Assembly (NCBI RefSeq): GCF_010093535.1
Contig: NW_022985186.1
Span: 296,949 to 360,948, forward strand
Direction of reading: 5' to 3'
Origin: Lindgomyces ingoldianus
Taxonomy: Eukaryota; Ascomycota; Dothideomycetes; Pleosporales; Lindgomycetaceae
Length of the DNA: 64,000 nucleotides
The notes beneath the pieces were generated by a model. That model worked only from the letters and a program-made list of their open reading frames with translations, made no database searches and was not told the origin of the DNA. Positions 1-64,000 of the stretch are shown here, piece by piece. Position 1 is the first letter of the stretch, and the number at the start of each line of letters is the position of its first letter. Position numbers and translations under genes: made by a program.

Positions 1-664
1 GTCTTATACTTAATCGTACCCGCTCCGCACTTCGGTAGCGCCCACCTCTCCGAATTCTTCCGCACAGGCGATTGCACAATCTCTCCGTATGCAGATGTGT
101 TATATGGACCATTAACGGTGATCTCATCGACAACCTTGGAATTGTCAATACAGTAGGACCAAGAAAGCTCCTTCATGAAGTTCATCATGAGAAAGAACAA
201 GGACCTACCTCATCCATATCCTCTGGGTAGTAAGTGAATTTCCACTTTGCCGTCACGCCTTCCTCGAGGTCATATGTAGCGAGAACTTCTGTTCCATTCT
301 TATGCAACTTCAATCTATAGTCCCCGCTCAGCTCTTTCCCCTCCCGATCCTTCAGTTCGCTGTACTTCAACGTCGTCTCACACCAGGTACTAGTCTCACT
401 TGCGTCTCTTCCGACAGATGCTTTCATGTGTGGGTATGCGAAATGCCAGTAGTATATCTCGCTACCGTCAACCGTGTTCGAACCATATGTTGGACGAGTG
501 CTATAGACTGCAGTCGTGTTGAAGTCGGGGCAGCCGGGGCCTCTGAGAGCGATGATATCGAATTTCCACCATGATGGAAGGATGCGGATGGGGTCAGATT
601 GAGGAGCTGGGAGGGCGGAGGCCGCACCCAGGACGGCAGCGGCGGATAGGACGAGAGACTTCAT
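1..664 (-). CDS. DUF4360-type small secreted protein (3' end outside window)
   Basis: The start is at 664. Residues 1-19 form a signal peptide (short basic start, Ala/Leu-rich core, ALPAP cleavage region), so the product is probably secreted. The mature part has a GPGCP motif near residue 44, a WCETTLKY segment and an N-glycosylation-type NGT. Exon 1 runs to 209. A short intron, 208-171 (GTAGGT...GAAG, 38 nt) or 208-168 (41 nt), is in phase 0. Exon 2 continues in frame with LSWSYCIDNSKVV and WALPKCGAGTIKYK to the window edge. A GCP motif near the N-terminus, a central beta-rich part and a Cys-containing C-terminal segment fit DUF4360, a fungal secreted family of unknown function. Without the intron the frame would stop at 185, removing the conserved second half. 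The family call is from recognition, not a search. Confidence 0.75.
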
Positions 665-1439
665 AGTGGTTCGAAATGGTGAATTGATTTTTTGATGTGA
701 GTGCTGGATGGCGGTTTAACGACCTTAATGGTTCTTTGTGGTCACTAAGCGCAACTTATATACTTCACTTGAGGGGTGAGTGAGACAAGAAGGAGCCCGC
801 TGAATTGAAATATCTCTCTCAAATTCATTATTACAGCAATTTGAAGTCACCGTTTTAGGTCTCTCCATCAGCACCTCACTTTGCAGCACCTACCTGATGC
901 TTAGCCGGGGACAGAGAGCTGCATTCCGAGTATTTATGGCCATAAAACCACCATCAGAGGGATATTCCATCTCTCGACGATATCATTATCGCACTATATA
1001 TGTGTAATTACATGTCGAGATAAATGAGATCTCGCGCGAGAGTAAAGGGCTATCTTGTAGCCGGACGAAAGATCCCCACGATCCTGGCTGACGTTGATCG
1101 ATAGCAAGGGTTCCGTCGGGGTCTTTTGTCGTATTGTCCCGAGGAAGCACGGGCCGGTGCTGATTGCTGCTGCAGCTGGGTGGTGCATAAGCTCCTTGTG
1201 ATCTTCTTTGAGAGTATTCAATAATTTAAGGTTAAATTAAACAACGTGACTGCTCAATTGCGCAATATCTGGGGTGCATGAAGAATTGCGATCGAATAGG
1301 ACGTTTAAGTGGAGGTTACTTGGATACCATGGTGCCTTTGCGCAGGTAACGTCCCTTACTGCATAGCGAGACGCACTGTGCGGCGAGACAAACAAGAGGT
1401 ACTTTGACTTTCAGCAACCAGAAGCTCATGCGCACAACG
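665..1439. other. intergenic, no supported gene
   Basis: This is the upstream region of the DUF4360-type gene. A 75-codon open frame on the minus strand (994-1221) has no recognisable domain, signal peptide or codon pattern, and is treated as chance. Confidence 0.5.
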
Positions 1440-2350
1440 AATATTACCGTAATTCTATAGGAATAATTAGCTACAGCTAATTCCAAACGTTTATGTGCTA
1501 CTTTACCTAAAAACTACGTTCGCATTGTTGCTTCCGCGCCTAATTTGTACAGCGTCTTGTGTCGTAGCAAAATGTGTTTCCCTGCCTACAGCGCCAACAT
1601 TGAGACTTTTTTACACTAAATTTTTGTAGAACAGCTTTCTCCTACCCTCGAAACCTGTCTCTTATACTAGGATGCCATCGTCAGCCCTGTACGCGCTGTC
1701 GCGGGCAGATTCATGCGGGGTCGCCCTGTCGATTGGTACTTCCAGCGGAAGCGAGTACCGATCCGGGCTAATGCGAGATGACCCTGCAAGTCTTACCTTA
1801 CGCACTTGTGGGTAATTTACCGAAGTGTGTGGCTGTGCGGATCAGGAGCAGTGTTACGACTCGAAAAGCTCGCGCTTGTATATAGTAGCAACGCTCGACA
1901 CAGCCATCGTACAACTTCGAGATGCGGTCTAACGCACAGCGACACGCATTTTCGCAACACAGAGGCACACCACTCACATCGCCCTCAAGCTACGGAACCC
2001 GCCGTTGTCCCTTCCGCCGACCGAATGAAAGACCTGCCTAAGCAACCATGTCCTCATGCTTCTCGAGTCCACCGACGCTGATTCCTAGACCAAGCGGCAG
2101 CCGAGATCTAGTCTCCACTCATTAAAAGGGAACACAACGAGATAAGGAGAAGACAAAATAGATTGCGGTGGTCCTAGGAGTTGAAGCCTGTGCTTCAGCA
2201 GGTGGGCCGAGTGGCACTGGCAGAACGCCGTTGTTGCAAGCACATATGAAGTTGGACAAGCTCAACATGTCTTGGTGATACAAGCTGTCGTACCACCAAA
2301 CAACCAACGGCTCCTTATATGTGCACTGAAATCTCTAGGGCGTAGAGACG
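1440..2350 (-). repeat. inverted segmental duplication, arm 1
   Basis: Read on the minus strand, this segment aligns along its length with 7660-8143 and then, beyond the 26-kb insertion, with 34312-about 34800 on the plus strand. Matches include the tract around 2100-2300 against 7725-7910 and an exact 31-bp match (1524-1554 against 34710-34740 reversed). Identity is uneven, so the duplication is old. The arm begins just beyond the stop codon of the PigL_N gene at 2363, so it is the 3' flank of that gene. Confidence 0.85.
2122..2268 (-). CDS. conserved 48-codon small ORF, unknown
   Basis: This 48-residue frame starts MLSLSNFICACNNGVLPV. It has a relative of 47 residues in the other arm of the inverted duplication (7754-7897, MRGLLTFVCVCNDGVLPV). 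Identical positions include the F-C-C-N-GVLPV core and an A-AQA segment, and several differences fall at third codon positions. The surrounding DNA is also conserved between the arms, so the frame may simply be carried along. No known family was recognised. It could be a small peptide gene or part of a decayed gene. Confidence 0.25.
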   Translation of the reverse strand: MLSLSNFICACNNGVLPVPLGPPAEAQASTPRTTAIYFVFSLSRCVPF

Positions 2351-2362
2351 TGCTTTTCTACA

Positions 2363-3347
2363 TTACATGCGGAGTCCGTCACGGCCACCCCCGCCTGAAT
2401 GCAAGTCCTTGAAATCTAAGTTCTTGATGACACCAGCAACTGCAACGCTCCTATTGTCAGCACTCACATCCGTGATGTCTTGGTCGATTCCCAACTCTTC
2501 CCCCGAGGTGTTAATAAATCCGGTGAGGGCCGAGCTATGGTTTGTTGCTTTCACACCTTTAATCTTCTGACCCGTGCGCTGATAGATTGTTTTGGAAAGA
2601 GCTTCCTCACACATCTCTTTAAGGGCGTTGTTAGCGGCTTGCTGTCTCCCGAGCTCTTGGAGAAGCACCTGTCTGCTCTGTTCTGATTCCTCGGTTTGTT
2701 GTGATACATGGCTTCGCTCGCTGCTCCTGCTCAGCGTAAGTTGCTGGACACTGCGGTCTATCTCGGCTGTTTCAGCGTCTGCCCGGGTAATTTGCTGCCG
2801 AACGACGACCTCGTTCTGTTGAAGCATTATATCCTTCATCTCCTTCATGAGATTCTCTTGACGGGACGTCGTAAGACTGCAATTTGTCAGAAGCATGGTA
2901 TATCTGTAGGGGCAAGGTTGGGTACATTGTCGCTGTGGAAAGAGCCACGCTAAGAGTGCCTTTGCAGTCGCTGAGCTGCCCTCTGAATGTCTTGATATGC
3001 TCTAGCCCGAACAATCCAACCTTCCATCTATCCATCCAGAATAACTTGTCCTCTGTGGAATGCTTCATCCAACGCTCCACTCGTGACTGAAATGCTGTAC
3101 ATGCTCTATCGGTATTCTCAACAGCATACCTGATCTGGTCGCTCAACACGATTTGCTCAGATCCGCCTTGCAATGCTTTGGCCAGACTTTGCAGAACGGG
3201 CTGGACTGCTCGAAGGTCGGTGCCAATATCCTTGACAGTATTGGGAGCCTCTTTGATATGGTCGACGGTCTTGGCGAGGAACTGGACGCTCTGGATAGCA
3301 GCCGTAGTAATGCCTACAATAGAGGCAGTAATGCTGAGAGGGTCCAT
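2363..3347 (-). CDS. PigL_N (HeLo-like) domain protein with two C-terminal amyloid-like repeats; putative NLR-partner effector
   Basis: Two exons (3347-2926 and 2876-2363) joined by a 49-nt GTACCC...CTGAC...CAG intron give a 311-residue protein. The start MDPLSITASIVGI is the classic beginning of the PigL_N/Helo-like N-terminal domain of fungal STAND-associated proteins, so it is preferred over the upstream ATG at 3371. Residues about 1-140 are this helical domain. Residues about 145-240 are Gln/Glu-rich with heptad-like spacing (probable coiled coil). The C-terminus carries two similar segments, residues about 246-266 (IKGVKATNHSSALTGFIN) and 275-295 (ITDVSADNRSVAVAGVIK), followed by a Gly-rich tail. 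There is no NACHT domain in this protein; the NLR is the divergent neighbour. HeLo-type domains in HET-S and HELLP form membrane-active oligomers after amyloid templating. That role is inferred here from layout and motif resemblance only. Confidence 0.82.
2411..2563 (-). other. two tandem HET-s-like (HRAM-like) repeats, r1 and r2
   Basis: r1 is encoded at about 2563-2500 and r2 at about 2476-2411, 29 codons apart. Aligned without gaps they share I-x-x-V-x-A-x-N-x-S-x-A-x-x-G-x-I. HET-s also has two repeats of about 21 residues near its C-terminus, separated by a linker. Assignment to the HRAM class is by eye. Confidence 0.6.
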
Positions 3348-3587
3348 TGCTCGGAAGAAGACTTCAAACAATGTACTGAAATGTCTTCAATTAGAATAAA
3401 AGGAGATGGCTGTCAAAATGGCAGACGAGGCGACGGGTTATAACCAATCAACACTCATGCCTTGGCGCCGCCATTTCAATGAGGAGGCTTGACGGCTTCA
3501 TACACTGCTGCACAGTAACACGAGCGCATTCCAGCGCAAGAGTATTTCGCTTGCGTTCTGGCAACGCAGCAGCGGTGACGTTTTGCA
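3348..3587. promoter_or_regulatory. shared divergent promoter region
   Basis: These 240 bp separate the ATG of the PigL_N gene from the ATG of the NLR gene on the opposite strand. The two genes must share or overlap upstream control sequence, which would favour co-regulation of receptor and partner. No specific factor-binding site was recognised. Confidence 0.6.
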
Positions 3588-6500
3588 ATGGCTAGCGGCT
3601 CGTTACCCCACTCGCTCCACATCCATGGTACGTCCGCTACCAACGGCGGCCAGAGCTTTGCTGGTCTGAACCTAGGAACTATCAACTACGCCAAAAATGA
3701 CAACGGCGCTTGTAAGTACATACGCTCAAGCTTCACGGGGACGCAAGCTGACTTTGTAATCTAGCCCTGAACGAGGTGCTCAAGAGCCTGCCGACCGCCA
3801 AGGACGCGCCGTTCAACGCGTACGGGCGACAGCACGACCCTACTTGTCTGCCCGACACCCGCGTCGACCTCCTCCATGAGATACACGACTGGGCTGATGG
3901 TGAACACTCACCAGCCATCTTCTGGCTGAGCGGCCTGGCCGGCACCGGCAAGTCGACCATCGCGCAGACGGTAGCCAAGGAATACCATGGAAAGGCTCGA
4001 CTTGCAGCCAGCTTCTTCTTCTCGCGGGCCGGTGCAGACGTCAGCCACGCGGGGATGTTCATTACGAGCATCGCAGCGCAGCTGGCAAACAGCATACCGG
4101 GCTTGAAGCCCAAGGTCTGCGAGGCGATAGCCAAGCACCACGACATCGCCAGCCAGTCTATTGACGATCAGTGGCACGAGCTAGTGCTCAGTCCGCTATC
4201 GAGCCTCGACGAAGGAGAAGAACACTGGCCGAGATATGTCGTTATCGTTGACGCGCTGGACGAGTGCGACGACCAGAACAATGTCCAGCTCATTCTCCAG
4301 CGTCTGGTGGAAGTCCAGTCACTGCAGGGCACTCAGCTGCGTGTGCTTCTGACGAGCAGGCCGGAGTTCCCTATCCAGTACGGGTTCACCCAGGTGCGAA
4401 GCGATAAGCACCGAGACTTTGTGCTCCACGACATCGAGCCAGCAATCGTAGAGCACGACATTGCAGTGTTCTTGAGACACCAGCTCGGACTCGTCGGGAA
4501 AGGGTGCGGGTTCGCAGCGGGCTGGCCAGAGGAGAAGGCTATCGCGCGTCTAGTGCAGAACTCCGGTGGGCTGTTCATCTGGGCTGCAACAGCATGTCGG
4601 TTTGTAGGAGAAGACCACCAACTTGCCGAAGGACGACTATCGTCGCTTCTCCACCAAGGAGGTGACGGGACACTTCCGCCCGAGCGCAAGCTGGACGAGA
4701 TCTACACCACTGTTCTTTCCAACTCCGTCCAAGGGGGGCACAGCGAAGCAGAGAGCCAGGCGCTGCACGAGCTGTTTCGCCAGGCTGTCGGGCCCATCGT
4801 CACGCTGCAAGACCCGCTGTCCGTAGCGAGCCTTGTGGAGCTGCTCGGGAAAGATGTGGCAGCGTTGAAGAGGACGTTGGGTAACCTACATTCGGTGCTT
4901 GACGTGCCAACGAACGAGTCGAAGACGGTCCGGCTGCTGCACCCATCATTCCGCGACTTCCTTCTTAATCAGGGCAGATGCTCGAATCTCCGGTTTTACA
5001 TCGACGAGCAACAGGTCCATAGCAAAATGTACCAGCACTGTTTGCGAGCAATGTCGAAGCACCTGCAGCGCAATATCTGCAATCTCCGGCATCTAGGAGC
5101 TCGCAAAGCTGATTTGAGCAGGATTGAAGCAAAGAGACACATCCCAGCTCATGTCCAGTATGCATGCCGGTTCTGGGTATACCACTACCAAAGGAGCGCT
5201 ATAGATACGGACAGCCGCTATGATATTGAAGAGTTCCTCCAAAAGCACTTTCTTTATTGGCTCGAATCACTTGCATTGCTTGGCCGTGTCTCTAATGCAG
5301 TTGATATGGTCCATGTGTTGAATTCAATGTTTTCGGTAAGGCATTACTTCTATAGAGGAGTGATAATTGTAGCTGACCTGCAATACAAAGCAAAGGGGAC
5401 AACCTCTAATACGAACAAAGCTGCGTAATAAGGTTTCAACATTTCTGTCAAGCCTGAACCTTAAGACGCATAACATTTCAGCAACCCCTCCTGGCACCGC
5501 TAGCTCGAGTCTACAAGCCCTAGTTCATGATGCAACACGCTTTATTCTGGCTTTTCGACCCGCTCTTGAAGAAGCACCGCTTCAAGTATACACTGCTGGA
5601 CTAGTGTTCAGTCCGAAGGCGAGCATTATTAAGAAGACATTTGCGGAAGAAGCTCCAGCTTGGGTCACATGCATGCCAGTGTTAGAGGACTGGAGCCCTG
5701 ATTTGGAGACCCTCAAAGGCCATTCGGATTGGGTCATCTCTGTGGCCTTCTCACCCGACGGCAAGACGCTGGCGTCGGCGTCAGNNNNNNNNNNNNNNNN
5801 NNNNNNNNNNNNNNNNNNNNNNNNNNNNNNNNNNNNNNNNNNNNNNNNNNNNNNNNNNNNNNNNNNNNNNNNNNNNNNNNNNNNNNNNNNNNNNNNNNNN
5901 NNNNNNNNNNNNNNNNNNNNNNNNNNNNNNNNNNNNNNNNNNNNNNNNNNNNNNNNNNNNNNNNNNNNNNNNNNNNNNNNNNNNNNNNNNNNNNNNNNNN
6001 NNNNNNNNNNNNNNNNNNNNNNNNNNNNNNNNNNNNNNNNNNNNNNNNNNNNNNNNNNNNNNNNNNNNNNNNNNNNNNNNNNNNNNNNNNNNNNNNNNNN
6101 NNNNNNNNNNNNNNNNNNNNNNNNNNNNNNNNNNNNNNNNNNNNNNNNNNNNNNNNNNNNNNNNNNNNNNNNNNNNNNNNNNNNNNNNNNNNNNNNNNNN
6201 NNNNNNNNNNNNNNNNNNNNNNNNNNNNNNNNNNNNNNNNNNNNNNNNNNNNNNNNNNNNNNNNNNNNNNNNNNNNNNNNNNNNNNNNNNNNNNNNNNNN
6301 NNNNNNNNNNNNNNNNNNNNNNNNNNNNNNNNNNNNNNNNNNNNNNNNNNNNNNNNNNNNNNNNNNNNNNNNNNNNNNNNNNNNNNNNNNNNNNNNNNNN
6401 NNNNNNNNNNNNNNNNNNNNNNNNNNNNNNNNNNNNNNNNNNNNNNNNNNNNNNNNNNNNNNNNNNNNNNNNNNNNNNNNNNNNNNNNNNNNNNNNNNNN

Positions 6501-7107
6501 NNNNNNNNNNNNNNNNNNNNNNNNNNNNNNNNNNNNNNNNNNNNNNNNNNNNNNNNNNNNNNNNNNNNNNNNNNNNNNNNNNNNNNNNNNNNNNNNNNNN
6601 NNNNNNNNNNNNNNNNNNNNNNNNNNNNNNNNNNNNNNNNNNNNNNNNNNNNNNNNNNNNNNNNNNNNNNNNNNNNNNNNNNNNNNNNNNNNNNNNNNNN
6701 NNNNNNNNNNNNNNNNNNNNNNNNNNNNNNNNNNNNNNNNNNNNNNNNNNNNNNNNNNNNNNNTGTGGGATGCCGGCTCGGGGAAGGCGCTGCAGACCCT
6801 CAAAGGCCATTCGGATTGGGTCAGGGCTGTGGCCTTCTCACCCGACGGCAAGACGCTGCCACAGCTAGCAAAGCTAGCGTCTGGGTCTAGCGATAACACA
6901 GTCCATCCACACTTAGGCATGAGTTCGGATGGTAACTGGATAAGCTATGATGCAGAGAACATCTTATGGTTACCATCAGAATATCGGCCGTTATGTAGTG
7001 CAGTATCTAACAATATGATCGGCATTGGTACTAGTCATGGGAGGGTATGGATATGCAATGTTGAGCGTAATAAGCTTAATGCGTCCGAAGGCGTTAGTAC
7101 TATTTGA
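3588..7107 (+). CDS. NACHT-WD40 NOD-like receptor (NLR) with N-terminal amyloid-like motif; contains an assembly gap
   Basis: Exons are 3588-3711, 3765-5335, 5391-5424 and 5482 onward. Introns are 3712-3764 (GTAAGT...TAG), 5336-5390 (GTAAGG...AAG) and 5425-5481 (GTAATA...CAG); all keep phase. The short N-terminus (residues 1-42) holds a motif resembling the neighbour's C-terminal repeats. The NACHT domain follows: Walker [10 protein letters not shown] (about 98-106), Walker [11 protein letters not shown] (about 200-209) and LLTSRPE (about 236-242). A linker with [16 protein letters not shown] precedes WD40 repeats starting near residue 654 (LKGHSDWV...[12 protein letters not shown]). After the gap another repeat and a conserved C-terminal tail ([14 protein letters not shown]...GIGTSHGRV) end at 7107. 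This is the HET-E/HNWD type of fungal NLR: WD40 ligand sensing, NACHT oligomerisation, and activation of a cell-death effector. The last repeat has an extra PQLAK and lacks the usual RLWD. The frame across the gap cannot be checked. Confidence 0.9.
3621..3686 (+). other. N-terminal r0-like amyloid motif of the NLR
   Basis: NLR residues 12-33 begin [17 protein letters not shown]. Without gaps this matches r1 of the adjacent PigL_N protein at I, G, A, T, N and G, and r2 at I, S, A, N, A and G. In the Podospora NWD2/HET-S system the NLR carries one such N-terminal motif that templates the effector's two repeats. The segment also resembles the GxxF-xGxNxGxI look of other fungal NLR amyloid motifs, so its class is open. 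Confidence 0.55.
5785..6763. other. assembly gap (979 N) inside the WD40 array
   Basis: The flanks are nearly identical WD40 units: the tract from CTCAAAGGCCATTCGGATTG onward recurs at about 5712 and 6799 with differences only in a few bases. With a 126-bp unit, repeat phase requires 18 + 126n missing bases. 979 fits neither this nor the reading frame, so the gap length is an estimate. Confidence 0.95.
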
Positions 7108-7438
7108 ACGGTTCTTATTTACTATCATATATTTGTTATTCCCTCTGTCTCATAGAGGGCCGGGGATCAGCATCAATATATATGTAGGATGCAAATTTGC
7201 CACATGGAAGGTTCGAGAATCTTCCGCTCTACATAGAAACCCATAATCAATATTTGGCTCTTCAGCCTCGTTAAACTGATGAACTCCTCCGATGATGCTA
7301 GCAGGAAGGACAGCTGACCCGCACCGGCCAGGAGCTTGCGCCGGAGGCGATGGTTTGTAGATATGGCTGAAGAGAAGAGTGCTGTATGCAGTAGTTAATG
7401 GTGTATGGTCTTGCCAAGCATGGCCACCATGAATAACC
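7108..7438. other. 3' flank of the NLR gene, nothing recognised
   Basis: No supported gene or repeat was found between the NLR stop codon and the short transposon at 7447. Two CCCTAA units at about 7528 lie inside that element and do not form a telomeric array. Confidence 0.4.
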
Positions 7439-7446
7439 CAAAACTC

Positions 7447-7649
7447 TTATCTCACGAGTCAGACGCTCCTCCGAGGTTTGACCGGACCAACCACAACGCT
7501 GTGGCTAGTGAGGTCACGTTTTTAGTAACCCTAACCCTCTGGAGTGATTCGTCGAGCGTGGCGCAGCAGCGCAAAGCCTCCTCGGCAATCGGTACTACCT
7601 ATTGCCGACGCTCGGTGGACCCCTCCAGAGGGTATGGCCCGTGAGATAA
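7447..7649. mobile_element. 203-bp MITE with TTATCTCAC ends
   Basis: The left end is TTATCTCACGAGTC and the right end is CGTGAGATAA. The flanking 8-mers are CAAAACTC (7439-7446) and CGAAACTC (7650-7657), a 7/8 target-site match. The interior folds: CCCTCTGGAG near 7533 pairs with CTCCAGAGGG near 7622, and CGGCAAT pairs with ATTGCCG. It has no coding capacity, so it depends on a transposase elsewhere. Its ends match those at 36416-36690 and resemble those of the 26-kb element next to it. Confidence 0.75.
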
Positions 7650-7659
7650 CGAAACTCCT

Positions 7660-8143
7660 CACGACCCTTCCAGGTTGAACTGAAGCACACCTCTACAGCC
7701 CAAGAAATTGCAGTGCTTCATGTTTGACCGTGCGACAGCTGTATCGCCTGAGCATGCGGGGCCTTCTCACCTTCGTATGTGTTTGCAACGATGGCGTGCT
7801 GCCTGTGGCACTAAACCCACTCGCCAAGGCGCAGGCTTTGATTTCCAGTGCCTCCACCACTCTATCTAATCATATCACTGTATTCCCCCTTCAGTGAGCG
7901 TAGACAAGATCTCGGCTGCTGCTTGGTCGAGGAATTAGTGCCGGTTGGCTCGAGAAGCATCACGACGTGGTGGCTTGAGCAGGTCTTTCGTTCCGTCAGC
8001 GGAAGGGATACCGGCGGCTTTCGCGGCTTTCGGACGACGTCAATAGTGTATCTCTATGTTACAAAGTCCATCCATATCGCTGTGCGTTGGACTGTATCTT
8101 GAAGTTGTAAGTTACAATAGCCGTGTCAAGTAGTTGCGACGCT
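7660..8143 (+). repeat. inverted segmental duplication, arm 2, first part
   Basis: Plus-strand counterpart of about 2350-1890 on the minus strand. It stops at the 8-bp sequence GCGACGCT (8136-8143), the target duplication of the 26-kb insertion, and resumes after the second copy of that 8-mer at 34312. Confidence 0.85.
7754..7897 (+). CDS. 47-codon small ORF, relative of 2122-2268
   Basis: ATG at 7754, TGA at 7895-7897. The first 18 residues are MRGLLTFVCVCNDGVLPV. The relative at 2122-2268 sits in the opposite arm of the inverted duplication. Both begin with a hydrophobic, Cys-containing stretch that might be a signal or anchor. No family was recognised, and conservation of the neighbouring DNA weakens the coding case. 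Confidence 0.25.
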   Translation: MRGLLTFVCVCNDGVLPVALNPLAKAQALISSASTTLSNHITVFPLQ

Positions 8144-8336
8144 TTATCTCAGCGAGCTCAGACGGTCGAGGCTTTAATTAGCGCCACACTATACTCCTTA
8201 AAGTAAAGCTGTTTTTTTATAGTCTACTAAGTTTTTTCTAAACTAATTAGAAGCTATAATTTTCTTAAAGCTCCTCCTGTCTAAGAGACTTTAGACTGCC
8301 TGTGTAAGTGTAACACTTCTAATTCTTTTAACTATA

Positions 8337-10202
8337 ACGTACTTTATAGGCGAGTTGCTTACACACCTAAGTTGCTTACTTTTGCTAAGACCCTACTATA
8401 CTACTTTTCCTACACTAATGCATTTCTAACAACACTACTTAAACATGTTAAAAAAATGTTAGATGTAGCTTACACTTTAAGCTTTTAAATAAAACATAAC
8501 ACTTTTTAACTAACACACTGCAGCTATCTATAAAGTCTTTTAAAAAATAATAAGTAACTAACGCGCTAAACAACTTTTTTAAGCTAATTATATAGCTAAC
8601 TTATAAAAGCTAGATAATAATAAGAAGTAGGTAATTATTTAGCACATACTTAAGCTAAATGCGTAAGAATTTCCCCCCTAGCTAGTAGCTATAGCTAATA
8701 TAGCTAATTTTTTACACACTAAGCATAATATAAGCTATGTTAGCATAAACTAGTTTAATATATTTATTAAGTGTTACCTAAAGCTTAAAGTAAAGTTTAA
8801 GTGTAAGTATAACTATAAAAAAGCTTTTTATAAGAATTTTATAGTAATTTAAAGCTAGTTTAACTTTATAAAGAATATTAAAGCTAAGTATAGCATTTAA
8901 AATAATAATACATACAACTTTAATAAAATAAGGTTTATAATAGGCTAGATATTTACTAGAGCAGTTGTTATAAGTTTAGAGAGATAAGAATAGCTAAAAG
9001 CAGTCTAGCTAGGTAACTAGAAGTAGACAACAGCTATCTAGGGTATTAATACTAAAAAGTAAGCTATTTTACTTTTTATTATTTTTTAAAGTAGTAACTA
9101 CTTTTTAAACTAGTATAAAAAGAAAAATCTACTTTAGAATTAAGTTATTATAATCTCTAAGCGCAGCTAGACTACTAATTAGCTTAGTCTAAACTAGTTA
9201 AAGCACTTTAACATGCATATAAAAAAGTGTACTGTTAGCAGCTACTATCTACTAGTTATTAACAGCTATAAAAGCTATAACTTACTTTATTTTTAGTAAT
9301 ACTATAAGAATAATAAGATTATTACTATTTACATGCTTTTTTACTTATTACACCTTTTATAGCTACTTAATGTAGGTTATTTTACTCTTTTAAAAAATGT
9401 GTATAGGCGCTAAGCTAAAAACTTTATATATAACTAGATTACTTATATTATAAAAATAAAGTTCTTACTATGCTTTAAAGTAGCTTATAATACTATAATT
9501 ACTTTTAGTAATATCTAAGAAAAGTTTTAAGGCGCTAGATTAGTTTCTTTTAACCTATAATAAGTTATAATAGGCCTTAATGTAAAGTTGCGCACTTTAT
9601 TACTACTACTACTTATATATAACAAGCCCTAGTAGTTGTAAACCCTAAGTAATACTTTAGAACTTAGGTTATAATTAATGCTTATAAAAATAAAAATTTA
9701 AAAGCATATAAATAGTTTACTAACTTTTATAGTTAAAGTGTTTAAAAAGGTTTTAAAAGGGGCAGTAATAATTACGCATAAGCTAGTATTAGTATAACAG
9801 AATATTACTAAGCTTTAAGCAGCTAATAAGGCTACTACACAACATAAATTACATAAAAGAAAGTAAATTAAAGTAGAAAAAACTTTAATAATTTAAAAAA
9901 GCTTATGCTTAACAGCTTTAAAGAAGTTTAGAGCGCGTAGTAATAGAAAGAAGGCAAAGAAGTAGGTGTAAGCTAAAGTAGGTAAGCTATTCTAAAGGCG
10001 CTACAGATAGTGCAATTAGACTAGGCATAACACGCAAATGTGTAAGCAAGAAGCAGAAGTAGTATCTAAATAATATTCTAGGCTGTACTGTACTATATAG
10101 TGCTAGAGCGGGTTGTTATAGGCTATAATAGAGTTTGTTAGGGTGGGGTCTTGGCAAAAGTGAGCGACTCGGGTGTGTGAGCGACTCGCCTATGAAGTAC
10201 GT
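8337..10202. mobile_element. family C DNA transposon, copy 1 (1866 bp, TA target)
   Basis: Terminal inverted repeats begin ACGTACTTTATAGGCGAG on the left and ACGTACTTCATAGGCGAG on the reversed right end, flanked by TA on both sides. Length and TA target fit Tc1/mariner-type (including pogo/Fot-like) elements. The interior is AT-rich with stops in all frames. The right end, up to about 10140-10200, is much less mutated than the middle. Confidence 0.85.
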
Positions 10203-10413
10203 TAGCTAGAAAATTAACTTTTTAATAATTTTTAGCTCTTTTTAAGTAGCTATAACACTCTTACTTTCTTTATACTATTATTAGTACTATACCTATAATT
10301 AATTTTACTTTAATAAGAAAATTCTAGCTTTTATGTGTAAAAACATGTTATTTATTATTAACGTACTTTATAGGCGAGTTGCTTACACACCTAAGTTACT
10401 TACTTTTACTAAG

Positions 10414-13400
10414 TGTTACGGTCTACGGTTGGACCAGCGTAACTCAACCAGCAGTGCTCCACAGTCTAGCCGAGTTGGGACAGGACTCGCTTACGGACCA
10501 ATCAGAGGTCACGGAGGCAGCGCAGCTGCCCGCAGTGGTGGAAGAATGCGTCATCCAATAGGAAGCAGGACGTGAGGCCTAAAGAAGCCTAGCGAGCTTA
10601 GACAAGTTAGACAAGTTAGCAGCAGGGCTAACTTAGGGGACTTGTCTAAACTCGCCTAAACTCCCCTTAGCGCCCTAACGCATGTATATAGTTTCTACAT
10701 TAAACAACCTTTAAAAGGTGTGTTTAATGTTTAGTTTATTCTCTATATAGACTAAGTAGTATTTAGCTTTCTAAAGAGCTGTAATACTATTTATATATCT
10801 TGCACTATATATACCTCTAACCCTGTCTAACAGGACTGTTTGACCCCGGCCTCCCTACTGCCGCACATAGGGCAAACCACGATCCGGTCACCCTTCCTCT
10901 CTCCAATAGCCTATTAGCCTGTACGTAGGACTGTACACCCTACTAGTTGGCCTCTACCTTCCGCCTGTTACAATCCTTGCTTCGGGAAGCACTCGGGTCT
11001 GCTGATATTCCTAGGGGGGAAGTAGGACAGATAGTAGGGGCCAATCCGGTAGGGTGTACAGTCCTACGTACAGGCTATTGGGCTAATGGAGGGTGGAAGA
11101 GTGACCGGATCGTGGTTTGCCCTATGTGCGGCAGTAGGGAGGCCGGGGTTAAACAGTCCTAATGGACAGGGTTAGAGGTATATATAGTGCAAGATATACA
11201 AATAGTATTATAGCTCTTTAGAAAGCTAAATACTACTTAGTCTATATAAAGAATAAACTAAATGTTAAACACACCTTTTAAAGGTTGTTTAATGTAGGAA
11301 CTATATACATGTGCAGGATGCTAAGGGGAGTAGACAAGAGCTTATAGGAGTCTGCTAAGGAAGCTTCTATAGGCTCCTTTAAACTCCCTTAGGCTCCCTA
11401 AACTCGCAGCCTGTCTTCTTATTAGATAAGACATTCTTCTATAATTTTAGAAAGCTGCGCTGCCTCTGTGTCCTCTAACTAGTCCCTAAGCAAGCCTTAA
11501 CCTAACCTAGCTAGATTGTGGAGCACTGCTAGTGGAGTTACGCTGGTCTAACTGTAGACTGTAACACGCTGCCCCTTCTCCCTAGCAGCGTCCTTGCTGC
11601 TCTGCTTACACATCTGTGTTAGTAAGAGTTTATTTATAAAGTGTGTGTTCTCTTGCTAGAAAGCATTTTTTACATCTATTTTTTTTATACTAAATAGCTT
11701 ACTAGTCTTATTTATTTTATTATTTTTGTATTACTTATTATTTTAATCTTTTTTACTAAATAAAAATAAGGCTCTATAGCGCTTACTAATCTTTAGAGTT
11801 ATTTTATGTGTTAACTTTATCCTTAAATAACTGCGTTAAATGTGTAAAAAAACATAGCAGATGTAACACCTTTATTTCTAACACTATATAGAATTGCCTA
11901 AAGAAGGAACAGAAGACTCTTCTCTAGAAAGCTTCTATTATAAAGGCTTATAAGTGTGCTTTATTAGAGAAGCAGCTAGCTTATAAGCATTTGTTACTAG
12001 AAAAGCAGTAGGCGCAGGATTAAGAACAGCTTTAATTGCAGGAGAAGATGCTAGTAGCAATAGATAAAAAGTGTTCTAGATAGGATTATATCTAAAGGTT
12101 ACTAGATCTGCTAGAGGCTTGTTGCGTAAAGTACTTAGAGGGAGACCTCTTCTTCTTAGACAAAATAGAGGCTCTTAAGGCTAAAGTAGAGAGCTATTCC
12201 TCTTTTTAACTATTATTAGCTAAGACTTGTCTCTAAAGGCTGCTGCTATTTAGTAATAATGTAGTTTCTTCTTTTAAGATAAGTGCCTTATTACCTAGCT
12301 AGTTTTTTTTAGACAAGCCTAGAGGTACCTTTGTACTAACAGCTGCGCGTTTCTTAAATTCTTAGCTAGTTCCTACATGTTTTTACTAGTAGGCTACTTT
12401 TTTTATTTTACTAAAAACTCTTTCTAGTTTCTTTAGTCTTTTATAATATATTTAACTTTATATTCTATTTCTTTATTCTTTTATTTTTGTGTAGATAAGG
12501 GGATTTCTTTTAGTGCTTTTTCTAACTTAGAGATATAAAACTATAGGTAAATTTTTATATGTAAGGGAAGCTTAAGCTTGTAGTTATTTTATTAAGTTTA
12601 TAGAACTTTATAAGGTCTTATTCTTTTCTTTGCTAGCTTCTTAAAGGGTCTAGGTATTTTAAAGTTCTTTATGTTAAGGTACACATAATCTCCTAGGCAG
12701 ATTTCTAGTCCTAGCTGTTGTAATTTATTTGCATACTTCTTTATTATTTCTCTACTAGATCTAGCTTCTATAGCTAACTTTTTATGTATCTAGTGTAGGT
12801 CTGTTAGCTAATTTATTAATTCTTGTAGGTCTGTAGGTTAATTTCTGTGTAGTGTAAAGTAGAGATTATATCTAAAATTAGCCTTATAAGGTGTTTTTTT
12901 TATTGTAGCTAACTCTACATTATTAATAGCTAATTACACTATTAGAAGCTATTCTGCCTAATTATTCTAAGTGTAGAAAATGTACTTTCTTAAATATCTC
13001 TCTACTTCTGTGTTTACTCTTTTAGTCTAGCTATCTATTTATAAGTAGTAAGCTGTTAATAGCTTATGTGCTATACTAAAGTGCTGCATTGCTGCTTTCT
13101 AGAAACTGCTAGTAAATAGTTTATCTTAATTAAAGATAATAATCTTTAGACATTTATGTACTAATATTATATTTTATTTTAATTTGTAAATAAACTTTTT
13201 AGCTGTTATTGTTTTTTCTAAGGGCTAAGTATGTAGGTATTTAGTAGTTTTGTCTAGAGCTACTGTAATTATATTACACACTCTATCTGTCCTTAGTTCC
13301 TTAGATAGGGGTAGTCTTATAATAAAGTCTATTGTAATTATTATCTATAGTAACTTTAGTGCCTTAATTAGTTGTAGGTATCTATAGGCCTTATGCCTTT

Positions 13401-16400
13401 ACAGGTTGTTCTTATTGCAGGTATTGCATTCCCTAAGCACCTCTGTGCATAGTTGCTTTACTTTTAGTATTTATTATAAAACAGCAGCTTTTAGCTTTTT
13501 TTAAAGAGTGCCTATTTCTAGGTGTCTAAACATTAGGAATTTATAGTATTCTTAGATTAAGTTTTTCTATTTTTGCTTGTTAGCTATAAGCATGTAGAAC
13601 TCTTTTATAAGGTAGGGCCTATTATAGATTTATCCTTTATTAGTTTTTTTAAAAAGTGTAAACTTTTTAGTCTTTTCCTTTTCTCTATTAAAATAATCTA
13701 GCCTCTAGCTAAAGGCGTTAGCCTGTTAGTTTTAGGTTTCTAAGACATGCTTAATAATGTAGTTAAACTAGGCAAGTTCTATTACCTATCTTACATGCAT
13801 TAGAGAGAGCTTCTTTACTGTTAGAAATGTGACTAAATTTATGTAGTTTGTTATAATATAGAATAGTTTTACTATCTTGTGTAGCTTTGTAGCCTATACT
13901 CTTACAGCATTTAGTATTGCTTTTAGCTTTTTGTTAGGTATGCTGTACCCTACTTTAGGTCCTGTAAACTTAGCAGAATAGTACACAACTAGGTGCTATT
14001 TTCTGTCCTCTTGTTTTTAGTAAAACACAGCCCTACTAGCTCTAAGAGATGCGTCTGTGTGGATTTTTGTATTTAATTATAGGTTATACATCTGTAGTAC
14101 TAGTTTAGCTGTTATAGCCTGTTTTAGTGCTATAAACGCTTTGTTTATTTCTAGAGTCTAAACAAATTTTGCTATAGCTTATTCCTTAGTTATAGCATTT
14201 GTTAATAGTATAGTAATTTTTAAGTAGTTTTTAATTATTTGTCTTACATAGCCTAATAGTTTTAGAAATCCTTTTACTTCCTTAACTATTATAAGTTCTA
14301 GCTATTTAAGTACTTTCTATACTTTAGCTAGGTTAATTTTTATTTCTTTTTTATTAATTATAAATTTTAAATATTTTGTTTTTATAATATAAAATTTGCA
14401 TTTAGAGAGCTGTAGGTAGAGTCTATACTTTCTAAGCTGTTCTAAGACCTTTTGTACCTTCTATATGTAGTCTTCTAGGGTATCTTTTAAGTAGATAAGG
14501 ACGTTATCTAAATATACTAAGGTAAAGACATTAAGGTATAGGTTAAGAGCTATATTAATAATTTACTAGAATATTGCTAGGGCATTTATTAAGCTAAATA
14601 GTATTACTAGTAATTTATAGAGTTTCTATAAGGTTTTAAATGCTGTAAGCTACTTGTCTCCCTTTTATATTCTTATTTTATTAAATCTGTATTATACATT
14701 AAACTTTATAAAGTACTAGGTTTCTTTTAATTAATTTATAATATTTTAGATAATTAGTAAGAGAAACTAGTCTTAGATTATGTTATTATTTAGGGTTTTA
14801 TAGTTCTAACAGACTTAAATCTTTCCTTTTTTTTTTTTAATAAAGACTATAGCAGAAGCTACTAAGCTATAGCTTTCTTAGATATAGCTTTATGCTAACA
14901 TCTTATTAACATATTCTTATAAGGCCTTTTTTTATATCTTTGTTAGAGGATAAAGCCTGTGGGTTTTTAGATTGTAATCTTTTATTAGGTTAATAGTGTA
15001 ATTTTAAGGCTAGTGCAGTAGTAGTTCTCTAGGATCCTCTAGTGTCTTAAATATGTCTTTATAGTCTTTATATTTAGGCAGGATGCAGCCTTCTTTTTAG
15101 ATCTAGATAACACTAATCTATTTTACATTTTTGTCTTTTTTAATTATTTTATAAGAGACTTTTTTAAGTTTTTTTTTTATTATTTTTATTACCTAAGCTT
15201 TTAGCTTTTAGTAAGGGAATTTTTAAAGTTTTCTTTTTTTAGAGTAGTAACTGCTACTCTGCTTTACTTATTTATAGACTAGGCATCTGTTATTATAGCA
15301 TGCTAACTAGGTTATGCGTGCGTAGTCTTTAGAAGTTTCTATAGTTATAGTTCTCTAATTAATTGCAAGGTTATGTGTTCTAAGCTAGTTATAGCCTAAA
15401 ATTACATTATACTTACTTTTTAGCTTAAGTATGTTTATAAATTTTTATTTAGTTATGTTAGAGGTTTTAAGGTTTTTTTTATTAGTTTCTAAGTTAATCT
15501 ATTCTCTACTATACTTAATTAATAAGGCATTAGTAAGGGTTACCTTAAATAAGTTTTTTTTTATGTAGAATAGTATCTTTTATTTATCTACCTAATTCTT
15601 ATTTATAGCAGTAAAGGTACATCTGCTGTCTATAAGGGCTAGTTTAGGCTTCCCTTTGTACATAAAGGTAGTTGTTAGGCTGTGTCCTGCCCCTTACCCT
15701 ACTGTAATTACTGCTAATATGTTATGTTTAACTTTCTTATTAAAAAGAAGATAGAGGTTAATGTTTTATAAGTTATTATTAAACTTATTTTTTTTTTATA
15801 GATTTAGTGTTTTTAATTATAATAGTTAGCTACTTTACATTTATAATCTTTAACTAAGTAGTGTAACATTAGGTAGTCTTCTTTTTTTACTACTTTTTAC
15901 TAAAAATAGTAAAACTTATAATTTTTTTATTTATTACACTTTATCTATGCCTTCTATTTGTAAGAAGGAGCTGTCTAACAAGTGTAATAATTTATAGTTT
16001 TACAGGCAGAGGCTGTTCCTTGCTATAGGCAACTGTTGTAGTTCCTTTTCTATGTAGGCTACTATTTTGCTTAATGCTTGTTGTCCTAGTGTTTAACACA
16101 GTATTATTGTGTACACTAGTACTAGGGGTACAGACACTTATTAGGTCTATGTAATGTGTTAAGAGGACTTTCTTAGGTCTACTAAGGGTATTCCTTTGTT
16201 TATATAAGCTGTACAGGGTGCTCTTTTTATTAGCAGCTGTTAGTGCTATAGTTGCTGCTTTTGCAAAGAACACATTGTCTATAGTTTTGTTATATTGCAA
16301 GAGCTTTTCTAGAGATTGCTAGGCTTAGGAGCAGTGTCTTAGGTTTCTTAGGTGCTAGTTATAGTACTTTAAACCTAGCAGGCTTACTTAACTATTCTAG

Positions 16401-18769
16401 CTTTTAGTCTTTAATCTTAGTAAAAAATTACTATTATTTTTTTTATTTATAATGTTATACTTAACTTTAGCTATTCTTTGTATAATATTAAATGTTAAGT
16501 AGTTGTTACTAATGTTTATTTAATAAAGTAAGACTATATAATTACTTAGGTAGTTATATTATAACCTGCATTTCTAGCATTTACATCCCTAAAACTGTTA
16601 GAAAAGCTCTTTTACTAAAGTACTAGAGGTTTAGTCTTAGAAAGGGAACTGTTTTTTTTCTTTTTAGATGTTTATAATGTATCCTTAGATCTAAGTTTCT
16701 TCTTTATATCTTTTAAGAATTATAAGGTCCTGTAATACTATATTAAGGCTACTAAAATTTTAAATAACTACCTTTTAATATGCTTTAAAGCAGTTATTTA
16801 AAGAGTAGTTTTTTTTATATTACTAGTAAAGTCTGTTATTTAGTCTTTCTTATATTTTCTTGTCTGTAAGGCTGTATTTAGCAGTAATAGCTTTTATTAT
16901 TATAGTAGTATTTTTATTCTCTCTTTTCTAGAAGTTTAGGTAGTTTTAGTAAAAATGTTTTACTTTTTTATAGTTTAGGCAGGCCTTATTTTTTAGCTAC
17001 TTTTATTATTTCTTTATTAAGGGCAGCCTATTGCGTCCTAGAACTTAGCTCTTCTTAGAGGGGGGGCTTTATGTATGCTTTACATAACTAAGGTTTATTA
17101 GCTTTTTATTATATTATAAAAGCTTTTTTTTTTTAAAGATAAATTTTAGCTTTTAGAAAGTTCTTTTTAACTTCTTTTCTTTTTTACATTTTTTATAGTA
17201 ATTATTATAGATTGTTGCTTTCTTAATATAATTTTTAAAAGTAGTTAGTTAGTCTATGTATATAAACTTATCTTTTACTTTGTTATTTAGTCTATTATAA
17301 AACATGCAGTAGAGGGCTTTTTAGTTGCTTTATCTACAGATAGCTATTTGTTCTCTAAAGTGTGCTGTGTAGTTTTAGACTAGTCTACTGCCTTATTTTA
17401 TATTATTTAGTCTATTAGCTGTAATTCTTTTTTTATCTAAAGTTTTATAGATAGCTAATAGGGCTGCTTTAAAGTTTTTAATGCTACTAAATACTTCCTT
17501 AGTTTTAGAGTTAAGTAGTGCGCTGTTAGCTCTAAAGTCTATTTAATTATCTATGTAAGGTTAGAACTAGATTATAAAGAGGCCTTTTAAGTGTAATTTT
17601 ATTTAGAAGATTATTTCTATATTAGTCTAAAATGCTTCTTTATTATACTATATATAAAGGTAGTATTTAGTAAAGAATAGTTAGAAGTTTTTTAATAATT
17701 CTTTAAAAAGCTTTAAAAAGGCTAGTTTTAAAGCCTTTTTAGCTGCAACACTTACTTTATCTATTAAAATATTTTAAACTTTTACTAGTTCTACTTATAG
17801 TTTATGTATTTAATAGGCCTAGGTAGTAGCCTTATAAGGGTTAATAGAAGGTAGGGGTTTTTATAAGTTTATAGTTTTATTACAAAGGTTAGCTATTTTT
17901 TATTTAAGTTTTAGTAAGTTACTAACTTTATTACTAATTTGCTAGAGTTTCTTAATGTTGTTCTAAATTAAGTTAATTTATTCTGCAAGAATAGCTTTAC
18001 TTTAGGTAGGAACTTTTATAGATCCTAATAGCACAGTGTAGGCTATATTAGAATCTAAGTTATGTTAAGAGGTTACTATACTTTTTAAAAGAGTAGTGTT
18101 TAATGTTATAATTTTTACTTTAGAAAGCACTTAAGTCTGCTAATATTCTTAAAGGGGAAGTAGGACAGATAGTAGGGGCTAATCTAGTAGGGTGTACAGT
18201 CCTACGTACAGGCTATTAGGCTAATAGAGGGTGGAAGAGTGACTAGATTGTAGTTTGCCCTATGTGCAGCAGTAGAGAGGCTAGGGTTAAACAGTCCTAA
18301 TAGACAAGGTTAGAGGTATATATAGTGTAAGATATATAAATAGTATTACAGCTTTTTAAAAAGCTAAATGCTACTTAGTTTATGTAAAAAATAAACTAAA
18401 TGTTAAACACACTTTCTAAAAGTTGTTTAATGTAGGAACTATATACATGTGCAGGACGCTAAGGGGAGTAGACAGGAGCTTGTAGGAGTCTGCTAAGGAG
18501 GCTTCTACAGGCTCTCTTAAACTCCCTTAGGCTCCCTAAACTTGCGGCCTGTCTTCTTATTAGACAAGATATTCTTCCATAATTTCAGGAAGCTGCGCTG
18601 CCTCCGTGTCCTCTGACTAGTCCCTAAGCGAGCCTTGACCCAACCCAGCTAGATTGTAGAGCACTGCTGGTGGAGTTACGCTGGTCCAACCGTAGACCGT
18701 AACACCGCCCTACTTCCCCCCTAGGAATATCGTAAGACCCGAGTGCTTCTTAAAGCAAGGATTGTAACA
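10414..18769. repeat. solo LTR A (about 612 bp) split by retrotransposon B
   Basis: The LTR runs from TGTTACGGTCTACGG at 10414 to 10965 and resumes at 18710-18769, ending GATTGTAACA. The target duplication is CTAAG at 10409-10413 and 18770-18774. It is in reverse orientation relative to the LTRs of element B as read on the plus strand, and belongs to the same family. Confidence 0.85.
10966..18704 (-). mobile_element. full-length Ty3-type LTR retrotransposon B, RIP-degraded
   Basis: Paired 601-bp LTRs at 10966-11566 and 18104-18704 start TGTTA and end GTAACA. The target duplication CCGCC lies at 10961-10965 and 18705-18709. On the minus strand, conceptual translation across stops near 14640-14300 shows Ty3-type reverse transcriptase landmarks, with the catalytic box read as VYLDNVLIY (second Asp now Asn). 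Near 13445-13420 a CxxC integrase zinc-binding segment is visible. The order (integrase to the left of reverse transcriptase on the plus strand) fits Ty3 polarity on the minus strand. An open frame at 15992-16300 is only a fragment. Confidence 0.85.
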
Positions 18770-20769
18770 CTAAGACCCTACTACACTACTTTTCTTACAC
18801 TAATGCATTTCTAACAACACTACTTAAATGTGTTAAAAGAACATTAGATGCAGCTTACACTTTAGGCTTTTAAATAAAACATAACACTTTTTAACTAACA
18901 CACTACAGCTATCTACAGGGTCTCTTAAAAGATAATAAGTAACTAATACACTAGATAACCTTTCTAAGCTAAATATACAGCTAACTTATAAAAGCTAAAT
19001 AATAACAAAGAGTAAGTAATTATTTAGCACATACTTAAGCTAAATGCGCAAGGATTTCCCTCCTAGCTAGCAGCTGTAGCTAATATAGCTAATTTTTTAC
19101 ACACTAAGTGTAATATAGGCTATGTTAGCATAAACTAGTTTAATATATTTATTAAGTGTTACTTAAAGCTTAAAGTAAAGTTTAAGTGTAAGTATAACTA
19201 TAAAAAAGCTTTTTATAAGAATTTTATAGTAATTTAAAGCTAGTTTAACCTTATAAAGAATATTAAAGCTAAGTATAGTATTTAGAATAATAACACATAT
19301 AACTTTAATAAAACAAAGTTTATAATAAGCTAGATATTTACTAGAGTAGTTATTATAAGTTTAAAGAGATAAGGATAGTTAAAAGCAGTCTAGCTAGGTA
19401 ACTAGAAGTAGACAACAGCTATTTAGAGTATTAATGCTAAAAGGTAAGCTATTCTGCCTTTTATTATCTTTTAGAGTAGCAACTACCTTTTAAACTAGTA
19501 TAAAAAGAAAAATCTACTTTAAAATTAAGTTATTATAATTTCTAAGCATAGCTAGACTACTAATTAGCTTAGTTTAGACTAGTTAAAGCACTTTAACATG
19601 TATATAAAAAAGTGTACTGTTAGCAGCTACTGTCTGCTAGTTATTAACAGCTATAAGAGCTATAACTTACTTTATTTTTAGTAATACTATAAAAATAATA
19701 AGATTATTACTATTTATATACTTTTTTACTTATTGCACCTTTTATAGCTACTTAATGTAGGTTGTTTTACTCTTTTAAAAAAGGTATATAAGCACTAAGC
19801 TAAAAACCTTATACATAACTAGATTACTTATATTATAAAAATAAAGTTTCTACTATGCTTTAAAGCAGCTTATAATGCTATAATTACTTTTAGTAATATC
19901 TAAGAAGAGTTCTAAAGTGCTAGATTAGTTCCTTTTAACCTATAATAGGTTATAATAGGCCTTAATGTAAAGTTGCGCACTCTATTACTACTACTACTTA
20001 TATATAACAAGCTCTAGTAGTTATAAACCCTAAGTAATACTCTAAAACTTAAGTTATAATTAATGCTTATAAAAATTAAAATTTAGAAGCATATAAATAG
20101 TTTACTAACTTTTATAGTTAAGGTGTTTAAGAAGGTCTTAAAAAGGGCAGTAATAATTACATATAAGCTAGTGTTAGTGTAATAGAAAATTACTAAGCTT
20201 TAAGTAGCTAATAAGGCTGCTATATAACATAAATTACATAAAAAAAAGTAGATTAAAGTAAAAAAGACTTTAATAATTTAAAAAAGCCTACACTTAACAG
20301 CTCTAAAGAAGTTTAGAGCACATAGTAATAAGAAGAAGGCAAAGAAGCAGGTGTAAGCTAAAGTAGGTAAGCTATTCTAAAGGCGCTGCAGATAGTGCAA
20401 TTAGACTAGGCATAACGCGCAAATGTGTAAGCAAGAAGCAGAAGTAGTATCTAAATAATATTCTAGGCTGTACTGTACTATATAGTGCTAGAGCAGGTTG
20501 TTATAGGCTATAATAGAGTTTGTTAGGGTGGGGTCTTAGCAAAAGTAAGCGACTCGGGTGTGTGAGCGACTCGCCTATGAAGTACGTTAAGCTTAATAAA
20601 AAATTTATAAAATTTAACTAAAATATTATTTAACTAGCTTAAAGTATTTTACTAAGTTCTATTATTATTAACCTAGAGTTAATTAACTCTAATAAGGCTA
20701 AGTTTATCTACACTACTACATATACTAAGGCAGGTAATAATATCTTCTATGCGCTTTTAGACTCTAGAG

Positions 20770-23700
20770 TGTTACAATCCTTGCTTCAGGAAGCACTCAG
20801 GTCTTGTGATATTCCTAGGGGGAAGGTAGGACGGATGGTAGGGGCCAATCCGGCAGGGTGTACAGTCCTGCGTACAGGCTATTAGGCTATTAGAGAAGGG
20901 TAGGATGACTAGATCATAGTTTGCCCTGTGTGCAGCAGTAGGGAGGCTAGGGTTAAACAGTCCTTTTAGACAAGGTTAGAGGTATATATAGTATAAAATA
21001 TATAAATAGTATTACAGCTCTTTAAAAAGCTAAATGCTACTTAGTCTATGTAAAGAATAAACTAAATGTTAAACACACTTTTTAAAGGTTATTTAATATA
21101 GAAACTATATACATATGCTAGGGCGCTAAGGGGAGCTAGTAGGAGTTTATAAGAGTCTGCTAAAGAGACTTCTATAGGCTCTCTTAAGCTTCTTTAGGCT
21201 CCCTAAACTTACAGCCTGTCTTCTTATTAGATAACACATTCTTCTATAACCTTAGGCAGCTATGCTGCCTCTGTGCTCTCTAACTAGCCTTTAAGCAAGC
21301 CCTGTCCTAATCTAGTTAGACTGTGGAGCACTGCTAGTAGAGTTACACTAGTCTAACTATAGACTGTAACACGCTGCCCCTCCTTTCTAGCAGCGTCCTT
21401 GCCGCTCTGCTTACATAACTGCGTTAGTAAGAGTTTATTTATAAAGTGTACATTTTTCTACTAGAAGGCGTTTTTAATATCTATTTTTTTTATACTAAAT
21501 AGCTTATTAGCCCTATTTATTTTATTATTTTTATGTTACTTTTTATTTTAATCCTTTTTACTAGACAAAGATAAGGCCTTATAGCACTTACTAGTTCTTA
21601 AAGTTGTTATATGTGTTAACACTATTCTTAGATAACTATGTTAAGTATGTAAAAAAGCATAGTAAGTGTAATACTTTTATCTTTAATGCTGCCTAAGACT
21701 GCCTAGAGAAAGAAAAAAAAGCGCTTCTTTAAAAGGCCTTTATTATAAAGGCTTAGAAGTGTGCCTTACTTAAAAAGCAGCTAGCCTATAAGCGCCTTTT
21801 ATTAAAAGAGCAGCAGGCTTAGGACTAAAAGCAGCTTTACTTGCAGAAGAAGATGCTAGAGGTAATAAATAAGAAGTGTTTTAGATAAAATTATATCTAA
21901 AAGTTATTAAATCTATTAGAGGCTTATTATATAAGGTACTTAAAAAGGGACTTTTTTTTTAAATAAAATAAAAGCTTTTAAAGCTAAAGTAAAAGGCTAT
22001 TTTTTTTTAGCCTTTATTAGCTAGAACTTGTCTCTAAAGGCTGCTACTATTTAGTAATAACATAGCTATTTCTTTTAATATAAGTGCTTTATTACCTAGC
22101 TAGTTTCTTTTAGACAAGCCTAAAAGTACACTTATACTAATAGCTATGTATTTTTTAAATTCTTAGCTAGTTCTTATGTGTTTTTACTAGTAAGCTACTT
22201 TTTTTATTTTACTAAAAATTCTTTTTAGTTTCTTTAATTACTTATAATATGTTTAACTTTATATTCTGTTTCTTTATCTTTTTATTTCTATGTAGATAAA
22301 GGAATCTCTTTAAGTGCCTTTTTTAGTCTAGAAATATAAAACTATAGGTAAATTTTTATGTGTAAGAGAAGCTTAAGTTTATAGTTATCTTATTAAGTTT
22401 ATAGAACTTTATAAAGTTCTATTTTTTTTATAGCTTCTTAGAGGGTCTTAGTATCTTAAAGTTTTTAGTATTAAGATATATATAATCTTCTAAGTAAATT
22501 TCTAGTCCTAGTTATTATAATTTATTTACATATTTCTTTATTATTTTTCTGCTAGACTTAGCTTCTATAGCTAACTTTTTATGTATTTAGTGTAAGTCTG
22601 TTAGTTAATCTATTAACTTTTATAAGTCTATAAGTTAACTTCTATGTAATATAAAGTAAAGGTTATATCTAAAATTAGCTTTGTATAGTGTTTTCTTTAT
22701 TATAGCTAACTCTACATTATTAATAGCTAGCTGCGCTATTAGAAGCTATACTGCCTAATTATTTTAGGTGTAGAAGATGTACTTTCTTAAGTACTTTTTT
22801 ACTTTTGCATTTATTCTTTTAGTCTAGCTGTCTGTCTGCAGGTAATAGGCTATTAATAGTTTATGTGTTATACTAAGGTGCTATATTACTACTTTCTAAA
22901 AACTACTAGTAAATAGCTTATCTTAGTCTAAGATAATAATCTTAAGGCATTTATATACTAATATAACATTTTATTTTAATTTATAAATAAATTTTTTAGC
23001 TGTTATTATTTTTTCTAAGGGCTAAGTATGCAGATATTTAGTAGTTTTGTCTAGAGCTACTGTAATTATATTACACATTCTATTTATTTTTAGTTCTTTA
23101 GATAGAGGTAACTTTATAATAAAGTCTATTATAATTATTATTTATAGTAGTTTTAGTGCTTTAATTAGTTAAAAATAACTATAGGTTTTATGCCTTTGTA
23201 AGTTATTTCTATTACAGGTGTTACATTCTCTAAGCACCTCTGTGCATAGTTACTTTACCTTTAGTATTTGTTATAGTATAGCAGCCCTTAGCTTTTTCTA
23301 GAGGGTGCTAATTCTTAGATGTTTAAACATTAAAGATTTATAGTATTTTTAGATTAAATTCTTTTATCTTTACTTACTAGCTATAAGCATGTAGAACTTT
23401 TTTATAGGTTAAGGCTTATTATAGATTTATTCTTTTTTAGTTTTTTTAAAAAGTGTAAATTTTTTAGTTCCTTTTTTTTTTTTATTAAAGTAGTCTAGCC
23501 TTTAGCTAAAGGCGTTAGCCTACTAGTTCTGTGTTCCTAGAATGTGTTTAATAATGCAGTTAAACTATGCAAGCTTTATTACTTACTTTATGTGCATTAG
23601 TAATAGTTTTTTTACTATTAAAAATGTAACTAAATTTACATAGTTAGTTATAATATAGAATAGCTTTACTATCTTATATAGCTTTATAGCCTATACTTTT

Positions 23701-26700
23701 ATAGCATTTAAGATTGCTTTTAGTTTTTTATTAGGTATACTATAGCCTACTTTAGGTTCTAAGAACTTAGCAGAATAGTACATAACTAGATGCTATTTCT
23801 TATCCTCCTGTTTCTAGTAGAGGGTGGCTCTGCTAGCTTCTAGAAATGCATCTGTGTGGATATTAGTATCTAACTATAGATTATACATTCTTAGCACTAG
23901 TTTAGCTATTATAGCTTATTTTAAGGCTATAAATGCTTTATTTATTTTTAGGGTCTAGATAAATCTTACTGCTGCCTGCTTCTTAGTTATAGTGTTTATT
24001 AATAGTATAGTAATTTTTAAGTAGTCCCTAATTATTTGTCTAACATAGCCTAATAATCTTAGGAATTTTTTTACTTCTTTAACTATTATAGGCTCTAGCT
24101 ACTTAAGTACTTTTTATACTTTAGCTAGGTTAATTTTTATTTCTTTTTTATTAATTATAAATTCTAAGTATTTTATTTTAGTAACATAGAATTTATATTT
24201 AGAAAGCTGTAAGTAGAGTTTATACTTTTTAAGCTGTTCTAAAACTTTTTATACCTTCTGTACATAGTCTTCTAGGGTATCCTTTAAATAGATAAGGATG
24301 TTATTTAGATATACTAAGGTAAAGACATCTAGATATAAATTAAGAGCTGTATTAATAATTTACTAAAATGTTGCTAGGGCATTTATTAGGCTAAACAGCA
24401 TTACTAGTAGCTTATAGAGTCTTTATAGAGTTTTAAACACTATAAGCTACTTATCTTTTTTTATATTTTTATTTTGTTAAATCTATCTTGTATGTTAAAC
24501 TTTATAAAGTACTAAGTTTCTTTTAATTAGTTTATAATATTTTATATAATTAGTAAAGAGAACTAATCTTAGATTATGTTGTTATTTAAAGTTTTATAGT
24601 CTTAGCAGACTTAGATTTTTTTTTTATAAAAACTATAGCTAAAGCTACTAGGCTATAGCTTTCTTAGATATAGCTTTACACTAACATCTTATTAACATAT
24701 TTTTATAAGGCCTTTTTCTATGTCTTTGTTAAAAAGCAGAGCTTGTAGGTTTTTAAGTTGTAATCTTTTATTAAGTTAATAGCATAATTCTAAAGTTAGT
24801 GTAGTAGTAGTTCTTCTAGGTCCTCTAGTGTCTTAAACATATTCTTATAATCCTTGTATTTAGCTAAGATGTAACCTTTTTTCTAGATCTAGATAACACT
24901 AATTTATTTTACATTTTTATTAACTTTAATTTTTTAATTAGGAACTTTTTTAAGTTTTTTTTTTATTATTTTTATTACCTAAGTGTTTAGCTTTTAGTAG
25001 GGGAATTTCTAAAGTTTTCTTTTTTTAAAGTAGTAACTGCTACCTTATTTTACTTATTTATAAACTAAATATTAGTTATTATAGCATGCTAACTAGGTTA
25101 TATGTGCATAGTTGTTAAAAGTTTTTATAGTTATAGTTCTTTAGTTAATTACAAGGTTATATATTTTAAGCTAATTATAGCCTAGAAATGCGTTGTACTT
25201 GCCTTTTAGTTAAAAGATATTTATAGACCTTTAGTTTTTTATGTTTAGAGTTTTAAAGTCTTTTTTATAAGTTTCTAAGTTAATCTATTCTTTACTATAT
25301 TTAATTAATAATATGTTAGTAAGGGTTACCTTAAACAAGTCTTTTTTTATATAAAATAGTATGCTTTATTTATCTACCTAATTCTTATCTATAGCAGTAA
25401 AGGTACATCTGCTGTCTACAAGGGCTAGTCTAGGCTACCCTTTGTACATAAAAGTAGTTGTTAGGCTGTGTTCTACACCTTATTCTACTATAATTACTGC
25501 TAATATGTTATGTTTAACTTTTTTATTAGAAAAAAAATAAAAGTTAACATTTTATAAATTATTATTAAACTTATTTTTTTTTTTTATAAATTTAATGTTT
25601 TTAATTATAGCAGTTAGCTACTTTACATTTATAATCCTTAACTAAATAATATAATGTTAGGTAGTCTTTTTTTTTTACTGCTTTTTACTAAAAATAGTAG
25701 AACCTGCAGTTATCTTATTCTTTACATGCTGCTTATCTCTCTTGCTTATGTAGGGGAGCTGTTTAGCAGGTGTAACAGTTTATAGTTTTACAGGCTAAGG
25801 CTGTCTCTTACTATAGGCATCTATTATAGTTCTTCTTTTATATAGGCTACTAGCCTATTCTATGCTTATTATCTTAATGCTTAAGGCAATACTGTCGCGT
25901 GCATTAGTACTAGGGGTATAAATAATTATTAGGTCTATGTAATATGTTAAAGGGGCTTTTCTAAGTCTACTGTAGGTATTTCTATGTTTATACTATTTAA
26001 ATAGGGTGCTTTTTTTATTAGTAAATATTAGTGCTGTAAGTTTTATTTTTACAGAGTGCGCATTAGCTATAGCTTTATTACATTGCTAAAGCTTTTTTAC
26101 TAATTATAAGGCTAAGGAGCAGTGTCTCTAGCTTCCTAAGTACTAGCTTTAGGACTTTAAACCTAGCAGGCCTGCCTAGTCCTTCTAGTTTTTAATCTTA
26201 GATCTTTATAAAGAACTACTATTATTTTTTTATAATGTTATATTTAACTTTAGCTATATATTATATAATGTTAAATGTAAAGTAGTTATTACTAATATTT
26301 ATTTAATAAAGCATAACTATGTAATAACTTAGGTAGTTATATTATAGACTGCATTTCTAGCATTTATATTTTTAAAACTATTAAGAGAGCTTTTTTACTA
26401 AAGTACTAGAGGTTTAGTTTTAAAAAAGGAACTATTTTTTTTTTATAAATATTTATAATATATTTTTAGATCTAAGTCTTTTCTTTATATTTTTTAAAAA
26501 TTATAAGGTCCTGTAACACTATATTAAGGCTAGTAAAATTCTAAATAACTACTTTTTAATATACTTTAAAGTAGTCTTTTAAAGAATAGTTTTTTTTATA
26601 TTACTAGTAAAGTCTATTATTTAATCTTTTTAATATTTCTTTATTTATAAGGCTGTATTTAGCAGTAATAGCTTTTATTATTATAGTAGTATTTTTATTC

Positions 26701-28485
26701 TTCCCCTTTTAGAAGTTTAGGTAATTTTAGCAGAAATATCTTACTTTTTTATAGTTTAGGTAGGCCTTGTTCTTTAGCTACTTTTATTATTTCTTTATTA
26801 AAGGCAGCTTATTGCGTTCTAGAACTTAGCTTTTTTTAAAAAAAAGGCTTTATATATGCTTTATATAACCAAGGTCTATTAGTTTTTTATTATATTATAA
26901 AAGCTTTTTTTTTTTAAGAATAAACTTTAGTTTTTAAAAAGTTTTTTTTTATTTCTTTTCTCTTTTACACTCTTTATAACAGTTGTTATAGGTTATTGCT
27001 TACATAATAAAGTTTTTAAAAGTAGTTAGTTTTTTACTATACATAAATTTATTTTTTACTATTTTACTTAGTCTATTATAGAACATGTAGCAGAGAGCCT
27101 TTTAGTCTGTCTATCTACAGATAGCTAGTTGTTCTCTAAAACATGCTGAATAATTCTAGACTAGGCTAGTTTCTTGTTTTATAGTGTTTAGCTTATTAGC
27201 TATAATTTTTTTTATTAAAAGTTTTATAAATAGCTGTTAAAGCTTTTTTAAAATTTTTAATACTGCTAAATATTTCTTTAGTTTTAAAAGTAAGTGCTTT
27301 ACTATTTACTCTAAAGTTTATTTAATTATCTGTGTAAGGTTAGAACTAAATTATAGAAAGGCCTTCTAAGTATAATTCTATTTAGGATATTATTTCTATG
27401 TTAGTCTAAAATACTTCTTTATTATATTATATATAAAGATAATATTTTATAAAAAATAGTTAAAAGTCTTTTAATAATTTTTTAAAAAGCTTTAAAAAGG
27501 CTAGTCTTAAAGTCTTTTTAGCTATAATGCTTACTTTTTTAGTTAAAATGTTCTAGATCTTTACTAGCTTTACTTATAGTTTATATATTTAATAAGCTTA
27601 GTTAGTAGCTTTTTAAAGGCTTATAAGTTTAAGAGGTATTTATAATTCTACTACTTTTTAGTAAAAGTTAGTAATTTTTTACTTAAGTTTTAGTAGTTTA
27701 CTAACTTTATTACTAATCTACTAGAGTTTCTTAATGTTATTCTAGATTAAGTTAATTTATTCTACTAAAACAGCTTTACTTTAAGTAGGAACTTTTATAA
27801 ATTCTAATAGCATAGCATAAGCTATATTAAAATCTAAGTTATATTATAAAGTATCTATACTTTTTAAAAAAAGTAGTGTTTAATGTTATAATTTTTACTT
27901 TAAGAAGCACTTAGGTCTTATAATATTCCTAAAAGGAAAGTAGGACAGATAGTAGAGGCTAATCTAGCAGGGTGTACAGTCCTGCGTACAGGCTATTAGG
28001 CTATTAGAGAAGGGTAGAATAACTAGATTATAGTTTGCCCTATGTGCAGTAGTAGGGAGGCTAGGGTTAAACAGTCCTTTTAGACAGAGTTAGAGGTATA
28101 TATAGTGTAAGATATATAAATAGTATTATAGCTTTTTAAAAAGCTAAATGCTACTTAGTCTATATAAAAAATAAACTAAACATTAAACACACCTTTTAAA
28201 GGTTGTTTAATGTAGGAACTATATACATATGCTAGGGTGCTAAGGGGAGCTGGCAGGAGTTTATAGGAGTCTGCTAAAGAGACTCCTGCAGGCTCTCTTA
28301 AGCTCCCTTAGGCTCCCTAAACTCGCAGCCTGTCTCCTTATTAGATGACGCATTCTTCTATGACCTTGGGCAGCTGTGCTGCCTCCGTGCTCTCCGACTA
28401 GCCTTTAAGCGAGCCCTGTCCCAATCCAGTTAGACTGTGGAGCACTGCTGGTGGAGTTACGCTGGTCCAACCGTAGACCGTAACA
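20770..28485 (-). mobile_element. full-length Ty3-type LTR retrotransposon F, same family as B
   Basis: Paired 602-bp LTRs at 20770-21371 and 27884-28485. The target duplication TAGAG lies at 20765-20769 and 28486-28490. The interior aligns with B along its whole length. The catalytic reverse-transcriptase box near 24330-24295 reads VYLNNILI on the minus strand, so both Asp codons have become Asn codons. It is inserted directly into the body of the 26-kb element. No intact frame remains. Confidence 0.85.
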
Positions 28486-31400
28486 TAGAGATACTAACTA
28501 GTCTAATGTAAACATATTATAGCTATCTTAGTTACATAATATTAAAGGTGTATAGTATACTTATAAGTTAGTCTAATTTATCTGTTTATTCTAGCTATAT
28601 AATGCTATTATATAGCTTTACAGAAGTCTATATATATAAAAACTACTATAAGAAACTTAACCTAAGCTAACTACTTTTACTCTTAAACTAGTCTATTTAC
28701 CTGCGCTGCAGCTTAATAAGGACACTAGCCTAGGCATAATTTGCATAGAATAAGATAAAAAGTAATATCTTCTAGAGGAACTAACTTATAAGACTAGCTG
28801 CTGTAGTCTCTAGGCCCTCTACAAGCGCACAGAGCCGCCTAGAGCCCTAGAGGAGAGCAATGTTAGGATCCTTAGCCTCTACTATAGCCTAGTAGAGGCG
28901 ACTGCAGCATTAGAGCTTGCTTATTTTATGTGCAGCCCCCTAGGCCTAGAGCTGTTAAGCGCTTATCTAGCGTAACTCCTTAGGCAGTAAAGATAAAAGT
29001 ATGTGCTTTAGACTAAATATGTTACTTTTACTAATATTACTATATTACTTAACATATATTTAAACTATAATAGCTATGTTTTTTACTTACTTATACTTTT
29101 TAGCTTAAATAAAGTTTAGTAAGATCTAAGTAGTAATAATAACTTTAAGTTAAGCTACTAGCTTTTTTTTAGTAAGCAGCTAAAGTAGATTTTCTAAATT
29201 ATACTTAATAATAAAAACATATTTAAAGGCTATAGTAGCGTTAGGTTTAAACTGTGTAGTAAGATTATAAAAAAAGTAAAGAGACATAGTAAAAATAAAG
29301 TAGCTACTAGGCGCTAGCATCTTCTTCTAGGTTTAAAGGGCTTGTTAATAATAAGCAGGTGTAATAGTGTTAAAAAAGTAGATAGTAAAGATAATATTAA
29401 ACTTAATAAAGTAGCTAACACACACTGCAATAAAGTTTAAAAGGTCTTCTTATGTAATACTAGCTTTAAGAAGAAACACCTTCTAGTTGTTCTAGCTAGC
29501 TAAAGCGCGTGTAAGCTTTTTATGTGCAAAGTAGGCAAGGACATTAATGTTAAGAAAGCCCTATACTGCGTTTACACCTACATAGACACTATTGCCTACT
29601 ATAAGCTTTACAGCAACAATAGCTCTTTTAGCGCTAGTGCTAAAGTTAAGCATGTTCTTATTAGCCTTTAAGTAGGCTATTACTAGTGTAGTAAAGGTAT
29701 TATAAGCTTATAGTATACTAGTAAGGTTTACTTTACTAATAAGTAGCTAGTACTTCTTATAGACTTTATAGACATTTTTATAGTAGACTATAGTTATAGC
29801 TAGCGCGTGTAAGGTAGATAGTAGTTAAGATAGATAGCTTAAAAAAGTAAAAAGTAAAGTTAAAAAGTAAGTTAATACTTTATTTACTTTACTTTATTAG
29901 TTTTAGATATGTATAAATTATATATAGTAGCTTACTATTAAATAAAAAAGTAAAAAGTAAGTAGTAAAAAGTAAAAAGTAAAAAGTAAAAAGCTATTAAG
30001 TAAGTTAATGCTAAAAGTAAAGAAAAGTAAAAGGTAGAGAAACAGCCTGCCTTTATATGCTGCAAAACGCTAGCTGTTAGAAGCAGTTACTGTTATATAT
30101 ATAGCAGGTGCTAGCTTAATTAGTAGGCGTAATTTACATTAAGATAATATAATTTATAAAGCACATTAAATAAGTAAAAAAAAAAAAAAAATTAGCTTAA
30201 AAAAAGTAAATAAAGTAAATATTATAACTATAGCTATGTTTATAGTTATAAATAAAGTTATAAGCGCAGCAACACTTATAAAAAAGGTAGTAGTTATAAA
30301 GGTAAATATAAATGTAACTAAAAAAAGAATAAAATTAGCTTAAAAAATAAATAATGTAAAAAAAGCTATAATTATAATAAAAACTGCGCGTAAAGTTATA
30401 ATAATAAGTGTAATTATAAATACAAGAATAAACATTAGCTGCAACATATATGCTTAATATTATAGACTGCCTAATCTAGAAAGGTTGCAGCCCTTACTAT
30501 AAAACACTAAGACTAGCGCGCTTAACTATCCTTTATTCTCTTACACTCTCTGCTGCTAACTTTTACTATAGTATAAGTTACTTAGTAGAACTTACTAATT
30601 AGATTACTACACTTAATTACTTTTACTACTTTTTTTTACTTTAAATAATAAACTATATTATGTTTTAAATTAAGACTAACTTATGCTATTTATTACATCT
30701 AGCGCTAGCTAACCTGCTTCTAGTGCGCCTAGATAAGCTCTATAACCTGTATAATAACTTTTATTACTTTTTTTTTTAAAATAACTACTAAAATAGCTCT
30801 AAATGCTGTGCTTTTAAAGTTAATAATATACTTCTTTATGCTCTACTATTACTATAATCCTTTATTTAATACAGCTGCACTAGTTCTTCTTTAACTTTAC
30901 TTTTAGTAAGCTAAGACCTACACTGCTTTTATAATATACTATTAGATTAGACTCTACATAACTATATATTTATAGCTAAGAAAGTAATATTAAATAACAC
31001 TTATTTATATAATAAAGTTTTAATAAATAAAGATAAAAAAAAGCACTTTTAGTTATAAGTGCTAAACTAAGTTAGCTACTATTATTATACTACATAGTAA
31101 CATTAAGTAAAGACAGAGAATTTAATAGTATATATGCTAATAAAAATAATGTATTTATAGTTATAAAACATAACATAGCAGACAACTCTAATATAGATAG
31201 CAGACATAGACCTGCAGGGCTAATAGAGACAGGCGCCTCCTCTGTAGATAAAACGCCTACAGAGACAGCAGTAACTACTGCTTGCCTATAAATGCGCTTA
31301 TAATAGGCTACACATAATTAGAAAGCGCGCGTAGCCTATAATATAACTTAGTTATCTTTATTCTTTAAAGCAAGTCTTAGAAGAGTAAAAAGAGTGCTGC

Positions 31401-34311
31401 TTTACTAAAAAGTAGTTAAATTTAATAATAAGTTTTTATTACTTTTTTTTAATATATTATTTAAAAAACTATTACTAATAAAGCGCGTAAACACTATCTA
31501 TAATACTATAAAAAAAGGTGTAGAAGCCTAGCCTATATATGTTAAAATATTACTACTATAGTAAAACACTAGTATTAAGAAAGTGTTTCTAAGTAAACAC
31601 TATACTAAAATTTATAGCATTTTAAGCTTTTTTAACTTTATAAGCTAGTTTTTATTAAAACTTAACTTATATAAAAATAAATCTAGGCAGTAAAATAAAG
31701 ACTTTATTAACTATAAATATAAAAAAACTAAGCTTTTATAATATGTTTTTATTATTAATGTAAATAAAAAGTGCTACTTTACTATATTTAACTTAAATTT
31801 GCTTAAGAGTAACTTTAGCTTAAGCTTTTAGTAAAAGTATAGTTAGCTACATAACTAGACTTAGCTTTTAGGTATTTTTAACTAGAAATAAATTATAGCT
31901 AGTACAGCACTTTTCTAGTAGTAAAAGTAGACTTTAAGTTAATAAAATTACAAGCTTATTTTAGAAATACTAAAAAATAAACTTTTAGTAGCACTTTAAC
32001 ATAATTAGATTTAACTACTTAAGGTAGATACTTTTATATAACTAAAGCTTTACTTTTAACTATTCTAGCACTATTAATATGCCTAGTAGTTTATAATAAG
32101 CTAACTAGACCTACTTTTACACATCTTAACTAGCTAATATTTTCTACCTTACCTAGTTTATTACTGTCCCTACTAGTGTGCTAGTATAGTTAGAGTAATT
32201 ACCCTTAGATAAGTCTAACATAGTAGACATAGTATAAAGCGTAGATAATAAATGCTAACTTATTTTATATTAACTTTTTTTTTTTACTAGCTTACTAACT
32301 TTATAACTACTTTAATTTAAAGTAGTCTACTAGCCCTCTTCTAAGGCAGTTAAAGGCATAATATAGAATAAATAGTATAGTAGTTGCATGTTATCTAGGT
32401 CTTTTTACTTTATAACTAAACTGCTAGATTAAGTCTTTAATATTATCTATAATTAAAATTAACTACTAATAAACACACTAGATATTAGATAGATCTATAC
32501 CTATTTTAAGCATAGTTATAGTAATAGTAACTTAGATTAGAGACTTGTCTTTTAAGAAATTAGCATATATTTAAGCTTAGTTAAACTTTAACACATACTT
32601 TATATATACTACTAAAACTAATTAAATATTTATAAGTAGACAGCTTTTTTTTAAAAGTTAACTTTAAAAAAGCTAGGCTAAAGTAGTAACTTTATTTTTT
32701 TTATCTAAAAATATAATTATATTTAAGATGTATAAAAAATAATTTATAATATTTTTATATTAATTTTTACATTTATATAGTTTAGAAGCTAGTTATATAA
32801 CGTCTAGCAGCTAGTTAGGATTAGAATAATTCTAATAGCAATCTCTAGCCTATTAACAAAGGTGCGTATAATTCTTAGCTATATAGAAGTGTTATTATTA
32901 CTAGTTACTAGCGCTTAAAAATATTTACTTTTAAGAAGCTAGGCTTTAGTTGCAGCATCTAAGGTTGCTGTATATATAAAGAAAAAAGTTATAAAATACA
33001 TTATCTAATAAAGCTTATAAAACTAGATATATACTATTTAGAATTTACACTACTGCTAAATAATATAGCACTTATTAATTATAACTAGTTAAACTTAGTC
33101 TATAAAGCTACTTATAAAAAAAAGATAATAAAACACTAAAAAGATTACCTACTTAAGGCTAAAAAAATATATATATATAATATCTTTTAAAAATTTTACT
33201 AAAAAGTTTAGAATTAAAATTTTTTATTTTTATAGTAATAAAGTATAAATAAGCTTTAAAATATTTTATAATTTTTTTTTTTACTTTTTTTTAAGCTTTA
33301 ATAATAAAATAGTTTAAAGTATTATAACTAGTTATACTTTATTATTACTAAATACATATGTAGTGTAATACTTTTACTAAACTTAGTCTTTGCAACTAGA
33401 ATTATATTGCCTAAACTAAAAACAAGGCGTTAGATAATATAGACCTGCTTAGTATATAGTTCTCTTTTACTAAGTAAGAAAAAAAGAGTATTTTAAATAA
33501 AAGGCTTTTATAAGCTAACACTGCATAGTTTCTAATATTAAACTATAACTATATAAATAGTTATAAAAATATTATTATCTTTATTAAATAAAAGAATATG
33601 TGTAATCTCTTCTTATATAGCTTAGATTTCTGTTAGTATAGCGCTCTCTAGTGTTCTAGTAAAGGACTTAGGGTCTTGTTAATAAGGTGCCTAGCAACAC
33701 TTAATAAGTAATACTTAATTATAATAAGTGCACTTTTTACTATAATTTACTAGACTAAGTAATACTTATGCATCTACTAAATAGCTTAATTATAGATTAG
33801 AACTATTTTACTTATACTATATATTACTATTTTAAATCTATGCAGTAGCCTTTAAACCTAGCATGCTTTATTTAAGACAAAGAGTGTGTTCTAGAGGCTA
33901 AATTAAAGTAGGTTAGTTAATTTTAGCTATTATTAATAGTTAAATGTAAGTAGATAAACTAGTAGAGGATAGGGTTAAAAAAATAGTTACATGTTAGAAT
34001 ATGTGTAATGCTAAGCCTATAATTTTTATAGTTAAAATGTTAGAAATTTATTTAAAAATAGTCTAAAGTAGATTATATATACTCTTTAAGTAATTAATTT
34101 TAATTATAGGCGCTGTAATAAGCTGTGTGTAATAGTATCTTGTATAGAAGTTTTTAGTAAGTTAATAGATAAAGCTTTGCACACGTTGCGCTGCACTAAA
34201 GTCCCTTAGACAGCAGCCAAGAAGGAAGAAGCCCTAGCAGGGGTCTGAAAGTATCTATACTATTTGTGTACTAGTGTCTTCTTGGCATGCCGTCTGAGCT
34301 AGCTGAGATAA
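28486..34311. other. AT-rich body of the large TIR element, no readable gene
   Basis: About 5.8 kb of strongly AT-rich sequence with stops in all frames on both strands. Around the F insertion point the joined flanks can be read as a degraded ALLDS-type segment, which might be a retropepsin relic, but this is weak. A patch at about 28810-28990 is richer in GC (CTAGAG-rich). The transposase of the parent element should lie here if it was autonomous, but none was recognised. Confidence 0.5.
29945..29991. repeat. short tandem AAAAAGT repeat
   Basis: Several successive AAAAAGT units, with similar units scattered at 29840-29880. Probably slippage in AT-rich decayed sequence. Confidence 0.6.
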
Positions 34312-34800
34312 GCGACGCTGAGACGCGTCGGCTGACTAAACAAGTGCCGTGCCCTTGAGTCTTAAAACTGGCTCCTAATCCTGTGTCGGATTAAAAGATA
34401 ATCCAAACACTTGTGCAACTCACACAGCTATATATCCTACAATAAAATACCATACCAGTGCATAAGGTAAGACGTGCGGGATCATCTCGCACTAGCCAGG
34501 ATTGGTAGTTTGCTTCCGCCACAAGTACTGATCGACGGGGCGGCCCTGCATGAAATCGCGCCTTGCAGCGTGCATAGGGCTAATGATGACTTCCTGGTAT
34601 TAGAGGGGGTTTGTAAGAGTAGCATTAAGCTATTCTACAAAAACTTAGAGCAAAAACGGCTTAAGGCTAATGCTATAGGGAGGGAAGCCTGCTGTGCTAT
34701 AATACAAAGCGCTGTACAAATTAGGCGCGGAAGCAACAATACAAACGTAATTTATAGGCAAAGTAGAACACAGGCATTTAGAAGTAGCTATAGCATCTTC
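34312..34800 (+). repeat. inverted segmental duplication, arm 2, second part
   Basis: Begins with the second copy of GCGACGCT. From about 34460 to 34770 it clearly aligns with about 1800-1490 on the minus strand, including the exact 31-bp match at 34710-34740. It continues arm 2 after the 26-kb insertion. Confidence 0.85.
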
Positions 34801-34809
34801 TCCACTTAG
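34474..34809 (+). pseudogene. possible retropepsin-like gene remnant
   Basis: The frame shows VLIDGAALHEIAP and, after a short spacing, ANDDFLVLE. This resembles the first part of fungal retropepsin-like proteins (DxG active site, then an ADDxxV strand). The rest has no domain. The other arm of the duplication (about 1800-1490, minus) shows a similar translation with ADDGILV and KLFYKNL but has stops. Both are probably decayed copies. The assignment is by eye and uncertain. Confidence 0.3.
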
Positions 34810-34851
34810 GCGCGGAACATTCGCGGCTGATGTGACAGAAGCCACCATCTT

Positions 34852-35212
34852 TCAATATGCTGTTTCTGGAGGCTTCATAGAATCTATACAGTGAAGCGAT
34901 ACCCTAGGTATCTGTGAGAGGTATCGAGCAGGAAACACAGGTCACAGAGAGGGAATGCAGGATAGGGGGGGTAACGAGAGTAAACCTTAGGGTCGGAGGC
35001 AGAGGTACGGAGGCCGAGGAGCCTATATACCCCGTGCCAAGCCTAGGGTACTCAGGGGTTGGATAGCTGTAACATAACCGTGACAGTATCGCACCCGGAC
35101 CCGAGGTTTCTCTCAATGCTAATGGCTCAATGAAGCCGCCTAACGCCTTCAATTCGAAAGTACTTTGGATTATGGCCTCAGCCGCCTGCAATTGCTTGTA
35201 TTTGAAGAGCAT
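34852..35212 (-). pseudogene. short ORF interrupted by a solo LTR
   Basis: A minus-strand frame from 35212 is open through IEPLALRETSGPGAI and then runs into the LTR at 34913-35085. Removing the LTR and one GTATC duplication restores the frame for a few more codons, to a stop at 34852-34854 (60 codons in total). Whether this was ever a gene or exon is not known. Confidence 0.25.
34913..35085 (-). repeat. 173-bp solo LTR P
   Basis: Ends are TGTGAG and GTGACA, and the target duplication GTATC lies at 34908-34912 and 35086-35090. A TATATAG box in the minus orientation supports an LTR promoter. The sequence is not RIP-like. Confidence 0.75.
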
Positions 35213-36407
35213 TGCCGTAGTAATCCAGCGTATTTATGCACTAGTCAATACACTGGGGTCAACTGGTACCATATCGATCAATGATGGCCACGAGTAGTCA
35301 ATCACGTGCAAATCCTGACCAATCATGTCGTCAGCTTCCCATCGTGAAATGGACGTGATCGAATATGTGTCTGTATTCCGTACATGTATATGTCTTGCGG
35401 AATATATGTGTAGCTACCCTAGGGTACCATCATGCACGTGCAGTACGACCTAAATTCTTCAAACATTAGTCCGTACCGAGTCTAGCAGTTGCACGAAAAT
35501 CTTAGCGCCCGTCGCTGGGGTTCTAATCCAACGTCAACTCTTTCCTATGAGAGTTCATGCACAGAACTGTACGGGAACGCTTGATCGTCCAAGCACAGCG
35601 AACAGTCGGTCTCTGGAAGGCAGGAAGACCCCTGTCGTGCCTCACCTATTGTGGCGTTCTCTGAACCACTAACTGCTCTCCACGTCTGCCGAAAGCCGCT
35701 CCATCAGGCACTCCCAGCGCGTACTTGCGAGAACATGTGACGCGCCATTTTGATCGTAGTTCCAATTCTCACCAGATAGTACCGGAAAGACAATGCTTAC
35801 CATTCTACCCAGATCCCCTCTTAATGTTGATACCCTTCTTACGCGCATCTAGATACTGCTCCAAGTCTGCCTACATGCGAGCAGCGCACTCTGGTCTATC
35901 CCAGTAAGAGCAATTTCAAGGAAAATGATAGAAAGGGAAGTGCGAAACAGCTCCAAAATAGACTCTCGACAGCAGCGCCGGCCTACTGAGCCCGTCCTCT
36001 GTGAGAACGAAGCAACACCCCAAAATTAGGAACTATGCACGCGTATGCGGCAACAAGAGCATGGTATCTCAAACGAAAAGGCGATTTCCCGGAATTGGTT
36101 TTGCAACGGAGGTCTTGCGTAGCTACTTCTAGTTGGGCTGGCTTGGCATGGCCGGATGCTACTCTGCACACACGAATGCAGGAGGCAAGAAACTTGCTAT
36201 CGTCGCTGCCCACGACTCCCTCAAACAGCTTCTCTTTACCGTAGGATTGCTCGACAGTGGCAGCATCCAAGTCTCTGCCGAACAGCATCGCAACATAGCT
36301 TCACTGAAGAGTTTCTCTGTACTGAAAATTTGTTGTTAATGAAAATGCCAACCATGCGATCAGGACCCCTGCAGGGACCTGCAGGCGGTCAACACCCTCG
36401 GAACGAC
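35091..36407. other. low-copy sequence without a confident gene
   Basis: GC content is normal. Open frames exist (35725-35907 plus, 35983-36288 minus), but none shows a domain or a convincing splice structure. A minus-strand stretch near 35880-35820 can be read as ADLEQYLDARKKGINIKRG next to stops, which might be a fragment of a decayed gene. Confidence 0.35.
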
Positions 36408-36415
36408 CCCTCCGG

Positions 36416-36690
36416 TTATCTCACGAGTCCGCCGCCCCACTTCTGAAACTTCTGAGCCAATTAAAACTTCTGGGGTCTTCTGGGCCAATCAGAGGCTGAT
36501 TAGTAACGACGCGCAAAATCATCTGCGGAGCTTGCCCCTCTCCTGTTTGGTGCGTTCTGATTGGTTCAGAAGTTCCCAGAAGATCTCAGAAGTTCTCAGA
36601 AGTTTTGATTGGCTCAGAAGTTTCAGAAGTTCTGTCTATTCCTAAATAAGTCAAGGGCGATTCTGGGTCGAGGATCTGACTGTGAGATAA
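36416..36690. mobile_element. 275-bp MITE with TTATCTCAC ends
   Basis: The left end is TTATCTCACGAGTC and the right end is GACTGTGAGATAA, with a perfect 8-bp target duplication CCCTCCGG (36408-36415 and 36691-36698). The interior is built from CAGAAGTT motifs. A 34-bp inverted pair with one mismatch lies near 36440-36475 and 36594-36630, and would form a long hairpin. It shares its ends with 7447-7649, so the same transposase probably moved both. Confidence 0.85.
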
Positions 36691-36698
36691 CCCTCCGG

Positions 36699-37172
36699 GT
36701 TCCCACCGAAAACGTCACCGGCGTCATCTCACATTCCGTTTGCTGTCGTATTCTCTCCTTTGCAACAGTAAACCCAAACCACTGTCTGCATCTTTTCTCT
36801 CTTCCCAGAAACCTTAGAATTTACCAATTCACTAATTAGTGACTTCTCTGTTACTTATCTCCGCAATCGAGCGGCTCCGAGCAGCCTCGAGTGGTCTCGG
36901 GCGGACACACAAGCTCTGCCTACCCGATCTGCACATTTACCACGTCGTCACGCTGTGGGTGAACTGACAGTGGGAAAGCTTCTTCATCCGATACAGACCC
37001 CACAGTACACAGCTCCCATCCACGAGTCCCTTCTCTCGAGGCGCGTCCTCTAGTTGCATTCGAGCGCCAGCTACATAAACCTATCGGAGTATCGCGCTGG
37101 TCGAAACTACCACAATCCACCATCGATCCCGCACGTCCGCGCCCCACAAATCGAGTCTCTCACCGGCAAGGC
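36699..37172. other. upstream region of the retropepsin-like gene
   Basis: No gene recognised. The stretch is pyrimidine-rich in places (CTCTC, TCTCTTCCC), as is common ahead of fungal start codons. The gene's ATG is at 37173. Confidence 0.4.
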
Positions 37173-38035
37173 ATGTTTGGGGAGGAAGGGGGTTCAGCAC
37201 CTGCCGCTGCTGGTAAGTGTGTCCTGAAAACAGCCGTCAGTCCTTCGGTCTGAAGTTCTCTACGTTGACATCTGGAAACCACCACAGACCCCGAGTCTTT
37301 AGTCGAAGCTGATGCAGCACCCACGCCTCGCTCCTTGCAGAATAAATCCTGTTTGAAGCTGAGATATCTATCAGAGAGCCCAGCATCTATCACATACAGT
37401 CTACAAACCTGCCCCCGCCTGAGTAGTTGGCCTCGGCGGTTGTTGGTCAAGCTCCGATCTGGGTCCTGGATACGCAACTCGCATGTGGTGGTTCTCCAAG
37501 ACGGAGATGATATCACTTCAAGTCGTGCTGTCGTCACTATGTTCGATACGGGCTGTCGCGGCAGGAACAATCTCATATCGACACGGGCATTGACAAAGAT
37601 ATTCGGTCTGAAGCTCGAGTACGCCGAAGAGCGTATAATTGCAACATACCCTGACGGTCGAGCATGTCTTAGCGTGGGCGAAATCGACATTCGCTGGTGG
37701 CCGGAGGATGGCCGGCCGCGGTACGAATTCATTCGTGCCTACGTGCTCGAATCGAATGAATTCGACCTCATAGTTGGAGAGGAGACCATCGAAAATTATC
37801 TCGGACAACTCCCGTTGTTCGGGGCCTTTATGAGTAAGCCCGTAGCTCATAATGGTAGGTCCAGCTCTGTCATCATACCTAGACATTCTTTAATTTCTTA
37901 CACTGGCTTCTAGCCGCGACTGTTGCAAAGGAGCAACTGGATGCTGATGCACGACGCGAAGACCACCGAAGCGCCCGACAGAGACGGAAGGAACAAACTG
38001 TGGGTTACCCAAAATCTCCAATAGACGTGTCCTAA
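37173..38035 (+). CDS. retropepsin-like aspartic protease domain protein
   Basis: Model: exons 37173-37212, 37288-37854 and 37914-38035, introns 37213-37287 (GTAAGT...CAG, 75 nt) and 37855-37913 (GTAGGT...TAG, 59 nt), 242 residues. The start MFGEEGGSAPAAA is inferred from the strong donor after it; the frame is open from at least 37288. The catalytic motif is MFDTGCRGRNNLIS, followed by a beta strand GEIDIRWWPED and the flap-distal FDLIVGEETIE. This is the DTG...(D)LIxG pattern of a single-lobe retropepsin that would work as a homodimer. A charged tail rich in Arg/Glu follows the second intron. There is no reverse transcriptase or integrase, and the gene is intact and spliced, so it looks like a host gene or domesticated protease. 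A second such gene lies at 60452. The function is unknown. Confidence 0.72.
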
Positions 38036-38380
38036 GATGAATAGACGCGGGCAAATACGTCTGGCAACGAGCAATCCCTCCCTCAGGGCCAGACGTCATC
38101 GCACTCTCCATCGCAATCTCCACCGCCGGCCCCATCGCAATGAAAATTACGAAAATCGAATGCCAGGGTTTTCATGCTACGCACGATGGATATACACAGT
38201 ACTCACTGGCCTGCGCCGCGACTGAACCGTGAAAGCCTTTCGTTTGTTGACCCCAACGACTCACACGAAGTCTCCAAGACACGTCATACCCTCCTCTGAT
38301 CCTTCCAGAACAAGGTGGGACGATTTGCATCACACATTTTCTTAGAAAGTGTGCATCATCCTTACTCTGCCTGCATATTC
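38036..38380. other. 3' flank of the retropepsin-like gene, nothing recognised
   Basis: Normal-composition sequence with a short chance frame only (38037-38225). It ends where the start of LTR family K (38381) and a truncated MITE-like element (38405) begin. Confidence 0.4.
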
Positions 38381-38404
38381 TGTCGCACGTGTCTCACGCG
38401 ATAT
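38381..38404 (+). repeat. first 23 bp of LTR family K (fragment)
   Basis: Identical over 23 bases to the beginning of the LTR at 62215 (TGTCGCACGTGTCTCACGCG then ATA). The match ends exactly where the TTATCTCAGC end begins at 38405. Confidence 0.6.
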
Positions 38405-38545
38405 TTATCTCAGCTAGCTCAGACGTGAGGAGAGAACCGAGGACGCACAAACCACCATACATATTGCTACTCCAAATAGAGTATGGTCTGGGGGTTAGCG
38501 GTTTCTGACCCCTGTCGGTAGCGTTTCTCTCCTCAGCCGTCTGAG
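38405..38545. mobile_element. truncated MITE-like element with TTATCTCAGC end
   Basis: The left end TTATCTCAGCTAGCTCAGAC equals the right terminus of the 26-kb element. An inverted partner of the sub-terminal part lies at 38525-38545 (TCTCTCCTCAGCCGTCTGAG), but the final TGAGATAA is missing, so the right end was lost. Confidence 0.6.
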
Positions 38546-39092
38546 GGACTTTTGTGATTTTTTCTATGAATAGGCCTATTTCAAATGCATCACAATAGAA
38601 TTAGATTCACAATATCTCTACTACTATATGTCTAAATAGGCTTAGAATTTGATAGAATGTAGAGACAAGCTGTAGCTATAAAATAGTATATTTTTTACTA
38701 GATTCTAACTATTATTAGTAGAGAAAAATCTAAACGCGCGCAGAACTGTGACCTATCCATACCCTGATTTCAGATTAATAGTATCGCCCTCCTAACTAGA
38801 ACTTGACAACTAGTAGACCAAATTCCCTAGAATTTTGCAGGATCCCTGACAGAGCTAGTCTGAGACAGCTCCTAGATCCTTAGAGTCCTCAGAGTCCTCA
38901 GAGTCCTCAGACAACAGCTAGTTGAGCTGCAGACATGAGAGCGATCGCGATGTCCCTAGCCTACTATCCAGCTTGACAACCAGCGGCCTAGATCTCCTAA
39001 AATTTTGCAGGCTCTCTGATAGAGCCTGTCTTAGATAGGTCTTAAATTCTAAAGATAATATATTGTGTAGTTAGGGAGTCGCATTAAGGTGT
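38546..39092. repeat. decayed repeat with internal 160-bp direct duplication
   Basis: Two related segments of about 65 bp start CTTGACAAC at 38812 and 38972. Between them AGTCCTCAG is repeated three times (38883-38911). The joined flanks of the next two retrotransposons show this host sequence continuing at 44755-44796 and 52689-52864. No gene was recognised. Confidence 0.6.
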
Positions 39093-39097
39093 AGTTG

Positions 39098-42000
39098 TGT
39101 CACGATTGTGCACAAGTAAGGTTATAGAGCTTCACAGAGGTCTAGTTTAATTACTACGTGAGGTATTATAGTAGGTACAAGACATTGTGTAAAGAACAGA
39201 AAAGTTTAAAAAAAAATTAGTAATTAAATACTTAACTTAGAAGTCTAAGCACTTTAAGTATAAATTAAGCTTATTTTAAGTTTAGTTAGTGTTAAAGTAG
39301 TTTATGCTTAAGTTTATGTCTATGTTATGTTATATTTATGTTAGACATACACTAATAATACTTTAGTATATGTCTAATACAGTTATGTCTAGGATCTAGG
39401 GAGGATACTGTAACAGTACCCCCCTCTTTATTAAGAAGAGAATTCTTTACATTAGTAGTTTTAGCATTAAGTTGTCTTTATTAAAGTATAAGTTTAGTTT
39501 AAATAGGTATTAAGCATAAAATTAAGTTACTATAGAGTTTTTTTATAAGGCTTTTATAAGTTTTTATAATAGTTTGTTATATCTAGTCTATTTTATAAGA
39601 TATTTATAAATATATTTTTTTTTATTAAACTAAATTTATTTAACATCTTCTATAATATATTTTAGTTTATTATTTATAATAATAAGTTTAAGTAGCAGGT
39701 TTAGCTATTTAAGTAAATAGTTAGATTTAAAGGCTACTTAGCACAGCAATAATACATAGAACACAAGGTGTATCTTTATGCTGTTAGGTAGGATTAATTA
39801 GTAAGCGTGTAATAAGACTATATAGGCTACTATAAAAAAGCTAAGGTTTTTTTAATTAAGTTTCTTTAATTATTAGTTTATTTAAATATTTCTAGTGTCT
39901 AGCTAGACTTTCTTACTAGCTGCATACATAAGGGTAGAAGTTTAGAATTAGTTTATATACTCTTATTAAAAAGCTTAAGCCTATATAAGCTTTTTATAAA
40001 TATATTTAGATATATTTTAGATTTTATTAATAAGTTTATTTACATTTATTACTTATATAAATTAATAAGTTAGTTAGAAAGTATTTAAAAGTAGTTTAAA
40101 TTCTATTTAAAAGTAGTATTTATAGTTTACTAAAAATAAAAATACTTATGTTAATTTAAATATTATATTATTAGCTTTAAACTATGCTATAGCTAACTAT
40201 TTTACCTAGTTATTTTACTAGTAGTTTATATACACTTATAAAACTTATTTTATTATAGTGTTTATGTTCTTAGTTTAGCTATTAGTCTTTAAGTAAAAAG
40301 CTATAAATAAATAAAAGATAATTTAAAGCTATTTATAGAGTTTATTCTAAAAGGCTAAGACAAACTACATACCTCTATCTAATATAATTATGTTAGGCAG
40401 GCTATAGTAAACTTATATGTATTAGTAGAATAACTAGGCTATATTAGAGGCAGTTATAAAGGAATATAGTATTAAGTGTTAATACTTAGTTAAGTAATTA
40501 ATAACTACTATAATATTTATATACTTTTTAAATAAAAGTAAGTTTATAATAAAATTAATTAATATATTTTTTAAGCTTATTTAGAGATTAAAAGTAGTTT
40601 AAGTAAGCTATTATACCTTTTTTAAAAGGCCTTTACTTTACAGTAAGTATAGCAACAGAATACGTATTAGCGTATAGTATAGAACATATAGGGCTAGTAG
40701 TACTCTCTTTATAGTAGGTTAAGAGTCTTTTCTCTGCCTAGGTGTCCTTTAATAGGCAAGTTATGTATAATTTAAAGTAGTTTAATTTTTAGTTTATTAG
40801 AATTAAAGATTATAAGTTAGTTATAGTAATATAGCTTACTATTTTAGTTTTTATAGTTAGCTAGTATTACTTTTTTTAACTAACTAGCGCTATTTTAAAG
40901 CAAGTTTAAAGTTTCTTAAATAAATTTATTATTTAAATACTTATTAGTAATAATTTAATTAATTATCTAATTTATTTTATTTAAGTTAAAGTTTAAAAAT
41001 AGCTTAAGTTAAAGTAGAGTTTAGTGTTAAGCCTTTTACACTTTTTTTTAAGTAAAAATATTTTAGAATTACTTTATAAAGGCATCTAGTTTTCTTCTAT
41101 CTTAACTAAAATAATAAGTAATTTTAAAATTAAAACAAAATAAGTATTTAAACTAATAAGCTTATTAATAGCTAAGTTATTTTATAGTTATAAAGTACTA
41201 TAAGTTCTTATAGTTAGATAGGACCTATATTAGATGCGCTGCACTTTCTAGTTTAGGTTGCTATTATTTAAAGTAGTGTACTATAGCAAGTAATTTTTTA
41301 TTATAGATTTTATAATTACCTTCTATAAGACTTATTCTTTTTAAAAAGTATATAATAGGCTTAATAGTCCTATCTAGCTTAGTCTAGAAAAGAACTCCTG
41401 CTACTACATAGTCTAAGGCATTAGCTTCTATAAGTATTAGTAGTTTAAAGTTAAAGTAGTAGAGTATTAAGGCTTTAGTAAAAGCTTTTTTTAGCTAGTT
41501 AAAAAACTATTAGTAATTTAAGTTAAAGTTAAATTAAACTTTTTTTTTAGTAAGTGTAATTATAAGGCTTACTAGCTATAAAAAGTTATTAATAAATTAT
41601 TAGTAAAAGTTAGTAAATTTTATAAAGGCTTAAATATTTTTTATATTCTTTAGGTATTACTAATCTAGTATAGTCTAAACCTTAATAAGGTCTATTTAGA
41701 TGCTATCTATAAAGATTACATATTCTAAATATATAACTTTTAATTAGTAAAACTTATATTTATTTATGTTAAGTTACAAACCTACTTCTTCTATAGCCTT
41801 TAGCACTAGGCGTACATGCTGTTTATGCTTTAAAAAGCTATTACTATAGATTAAAATATTGTTAATATTTATAGTATAAAACATGTCTAGGTAGGGTTAG
41901 AGTAAGTTATTTATAAAATGTTAAAAAGTACTAGGCGTGTTAGCTAAGCTAAAGGGCATTACTAGGTACTTAAATAGTTTATATTAGGTCTAAAATGCTA

Positions 42001-44754
42001 TTAGCTACTTATTACCCTTTACTATTCTTAGCTTATTAAAGGTAGTAATAATATTTAACTTTATAAAATACTTTACTTTACTTAGTTAGCTTAGAGTTTT
42101 TTATAAAAAAAAATTAAGTATTAGTTTTTAATAGTAATAGTATTTAGTTTTTAGTAGTTAACATAAAATTAAAGCTTACCTCTAGGTTTTTTTATAAATA
42201 GTATAAGTAACACTACTAGTAAAAAGCTAGCTTAAATAAACCTTTTTTTTAAGTTCTTATTAAGGTATTTTTAAAGCACTTTTAATTTATTTAGTAACAT
42301 CTTATATAGTAGCCTATAACTAGGTTATTTACTAGGCTTAAGAGTTATTTAGTAATTATATAGACATTATATTAAAAGCTTATTAGACTTATTTTAAAAA
42401 AAAACATATAATAAGTTATAGTAGTTTTAAAAGACTATTATTTTTAAGTTAATATATTTTTAAAAAGCTAAAGCTTAGTTTATATTAGAAATTATAACTA
42501 CATAAATTTTATAATCTAGTTATTAAGCTAAGGTTATAAATAAAGCAGGTTCTATGTAGTAGATGTCTATTTGCTGTTTAAGTCCTAGTTTATGTTTAAA
42601 TTAGGTAAGTAAAAGTTTTTTAAAAACTTTTTTTTTAAGTTTAAGTAGTTATTAAATTATTTTATATAGCCTATTTTAGTAAAAGGCCTAGCTTATTAGC
42701 CTTACTTAGGTAGTTCTTCTCTAGGTTATTAAAAAGTAAGTTTAAAAACTTTTTATATTAAGTGCTATTTAAGTGTTGTTTAGGTGTAAGTGTAAGTATA
42801 CATCTTAGCATTAAAAAAAGTTAAAGTTTAGAACTTACTTTTAGTAATTAAAGGCAACTTTATGCTAATATAGCTATAGTTATTTTAGAATTAGGTTATA
42901 ACATCTTATGTTTATTACATAAAGCTTAATCTACTTCTTATAGTATTAGTAGGTAATTATAATAGTTATAGTATAAAAAATAAAACTTTTTTTAAGTTAT
43001 TTTTTATTAAATCTAGTTAAGTAAATTATTTAAGTAAGTAGTGTTAATTAAAGATTTAGTTTACGCGCTAGTTTTTTATTAATATAACTTATGCTATTTA
43101 CTTCTAAGTTAATAAAAGCTTATATTAAAGCTAATATAGTTTTTTATTATAAATATATAAGAATATTAACTTAGTACTTTTAGTTATTAGTAGGGGACTT
43201 AGCCTATAGGTTAGCAAAGATCTAGTGTTAAATTAGTCCTAAAGGGTAACTTAGCCCTAGAACAAGCCTTTTTACAGGCTTCTACTGCTATAGCTGCAGC
43301 TATGTTAAGAGTAGTAAAAAAGATTAAGGCTTAAATATAAGTTAAAGCTCTTATAAAAATAAAATTAAAATAGTAAAAATTTTTAATAAGTACTAGCAGC
43401 GCTACTTATATAGACTTAAGAAAAAAGAATAAAGTAGTTTTAAAAAATATAACTATGCTTACTACACTTAAAGTATTAACTTTTTTTTTTATAATTTTTA
43501 CACTTTTTAGAATTAACTAAAGTATAATTTAAATTAATTTTTATTATGTTAGAGTTCTTATTTACAACTACGCTAGTTTAGGGGTGTATTAGAGCTTATA
43601 CAGGGAGGAACCTTATGTTATTATTATAGGTAGTAATTAAGTTTGCATACACATTAAGGTTGTTTAGAAGGGGTTCTCCTACTATAGCGCGTTATAGTTT
43701 AGTTAAGAGGGAGTTATATAAGGCTATAATTAGACTTATCTTATTTAAGCCTATATTAAATGTAAGTTAGTAAAACTTAGTAAAGTGTAAAGTAAAGCTT
43801 TTTTTTTATTATAAAGTGTTTAGGCAACTTAAGGCTATTAACTTTTTATTTAAGTTTTTATAAGTTACTTATAAAAACACTATAAATTAATCTAAGTTAA
43901 TAATATCTTTATTTATTAGTAAGTTAATTAAGGCTGTTATATTATAGTTAAGTTAAAAGTAAGCATATAGTAACTAAGAGTGTTTAAAGGGGAATTAGTC
44001 TACATTTCTTTTAAGTTTATATTAGAGCTTATATAAAAAGAAAAGTAGGTCTTTTTATTTTCTATTAAATAGTAGGGGATTAAAGAGTTAGTTAGATTTT
44101 ATTACTAAGTTAAAAAAGTTATAAGTTATAAGTAGTATTAAGTAAGAAAAAGTTAAGCTATCTTTAGACTTCTAAGTAAGCTTTAAGGCTAGTAAGTTCT
44201 TAGTTCTTACTACTATAACAGAAGTTAAGGTAAAAATAAACTACTTAATAATATAAAGCTATTTTTTAAAGTCCTTTTAAAAAGCTTTAAAGCTTATAAC
44301 ATAGTAGCTTTTTTATAAAGTAAGCGCTTTTTAAAAAGCTTTTTAGCTTACTTTAATAGCTTAAAGTTATGTAAGTACTAAGCTTATTAAATTAGATTTA
44401 AAGGCTATTCTTAGCTAAAGTTTTAACACAACATAATGTTATAGTTATGCACAAGTAAGGTTATAAAGCTTTATAAAGGTCTAGTTTAATTACTATGTAA
44501 GGTATTATAGTAAGTATAAGACATTATATAAGAAATAAAAAAGTTTAAAAAGAAATTAGTAATTAAATACTTAGCTTAAAAGTCTAAGCGCTTTAGGTAT
44601 AAATTAAGCCTATTTTAGGTTTAGTTAGTGTTAAAGCAGTTTATGCTTAAGTTTATATCTATATTGTGTTGTGTTTATGTTAGACGTGCACTAATAATAC
44701 TCTAGTACGCGTCTAATATAGTTATGTCTGGGATCCGGGGAGGATACTGTGACA
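39098..44754 (-). mobile_element. full-length Ty3-type LTR retrotransposon Q, RIP-degraded
   Basis: 318-bp LTRs at 39098-39415 and 44437-44754. The left LTR begins TGTCAC and the right LTR ends GTGACA. The target duplication AGTTG lies at 39093-39097 and 44755-44759. Next to the left LTR the plus strand reads GTACCCCCCTC, a polypurine tract on the minus strand, so the element points left. Near 41885-41780 the minus strand translates as INNILIYSNS followed by HKQHVRLVLKAIEEVGL, the Ty3 reverse-transcriptase catalytic region with catalytic Asp replaced by Asn. It is a different family from B, F and G. No frame is intact. Confidence 0.87.
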
Positions 44755-44796
44755 AGTTGTGGGGTTGTCAAAATGTCCTGCGCGGGACTTAATAGC

Positions 44797-47700
44797 TGTT
44801 ACAATCCTTGCTTCGGGAAGCACTCAGGTCTTATGATGTTCCTAGGGGAGAGTAGGACGGATGGTAGGGGCCAATCCGGTAGGGTGTACAGTCCTACGTA
44901 CAGGCTATTAGGCTATGGAGGGAGGTAGAGTGACCAGATTGTGGTTTGCCCTATGTGCAGCAGTAAAAAGGCTAGAGTTAAACAGTCCTAATAAACAAAG
45001 TTAGAGGTATATATAGTGTAAGATATATAAATAGTATTATAGCTCTTTAAAAAGCTAAATGCTACTTAGTCTATATAAAGAATAAACTAAATATTAAACA
45101 CACCTTCTAAAGGTTATTTAATGTAGGAACTATATACATGTGCTAGGGCGCTAAGGGGAGCTTCTAGGAGTCTATAAAAGCTTTGCTAAAAGGAGCTTTT
45201 ATAAGCTCCCTTTAGCTTCCTAGACTTACAGCCTACTTTTCTATTAAACAACGCATTCTTCTGTAACATTAGGCAGCTGTTGTAAGGCCGGATGTCCCAG
45301 AACGGGCCAGTATGGCCTCACCTGACCTGTTTGGAGGTCGTATGACCTGTGCTTCGTATATAAGCATGAATCCTGACAAGCGAAGCTTGGCAGCGATTCG
45401 TCTCTCTTACAATACACTCCTATCTTTCTCCGAAAGCTTGCTCTCAGTGCTATCCGTGCTACTTACCATCCCATATTTACAGCTGTGCTATCTCTATGTC
45501 CTCTAACTAGTCTTTAAGCAAGCCCTGTCCTAATCTAGCTAGATTGTAGAGCACTGCTAGTGGAGTTACGCTAGTCTAACTATAAACTGTAACACGCTGC
45601 CCCTCCTCCCTAGCAGCGTCCTTACTACTCTACTTACATAACTGTGTTAGTAAAAGTTTGTTTATAAAGTGTGCATTTTTTTACTAAAAAGCGTTCTTAA
45701 CATTTATTTTTTTTATACTAAATAGCTTATTAGTTTTATTTATCTTATTATTTTTATATTACTTTTTATTTTAATCTTTTTTACTAAATAAAAATAAAGC
45801 CTTATAGTGCTTACTAGTTTTTAAAGTTATCTTATGTGTTAACTTTATCCTTAAATAAATGTGTTAAGTGTGTAAAAAAATATAGTAAGTGTAACACTTT
45901 TATTTCTAACACTACTTAGAATTATTTAAAGAAAAAAAAAAGCGCTTTTTTAAAAGGCTAAAGTCTTACAGGCCTAGGACTGTGTGTTATAAGATAAGTA
46001 GTAGGTTTAAGTCTAAAAATAACTCTATTTATAAAAAAAAATGCTAAAGGTAATAAATAAAAAGTGTTCTAAATAAAATTATATCTAAAAGTTACTAGAT
46101 CTGCTAAAGGCTTATTATATAAAGTACTTAAAAAAAGATCTCTTTTTCTTAGATAAAATAAAAGCCTTTAAAGCTAAAGTAAAAAGTTATTTTTTTTTAA
46201 CTTTTATTAGCTAAGACTTGTCTCTAAAGGCTGCTGCTATTTAGTAATAACATAGCTGTTCTTTTTAATATAGGTGCCTTATTGCCTAGCTAGTTTCTTC
46301 TAAATAAGCCTAAAAGTACTTTTATACTAATAGCTGCGCGTTTCTTAAATTCTTAGCTAGTTTTTATATATTTTTACTAGTAAGCTACTTTTTTTATTTT
46401 ACTAAAAACTTTTTTTAGTTTCTTTAATTACTTACTATATATTTAACTTTATATTCTATTTCTTTGTTTTTTTATTTTTAAGTAGATAAAAGAATTTTCT
46501 TAAATGCTTTTTTTAGTTTAGAGATATAAAACTATAGGTGTATTTTTATATGTAAGAGAAGCTTAAGCTTGCAGTTATTTTATTAAGTTTAAAGAACTTT
46601 ATATAGTTTTATTTTTTTTTTTACTAGCTTTTTAAAGAGTCTTAGTATTTTTAAGTTTTTAGTGTTAAAATATATATAATCTTCTAGGTAAATCTCTAGT
46701 TTTAGTTACTATAATTTATTTATATTTTTTTTTATTATTTCCTTGCTAGTTTTAGCTTTTACAGCTAATTTTTTATGTATCTAGCGTAGGTCTGTTAGCT
46801 AATTTATTAACTTCTATAAGTTTATAAGTTAATTTCTATGTAATGTAAAGTAAGAGTTATATTTAAAATTAGCTTTATATAGTGTTTCTTTTATTATAGC
46901 TAACTTTATATTGTTAATAGCTAACTATGCTATTAAAAGCTATACTGTTTAATTATTTTAAGTGTAAAAAATATACTTTTTTAAATACTTTTCTACTTTT
47001 GCATTTACTCTCTTAGTCTAACTGTCTATTTACAAGTAATAAGCTATTAATAGCTTATATGTTATGCTAAGGTGCCTTATTACTACTTTTTAAAAACTAC
47101 TAGTAAATAACTTATTTTAGTTAAAAATAATAATCTTAGGGCATTTATATACTAATATTATATTTTATTTTAATTTATAAATAAATTCTTTAGCTATTAT
47201 TATTTTTTCTAAGGGCTAAGTGTATAGGTACTTAGTAGTTTTATCTAAAGCTACTATAATTATATTACATATTCTTTCTATCTCTAGTTCTTTTAATAAA
47301 GGCAGTTTTATAATAAAATTTATTATAATTATTATCTATAGTAAATTTAGAGCTTTAATTAGTTAAAGGTATCTATAGGCCTTATGCCTTTATAAGTTGT
47401 TTTTATTATAGGTATTACACTCTCTAAGCACTTCTATGCATAGCTGCTTTACTTTTAGTATTTATTAAAAAATAGCAGCCCTTAGCTTCTTTTATAAGGT
47501 GCCTATTTTTAGGTGTCTAAACATTAGGGATTTATAATATTCTTAGATTAAATTCTTCTATTCTTACTTACACACTATAAGCGTGTAGCAGTCTTTTATA
47601 GGTCTAGGTCTATTATAGACCTATTCTTCTTTAGTTTTTTTAAAAAGGGTAAATTTTTTAGTTCTTTCTTCTTTTTTATTAAAATAGTCTAGTCTCTAGC

Positions 47701-50700
47701 TAAGAGTGTTAGCCTATTAGTTTTATGCTTTTAAAATGTGTTTAATAATGCAGTTAAACTGCGCAAGTTCTATAGCCTATTTAACATGTATAAGTAAGAG
47801 TTTCTTTACTATTAAAAATGTAACTAAGTTTATATAGTTTATTATAATATAAAAGAGTTTTGCTATCTTATGTAATTCTGTAGCCTATACTCTTACAGCG
47901 TTTAATATTGCTTTTAACTTTTTATTAGGTATGCTGTAACCTACTTTAAGCCCTAAGAACTTAGCAGAGTAGTACATAACTAGGTGCTACTTTCTATCTT
48001 CTTGTTTCTAGTAAAGCGCAGCTTTGCTAGCTCCTAAGGATGCGTCTGTGTAGATCTTAGTATCTAGGTGTAGGTTATACATTCTTAGCACTAGCTTAGC
48101 TATTATAGCTTACTTTAACACTATAAATGCTTTATTTATTTATAGGGTCTAGATAAATTTTACTACTACTTATTTCTTAGTTATAGTGTTTATTAGTAGT
48201 ATAGTAATTTTAAAGTAATCTTTAATTATTTGTTTAATGTAGCCTAATAGTTTTAGAAATCTTTTTACTTTTTTAACTATTATAAGTTCTAGCTATTTAA
48301 GTACTTTTTATATTTTAGCTAAGTTAATCTTTATTTCTTCTTTATTAATTATAAATTCTAAATATTTTATTTTAGTAATATAAAATTTACATTTAAAAAG
48401 CTATAAGTAAAGTCTATACTTTCTAAGCTATTTTAAGACTTTTTATACTTTCTATACATAGTCTTCTAAAGTATTTTTTAAGTAGATAAGAACATTATCT
48501 AAGTATACTAAAGTAAAGACATTAAAGTATAGATTAAGGGCTATATTAATAATGCGTTAAAATGTTACTAAAGTATTTATTAGGCTAAATAGCATTACTA
48601 ATAGTTTATAAAGTCTTTATAAAGTTTTAAATGCTATAAGCTACTTATCTTCTTTTTATATTCTTATCTTATTAAATTTATTTTGTATATTAAACTTTAT
48701 AAAGTACTAGGTTCCTTTTAATTAATTTATAATATTTTATATAATTAGTAAGAGGAACTAGTCTTAGATTATGTTATTATTTAGAGTTTTATAGTCTTAA
48801 CAGACTTAGATTTTTTCTTTTTTTTTTTTTAGCAAAGACTATAGCTAAGGCTACTAGGCTATAGCTCTTATAAATATAGCCTTATACTAATATCTTATTA
48901 ATATATTCTTATAAAGCTTTCTTTTGCATCTTTATTAAAAGGTAAAGCTTATAGGTTTTTAGGTTAGGATCTTTTATTAAGTTAATAGCATAGTCTTAGG
49001 GCTAGTGCAGTAGTAGTTCTCTAGGGTCCTCTAGTGTCTTAAACATGTCCTTATAGTCTTTATACTTAGGTAGGATGTAGCCTTTTTTTTAGATTTATAT
49101 AATGCTAATTTATTCTACATCTTTATCTTTTTTAATTTTTTTATAAGAGACTTTTTTAAGGGTTTTTTTTATTATTTTTACTACCTAAGCTTTTAGCTTT
49201 TAGTAAAAAAATCTTTAAAGTTTCTTTTTCTTAGAGTAGTAACTACTACTTTATTTTACCTATTTATAGACTAGGCATTAGTTGTTATAGCATGCTAGCT
49301 AAGTTATACGCGCATAGTTATTAGAAGTTTTTATAGTTATAGTTTTTTAATTAATTATAAAGTTATATATTCTAAGCTAGTTATAGCCTAGAATTATGTT
49401 ATATTTACTTTTTAGTAAAAGTATGTTTATAGACTTTTAGTCTTTTATATTTAAAGTTTTAAAGTTTTTTTTATAAGTCTTTAGGTTAATCTATTCTTTA
49501 CTATACTTTATTAATAATGTATTAGTAAGGGTTACCTTAAATAAGTTTTTTTTTATGTAAAATAATATGCTTTATTTATCTACCTAATTCTTATTTATTA
49601 TAGTAAAGGTGCATCTGCTGTCTACTAGGGCTAGTCTAGGCTGCCCTTTATATGTAAAGGTAGTTGTTAGGCTATGTCCTGCCTTTTATTTTACTATAAT
49701 TACTGCTACTATGTTATATTTAACTTCTTTATTAAAAAAAGAGTATAAGTTAATGTTTTATAAATTATTATTAAACTTATTTTTTTTTTATAAATTTAAT
49801 GTTTATAGTTATAGTAGTTAGTTACTTTATATTTATAATCTTTAACTAAGTAGTGTAATATTAGATAGTCTTTTTTTCTTACTACCTTCTACTAAAAGTA
49901 GTAGAATCTGCAGTTGTCTTATTCTTTACATATTACCTATTCCTTCTGCTTATGTAGGGGGGCTGTCTAGTAGGTGTAGCAATTTGTAGTTTTGCAGGCT
50001 AAGGCTGTTCCTTACTATAGGCAACTATTGTAGTTTCTTTTTTATATAGGCTACTATTCTACTTAATGTTTATTATTCTAGTGTTTAACATAGTATTATT
50101 GTGTACACTAGTACTAGGGGTACAGACACTTATTAGGTCTATGTAATATGTTAAGGGGACTTTTTTAAGTCTACTATAGGTATTCCTTTATTTGTACTAC
50201 CTGTATAGAGTAATTTTTCTATTAGCAATTATTAGTACTATAGGTGCTACTTCTGCACAGAACATATTATTTATAGTTCTGTTATATTGCAAGAGCTTTT
50301 CTAGAGATTACTAGGCTTAAAAGTAGTATCTTAGGTTTTTTAGGCGCTAGTTATAGTACTTTAAACTTAGTAAGTTTACTTAGCTATTTTAGCTTTTAAT
50401 TTTTAATTTTAGTAAAAAATTACTATTACTTTTTTTTATTTATAATGTTATATTTAACTTTAGCTATTTTTTATATAATGTTAAATGTTAAGTAGTTATT
50501 GCTAATGTTTATTTAGTAAAGTAAGACTATATAATTACTTAAGTAATTATGTTATAACTTACACTTTTAGCACTTATATTTTTAAAACTATTAGGAAAGC
50601 TCTTTTACTAAGGTACTAGAGGTCTAGTTTTAAAAAGGGAACTATTTTTCTTTTTTTTAGATATTTATAATATATTTTTAGATTTAAGTCTCTTTTTTAT

Positions 50701-52688
50701 ATTTTTTAAAAATTATAAGGTCCTACAACACTATATTAAGGCTACTAAAATTTTAAATAACTACTTTTTAATATAGTTTAGGGCAGTTATTTAAAGAGTA
50801 GTTTTCTTTATATTACTCGTAAAGCTTATTATTTAGTCTTCTTTATATTTTCTTATTTATAAGGCTATATTTAGCAGTAATAGCTTTTATTATTATAGTA
50901 GTATTTTTATTCTCCTCTTTTTAGAAGTTTAGGTAGTTTTAGTAGAAATGTTCTACTTTTTTATAGTTTAGGTAGGCCTTATTTTTTAACTACTTTTACT
51001 ATTTTTTTTATTAAAGGTAGCTTATTATGTCTTAAAACTTAGTTTTTCTTTAAAGAGAGGCTTTATATATGCTTTACATAGCTAAGGTCTATTAGCTTTT
51101 TATTATATTATAAAAGCTTTTTTTTTAGAGACAAACTTTAGCTTTTAAAAGGTTCCCTTTAATTTTTTTTCTTTTTTACATTTTTTATAGTAATTATTAT
51201 AAGTTGTTGCTTTCTTAATATAGTCTTTAAAAGTAGTTAGTTAGTCTATGTGCATAAACTTATCTTTTACTTTATTATTTAGTTTATTATAAAACATGTA
51301 GCATAGAGCTTTTTAGTTGCTCTATCTATATATAGCTATTTGCTTTCTAAAGCGCGCTGCATAGTTTTAGACTAGTCTGCTGCCCTATCTTATGTTATCT
51401 AGTCTATTAGCTGCAATTCTTTTTTTATCTAAAGTCTTATAAATAGCTAATAAGGCTACCTTAAAATTTTTAACACTACTAAATACTTTTTTAGTTTTAG
51501 AGTTAAGTAGTACACTATTAGCTCTAAAGTCTATCTAATTATTAGTGTAAAGTTAGAACTAGATTATAGAGGGGCCTTTTAGATGTAATCTTATTTAGAA
51601 AATTATTTCTGCATTAGTTTAAAATGCTTTTTTATTATATTACATATAAAGGTAGCATTTAGTAAAGAATAGTTAAAGGTTTTTTAATAATTTTTTAAAA
51701 AGCTTTAAAAAGGCTAGTTTTAAAGCCTTTTTAGCTATAATACTTACTTTATTTATTAAGATATTTTAAACTTTTACTAGCTTTACTTATAGTTTATGTA
51801 TCTAGTAAGCTTAAGTAGTAGCCTTATAAAAGTTAATAAAAGGCAGAGGGCTTTATAAATTTATAGTTTTTTAGTAAAAGTTAGTTACTTTTTACTTAAG
51901 TTTTAGTAACTTACTAACTTTATTACTTATTTACTAGAGTTTCTTAATATTATTTTAGATTAAGTTAATTTGTTTTATAAAAATAGCTTTGCTTTAGGTA
52001 GAAACTTTTATAGATTCTAATAGCATAGTGTAAGCTATATTAAAATCTAAATTATATTATAAAGTTACTATACTTTTTAAAAAAAGTAGTGTTTAATGTT
52101 ATAATTTTTACTTTAGAAAGTACTTAGGTCTTATAATATTTTTAGAGAAAAGTAAAATAGATAGTAGAGGCTAATCTAGTAGAGTGTACAGTCCTACATA
52201 CAGGCTATTAGGCTATAAAGGGAGGTAGAGTGACTAGATTATAGTTTACTTTATATGCAGCAGTAAAAAGGCTAGGGTTAAATAGTTCTAATAAATAAAG
52301 TTAGAGGTATATATAGTGTAAGATATATAAATAGTATTATAGCTTTTTAAAAAGCTAAATGCTACTTAGTCTATATAAAAAATAAACTAAACATTAAACA
52401 CACTTTCTAAAGGTTGTTTAATGTAGGAACTATATACATGTGCTAGGGCGCTAAGGGGAGCTTCTAAGAGTCTATAGGAGCTTTACTAAGGGGAGCTCCT
52501 GCGAGCTCCCTTTAGCTCCCTAGACTCGCGGCCTGCTTTCCTATTAGACAACGCATTCTTCCGCGACGTTGGGCAGCTGTGCTGTCTCCGTGTCCTCCAA
52601 CTGGTCTTTAAGCGAGCCCTGTCCCAATCCAGCTAGATTGTGGAGCACTGCTGGTGGAGTTACGCTGGTCTAACCATAGACCGTAACA
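44797..52688 (-). mobile_element. full-length Ty3-type LTR retrotransposon G, same family as B and F
   Basis: LTRs at 44797-45594 (with a 201-bp solo LTR D nested in it) and 52097-52688. Without the nested element both are 592 bp. The target duplication is ATAGC (44792-44796) and ATGGC (52689-52693); the one difference is a G-to-A change. The reverse-transcriptase box near 48515-48490 reads VYLDNVLIY on the minus strand. No frame is intact. Confidence 0.83.
45281..45481 (+). repeat. solo LTR D, copy 1 (201 bp)
   Basis: Starts TGTAAGGCCGG and ends ATATTTACA; target duplication GCTGT at 45276-45280 and 45482-45486. It contains a TATATAAG box. It is not RIP-mutated although it sits in a RIP-mutated LTR. 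Confidence 0.85.
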
Positions 52689-55600
52689 ATGGCGCAATAT
52701 TCTGCTGAACCCTGTTAGAATTAGGTTACAAAAATGTTAGGATATAGCTAGAGACTGTCTCTATTACCTATTAAAATCTGACCTGGTTTGGGCAAAAAGT
52801 GGTAGAGCTACAATAATTCTTAGTTGAGCTAGTGCATGGTGGAGGAGGTTTAGAACCACGATATTGTTACGGCCAACGGACGGACCGTAATGACCCAATT
52901 AGCTGTTCCACACAGCCCAAGCGACGTCGGATGGAAGACGCTTAGCTCCACGTTGAACGAATCACGTGACAGGACGGATGAGGAATGGCTCCGGCTTTTA
53001 GACAAAAGCCTAGCAGAATGCATTATCTAATAAGACCACAGGTCTTGCAGGTCTGCAGGTTGTGCAGGCTATGCAGGCAACAAGCATGCAAGCATGCATA
53101 GCATGCACTGCATGTAAACCCTATGTATATAATCTTAATTACAACTATAGTTAGAAGGATGTAATTACTATTTAGTCTTTACTTACTTAATAGACTAAAA
53201 GGCATTAAAACCTTTCTAAAAAAGACATTGCTGCCTTGTATATCTTGCACTATATATACCTCCTTTTCTATTCTTTTAGATTAGGTTTGCTAGCTCCTTA
53301 TACAGCTACTAGGCTAAACTACAACCTGCCTTCTAGAACCCTGCCTTACCTACACTCTACTTAACAGACTGTACACCTAATCTAGCTAAGTCCTTCCCTT
53401 TCTCTCTAACATTATTATAGGCTGTAGTGCTTATAAAAATACTATTTTGTTAGAGTAAAGATTATAACAGTAATTACTACTGCCTGTAAAGTATAGCTAC
53501 TACCTTAGACATTAGCATAACAGGTGCCTTAGCTGCTAGCACTAGCTAGACCCCTATAGCTATTAAAAAAGAACAAAACTACTAGATATTATATTTCTGT
53601 AATAAGCTAGAGCACTTTAAGTAACTTCTCTAGCAACAAGCATAGTAAGGATCTTTAAATATCCTACAACTACACGCCCTTTAGTTAGAAGTAGTAAACC
53701 TTAGAAATATTACATAAAAAAAACAGTACTAAATTAAAAAAGACCCTACGCCTAGCCCCTCTTAAGGCATTTAATAGCTTAGCTAAAGATCTAAAACCTT
53801 TCTTTATAAGGTGCTACCTCTACATGTAATATAATAAGAGCGCTTTTAAAATAAATAAAGAAATAATCTTATAGATAGGCCTACACTTAAAAGAATTGCC
53901 TGCTATATAGTTCTAACCTTATGCTAATAACTAAATAAACTATTAAATAATAGAGGAACTCTTACTACTAGAAATATAAAAGGTCTTTAAAAATATTAAC
54001 TTTTTTAAAGTAGCCCTAACTATAATCTATAGGCTAGTTAACTAAAAAAAATTAGCAGTTAATAAGATAGACTTTTTATAACAAGAAAAAAGCTCTATCT
54101 AATACTACACAGCCTACTTTAGGGAACAACTAGCTATCTGCAGATAGACAGATTAAAAAGTAATAAGATAAATATTCTATAATAAGCTTTTAGATATAAT
54201 TAAAAATAAATTTACTTACACTAGAAAGCTTAAGGACTTTAAAAAATATATTAAAAAAGCACTTACTTATAATAAAAGACATGCTAAGTAACATAAAGAA
54301 AAAAAATAGGCGTAACAACTTCTAAAACTAAATAGTTTTAAAAAAAAAGAAGACTTTATAATTTAACAGCAAACTAATAAATCTTAGTTACACTAAGTAT
54401 ACACGTAGCTTCTCTAAAAAAAAAGAGTAGTTCCCTTTAAAGTATAAGGCTACTTTTAAATAAGAAACAAAGAAAATAGCTTAAAAAAAAGCATGCCTTA
54501 ACTATAAAAAAGTAAGCTACTTTTGTTAAAAATACCTAGACTTTAAGCAACTAAAGAATAAAAATGTTAGGTTAGCTATTAAAGCTATGTTTACTAACAA
54601 AGGCTTAACTTATAAAGAAATACATAACAGGCTTAACAAATAACTTTGCTAAAGATGTAGAGCTAATTACAAATTCTCTAATTATCTAGTAGACTATTAG
54701 AAGGTAGTAGTCTAGAAAAAAGACAGTATCTTTAGGGCTATTAAATAAGCTGTAGTCCTTAAAGGATAGCAGAACCTAATGTAAGTAGCTAACTATGTTA
54801 AAAATGTAAGAAAAAGAGAGAAACTATACTCTTTTAAATAAAGTAGACTAAGAGTCTTAATTAAAGAACTTAAGCAACAGTTTAAATAAGAGAACTACTA
54901 AAAGTGTAGAGGACTTTATAATTACAACCTCTGCAGAATAAGGCTTTATAAAGTAGCTTTAGATAACAACTATAATATGTATAAAGTTATAAAAAGGATT
55001 ACTATAGTCTATTATAATATACTAAATAAAAAAGAATAATAAAAATTCTTTAAAAAGATACTAGTAAAAGAAAAAGGCCTTAACTAGCACTAGACACCTC
55101 TCTAAACTCTAGCCCTATTAAGTAAATAACTAAACACACTACCTCTAGCTCTAGCAGTAATAAGAAAAGAGCTAGAGGAATAATAAATTTACAGATATTG
55201 CATTTTATGCAGAAGCAAGCAACACAACAACTTCTAATGTAAATATAAGGGCCACTTCTTATAGATAATTAGGACAAAAGAATACCTATAATAGGCCTAG
55301 ATACAGCCTATACTAATTTACACTAACCTTAAATAATGCCTTTATATGTAGTATTTATGCATAAATAAGTACTGTGTCTAGCACTAGCTAACTAAACACT
55401 AGGCTAGATAGTAGCTAATTAGAGCACAGGAAAGCAAATAGTTTATAGACACCCTAATAAGATTAGCTACTATGTGTAAAATGCTAAACTGTTAATACTG
55501 CAGCACAGGCCTAACTTATAAAAAGAAACCCTAGATTAAATGTAAAAAGGCCTCTAATTACACCTTCTACTATTTTTAGTAAAAAGCTAACTAATAAAAT

Positions 55601-55719
55601 AATTAACTTTTATACTACTATAAAGTAGAAAGCATTAACTGTCTAGTTAAAAACTACATAGTAAAAGACTATTAAGAATTTAAAGTTACTGCTAACTAAG
55701 TAAATAAATAAATACATTA

Positions 55720-57880
55720 ACATACTTTATAGGCAAGTTGCTTACACACCTAAGTTACTTACTTTTGCTAAAACCCCACCACACTACTCTTTCTACACTA
55801 ATGCATTCCTAACAACACTACTTAAATGTGTTAAAGGAATGTTAGATGTAGCTTACACTTTAAGCTTTTAAATAAAACATAATACTTTTTAACTAACATG
55901 CTACAGCTATCTATAGAGTCTTTTAAAAGATAATAAGTAACTAACACGCTAAACAACCTTTCTAAGCTAATTATATAGCTAACTTATAAAAGCTAGATAA
56001 TAATAAAAAGCAGGTAATTATTTAGCACATACTTAAGCTAAATGCGCAAGGATTTCCCCCCTAGCTAGCAGCTATAGCTAATATAGCTAATTCTTTACAC
56101 ACTAAGCATAATATAAGCTATATTAGCATAAACTAGCCTAATATGTTTATTAAGTGTTACTTAGAGCTTAAAGTAAAGTTTAAGTGTAAGTATAACTATA
56201 AAAGTGCTTTTTATAAAGATCTTATAGTAATTTAAGGCTAGTTTAACCTTATAGAGAATATTAAAGCTAAGTATAGCATCTAGAATAACAACATGTACAA
56301 CTTTAATAAAATAGGGTTTATAATAGGCTAGATATTTACTAGAGCAGTTGTTATAGGTTTAGAGAGATAAGGACAGCTAAAAGCAGTTTAGCTAGGCAAC
56401 TAGAAGTAGACAACAGCTATCTAAAGCATTAATGCTAAAAAGTAAGCTATTTTGCCCTTTATTATTTTTTAGGGTGGTAACTACCTTTTAAACTAGTACA
56501 AGAAGGAAAATCTACTCTAGAATTAAGTTATTGTAATCTTTAAGCGCAGCTAGACTACTAATTAGCTTAGTCTAGACTAGTTAAAGCACTTTAACACGCA
56601 TATAAAAAAGTGTACTGTTAGCAGCTACTGTCTGCTAGTTATTAATAGCTATAAGAGCTATAACTTACTTTATTTCTAGTAATACTATAAAAATAATAAA
56701 ATTATTACTATCTACATGCCTTCTTACTTATTGCACCTTCTATAGCTACTTAATATAGGTTGTTTTACTCTTTTAAAGAAAGTGTATAGGTGCTAAGCTA
56801 AAAACCTTATGCATAACTAGATTACTTATATTATAAAAATAAAGTTCCTACTATGCTTTAAAGTAGCTTATAATGCTGTAATTACTTTTAGTAATATCTA
56901 AGAAGGGTTTTAAGGCGCTAAATTAGTTCTTTTTAACCCACAACAAGTTATAATAAGCCTTAATGTAAAGTTACGCACTTTATTACTACTACTACCTATA
57001 TACAACAAGCCCTAGCAGTTATAAACCCTAAGTAATACTCTAGAACTTAGGTTATAATTAATGCTTATAAAGACAAAGATTTAAAAGCATATAAATAGTT
57101 TACTAACTTCTATAGTTAAGGTGTTTAAAAAGGTCTTAAAGGGGGCAACAATAATTGCGCATAAGCTAGTGTTAGTGTAATAGAAAATTACTAAGCTTTA
57201 AGTAGCTAATAAGGCTGCTACGCAACATAAATTACATAAAAAAAAGCAGATTAAGGTAGAAGAGACTTTAATAATTTAAGAAAGCTTACGCTTAACAGCT
57301 CTAAAGGAGTTTAGGGCGCGCAGTAACAGGAAGAAGGTAAAGAAGCAGGTGCTGTAACGGCGCAGGCAAGACAATGGGTCCGAATGCGGTATGAATCCAC
57401 TCAGAGGCATATGGGAGTGCGTGGGGACTCAGAGACCTGGGAATACCAATGACACCTATAGGCCTTGTACGTAGGATATCAGAAAACTCCCGAGCTAGCT
57501 ACGGGGGCGAGGTGCGACTAAATACATGAGGGAATAGGGGTAACTGCGGGGGACTGGGTCGAGTCATGGTCGGGGCCGATACGGGGACCCTTCGGATAGG
57601 ATCCGAGCGACCCGAGATGGAACGATTCGTAGAATCGTTACAGGTGCAAGCTAAAGTAAGTAAGCCATCCTAAAGGCGCTGCGGACAGTGCAATTAGACT
57701 AGGCATAACGCGCAAATGTGTAAGCAAGAAGCAGAAGTAGTATCTAAATAATATTCTAGGCTGTACTGTACTATATAGTGCCAGAGCGGGTTGTTATAGG
57801 CCATAATAGAGTTTGTTGGGGTGGGGTCTTGGCAAAAGTGAGCGACTCGGGTGTGTGAGCGACTCGCCCATGAAGTATGT
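55720..57880. mobile_element. family C DNA transposon, copy 3, with a nested solo LTR
   Basis: Flanked by TA (55718-55719 and 57881-57882). Ends ACATACTTTATAGGCAAG and, reversed, ACATACTTCATGGGCGAG. Subtracting the 290-bp solo LTR N and its 5-bp duplication gives exactly 1866 bp, equal to copies 1 and 2. Confidence 0.85.
57353..57642. repeat. solo LTR N (290 bp), not RIP-mutated
   Basis: Starts TGTAACGGCGCAGG and ends GAATCGTTACA; target duplication GGTGC at 57348-57352 and 57643-57647. It is GC-rich inside an AT-rich host transposon, so it arrived after RIP of the host or was too short to be recognised. Confidence 0.85.
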
Positions 57881-58135
57881 TACGTCCTAAGCATTAAGCA
57901 AGATAACATTAGCATAGACTATAATAAAGTCTACTATAACATAAAAGTCCTAATAGTAGTAGAATAAGAACTTAGAAGAAGCTTAACAGCTAAAGTTACC
58001 CTAAGACGCATAGGTAGCAAATAAGAAGGCCTTGCTCTAATAGATAGTGGTTGCACGTTTATAGTAATTAACTCTACCTAGGTTAACTAAAACAAGATAC
58101 TCTTCTGTGTAAAAAAGGAACCTTTTAAGGTAATG

Positions 58136-58354
58136 TTCACAGGGCGACTGGCGAGGGATCTAGTATCAGGTCGACTCAACGTATTCGGGGATGAATGTAT
58201 GACGGGCTTGGTAGCTGAACGACAATGAGATGATAGCTTCGCATTGCTCAAACGTTAGCAAAGAATCGCATGATATTTCAAATCCTCTCTGCACTGTGAT
58301 TCTCGATTCCCACTTTGCTTCCACTTCGAACGTGCTTTCATCCGCTTCATCGGT
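58136..58354. other. 3' flank of the DUF6594 gene
   Basis: Normal-composition sequence between the truncated retroelement H and the stop codon of the DUF6594 gene. An open frame here (58255-58446, minus) is an alternative reading of the last exon and is not used in the chosen splice model. Confidence 0.5.
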
Positions 58355-59389
58355 TCAGCAATATTGCTTGCAGATGGGTCCAATATCACGGTAGGAGTTA
58401 CTGTCCGCACTAACGAAGACCACCTGCACAGCAGCAAACCTATCACAATAAGCCGGTACCACTACCCATGTCTTAGGGATACTTACGCAGCTGTAATAGC
58501 AAAAACCTCGGCGCGCTTTGCATTGGCCAGCCCCATCAAACACACAGCTACTAGTAAGTTGAATGCAGCTATGATTCCTAGCCTTGCACGCATGGAGTAA
58601 ACGCAGTATAGGATTACAATTGATGCTATCGGGATTAGGGACGCCAATATGCTTGTGATCCAGTAGGTGATGCGATAAATCGTGCTGTCTTCGTATCCAA
58701 CAACTCCATGGATTCGTGAGGGCTTCATAAAGCGGGCACATCCACACCTAAAGAGATTGACTATTGCACTCTCGGCGACCCAGGAGGAGAATGCATCTTC
58801 TCGTCGGCGAGGGCACAGTGCGACGAGGTCGGGCTTGTGCGACTTCCGATCCTTTACTGAGCCCCATATAGTGGCATCTTCTCCCTCTAACGCGAGCGGG
58901 CCCATCTCTGGAGCCTGCAGGTAGTCCTGCAGATTGTGAAGATCCCATTTCCCCGGACTCGACAGATTCAAGATCATAGACTGTTGAAGCAGAGCGTGGT
59001 CTGCCTTCGATTAGCGAGAAAACACTGACACATTCTCAGCTAGCAAGTGCGCTCTCACTGTATTCCTTCAAAGTTTCTCGAATTTTGAGGACCAGGTCGA
59101 GTTGAGTGGTATCACCATCCTCTTGTGAATCTCGCAACCAGTCCCAGCTCTTCGCATATTTGCATTTCTTCACCCCTTGGTCCGGATTTCGATCGTTGTC
59201 GTCTTCAAGCTGCTGGTCTCTCAATTCTTGTTCCAGGCAGGTCAGCTCAGCCTGAAAATAAAGGAGATTTTGTGCGTTGAGAGCGCCGAACTTGCGGAAT
59301 ATAGCTGCTTCTGGCTGGATTTCGATCTTTGCTGCGAGCTTCGGGTAACCCACAACAATGTGCTGGAAGGGGTCGTTAGAAGGCATCAT
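58355..59389 (-). CDS. DUF6594 family membrane protein
   Basis: Three exons (59389-59059, 59000-58487 and 58439-58355) with introns 59058-59001 (GTGAGA...CAG, 58 nt) and 58486-58440 (GTAAGT...TAG, 47 nt) give 309 residues in one consistent frame. The start is one of two adjacent Met codons (59389 or 59386); an earlier ATG at 59485 is less likely because family members usually start shortly before GYPKLA. The N-terminal half has GYPKLAAKIEIQPEAAIFRKFG and NAQNLLYFQAELTCLEQEL, then an acidic helix region. The C-terminus has three hydrophobic segments (YWITSILASLIPIASIVIL; LGIIAAFNLLVAVCLMGLA; FAITAAFAAVQVVFV), typical of DUF6594, a fungal family of unknown function predicted to lie in membranes. 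Confidence 0.85.
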
Positions 59390-60451
59390 TCCCGCATAAA
59401 TTAATTTCGAGCGTGAAACCTCTAGGGAAGCATCTGGGGATAGCCTTGAGCCTGAGATGGCTCCGAGGCCACTGTTAAGAAGCACGCTTGATTGCTATTC
59501 AGTCAAAATCTTGCGTATGCTTTCCGGCTGAGGTCTACGTGGTTGCCTTCATGGTCCAGTCCTTCACGCCCACGGCGAAGGCGTGCATCAGGCTGCATCA
59601 AGCTTGAGTGGTATCACATATGAAGTCTCCGAAGAGCAATGTACGACATTGTTCGAACTCTGGATTTCGGGAACACCTGTCCACGGGAGAGCTTAAGCTT
59701 CTGGTACAAAGTGTAGCCGGACTTGGATTGTCCACGATCCGTTGAGACTACTCCGGTATGGCGTTGTAAGAAGCATCACACATTCTCTTCGTCGCAGCTA
59801 AGACTGGTTAAGCCCTTCAGAGGGATGACAGCGCCCTGTTATCAGCTTGAATTGTGGCGCAATGATCTCACATGCACCGGGTGATTCAAAGTCCAATCAA
59901 AGATGCAGTTTCAGATGATGCTGCAGCTGGGCCGCGCTAATGTCAAAATAACTCACCGGAAGGCGAGAGCTCAACCAATTAAAATGATGGCTTGAGAAGT
60001 TAAGGTTAGTGCGTCCCTCCCCAGCCGAAGGGCAACATCCGTGCGTTGCCCCTTTGACAGTCTCAAGAGCACGCCTTCACTGGTGGGCAAATGGAGAACG
60101 ACAACGTAGCCTCCGATAAGTGAGGCCAACAGCATAGTAAAGCCTGACCTTGTTCTTTGCAACACTAAAAGCTACTCTGTTGTTATCTACGAATAGTATA
60201 TCGGACCCGAAATGTAGGCTATGACGGAGGCTTTCGAAGGGGGTTGGGGTCCCTCATGGGGCGGGAGACGTTGCTTGAAAGCATTACTGCAGGAGGCAGG
60301 TAGTGTGCGACATAGGCGCCACTATTATTGGTTCGTGCAGAAAGCACTTCATCCCCCTTGAACCGGTGAGGAGTCCCCCAAGTCCCTCACTGTTACGCCC
60401 TTTAAGTCTACCTTACGTTTACCACCACGTTATGCCCTACCCCAACATGGG
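59390..60451. other. intergenic between divergent DUF6594 and retropepsin-like genes
   Basis: About 1.06 kb with no supported gene. A 64-codon minus-strand frame (59971-60165) contains a hydrophobic stretch (MLLASLIGGYVVVLHL) but no family match. A possible first exon of the plus-strand gene (ATG at about 60253, donor GTAGTG near 60296) was considered but not proven. Confidence 0.4.
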
Positions 60452-60931
60452 ATGTGGGTGCAATCCATTATATCTTCTTCTACGAAAATCAAAGGTTCGG
60501 CTTCGATGCGCTTATGGAAAGAAATTCGGCACATTGACGTTAACACGTTGCAGAGACACCGGAGACTGCGACATCCCACTCGAATAGTAATCCGTTGCAA
60601 CAGCACAGAGAAATGCGGCCATGCAATCCTCACTGTTGACACAGCATCGGAGAACAATATTATATCTCACCACCTCTTTAAGTCGGTACTCCACGAGCCT
60701 ATCCAGAGTATCGATGCGGACTCTCCCCACAGCCCGCACAATACCATACGATCATCCGAGGAATCAGTGAGGGGATACGTGGATTTGGTCTGGTATCTGG
60801 AGGATGACTCTAATATAGAGTATCAGAGTCGCTTTTTTGTCGTCTCTTCCCAGAATCCTCCATACGACGCGGTATTGGGACGCAGGGACGCAGAGCGGTA
60901 CGGCATCCTCAAACCAAGACTCAGACATTAG
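60452..60931 (+). CDS. retropepsin-like domain protein, second copy; catalytic DTG replaced by DTA
   Basis: An open frame of 159 residues; the true start may be upstream behind an intron. The core reads AILTVDTASENNIIS, GYVDLVWYLEDD and YDAVLGRRDAERYGIL. It lines up with the protein at 37173-38035 (MFDTGCRGRNNLIS, GEIDIRWWPED, FDLIVGEETIENY) in order and spacing. It has the single-lobe retropepsin layout, with the hydrophobic-Gly motif (VLG) before the last helix. The catalytic Asp-Thr-Gly is Asp-Thr-Ala here, so activity may be altered or lost. There is no reverse transcriptase or integrase nearby in the same frame. The function is unknown. Confidence 0.62.
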   Translation: MWVQSIISSSTKIKGSASMRLWKEIRHIDVNTLQRHRRLRHPTRIVIRCNSTEKCGHAILTVDTASENNIISHHLFKSVLHEPIQSIDADSPHSPHNTIRSSEESVRGYVDLVWYLEDDSNIEYQSRFFVVSSQNPPYDAVLGRRDAERYGILKPRLRH

Positions 60932-62214
60932 AACCGGGTTCTGTCTCTGTGTCGCATTCGATTCGAAGGGTCCCGCTAGTCGAAATCTTCAAGCATCCGT
61001 ATCGGAGTCGGCGCTTCTACTTCAACGAGCACCGCGCGTATACTGAGACAATTTTGTCATTTGGGAGGATTGCAGGCTGCAACATTCGTCATGGCGACCT
61101 TTATGAGGTGCTATGCCGTCGGCGAGCTGTGCTTCCTAGCTGTCGGGGTTTCCTACAGACTGATTTGACGATGCTCCCCATATTCTTTTGTCCGGTCGAC
61201 TTTCCTATCGGCTCAGTAAGTCTTGCATGACTCAGACCATATTCTGACTCTTTTCCATTGCACTGGAGACTGCCTGCACGGGACAATGGATGCTTATGAC
61301 GAGGTATTCACGCTCCACTTGTCGCACTTTTATCGGTCGCTACGCTAAATTCGCGCATTATATACCCCTATGCATAACATCTTTGTCTCCATATATGTAT
61401 GATTTCCATATCAAACATGCAATACGACTAAAAACACCGCAAAGGGTCGACCTTTCCATGTATGATAGTTTAGTGTATCCAGGAATGACAAATGAAAACA
61501 TTTCATGGGGTCCCAAAACCGATCCAAGAGGTCTCTATCTCGCGAACCTAAAATCTCGAGACAAAGATTAATCGCTTTTACTGCTACAAAATAACCTAAG
61601 AGGGTCTTATAGGCGTCTTATCTAGACAGTTGGAAGAAAGAAAGGACAGTAAAGTGAACTAGGCTGAGTTTTCCAGAGTTCGTTTCGCTCATTTTCGAGA
61701 TGCTACGGAGAGGCCGCATTCTAAGAATCCGACTCCATGAGAGCTCTGCAACGTATCTAGCGCCAAGAGGTGATTCTCACATGTAACGTGTTGCAAGGCT
61801 TCCGGAATCCCCGAAAAGCCGGCAAGACCCAGAACCACAGGGCCCACAAGAATTCTAGGCTTGTTAAGAGTATAACATTTGGAAGTGTGCGCCATCATTT
61901 CATCCTGCAGCATTGACAAGGGCAGCCGGACACTCTCCCATCTACCTCAGAAATACCGCTATCGATAAAGCAAATAGACGTCCAAATGCTTGCATCGGAG
62001 TAGAACCGCCTCACTCCTTCGTCACGACCCGCTAATACCTGAACCCGCCAATGGCCGCCCACGAAAGAAATACTACCTTCAAATCATAACAACATGGGAA
62101 GGGCTAATAAGAAACGTGAATTTAGAAGTAATAACTAGGGATTCTTGCTTAAATAAACAGCGTACTTTTAAAGTCATGGCTTAGCAAAGTGCAATATAGC
62201 AGCGGCAACGCAGC
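60932..62214. other. low-copy sequence after the second retropepsin-like gene
   Basis: Normal composition. Open frames at 61290-61571 (plus, 93 codons) and 61689-61919 (minus, 76 codons) show no domain or signal. The first could be a short gene of unknown function, but the support is only its length. Confidence 0.35.
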
Positions 62215-62591
62215 TGTCGCACGTGTCTCACGCGATACCATATCTGTGTACTGCACTATTCACTCATTAGGACTAGCTCCTTTCTCGTACAGTATATAGT
62301 CAGCCTAGAGCTCCTTAGACCTTACAATACACTTGTACAATCCACCTTGTTTAGATCTTAATACCTTGTCAAGACAGTAGAGTTCTAATTTAGTAAAGAA
62401 GGATATAGATTCTTTGTGGAGGATAAAATAGCCTGGCAGTAGCTGTTCAGAAGATCGGATGAAGTGAGTCTGCTATCTAAGAGAGCTGAAGGCTCTCCTT
62501 ATATACACCGAGCTTGGGAACATAATATCTCCAGATCCCGAGCTGCGTCCCAGGCTCTGAGCCCCAGCCAAGGCTCTCAGTATACGCGACA
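62215..62591. repeat. LTR of family K (377 bp)
   Basis: Starts TGTCGCACGTGTCTC and ends ATACGCGACA, so the termini are inverted (TGTCGC/GCGACA). The flanking 5-mers (GCAGC and TTCTT) do not match, so this is probably one LTR of a larger, broken element whose AT-rich interior follows. Another start of the same LTR lies at 38381. Confidence 0.6.
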
Positions 62592-62962
62592 TTCTTTCTT
62601 ACTAACATTAAAAAAAATGTGTCCTTATTTTTATATAATAAAAATAGTAGTTTGTCTTTATGTATAATAATGATTAGAATATTATTAAAGTATACCTTAA
62701 GTTACTTAGCATCTGCTAGTAATAGCAGAAATAGTATTAGAGTTTCTAGAATATAGTAGGTAACTAGACTAATTAAGTTTTAAATTTATATAGTACTAAT
62801 TAATTTCTTTAGTGTCTAGCCTTTAAAGCTAATATTTATTTAGCTACGTGTCTAATTAATTTCTATATATAGGTTGTCTTATATGTACACCTTAAGTTAA
62901 AACTTGCTAATAGTAGAGATCTTTACTGCGCTTATATTTTATAGTTTACTTTAGTATACTGT
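62592..62962. other. AT-rich decayed sequence, probably interior of element K
   Basis: It starts right after LTR K and ends at a B-family LTR. There is no readable coding sequence. Confidence 0.4.
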
Positions 62963-63312
62963 TGTTACAGTCTATGGTTGGACCGACCTAACTCCACCTG
63001 CAGTGCTCCACAAACTAGCCGGTTTGGAACAGAACCTGTTTACGGACCAATTGGAAGACACAGAGGCAGCGCAGCTGCCTAGGATTATAGAAGGGTGCAT
63101 TATCTAATAAATAAGTAGCTAAGGCTGCTAAGATAAGTTCTTATAAGTTCTAATAAGCTTACTAAGAAGACAGTAATAGAAGCTTATAAGAACTTACGCT
63201 AACTTGTTCTTAGCACTATTAGACATGTATATAGTTTTAGCTTAAATAAACCTTTAGAAGGTGTGTTTAACATTTAGTTTATTATTTAGTTACGTTTTAC
63301 ATAGACTAAGTA
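62963..63312. repeat. B-family LTR fragment
   Basis: Begins TGTTACAGTCTATGGTTGGA, matching the start of LTR A and the reversed B/F/G LTRs, and follows the family to about 350 bp. It is then cut by family C copy 4, inserted at TA (63311-63312). Confidence 0.75.
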
Positions 63313-63554
63313 ACGTACTTTACAGGCAAGTTGCTTACACACCTAAGTTACTTACTTTTGCTAAAACTCTACTAAACTACTCTTTTTACACTAATGTATT
63401 CCTAACAACACTACTTAGATGTGCTAAAAGAATGTTAAATACAGCTTATACTCTAAGCTTTTAAATAAAACATAAAACTTTTAAAGAAACATGCTATAGC
63501 TATGTATAAAGTCTTTTAAAAAATAATAAATAACTATAGCACTAGATAACATTT

Positions 63555-63922
63555 TATCGCGTAATGTAAAGATGGGATGGTAGGTAGCACGAATAGCACT
63601 GAGAGCAAGCTTTCGGAGAAAGATAGGAGTGTATTGTAAGAGAGACGAATCGCTGCCAAGCCTCGCTTGTCAGGATTCATGCTTATATACGAAGCACAGG
63701 TCATACGACCTCCAAACAGGTCAGGTGAGGCCATACTGGCCCGTTCTGGGACATCCGGCCTTACACGTAAGAGAGCACATGGTCCTGGTGTCGCACCTGT
63801 GTTTCGGACGAGCAGCCTGAGACACTTGGCGCCGGAGCTCCCACTACATAGGCAGGCTCCCTATGAGCCTCTCATAGTCAATAGACTTGCTCCTCATTGC
63901 TCCCTGATCAGCAGTTGCGACA
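63555..63922. repeat. solo LTR E, itself interrupted by LTR D copy 2
   Basis: Starts TATCGCG (probably TGTCGCG originally) and ends TTGCGACA. The target duplication CATTT lies at 63550-63554 and 63923-63927. LTR D copy 2 occupies 63565-63765. Confidence 0.65.
63565..63765 (-). repeat. solo LTR D, copy 2 (201 bp)
   Basis: Reverse complement of 45281-45481 with about four base differences. The target duplication CGTAA lies at 63560-63564 and 63766-63770. It is young and not RIP-mutated. Confidence 0.85.
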
Positions 63923-64000
63923 CATTTATAAGCTAATTTTATAGCTAACTTATAAAGGCTAGGTAATAATAAAAAGTAGGTAATTATTAAGACTATACTT

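Follow-up and report, generated by a model that had tools for sequence, protein, structure and literature searches.

The two head-to-head genes at positions 2363-7107 of the window analysed here (a stretch of 64,000 nucleotides from Lindgomyces ingoldianus) raise the question of whether an NLR receptor and its neighbour are wired together by an amyloid motif and, if so, of what kind that motif is. An earlier note on this DNA had proposed an amyloid-wired immune or cell-death module with a PigL_N executor; the layout and the HRAM repeats bear this out, but not the idea that the executor repeats, r1 and r2, form an uncatalogued class, nor that of a general co-variation with the receptor motif, r0. 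We favor the possibility that the two genes form an amyloid signalosome like HET-S/NWD2 and HELLF/FNT1, in which the executor is HRAM2-like and r0 belongs to a divergent class, here called class A (probability roughly 70%). The basis in hand consists of the gene anatomy, the domains, repeats that are conserved, in register and in agreement with the HRAM key, the predicted strands and the recurrent linkage of the two genes. Ligand sensing, oligomerisation, templating and membrane killing would follow by analogy with known relatives.

The two genes are divergent and their start codons lie 240 bp apart, the region between them (3348-3587, no strand) being delimited by the sequence and the gene models. 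The executor gene is on the minus strand (ATG at 3347, stop codon at 2365-2363) and has two exons. Exon 1 (2926-3347) encodes the helical domain of the PigL_N family (PF17111), named HeLo-like in PMC9815663; the Pfam match (E 8.5e-27; score 94.3 bits, cut-off 27.2) is at the N-terminus of this short protein. The intron of 49 bp (2877-2925, minus strand) is one of several possible splices and was picked for its GT..CAG sites; it gives a protein of 311 aa, the length of the homologue P0001 from Lentithecium fluviatile, which is 93% identical with 100% of the query aligned. Exon 2 (2363-2876) encodes a coiled coil followed by the two-repeat C-terminal motif region and the stop codon. Downstream of the executor, at 185-715 on the minus strand of the window, there is an open frame of 176 aa with a signal-peptide-like start (MKSLVLSAAAVLGAASALPAP) that perhaps encodes a small secreted protein.

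The NLR gene is on the plus strand. Its first exon (3588-3711, from the gene model and relatives) bears r0 (3615-3674), which is thus carried on an exon of its own. Exon 2 (3765-5335) encodes the NACHT domain (NPHP3_N, PF24883, about 3878-4360, Pfam E 6.4e-32; NACHT E 1.2e-8) and the region that follows, and is colinear with P0096 at 94% identity. Exon 3 (about 5391-7107, stop codon at 7105-7107) encodes WD40 repeats, assigned by homology to P0096 in a tblastn search; its start at 5391 is taken from the P0096 alignment and other splices are possible. A run of 979 N (5785-6763) lies inside the WD40 region, and the repeats flanking it are near copies of one another. Elsewhere, the window has AT-rich blocks at 8001-34000 and 40001-56000 (GC about 0.21-0.39 in 2-kb steps) with a TpA/ApT ratio of 1.5-2.1 and depleted CA+TG. 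High TpA/ApT together with depleted CA+TG is the signature of repeat-induced point mutation (RIP). The gene pair adjoins one of these blocks, just outside it.

It had been claimed that the PigL_N protein ends in two motif copies, that the NLR begins with one, and that the three align gap-free with I, A, N and G in common (HRAM positions 5, 10, 12 and 19); all of this was confirmed. That r1 and r2 are repeats is certain, with 0 of 100000 shuffles reaching their similarity score. Gap-free counterparts of r1 (QKIKGVKATNHSSALTGFIN, HRAM positions 3-22; 2510-2569, minus strand) are present in 73 of 95 homologues, and of r2 (QDITDVSADNRSVAVAGVIK, HRAM positions 3-22; 2423-2482, minus strand) in 72 of 95. 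Orthologues without the C-terminal repeats would have spoken against the proposal, and every listed homologue long enough for exon 2 has r1; the 22 of 95 that lack it are all 238 aa or shorter, and r2 is cut off in a single homologue, P0042. The homologues come from many filamentous ascomycetes, including Alternaria, Aspergillus, Cadophora, Fusarium and lichen fungi, and the Podospora amyloid cell-death design would thus extend to a HeLo-like executor family across this range. One of them, P0050, is reported on 190 contigs of Aspergillus fumigatus and therefore seems to be common in that species; no partner NLR was identified for it.

In their details, r1 and r2 resemble published HRAMs. HRAM executors carry two C-terminal pseudo-repeats joined by a loop of 6-18 aa, and here the spacing from position 22 of r1 to position 3 of r2 is 9 residues (about 8 if whole 21-residue repeats are counted). 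The core of hydrophobic residues at 5, 8, 10, 16 and 18 with G19 is found in the executor repeats; the window r2 has all of these, and the window r1 has T at 18, where unique r1 sequences have T in 30% and A in 59% of cases. G19 is missing from 4 of 65 unique r2 sequences, one of which continues as unrelated sequence after QDISD. Charge complementarity, expected at the outward positions 4, 6, 7, 11, 12 and 13, was counted as present in r1/r2: among 70 unique repeat pairs, position 4 has opposite charges in 59 and like charges in none, with opposite/like counts of 24/0 at position 13 and 4/0 at position 7, and without support at positions 6 (0/1), 11 (0/0) and 12 (2/2). R/K at position 15 is absent from the homologues, which have mostly S/V/I/L/A in r1 and F/I/V in r2; according to PMC4518210 it is a preference of HRAMs and no requirement. 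The same source gives a key in which HRAM2 has Q at position 3, and r1/r2, with Q at 3 and no Q at 16 or 18, fit it. The executor repeats are thus most likely ordinary HRAMs, HRAM2-like by the published key, and the suggestion of a motif class not yet catalogued is unsupported for r1/r2, though it may hold for the divergent r0.

An AlphaFold2 model of P0001 places helices between residues 3 and 145 and strands at 245-251 and 256-262 in r1 and at 274-280 and 285-291 in r2. The earlier note had named a lack of amyloid propensity in structure prediction as a point of refutation; the executor tail is modelled as four beta-strands. The best PDB profile match to the repeats, in the same register, was 6EKA, which we take to be the prion domain of HELLF; the match is weak, and in a single-sequence search 6EKA came seventh (E 0.42), after six Msh2 chains (E 0.024) matched by the coiled coil. 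Foldseek searches with the full executor model returned mostly helical proteins, none at E 0.001 or better, and those with the tail model no significant match, HET-s 2RNM being second of 9 at E 3.5. The rank of 6EKA, the Foldseek results and the missing R/K15 all count against reading the locus as an amyloid pair.

There is precedent for PF17111-type executors wired to an NLR by an amyloid motif in the HELLF/FNT1 system (PMC7885112). As at our locus, the executor HELLF of Podospora anserina is HeLo-like and has two HRAM repeats at its C-terminus, and the adjacent NLR has one N-terminal copy (PMC7885112, PMC7889193). The differences are that FNT1 is an NB-ARC/TPR protein (PMC7885112) whereas the window NLR is of the NACHT/WD40 type, that HELLF is HRAM5 whereas Q3, A16 and A18 of the window executor fit the HRAM2 key, and that the class A r0 of the window is much further from r1/r2 than a second class of r0, class B, described below. 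HET-S/NWD2 of the same species (HRAM1) likewise has an executor with r1 and r2 and a neighbouring NACHT-WD NLR with r0, but HET-S has a HeLo domain and N at position 3, in place of the HeLo-like domain and Q of the window executor; a Pfam search of the window executor and P0001 gave no match to PF11558 in either. With the HRAM2 subfamily, whose published example is Penicillium roqueforti W6Q0M1/W6PZN6 (PMC5485727), the window repeats share Q3, the hydrophobic residues at 5/8/10/16/18 and G19 of the key in PMC4518210, but lack R/K at 15, and membership is assigned by this key. In HELLP/PNT1 and CgHELLP, too, an amyloid motif links a HeLo-like executor to an NLR (PMC7885112), but PP is a single pseudo-palindromic RHIM-like motif and the window motif a repeated HRAM. 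The HET-S/NWD2-type layout claimed for this locus agrees with the published one in that a HeLo-like executor with two HRAM repeats adjoins an NLR whose N-terminus bears one copy: the NACHT and WD40 gene lies 240 bp away and bears the motif, in its divergent class A form. Judged by these comparisons, the executor is most likely a further member of the HET-S/NWD2 and HELLF/FNT1 kind, and the unusual part of the locus is the r0 of the NLR.

The similarity of r0 to r1/r2 is significant but weak. In the given register, 27 of 100000 shuffles reach its score against r1+r2. Scored with a matrix of homologous r1/r2 from which the window's own repeats were excluded, r0 is the top position in a 702-aa part of the NLR (8.8 bits), a score matched by 2 of 66337 background windows and by 79 of 20000 shuffles of the first 45 residues of the NLR. 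A six-frame scan of the open frames of the window, with an HMM trained on homologous repeats and class B/C motifs (the window's r1/r2 included), put r0 second after the executor itself at E 0.77. An HRAM r0 occurs once, at the N-terminus, and has G19 and hydrophobic residues at 5, 8, 10, 16 and 18; the window r0 departs from this, having I5, A10, A18 and G19 together with non-hydrophobic T8 and S16, and L3 in place of a polar residue. These three substitutions, which recur in class A, and the modest similarity to r1/r2 also weigh against an amyloid pair. Since homology to r1/r2 and to class B r0 is still detectable, we consider r0 a divergent HRAM relative and not a typical member.

The N-termini of NLR relatives were sorted into classes among the best 120 of 1496 proteins found in a search with NLR residues 1-260. 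Class A (LxIxxTSATxGGQxFAGxNxGTINYA, with variations) comprises 18 relatives, class B (QLISGVSANxxSQVVAGTVHGSVNFG, with variations) 11 and class C (QHVSNLNADNGSTINVNV) 2; P0159, of doubtful class, was counted with the rest. By hhalign, class B (a profile of 10 sequences) aligns to r2 at E 6.6e-9, to r1 at 8.4e-7 and to r1/r2 at 2.4e-9 (probability 96%), and class A to class B at 5e-7 (probability 92%). Class A itself aligns to r1 at 4e-4, to r2 at 2.7e-3 and to r1/r2 at 3e-4 (probability 40%). As a control, another N-terminal motif group of related NLRs, PP-like in our reading by its NxGxQxGxN pattern (quoted in PMC9815663), aligned to r1/r2 at E 0.08; class A as a variant of this group was rejected at E 0.12. 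Based on these E-values, class A is a divergent HRAM relative, tied to HRAM most clearly via class B. Chance resemblance of short segments could be argued from the mere four residues common to all three copies and from the window-wide E-value of r0, but the conservation of r1/r2 in more than 70 homologues, the rank of r0 within the NLR and among background windows, and the chain of homology from class A through class B to r2 (compared with the control motif) leave this explanation extremely improbable; the homologues had largely refuted it already. When class B/C and r1/r2 profiles were run over all six frames in search of an alternative first exon, no significant B- or C-like exon turned up near the window NLR.

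Recurrent linkage is a further argument for a functional pair. Executor and NLR records were paired by eye on equal size of the longest contig; equal bp could mean different contigs and only short contigs would show real adjacency, and since every row represents a cluster by its longest contig, the counts are lower bounds. Class A NLRs were linked in this way to an executor in Lentithecium (1715727 bp), Alternaria tenuissima (10055 bp), Aaosphaeria (4421818 bp) and a metagenome contig (9457 bp), a class B NLR in Eremomyces (318057 bp), and NLRs of both classes in Pyrenophora tritici-repentis (8688 bp). Two further linked NLRs, in A. arborescens (253859 bp; no motif in the gene model) and on a metagenome contig (3866 bp; no motif in the fragment), have gene models that start at or just before exon 2. 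Among the best 120 of 1496, at least 7 of 31 motif-bearing NLRs were linked to an executor versus at least 2 of 89 others (Fisher p 0.001, in a test chosen after the data were seen).

The Pyrenophora records, with executor, A-type NLR and B-type NLR on 8.7 kb, also suggest another scenario, namely that the main target of class A r0 is another, unrecognised executor, that the r1/r2 executor is the partner of class B receptors lost from this genome, and that the head-to-head position is a leftover of a larger cluster. Class B is far closer to r1/r2 than class A, and class A r0 does not track the repeats of its neighbour. The co-variation foreseen in the earlier note was seen in one class B pair, that of Eremomyces, whose r0 ranks its own r2 first of 65 (own r1 29 of 61), but neither in the class B pair of Pyrenophora (own r1 19 of 61, own r2 14 of 65) nor in six class A pairs (r1 ranks 40, 12, 28, 31, 21 and 43 of 61; r2 ranks 9, 9, 39, 6, 48 and 32 of 65). 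That own-executor repeats do not rank above others is a point against the amyloid pair as well; because the repeats vary little, it is weak evidence against tight co-evolution in class A. Set against a different executor are six-frame protein searches of the Lindgomyces genome, which, at the sensitivity of such a search, found one r1/r2-type tail and one class A r0, no other segment matching the latter, and no class B r0. As the genome has one such tail, the adjacent executor is the only partner found for the window r0. Furthermore, class A NLRs share contig size with an executor in at least 5 of 18 relatives, two of these five (10055 and 9457 bp, with no class B listed) being short enough for adjacency, and r0, r1 and r2 match in register without gaps. 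We consider a different executor unlikely.

A decaying module, in which r0 has drifted and templates the executor no longer, seems considerably less likely still. Positions 8 and 16 that are no longer hydrophobic, the bordering AT-rich block with its RIP-like signature and a WD40 region that is not fully readable across the run of N could all be taken in its favor. Yet both genes have open, spliceable frames, the executor being 93% and the NLR 88-94% (by segment) identical to Lentithecium, and the pattern TSATxGGQxFAGxNxGTINY recurs with variations in distant fungi, Cladonia and Eremomyces among them, which drift would not preserve.

If the two genes do form an amyloid signalosome, known relatives suggest that a ligand would be sensed by the WD40 repeats of the NLR, whereupon the NACHT protein would oligomerise and gather its N-terminal r0 segments; these would adopt a beta-solenoid fold and template r1 and r2 in the executor, and the helical HeLo-like domain of the latter would then attack the cell's own membrane. 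Judging from the contig records, pairing each executor with a single cognate r0 gives an incomplete picture, as related loci have two r0 classes beside one executor. Eremomyces, for example, has one executor, and the best 120 of 1496 proteins include six of its motif-bearing NLRs, one of class A and five of class B; control of one executor by many NLRs has been suggested in PMC9815663. Of greater interest is whether class A and class B seed one and the same executor. Such natural loci bear on how much an amyloid seed can diverge from its target without losing the ability to convert it.

It is also conceivable, albeit tentatively, that r0 is an exchangeable first exon and that tandem NLRs around one HeLo-like executor swap classes A, B and C while their NACHT domains are homogenised. 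Our reasoning for this comes from Alternaria, in which NLRs that share an identical NACHT region change r0 class at the exon 1/2 junction, placed by correspondence to the window NLR exons: P0106/P0107 (class B) and P0109 (class C) of Alternaria alternata are identical for about 400 residues or more from the equivalent of the exon 2 start and differ before that point. P0106 and P0109 are recorded for contigs of equal bp; isoforms as the explanation were rejected, and the two taken as separate genes, because their C-terminal WD40 halves differ. On a tree of 39 NACHT regions labelled by motif (A, B, C or control), 11 changes of label are needed (minimum 3). Class B needs 9, with 170 of 500 label shuffles as low and thus no better than shuffled, and class A needs 7 against a shuffled mean of 13.2, clustered yet not in a single clade. 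On these alignments, r0 class in this clade follows the NACHT tree poorly. Precedent comes from near-identical NOD domains between which entire N-terminal domains have been swapped (PMC4986451, Table 2); no description of r0-class exchange was found in the literature examined, which is no proof of absence. If exchange is true, several sensors would converge on one amyloid executor via non-identical seeds, and receptor-to-executor wiring in fungal immunity could change in one recombination step.

The Lindgomyces ingoldianus genome (G000) has 25 PF17111 matches in all. A second signalling pair was sought in 20 regions covering 21 of these, with no significant motif match (best E 1.3); the remaining four comprise the match in the window and three that are linked to NACHT. 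PF17111 lies directly beside NACHT at C27:402514, C13:484244, C7:742847, C7:223942 and C41:149568, and these are probably HeLo-like-NACHT fusion receptors. Three close paralogues of the window NLR (L011, L013 and L014), judged by eye from their translations, seem to have other enzyme-like domains upstream of NACHT (hydrolase-like, PNP_UDP-like and HET-like).
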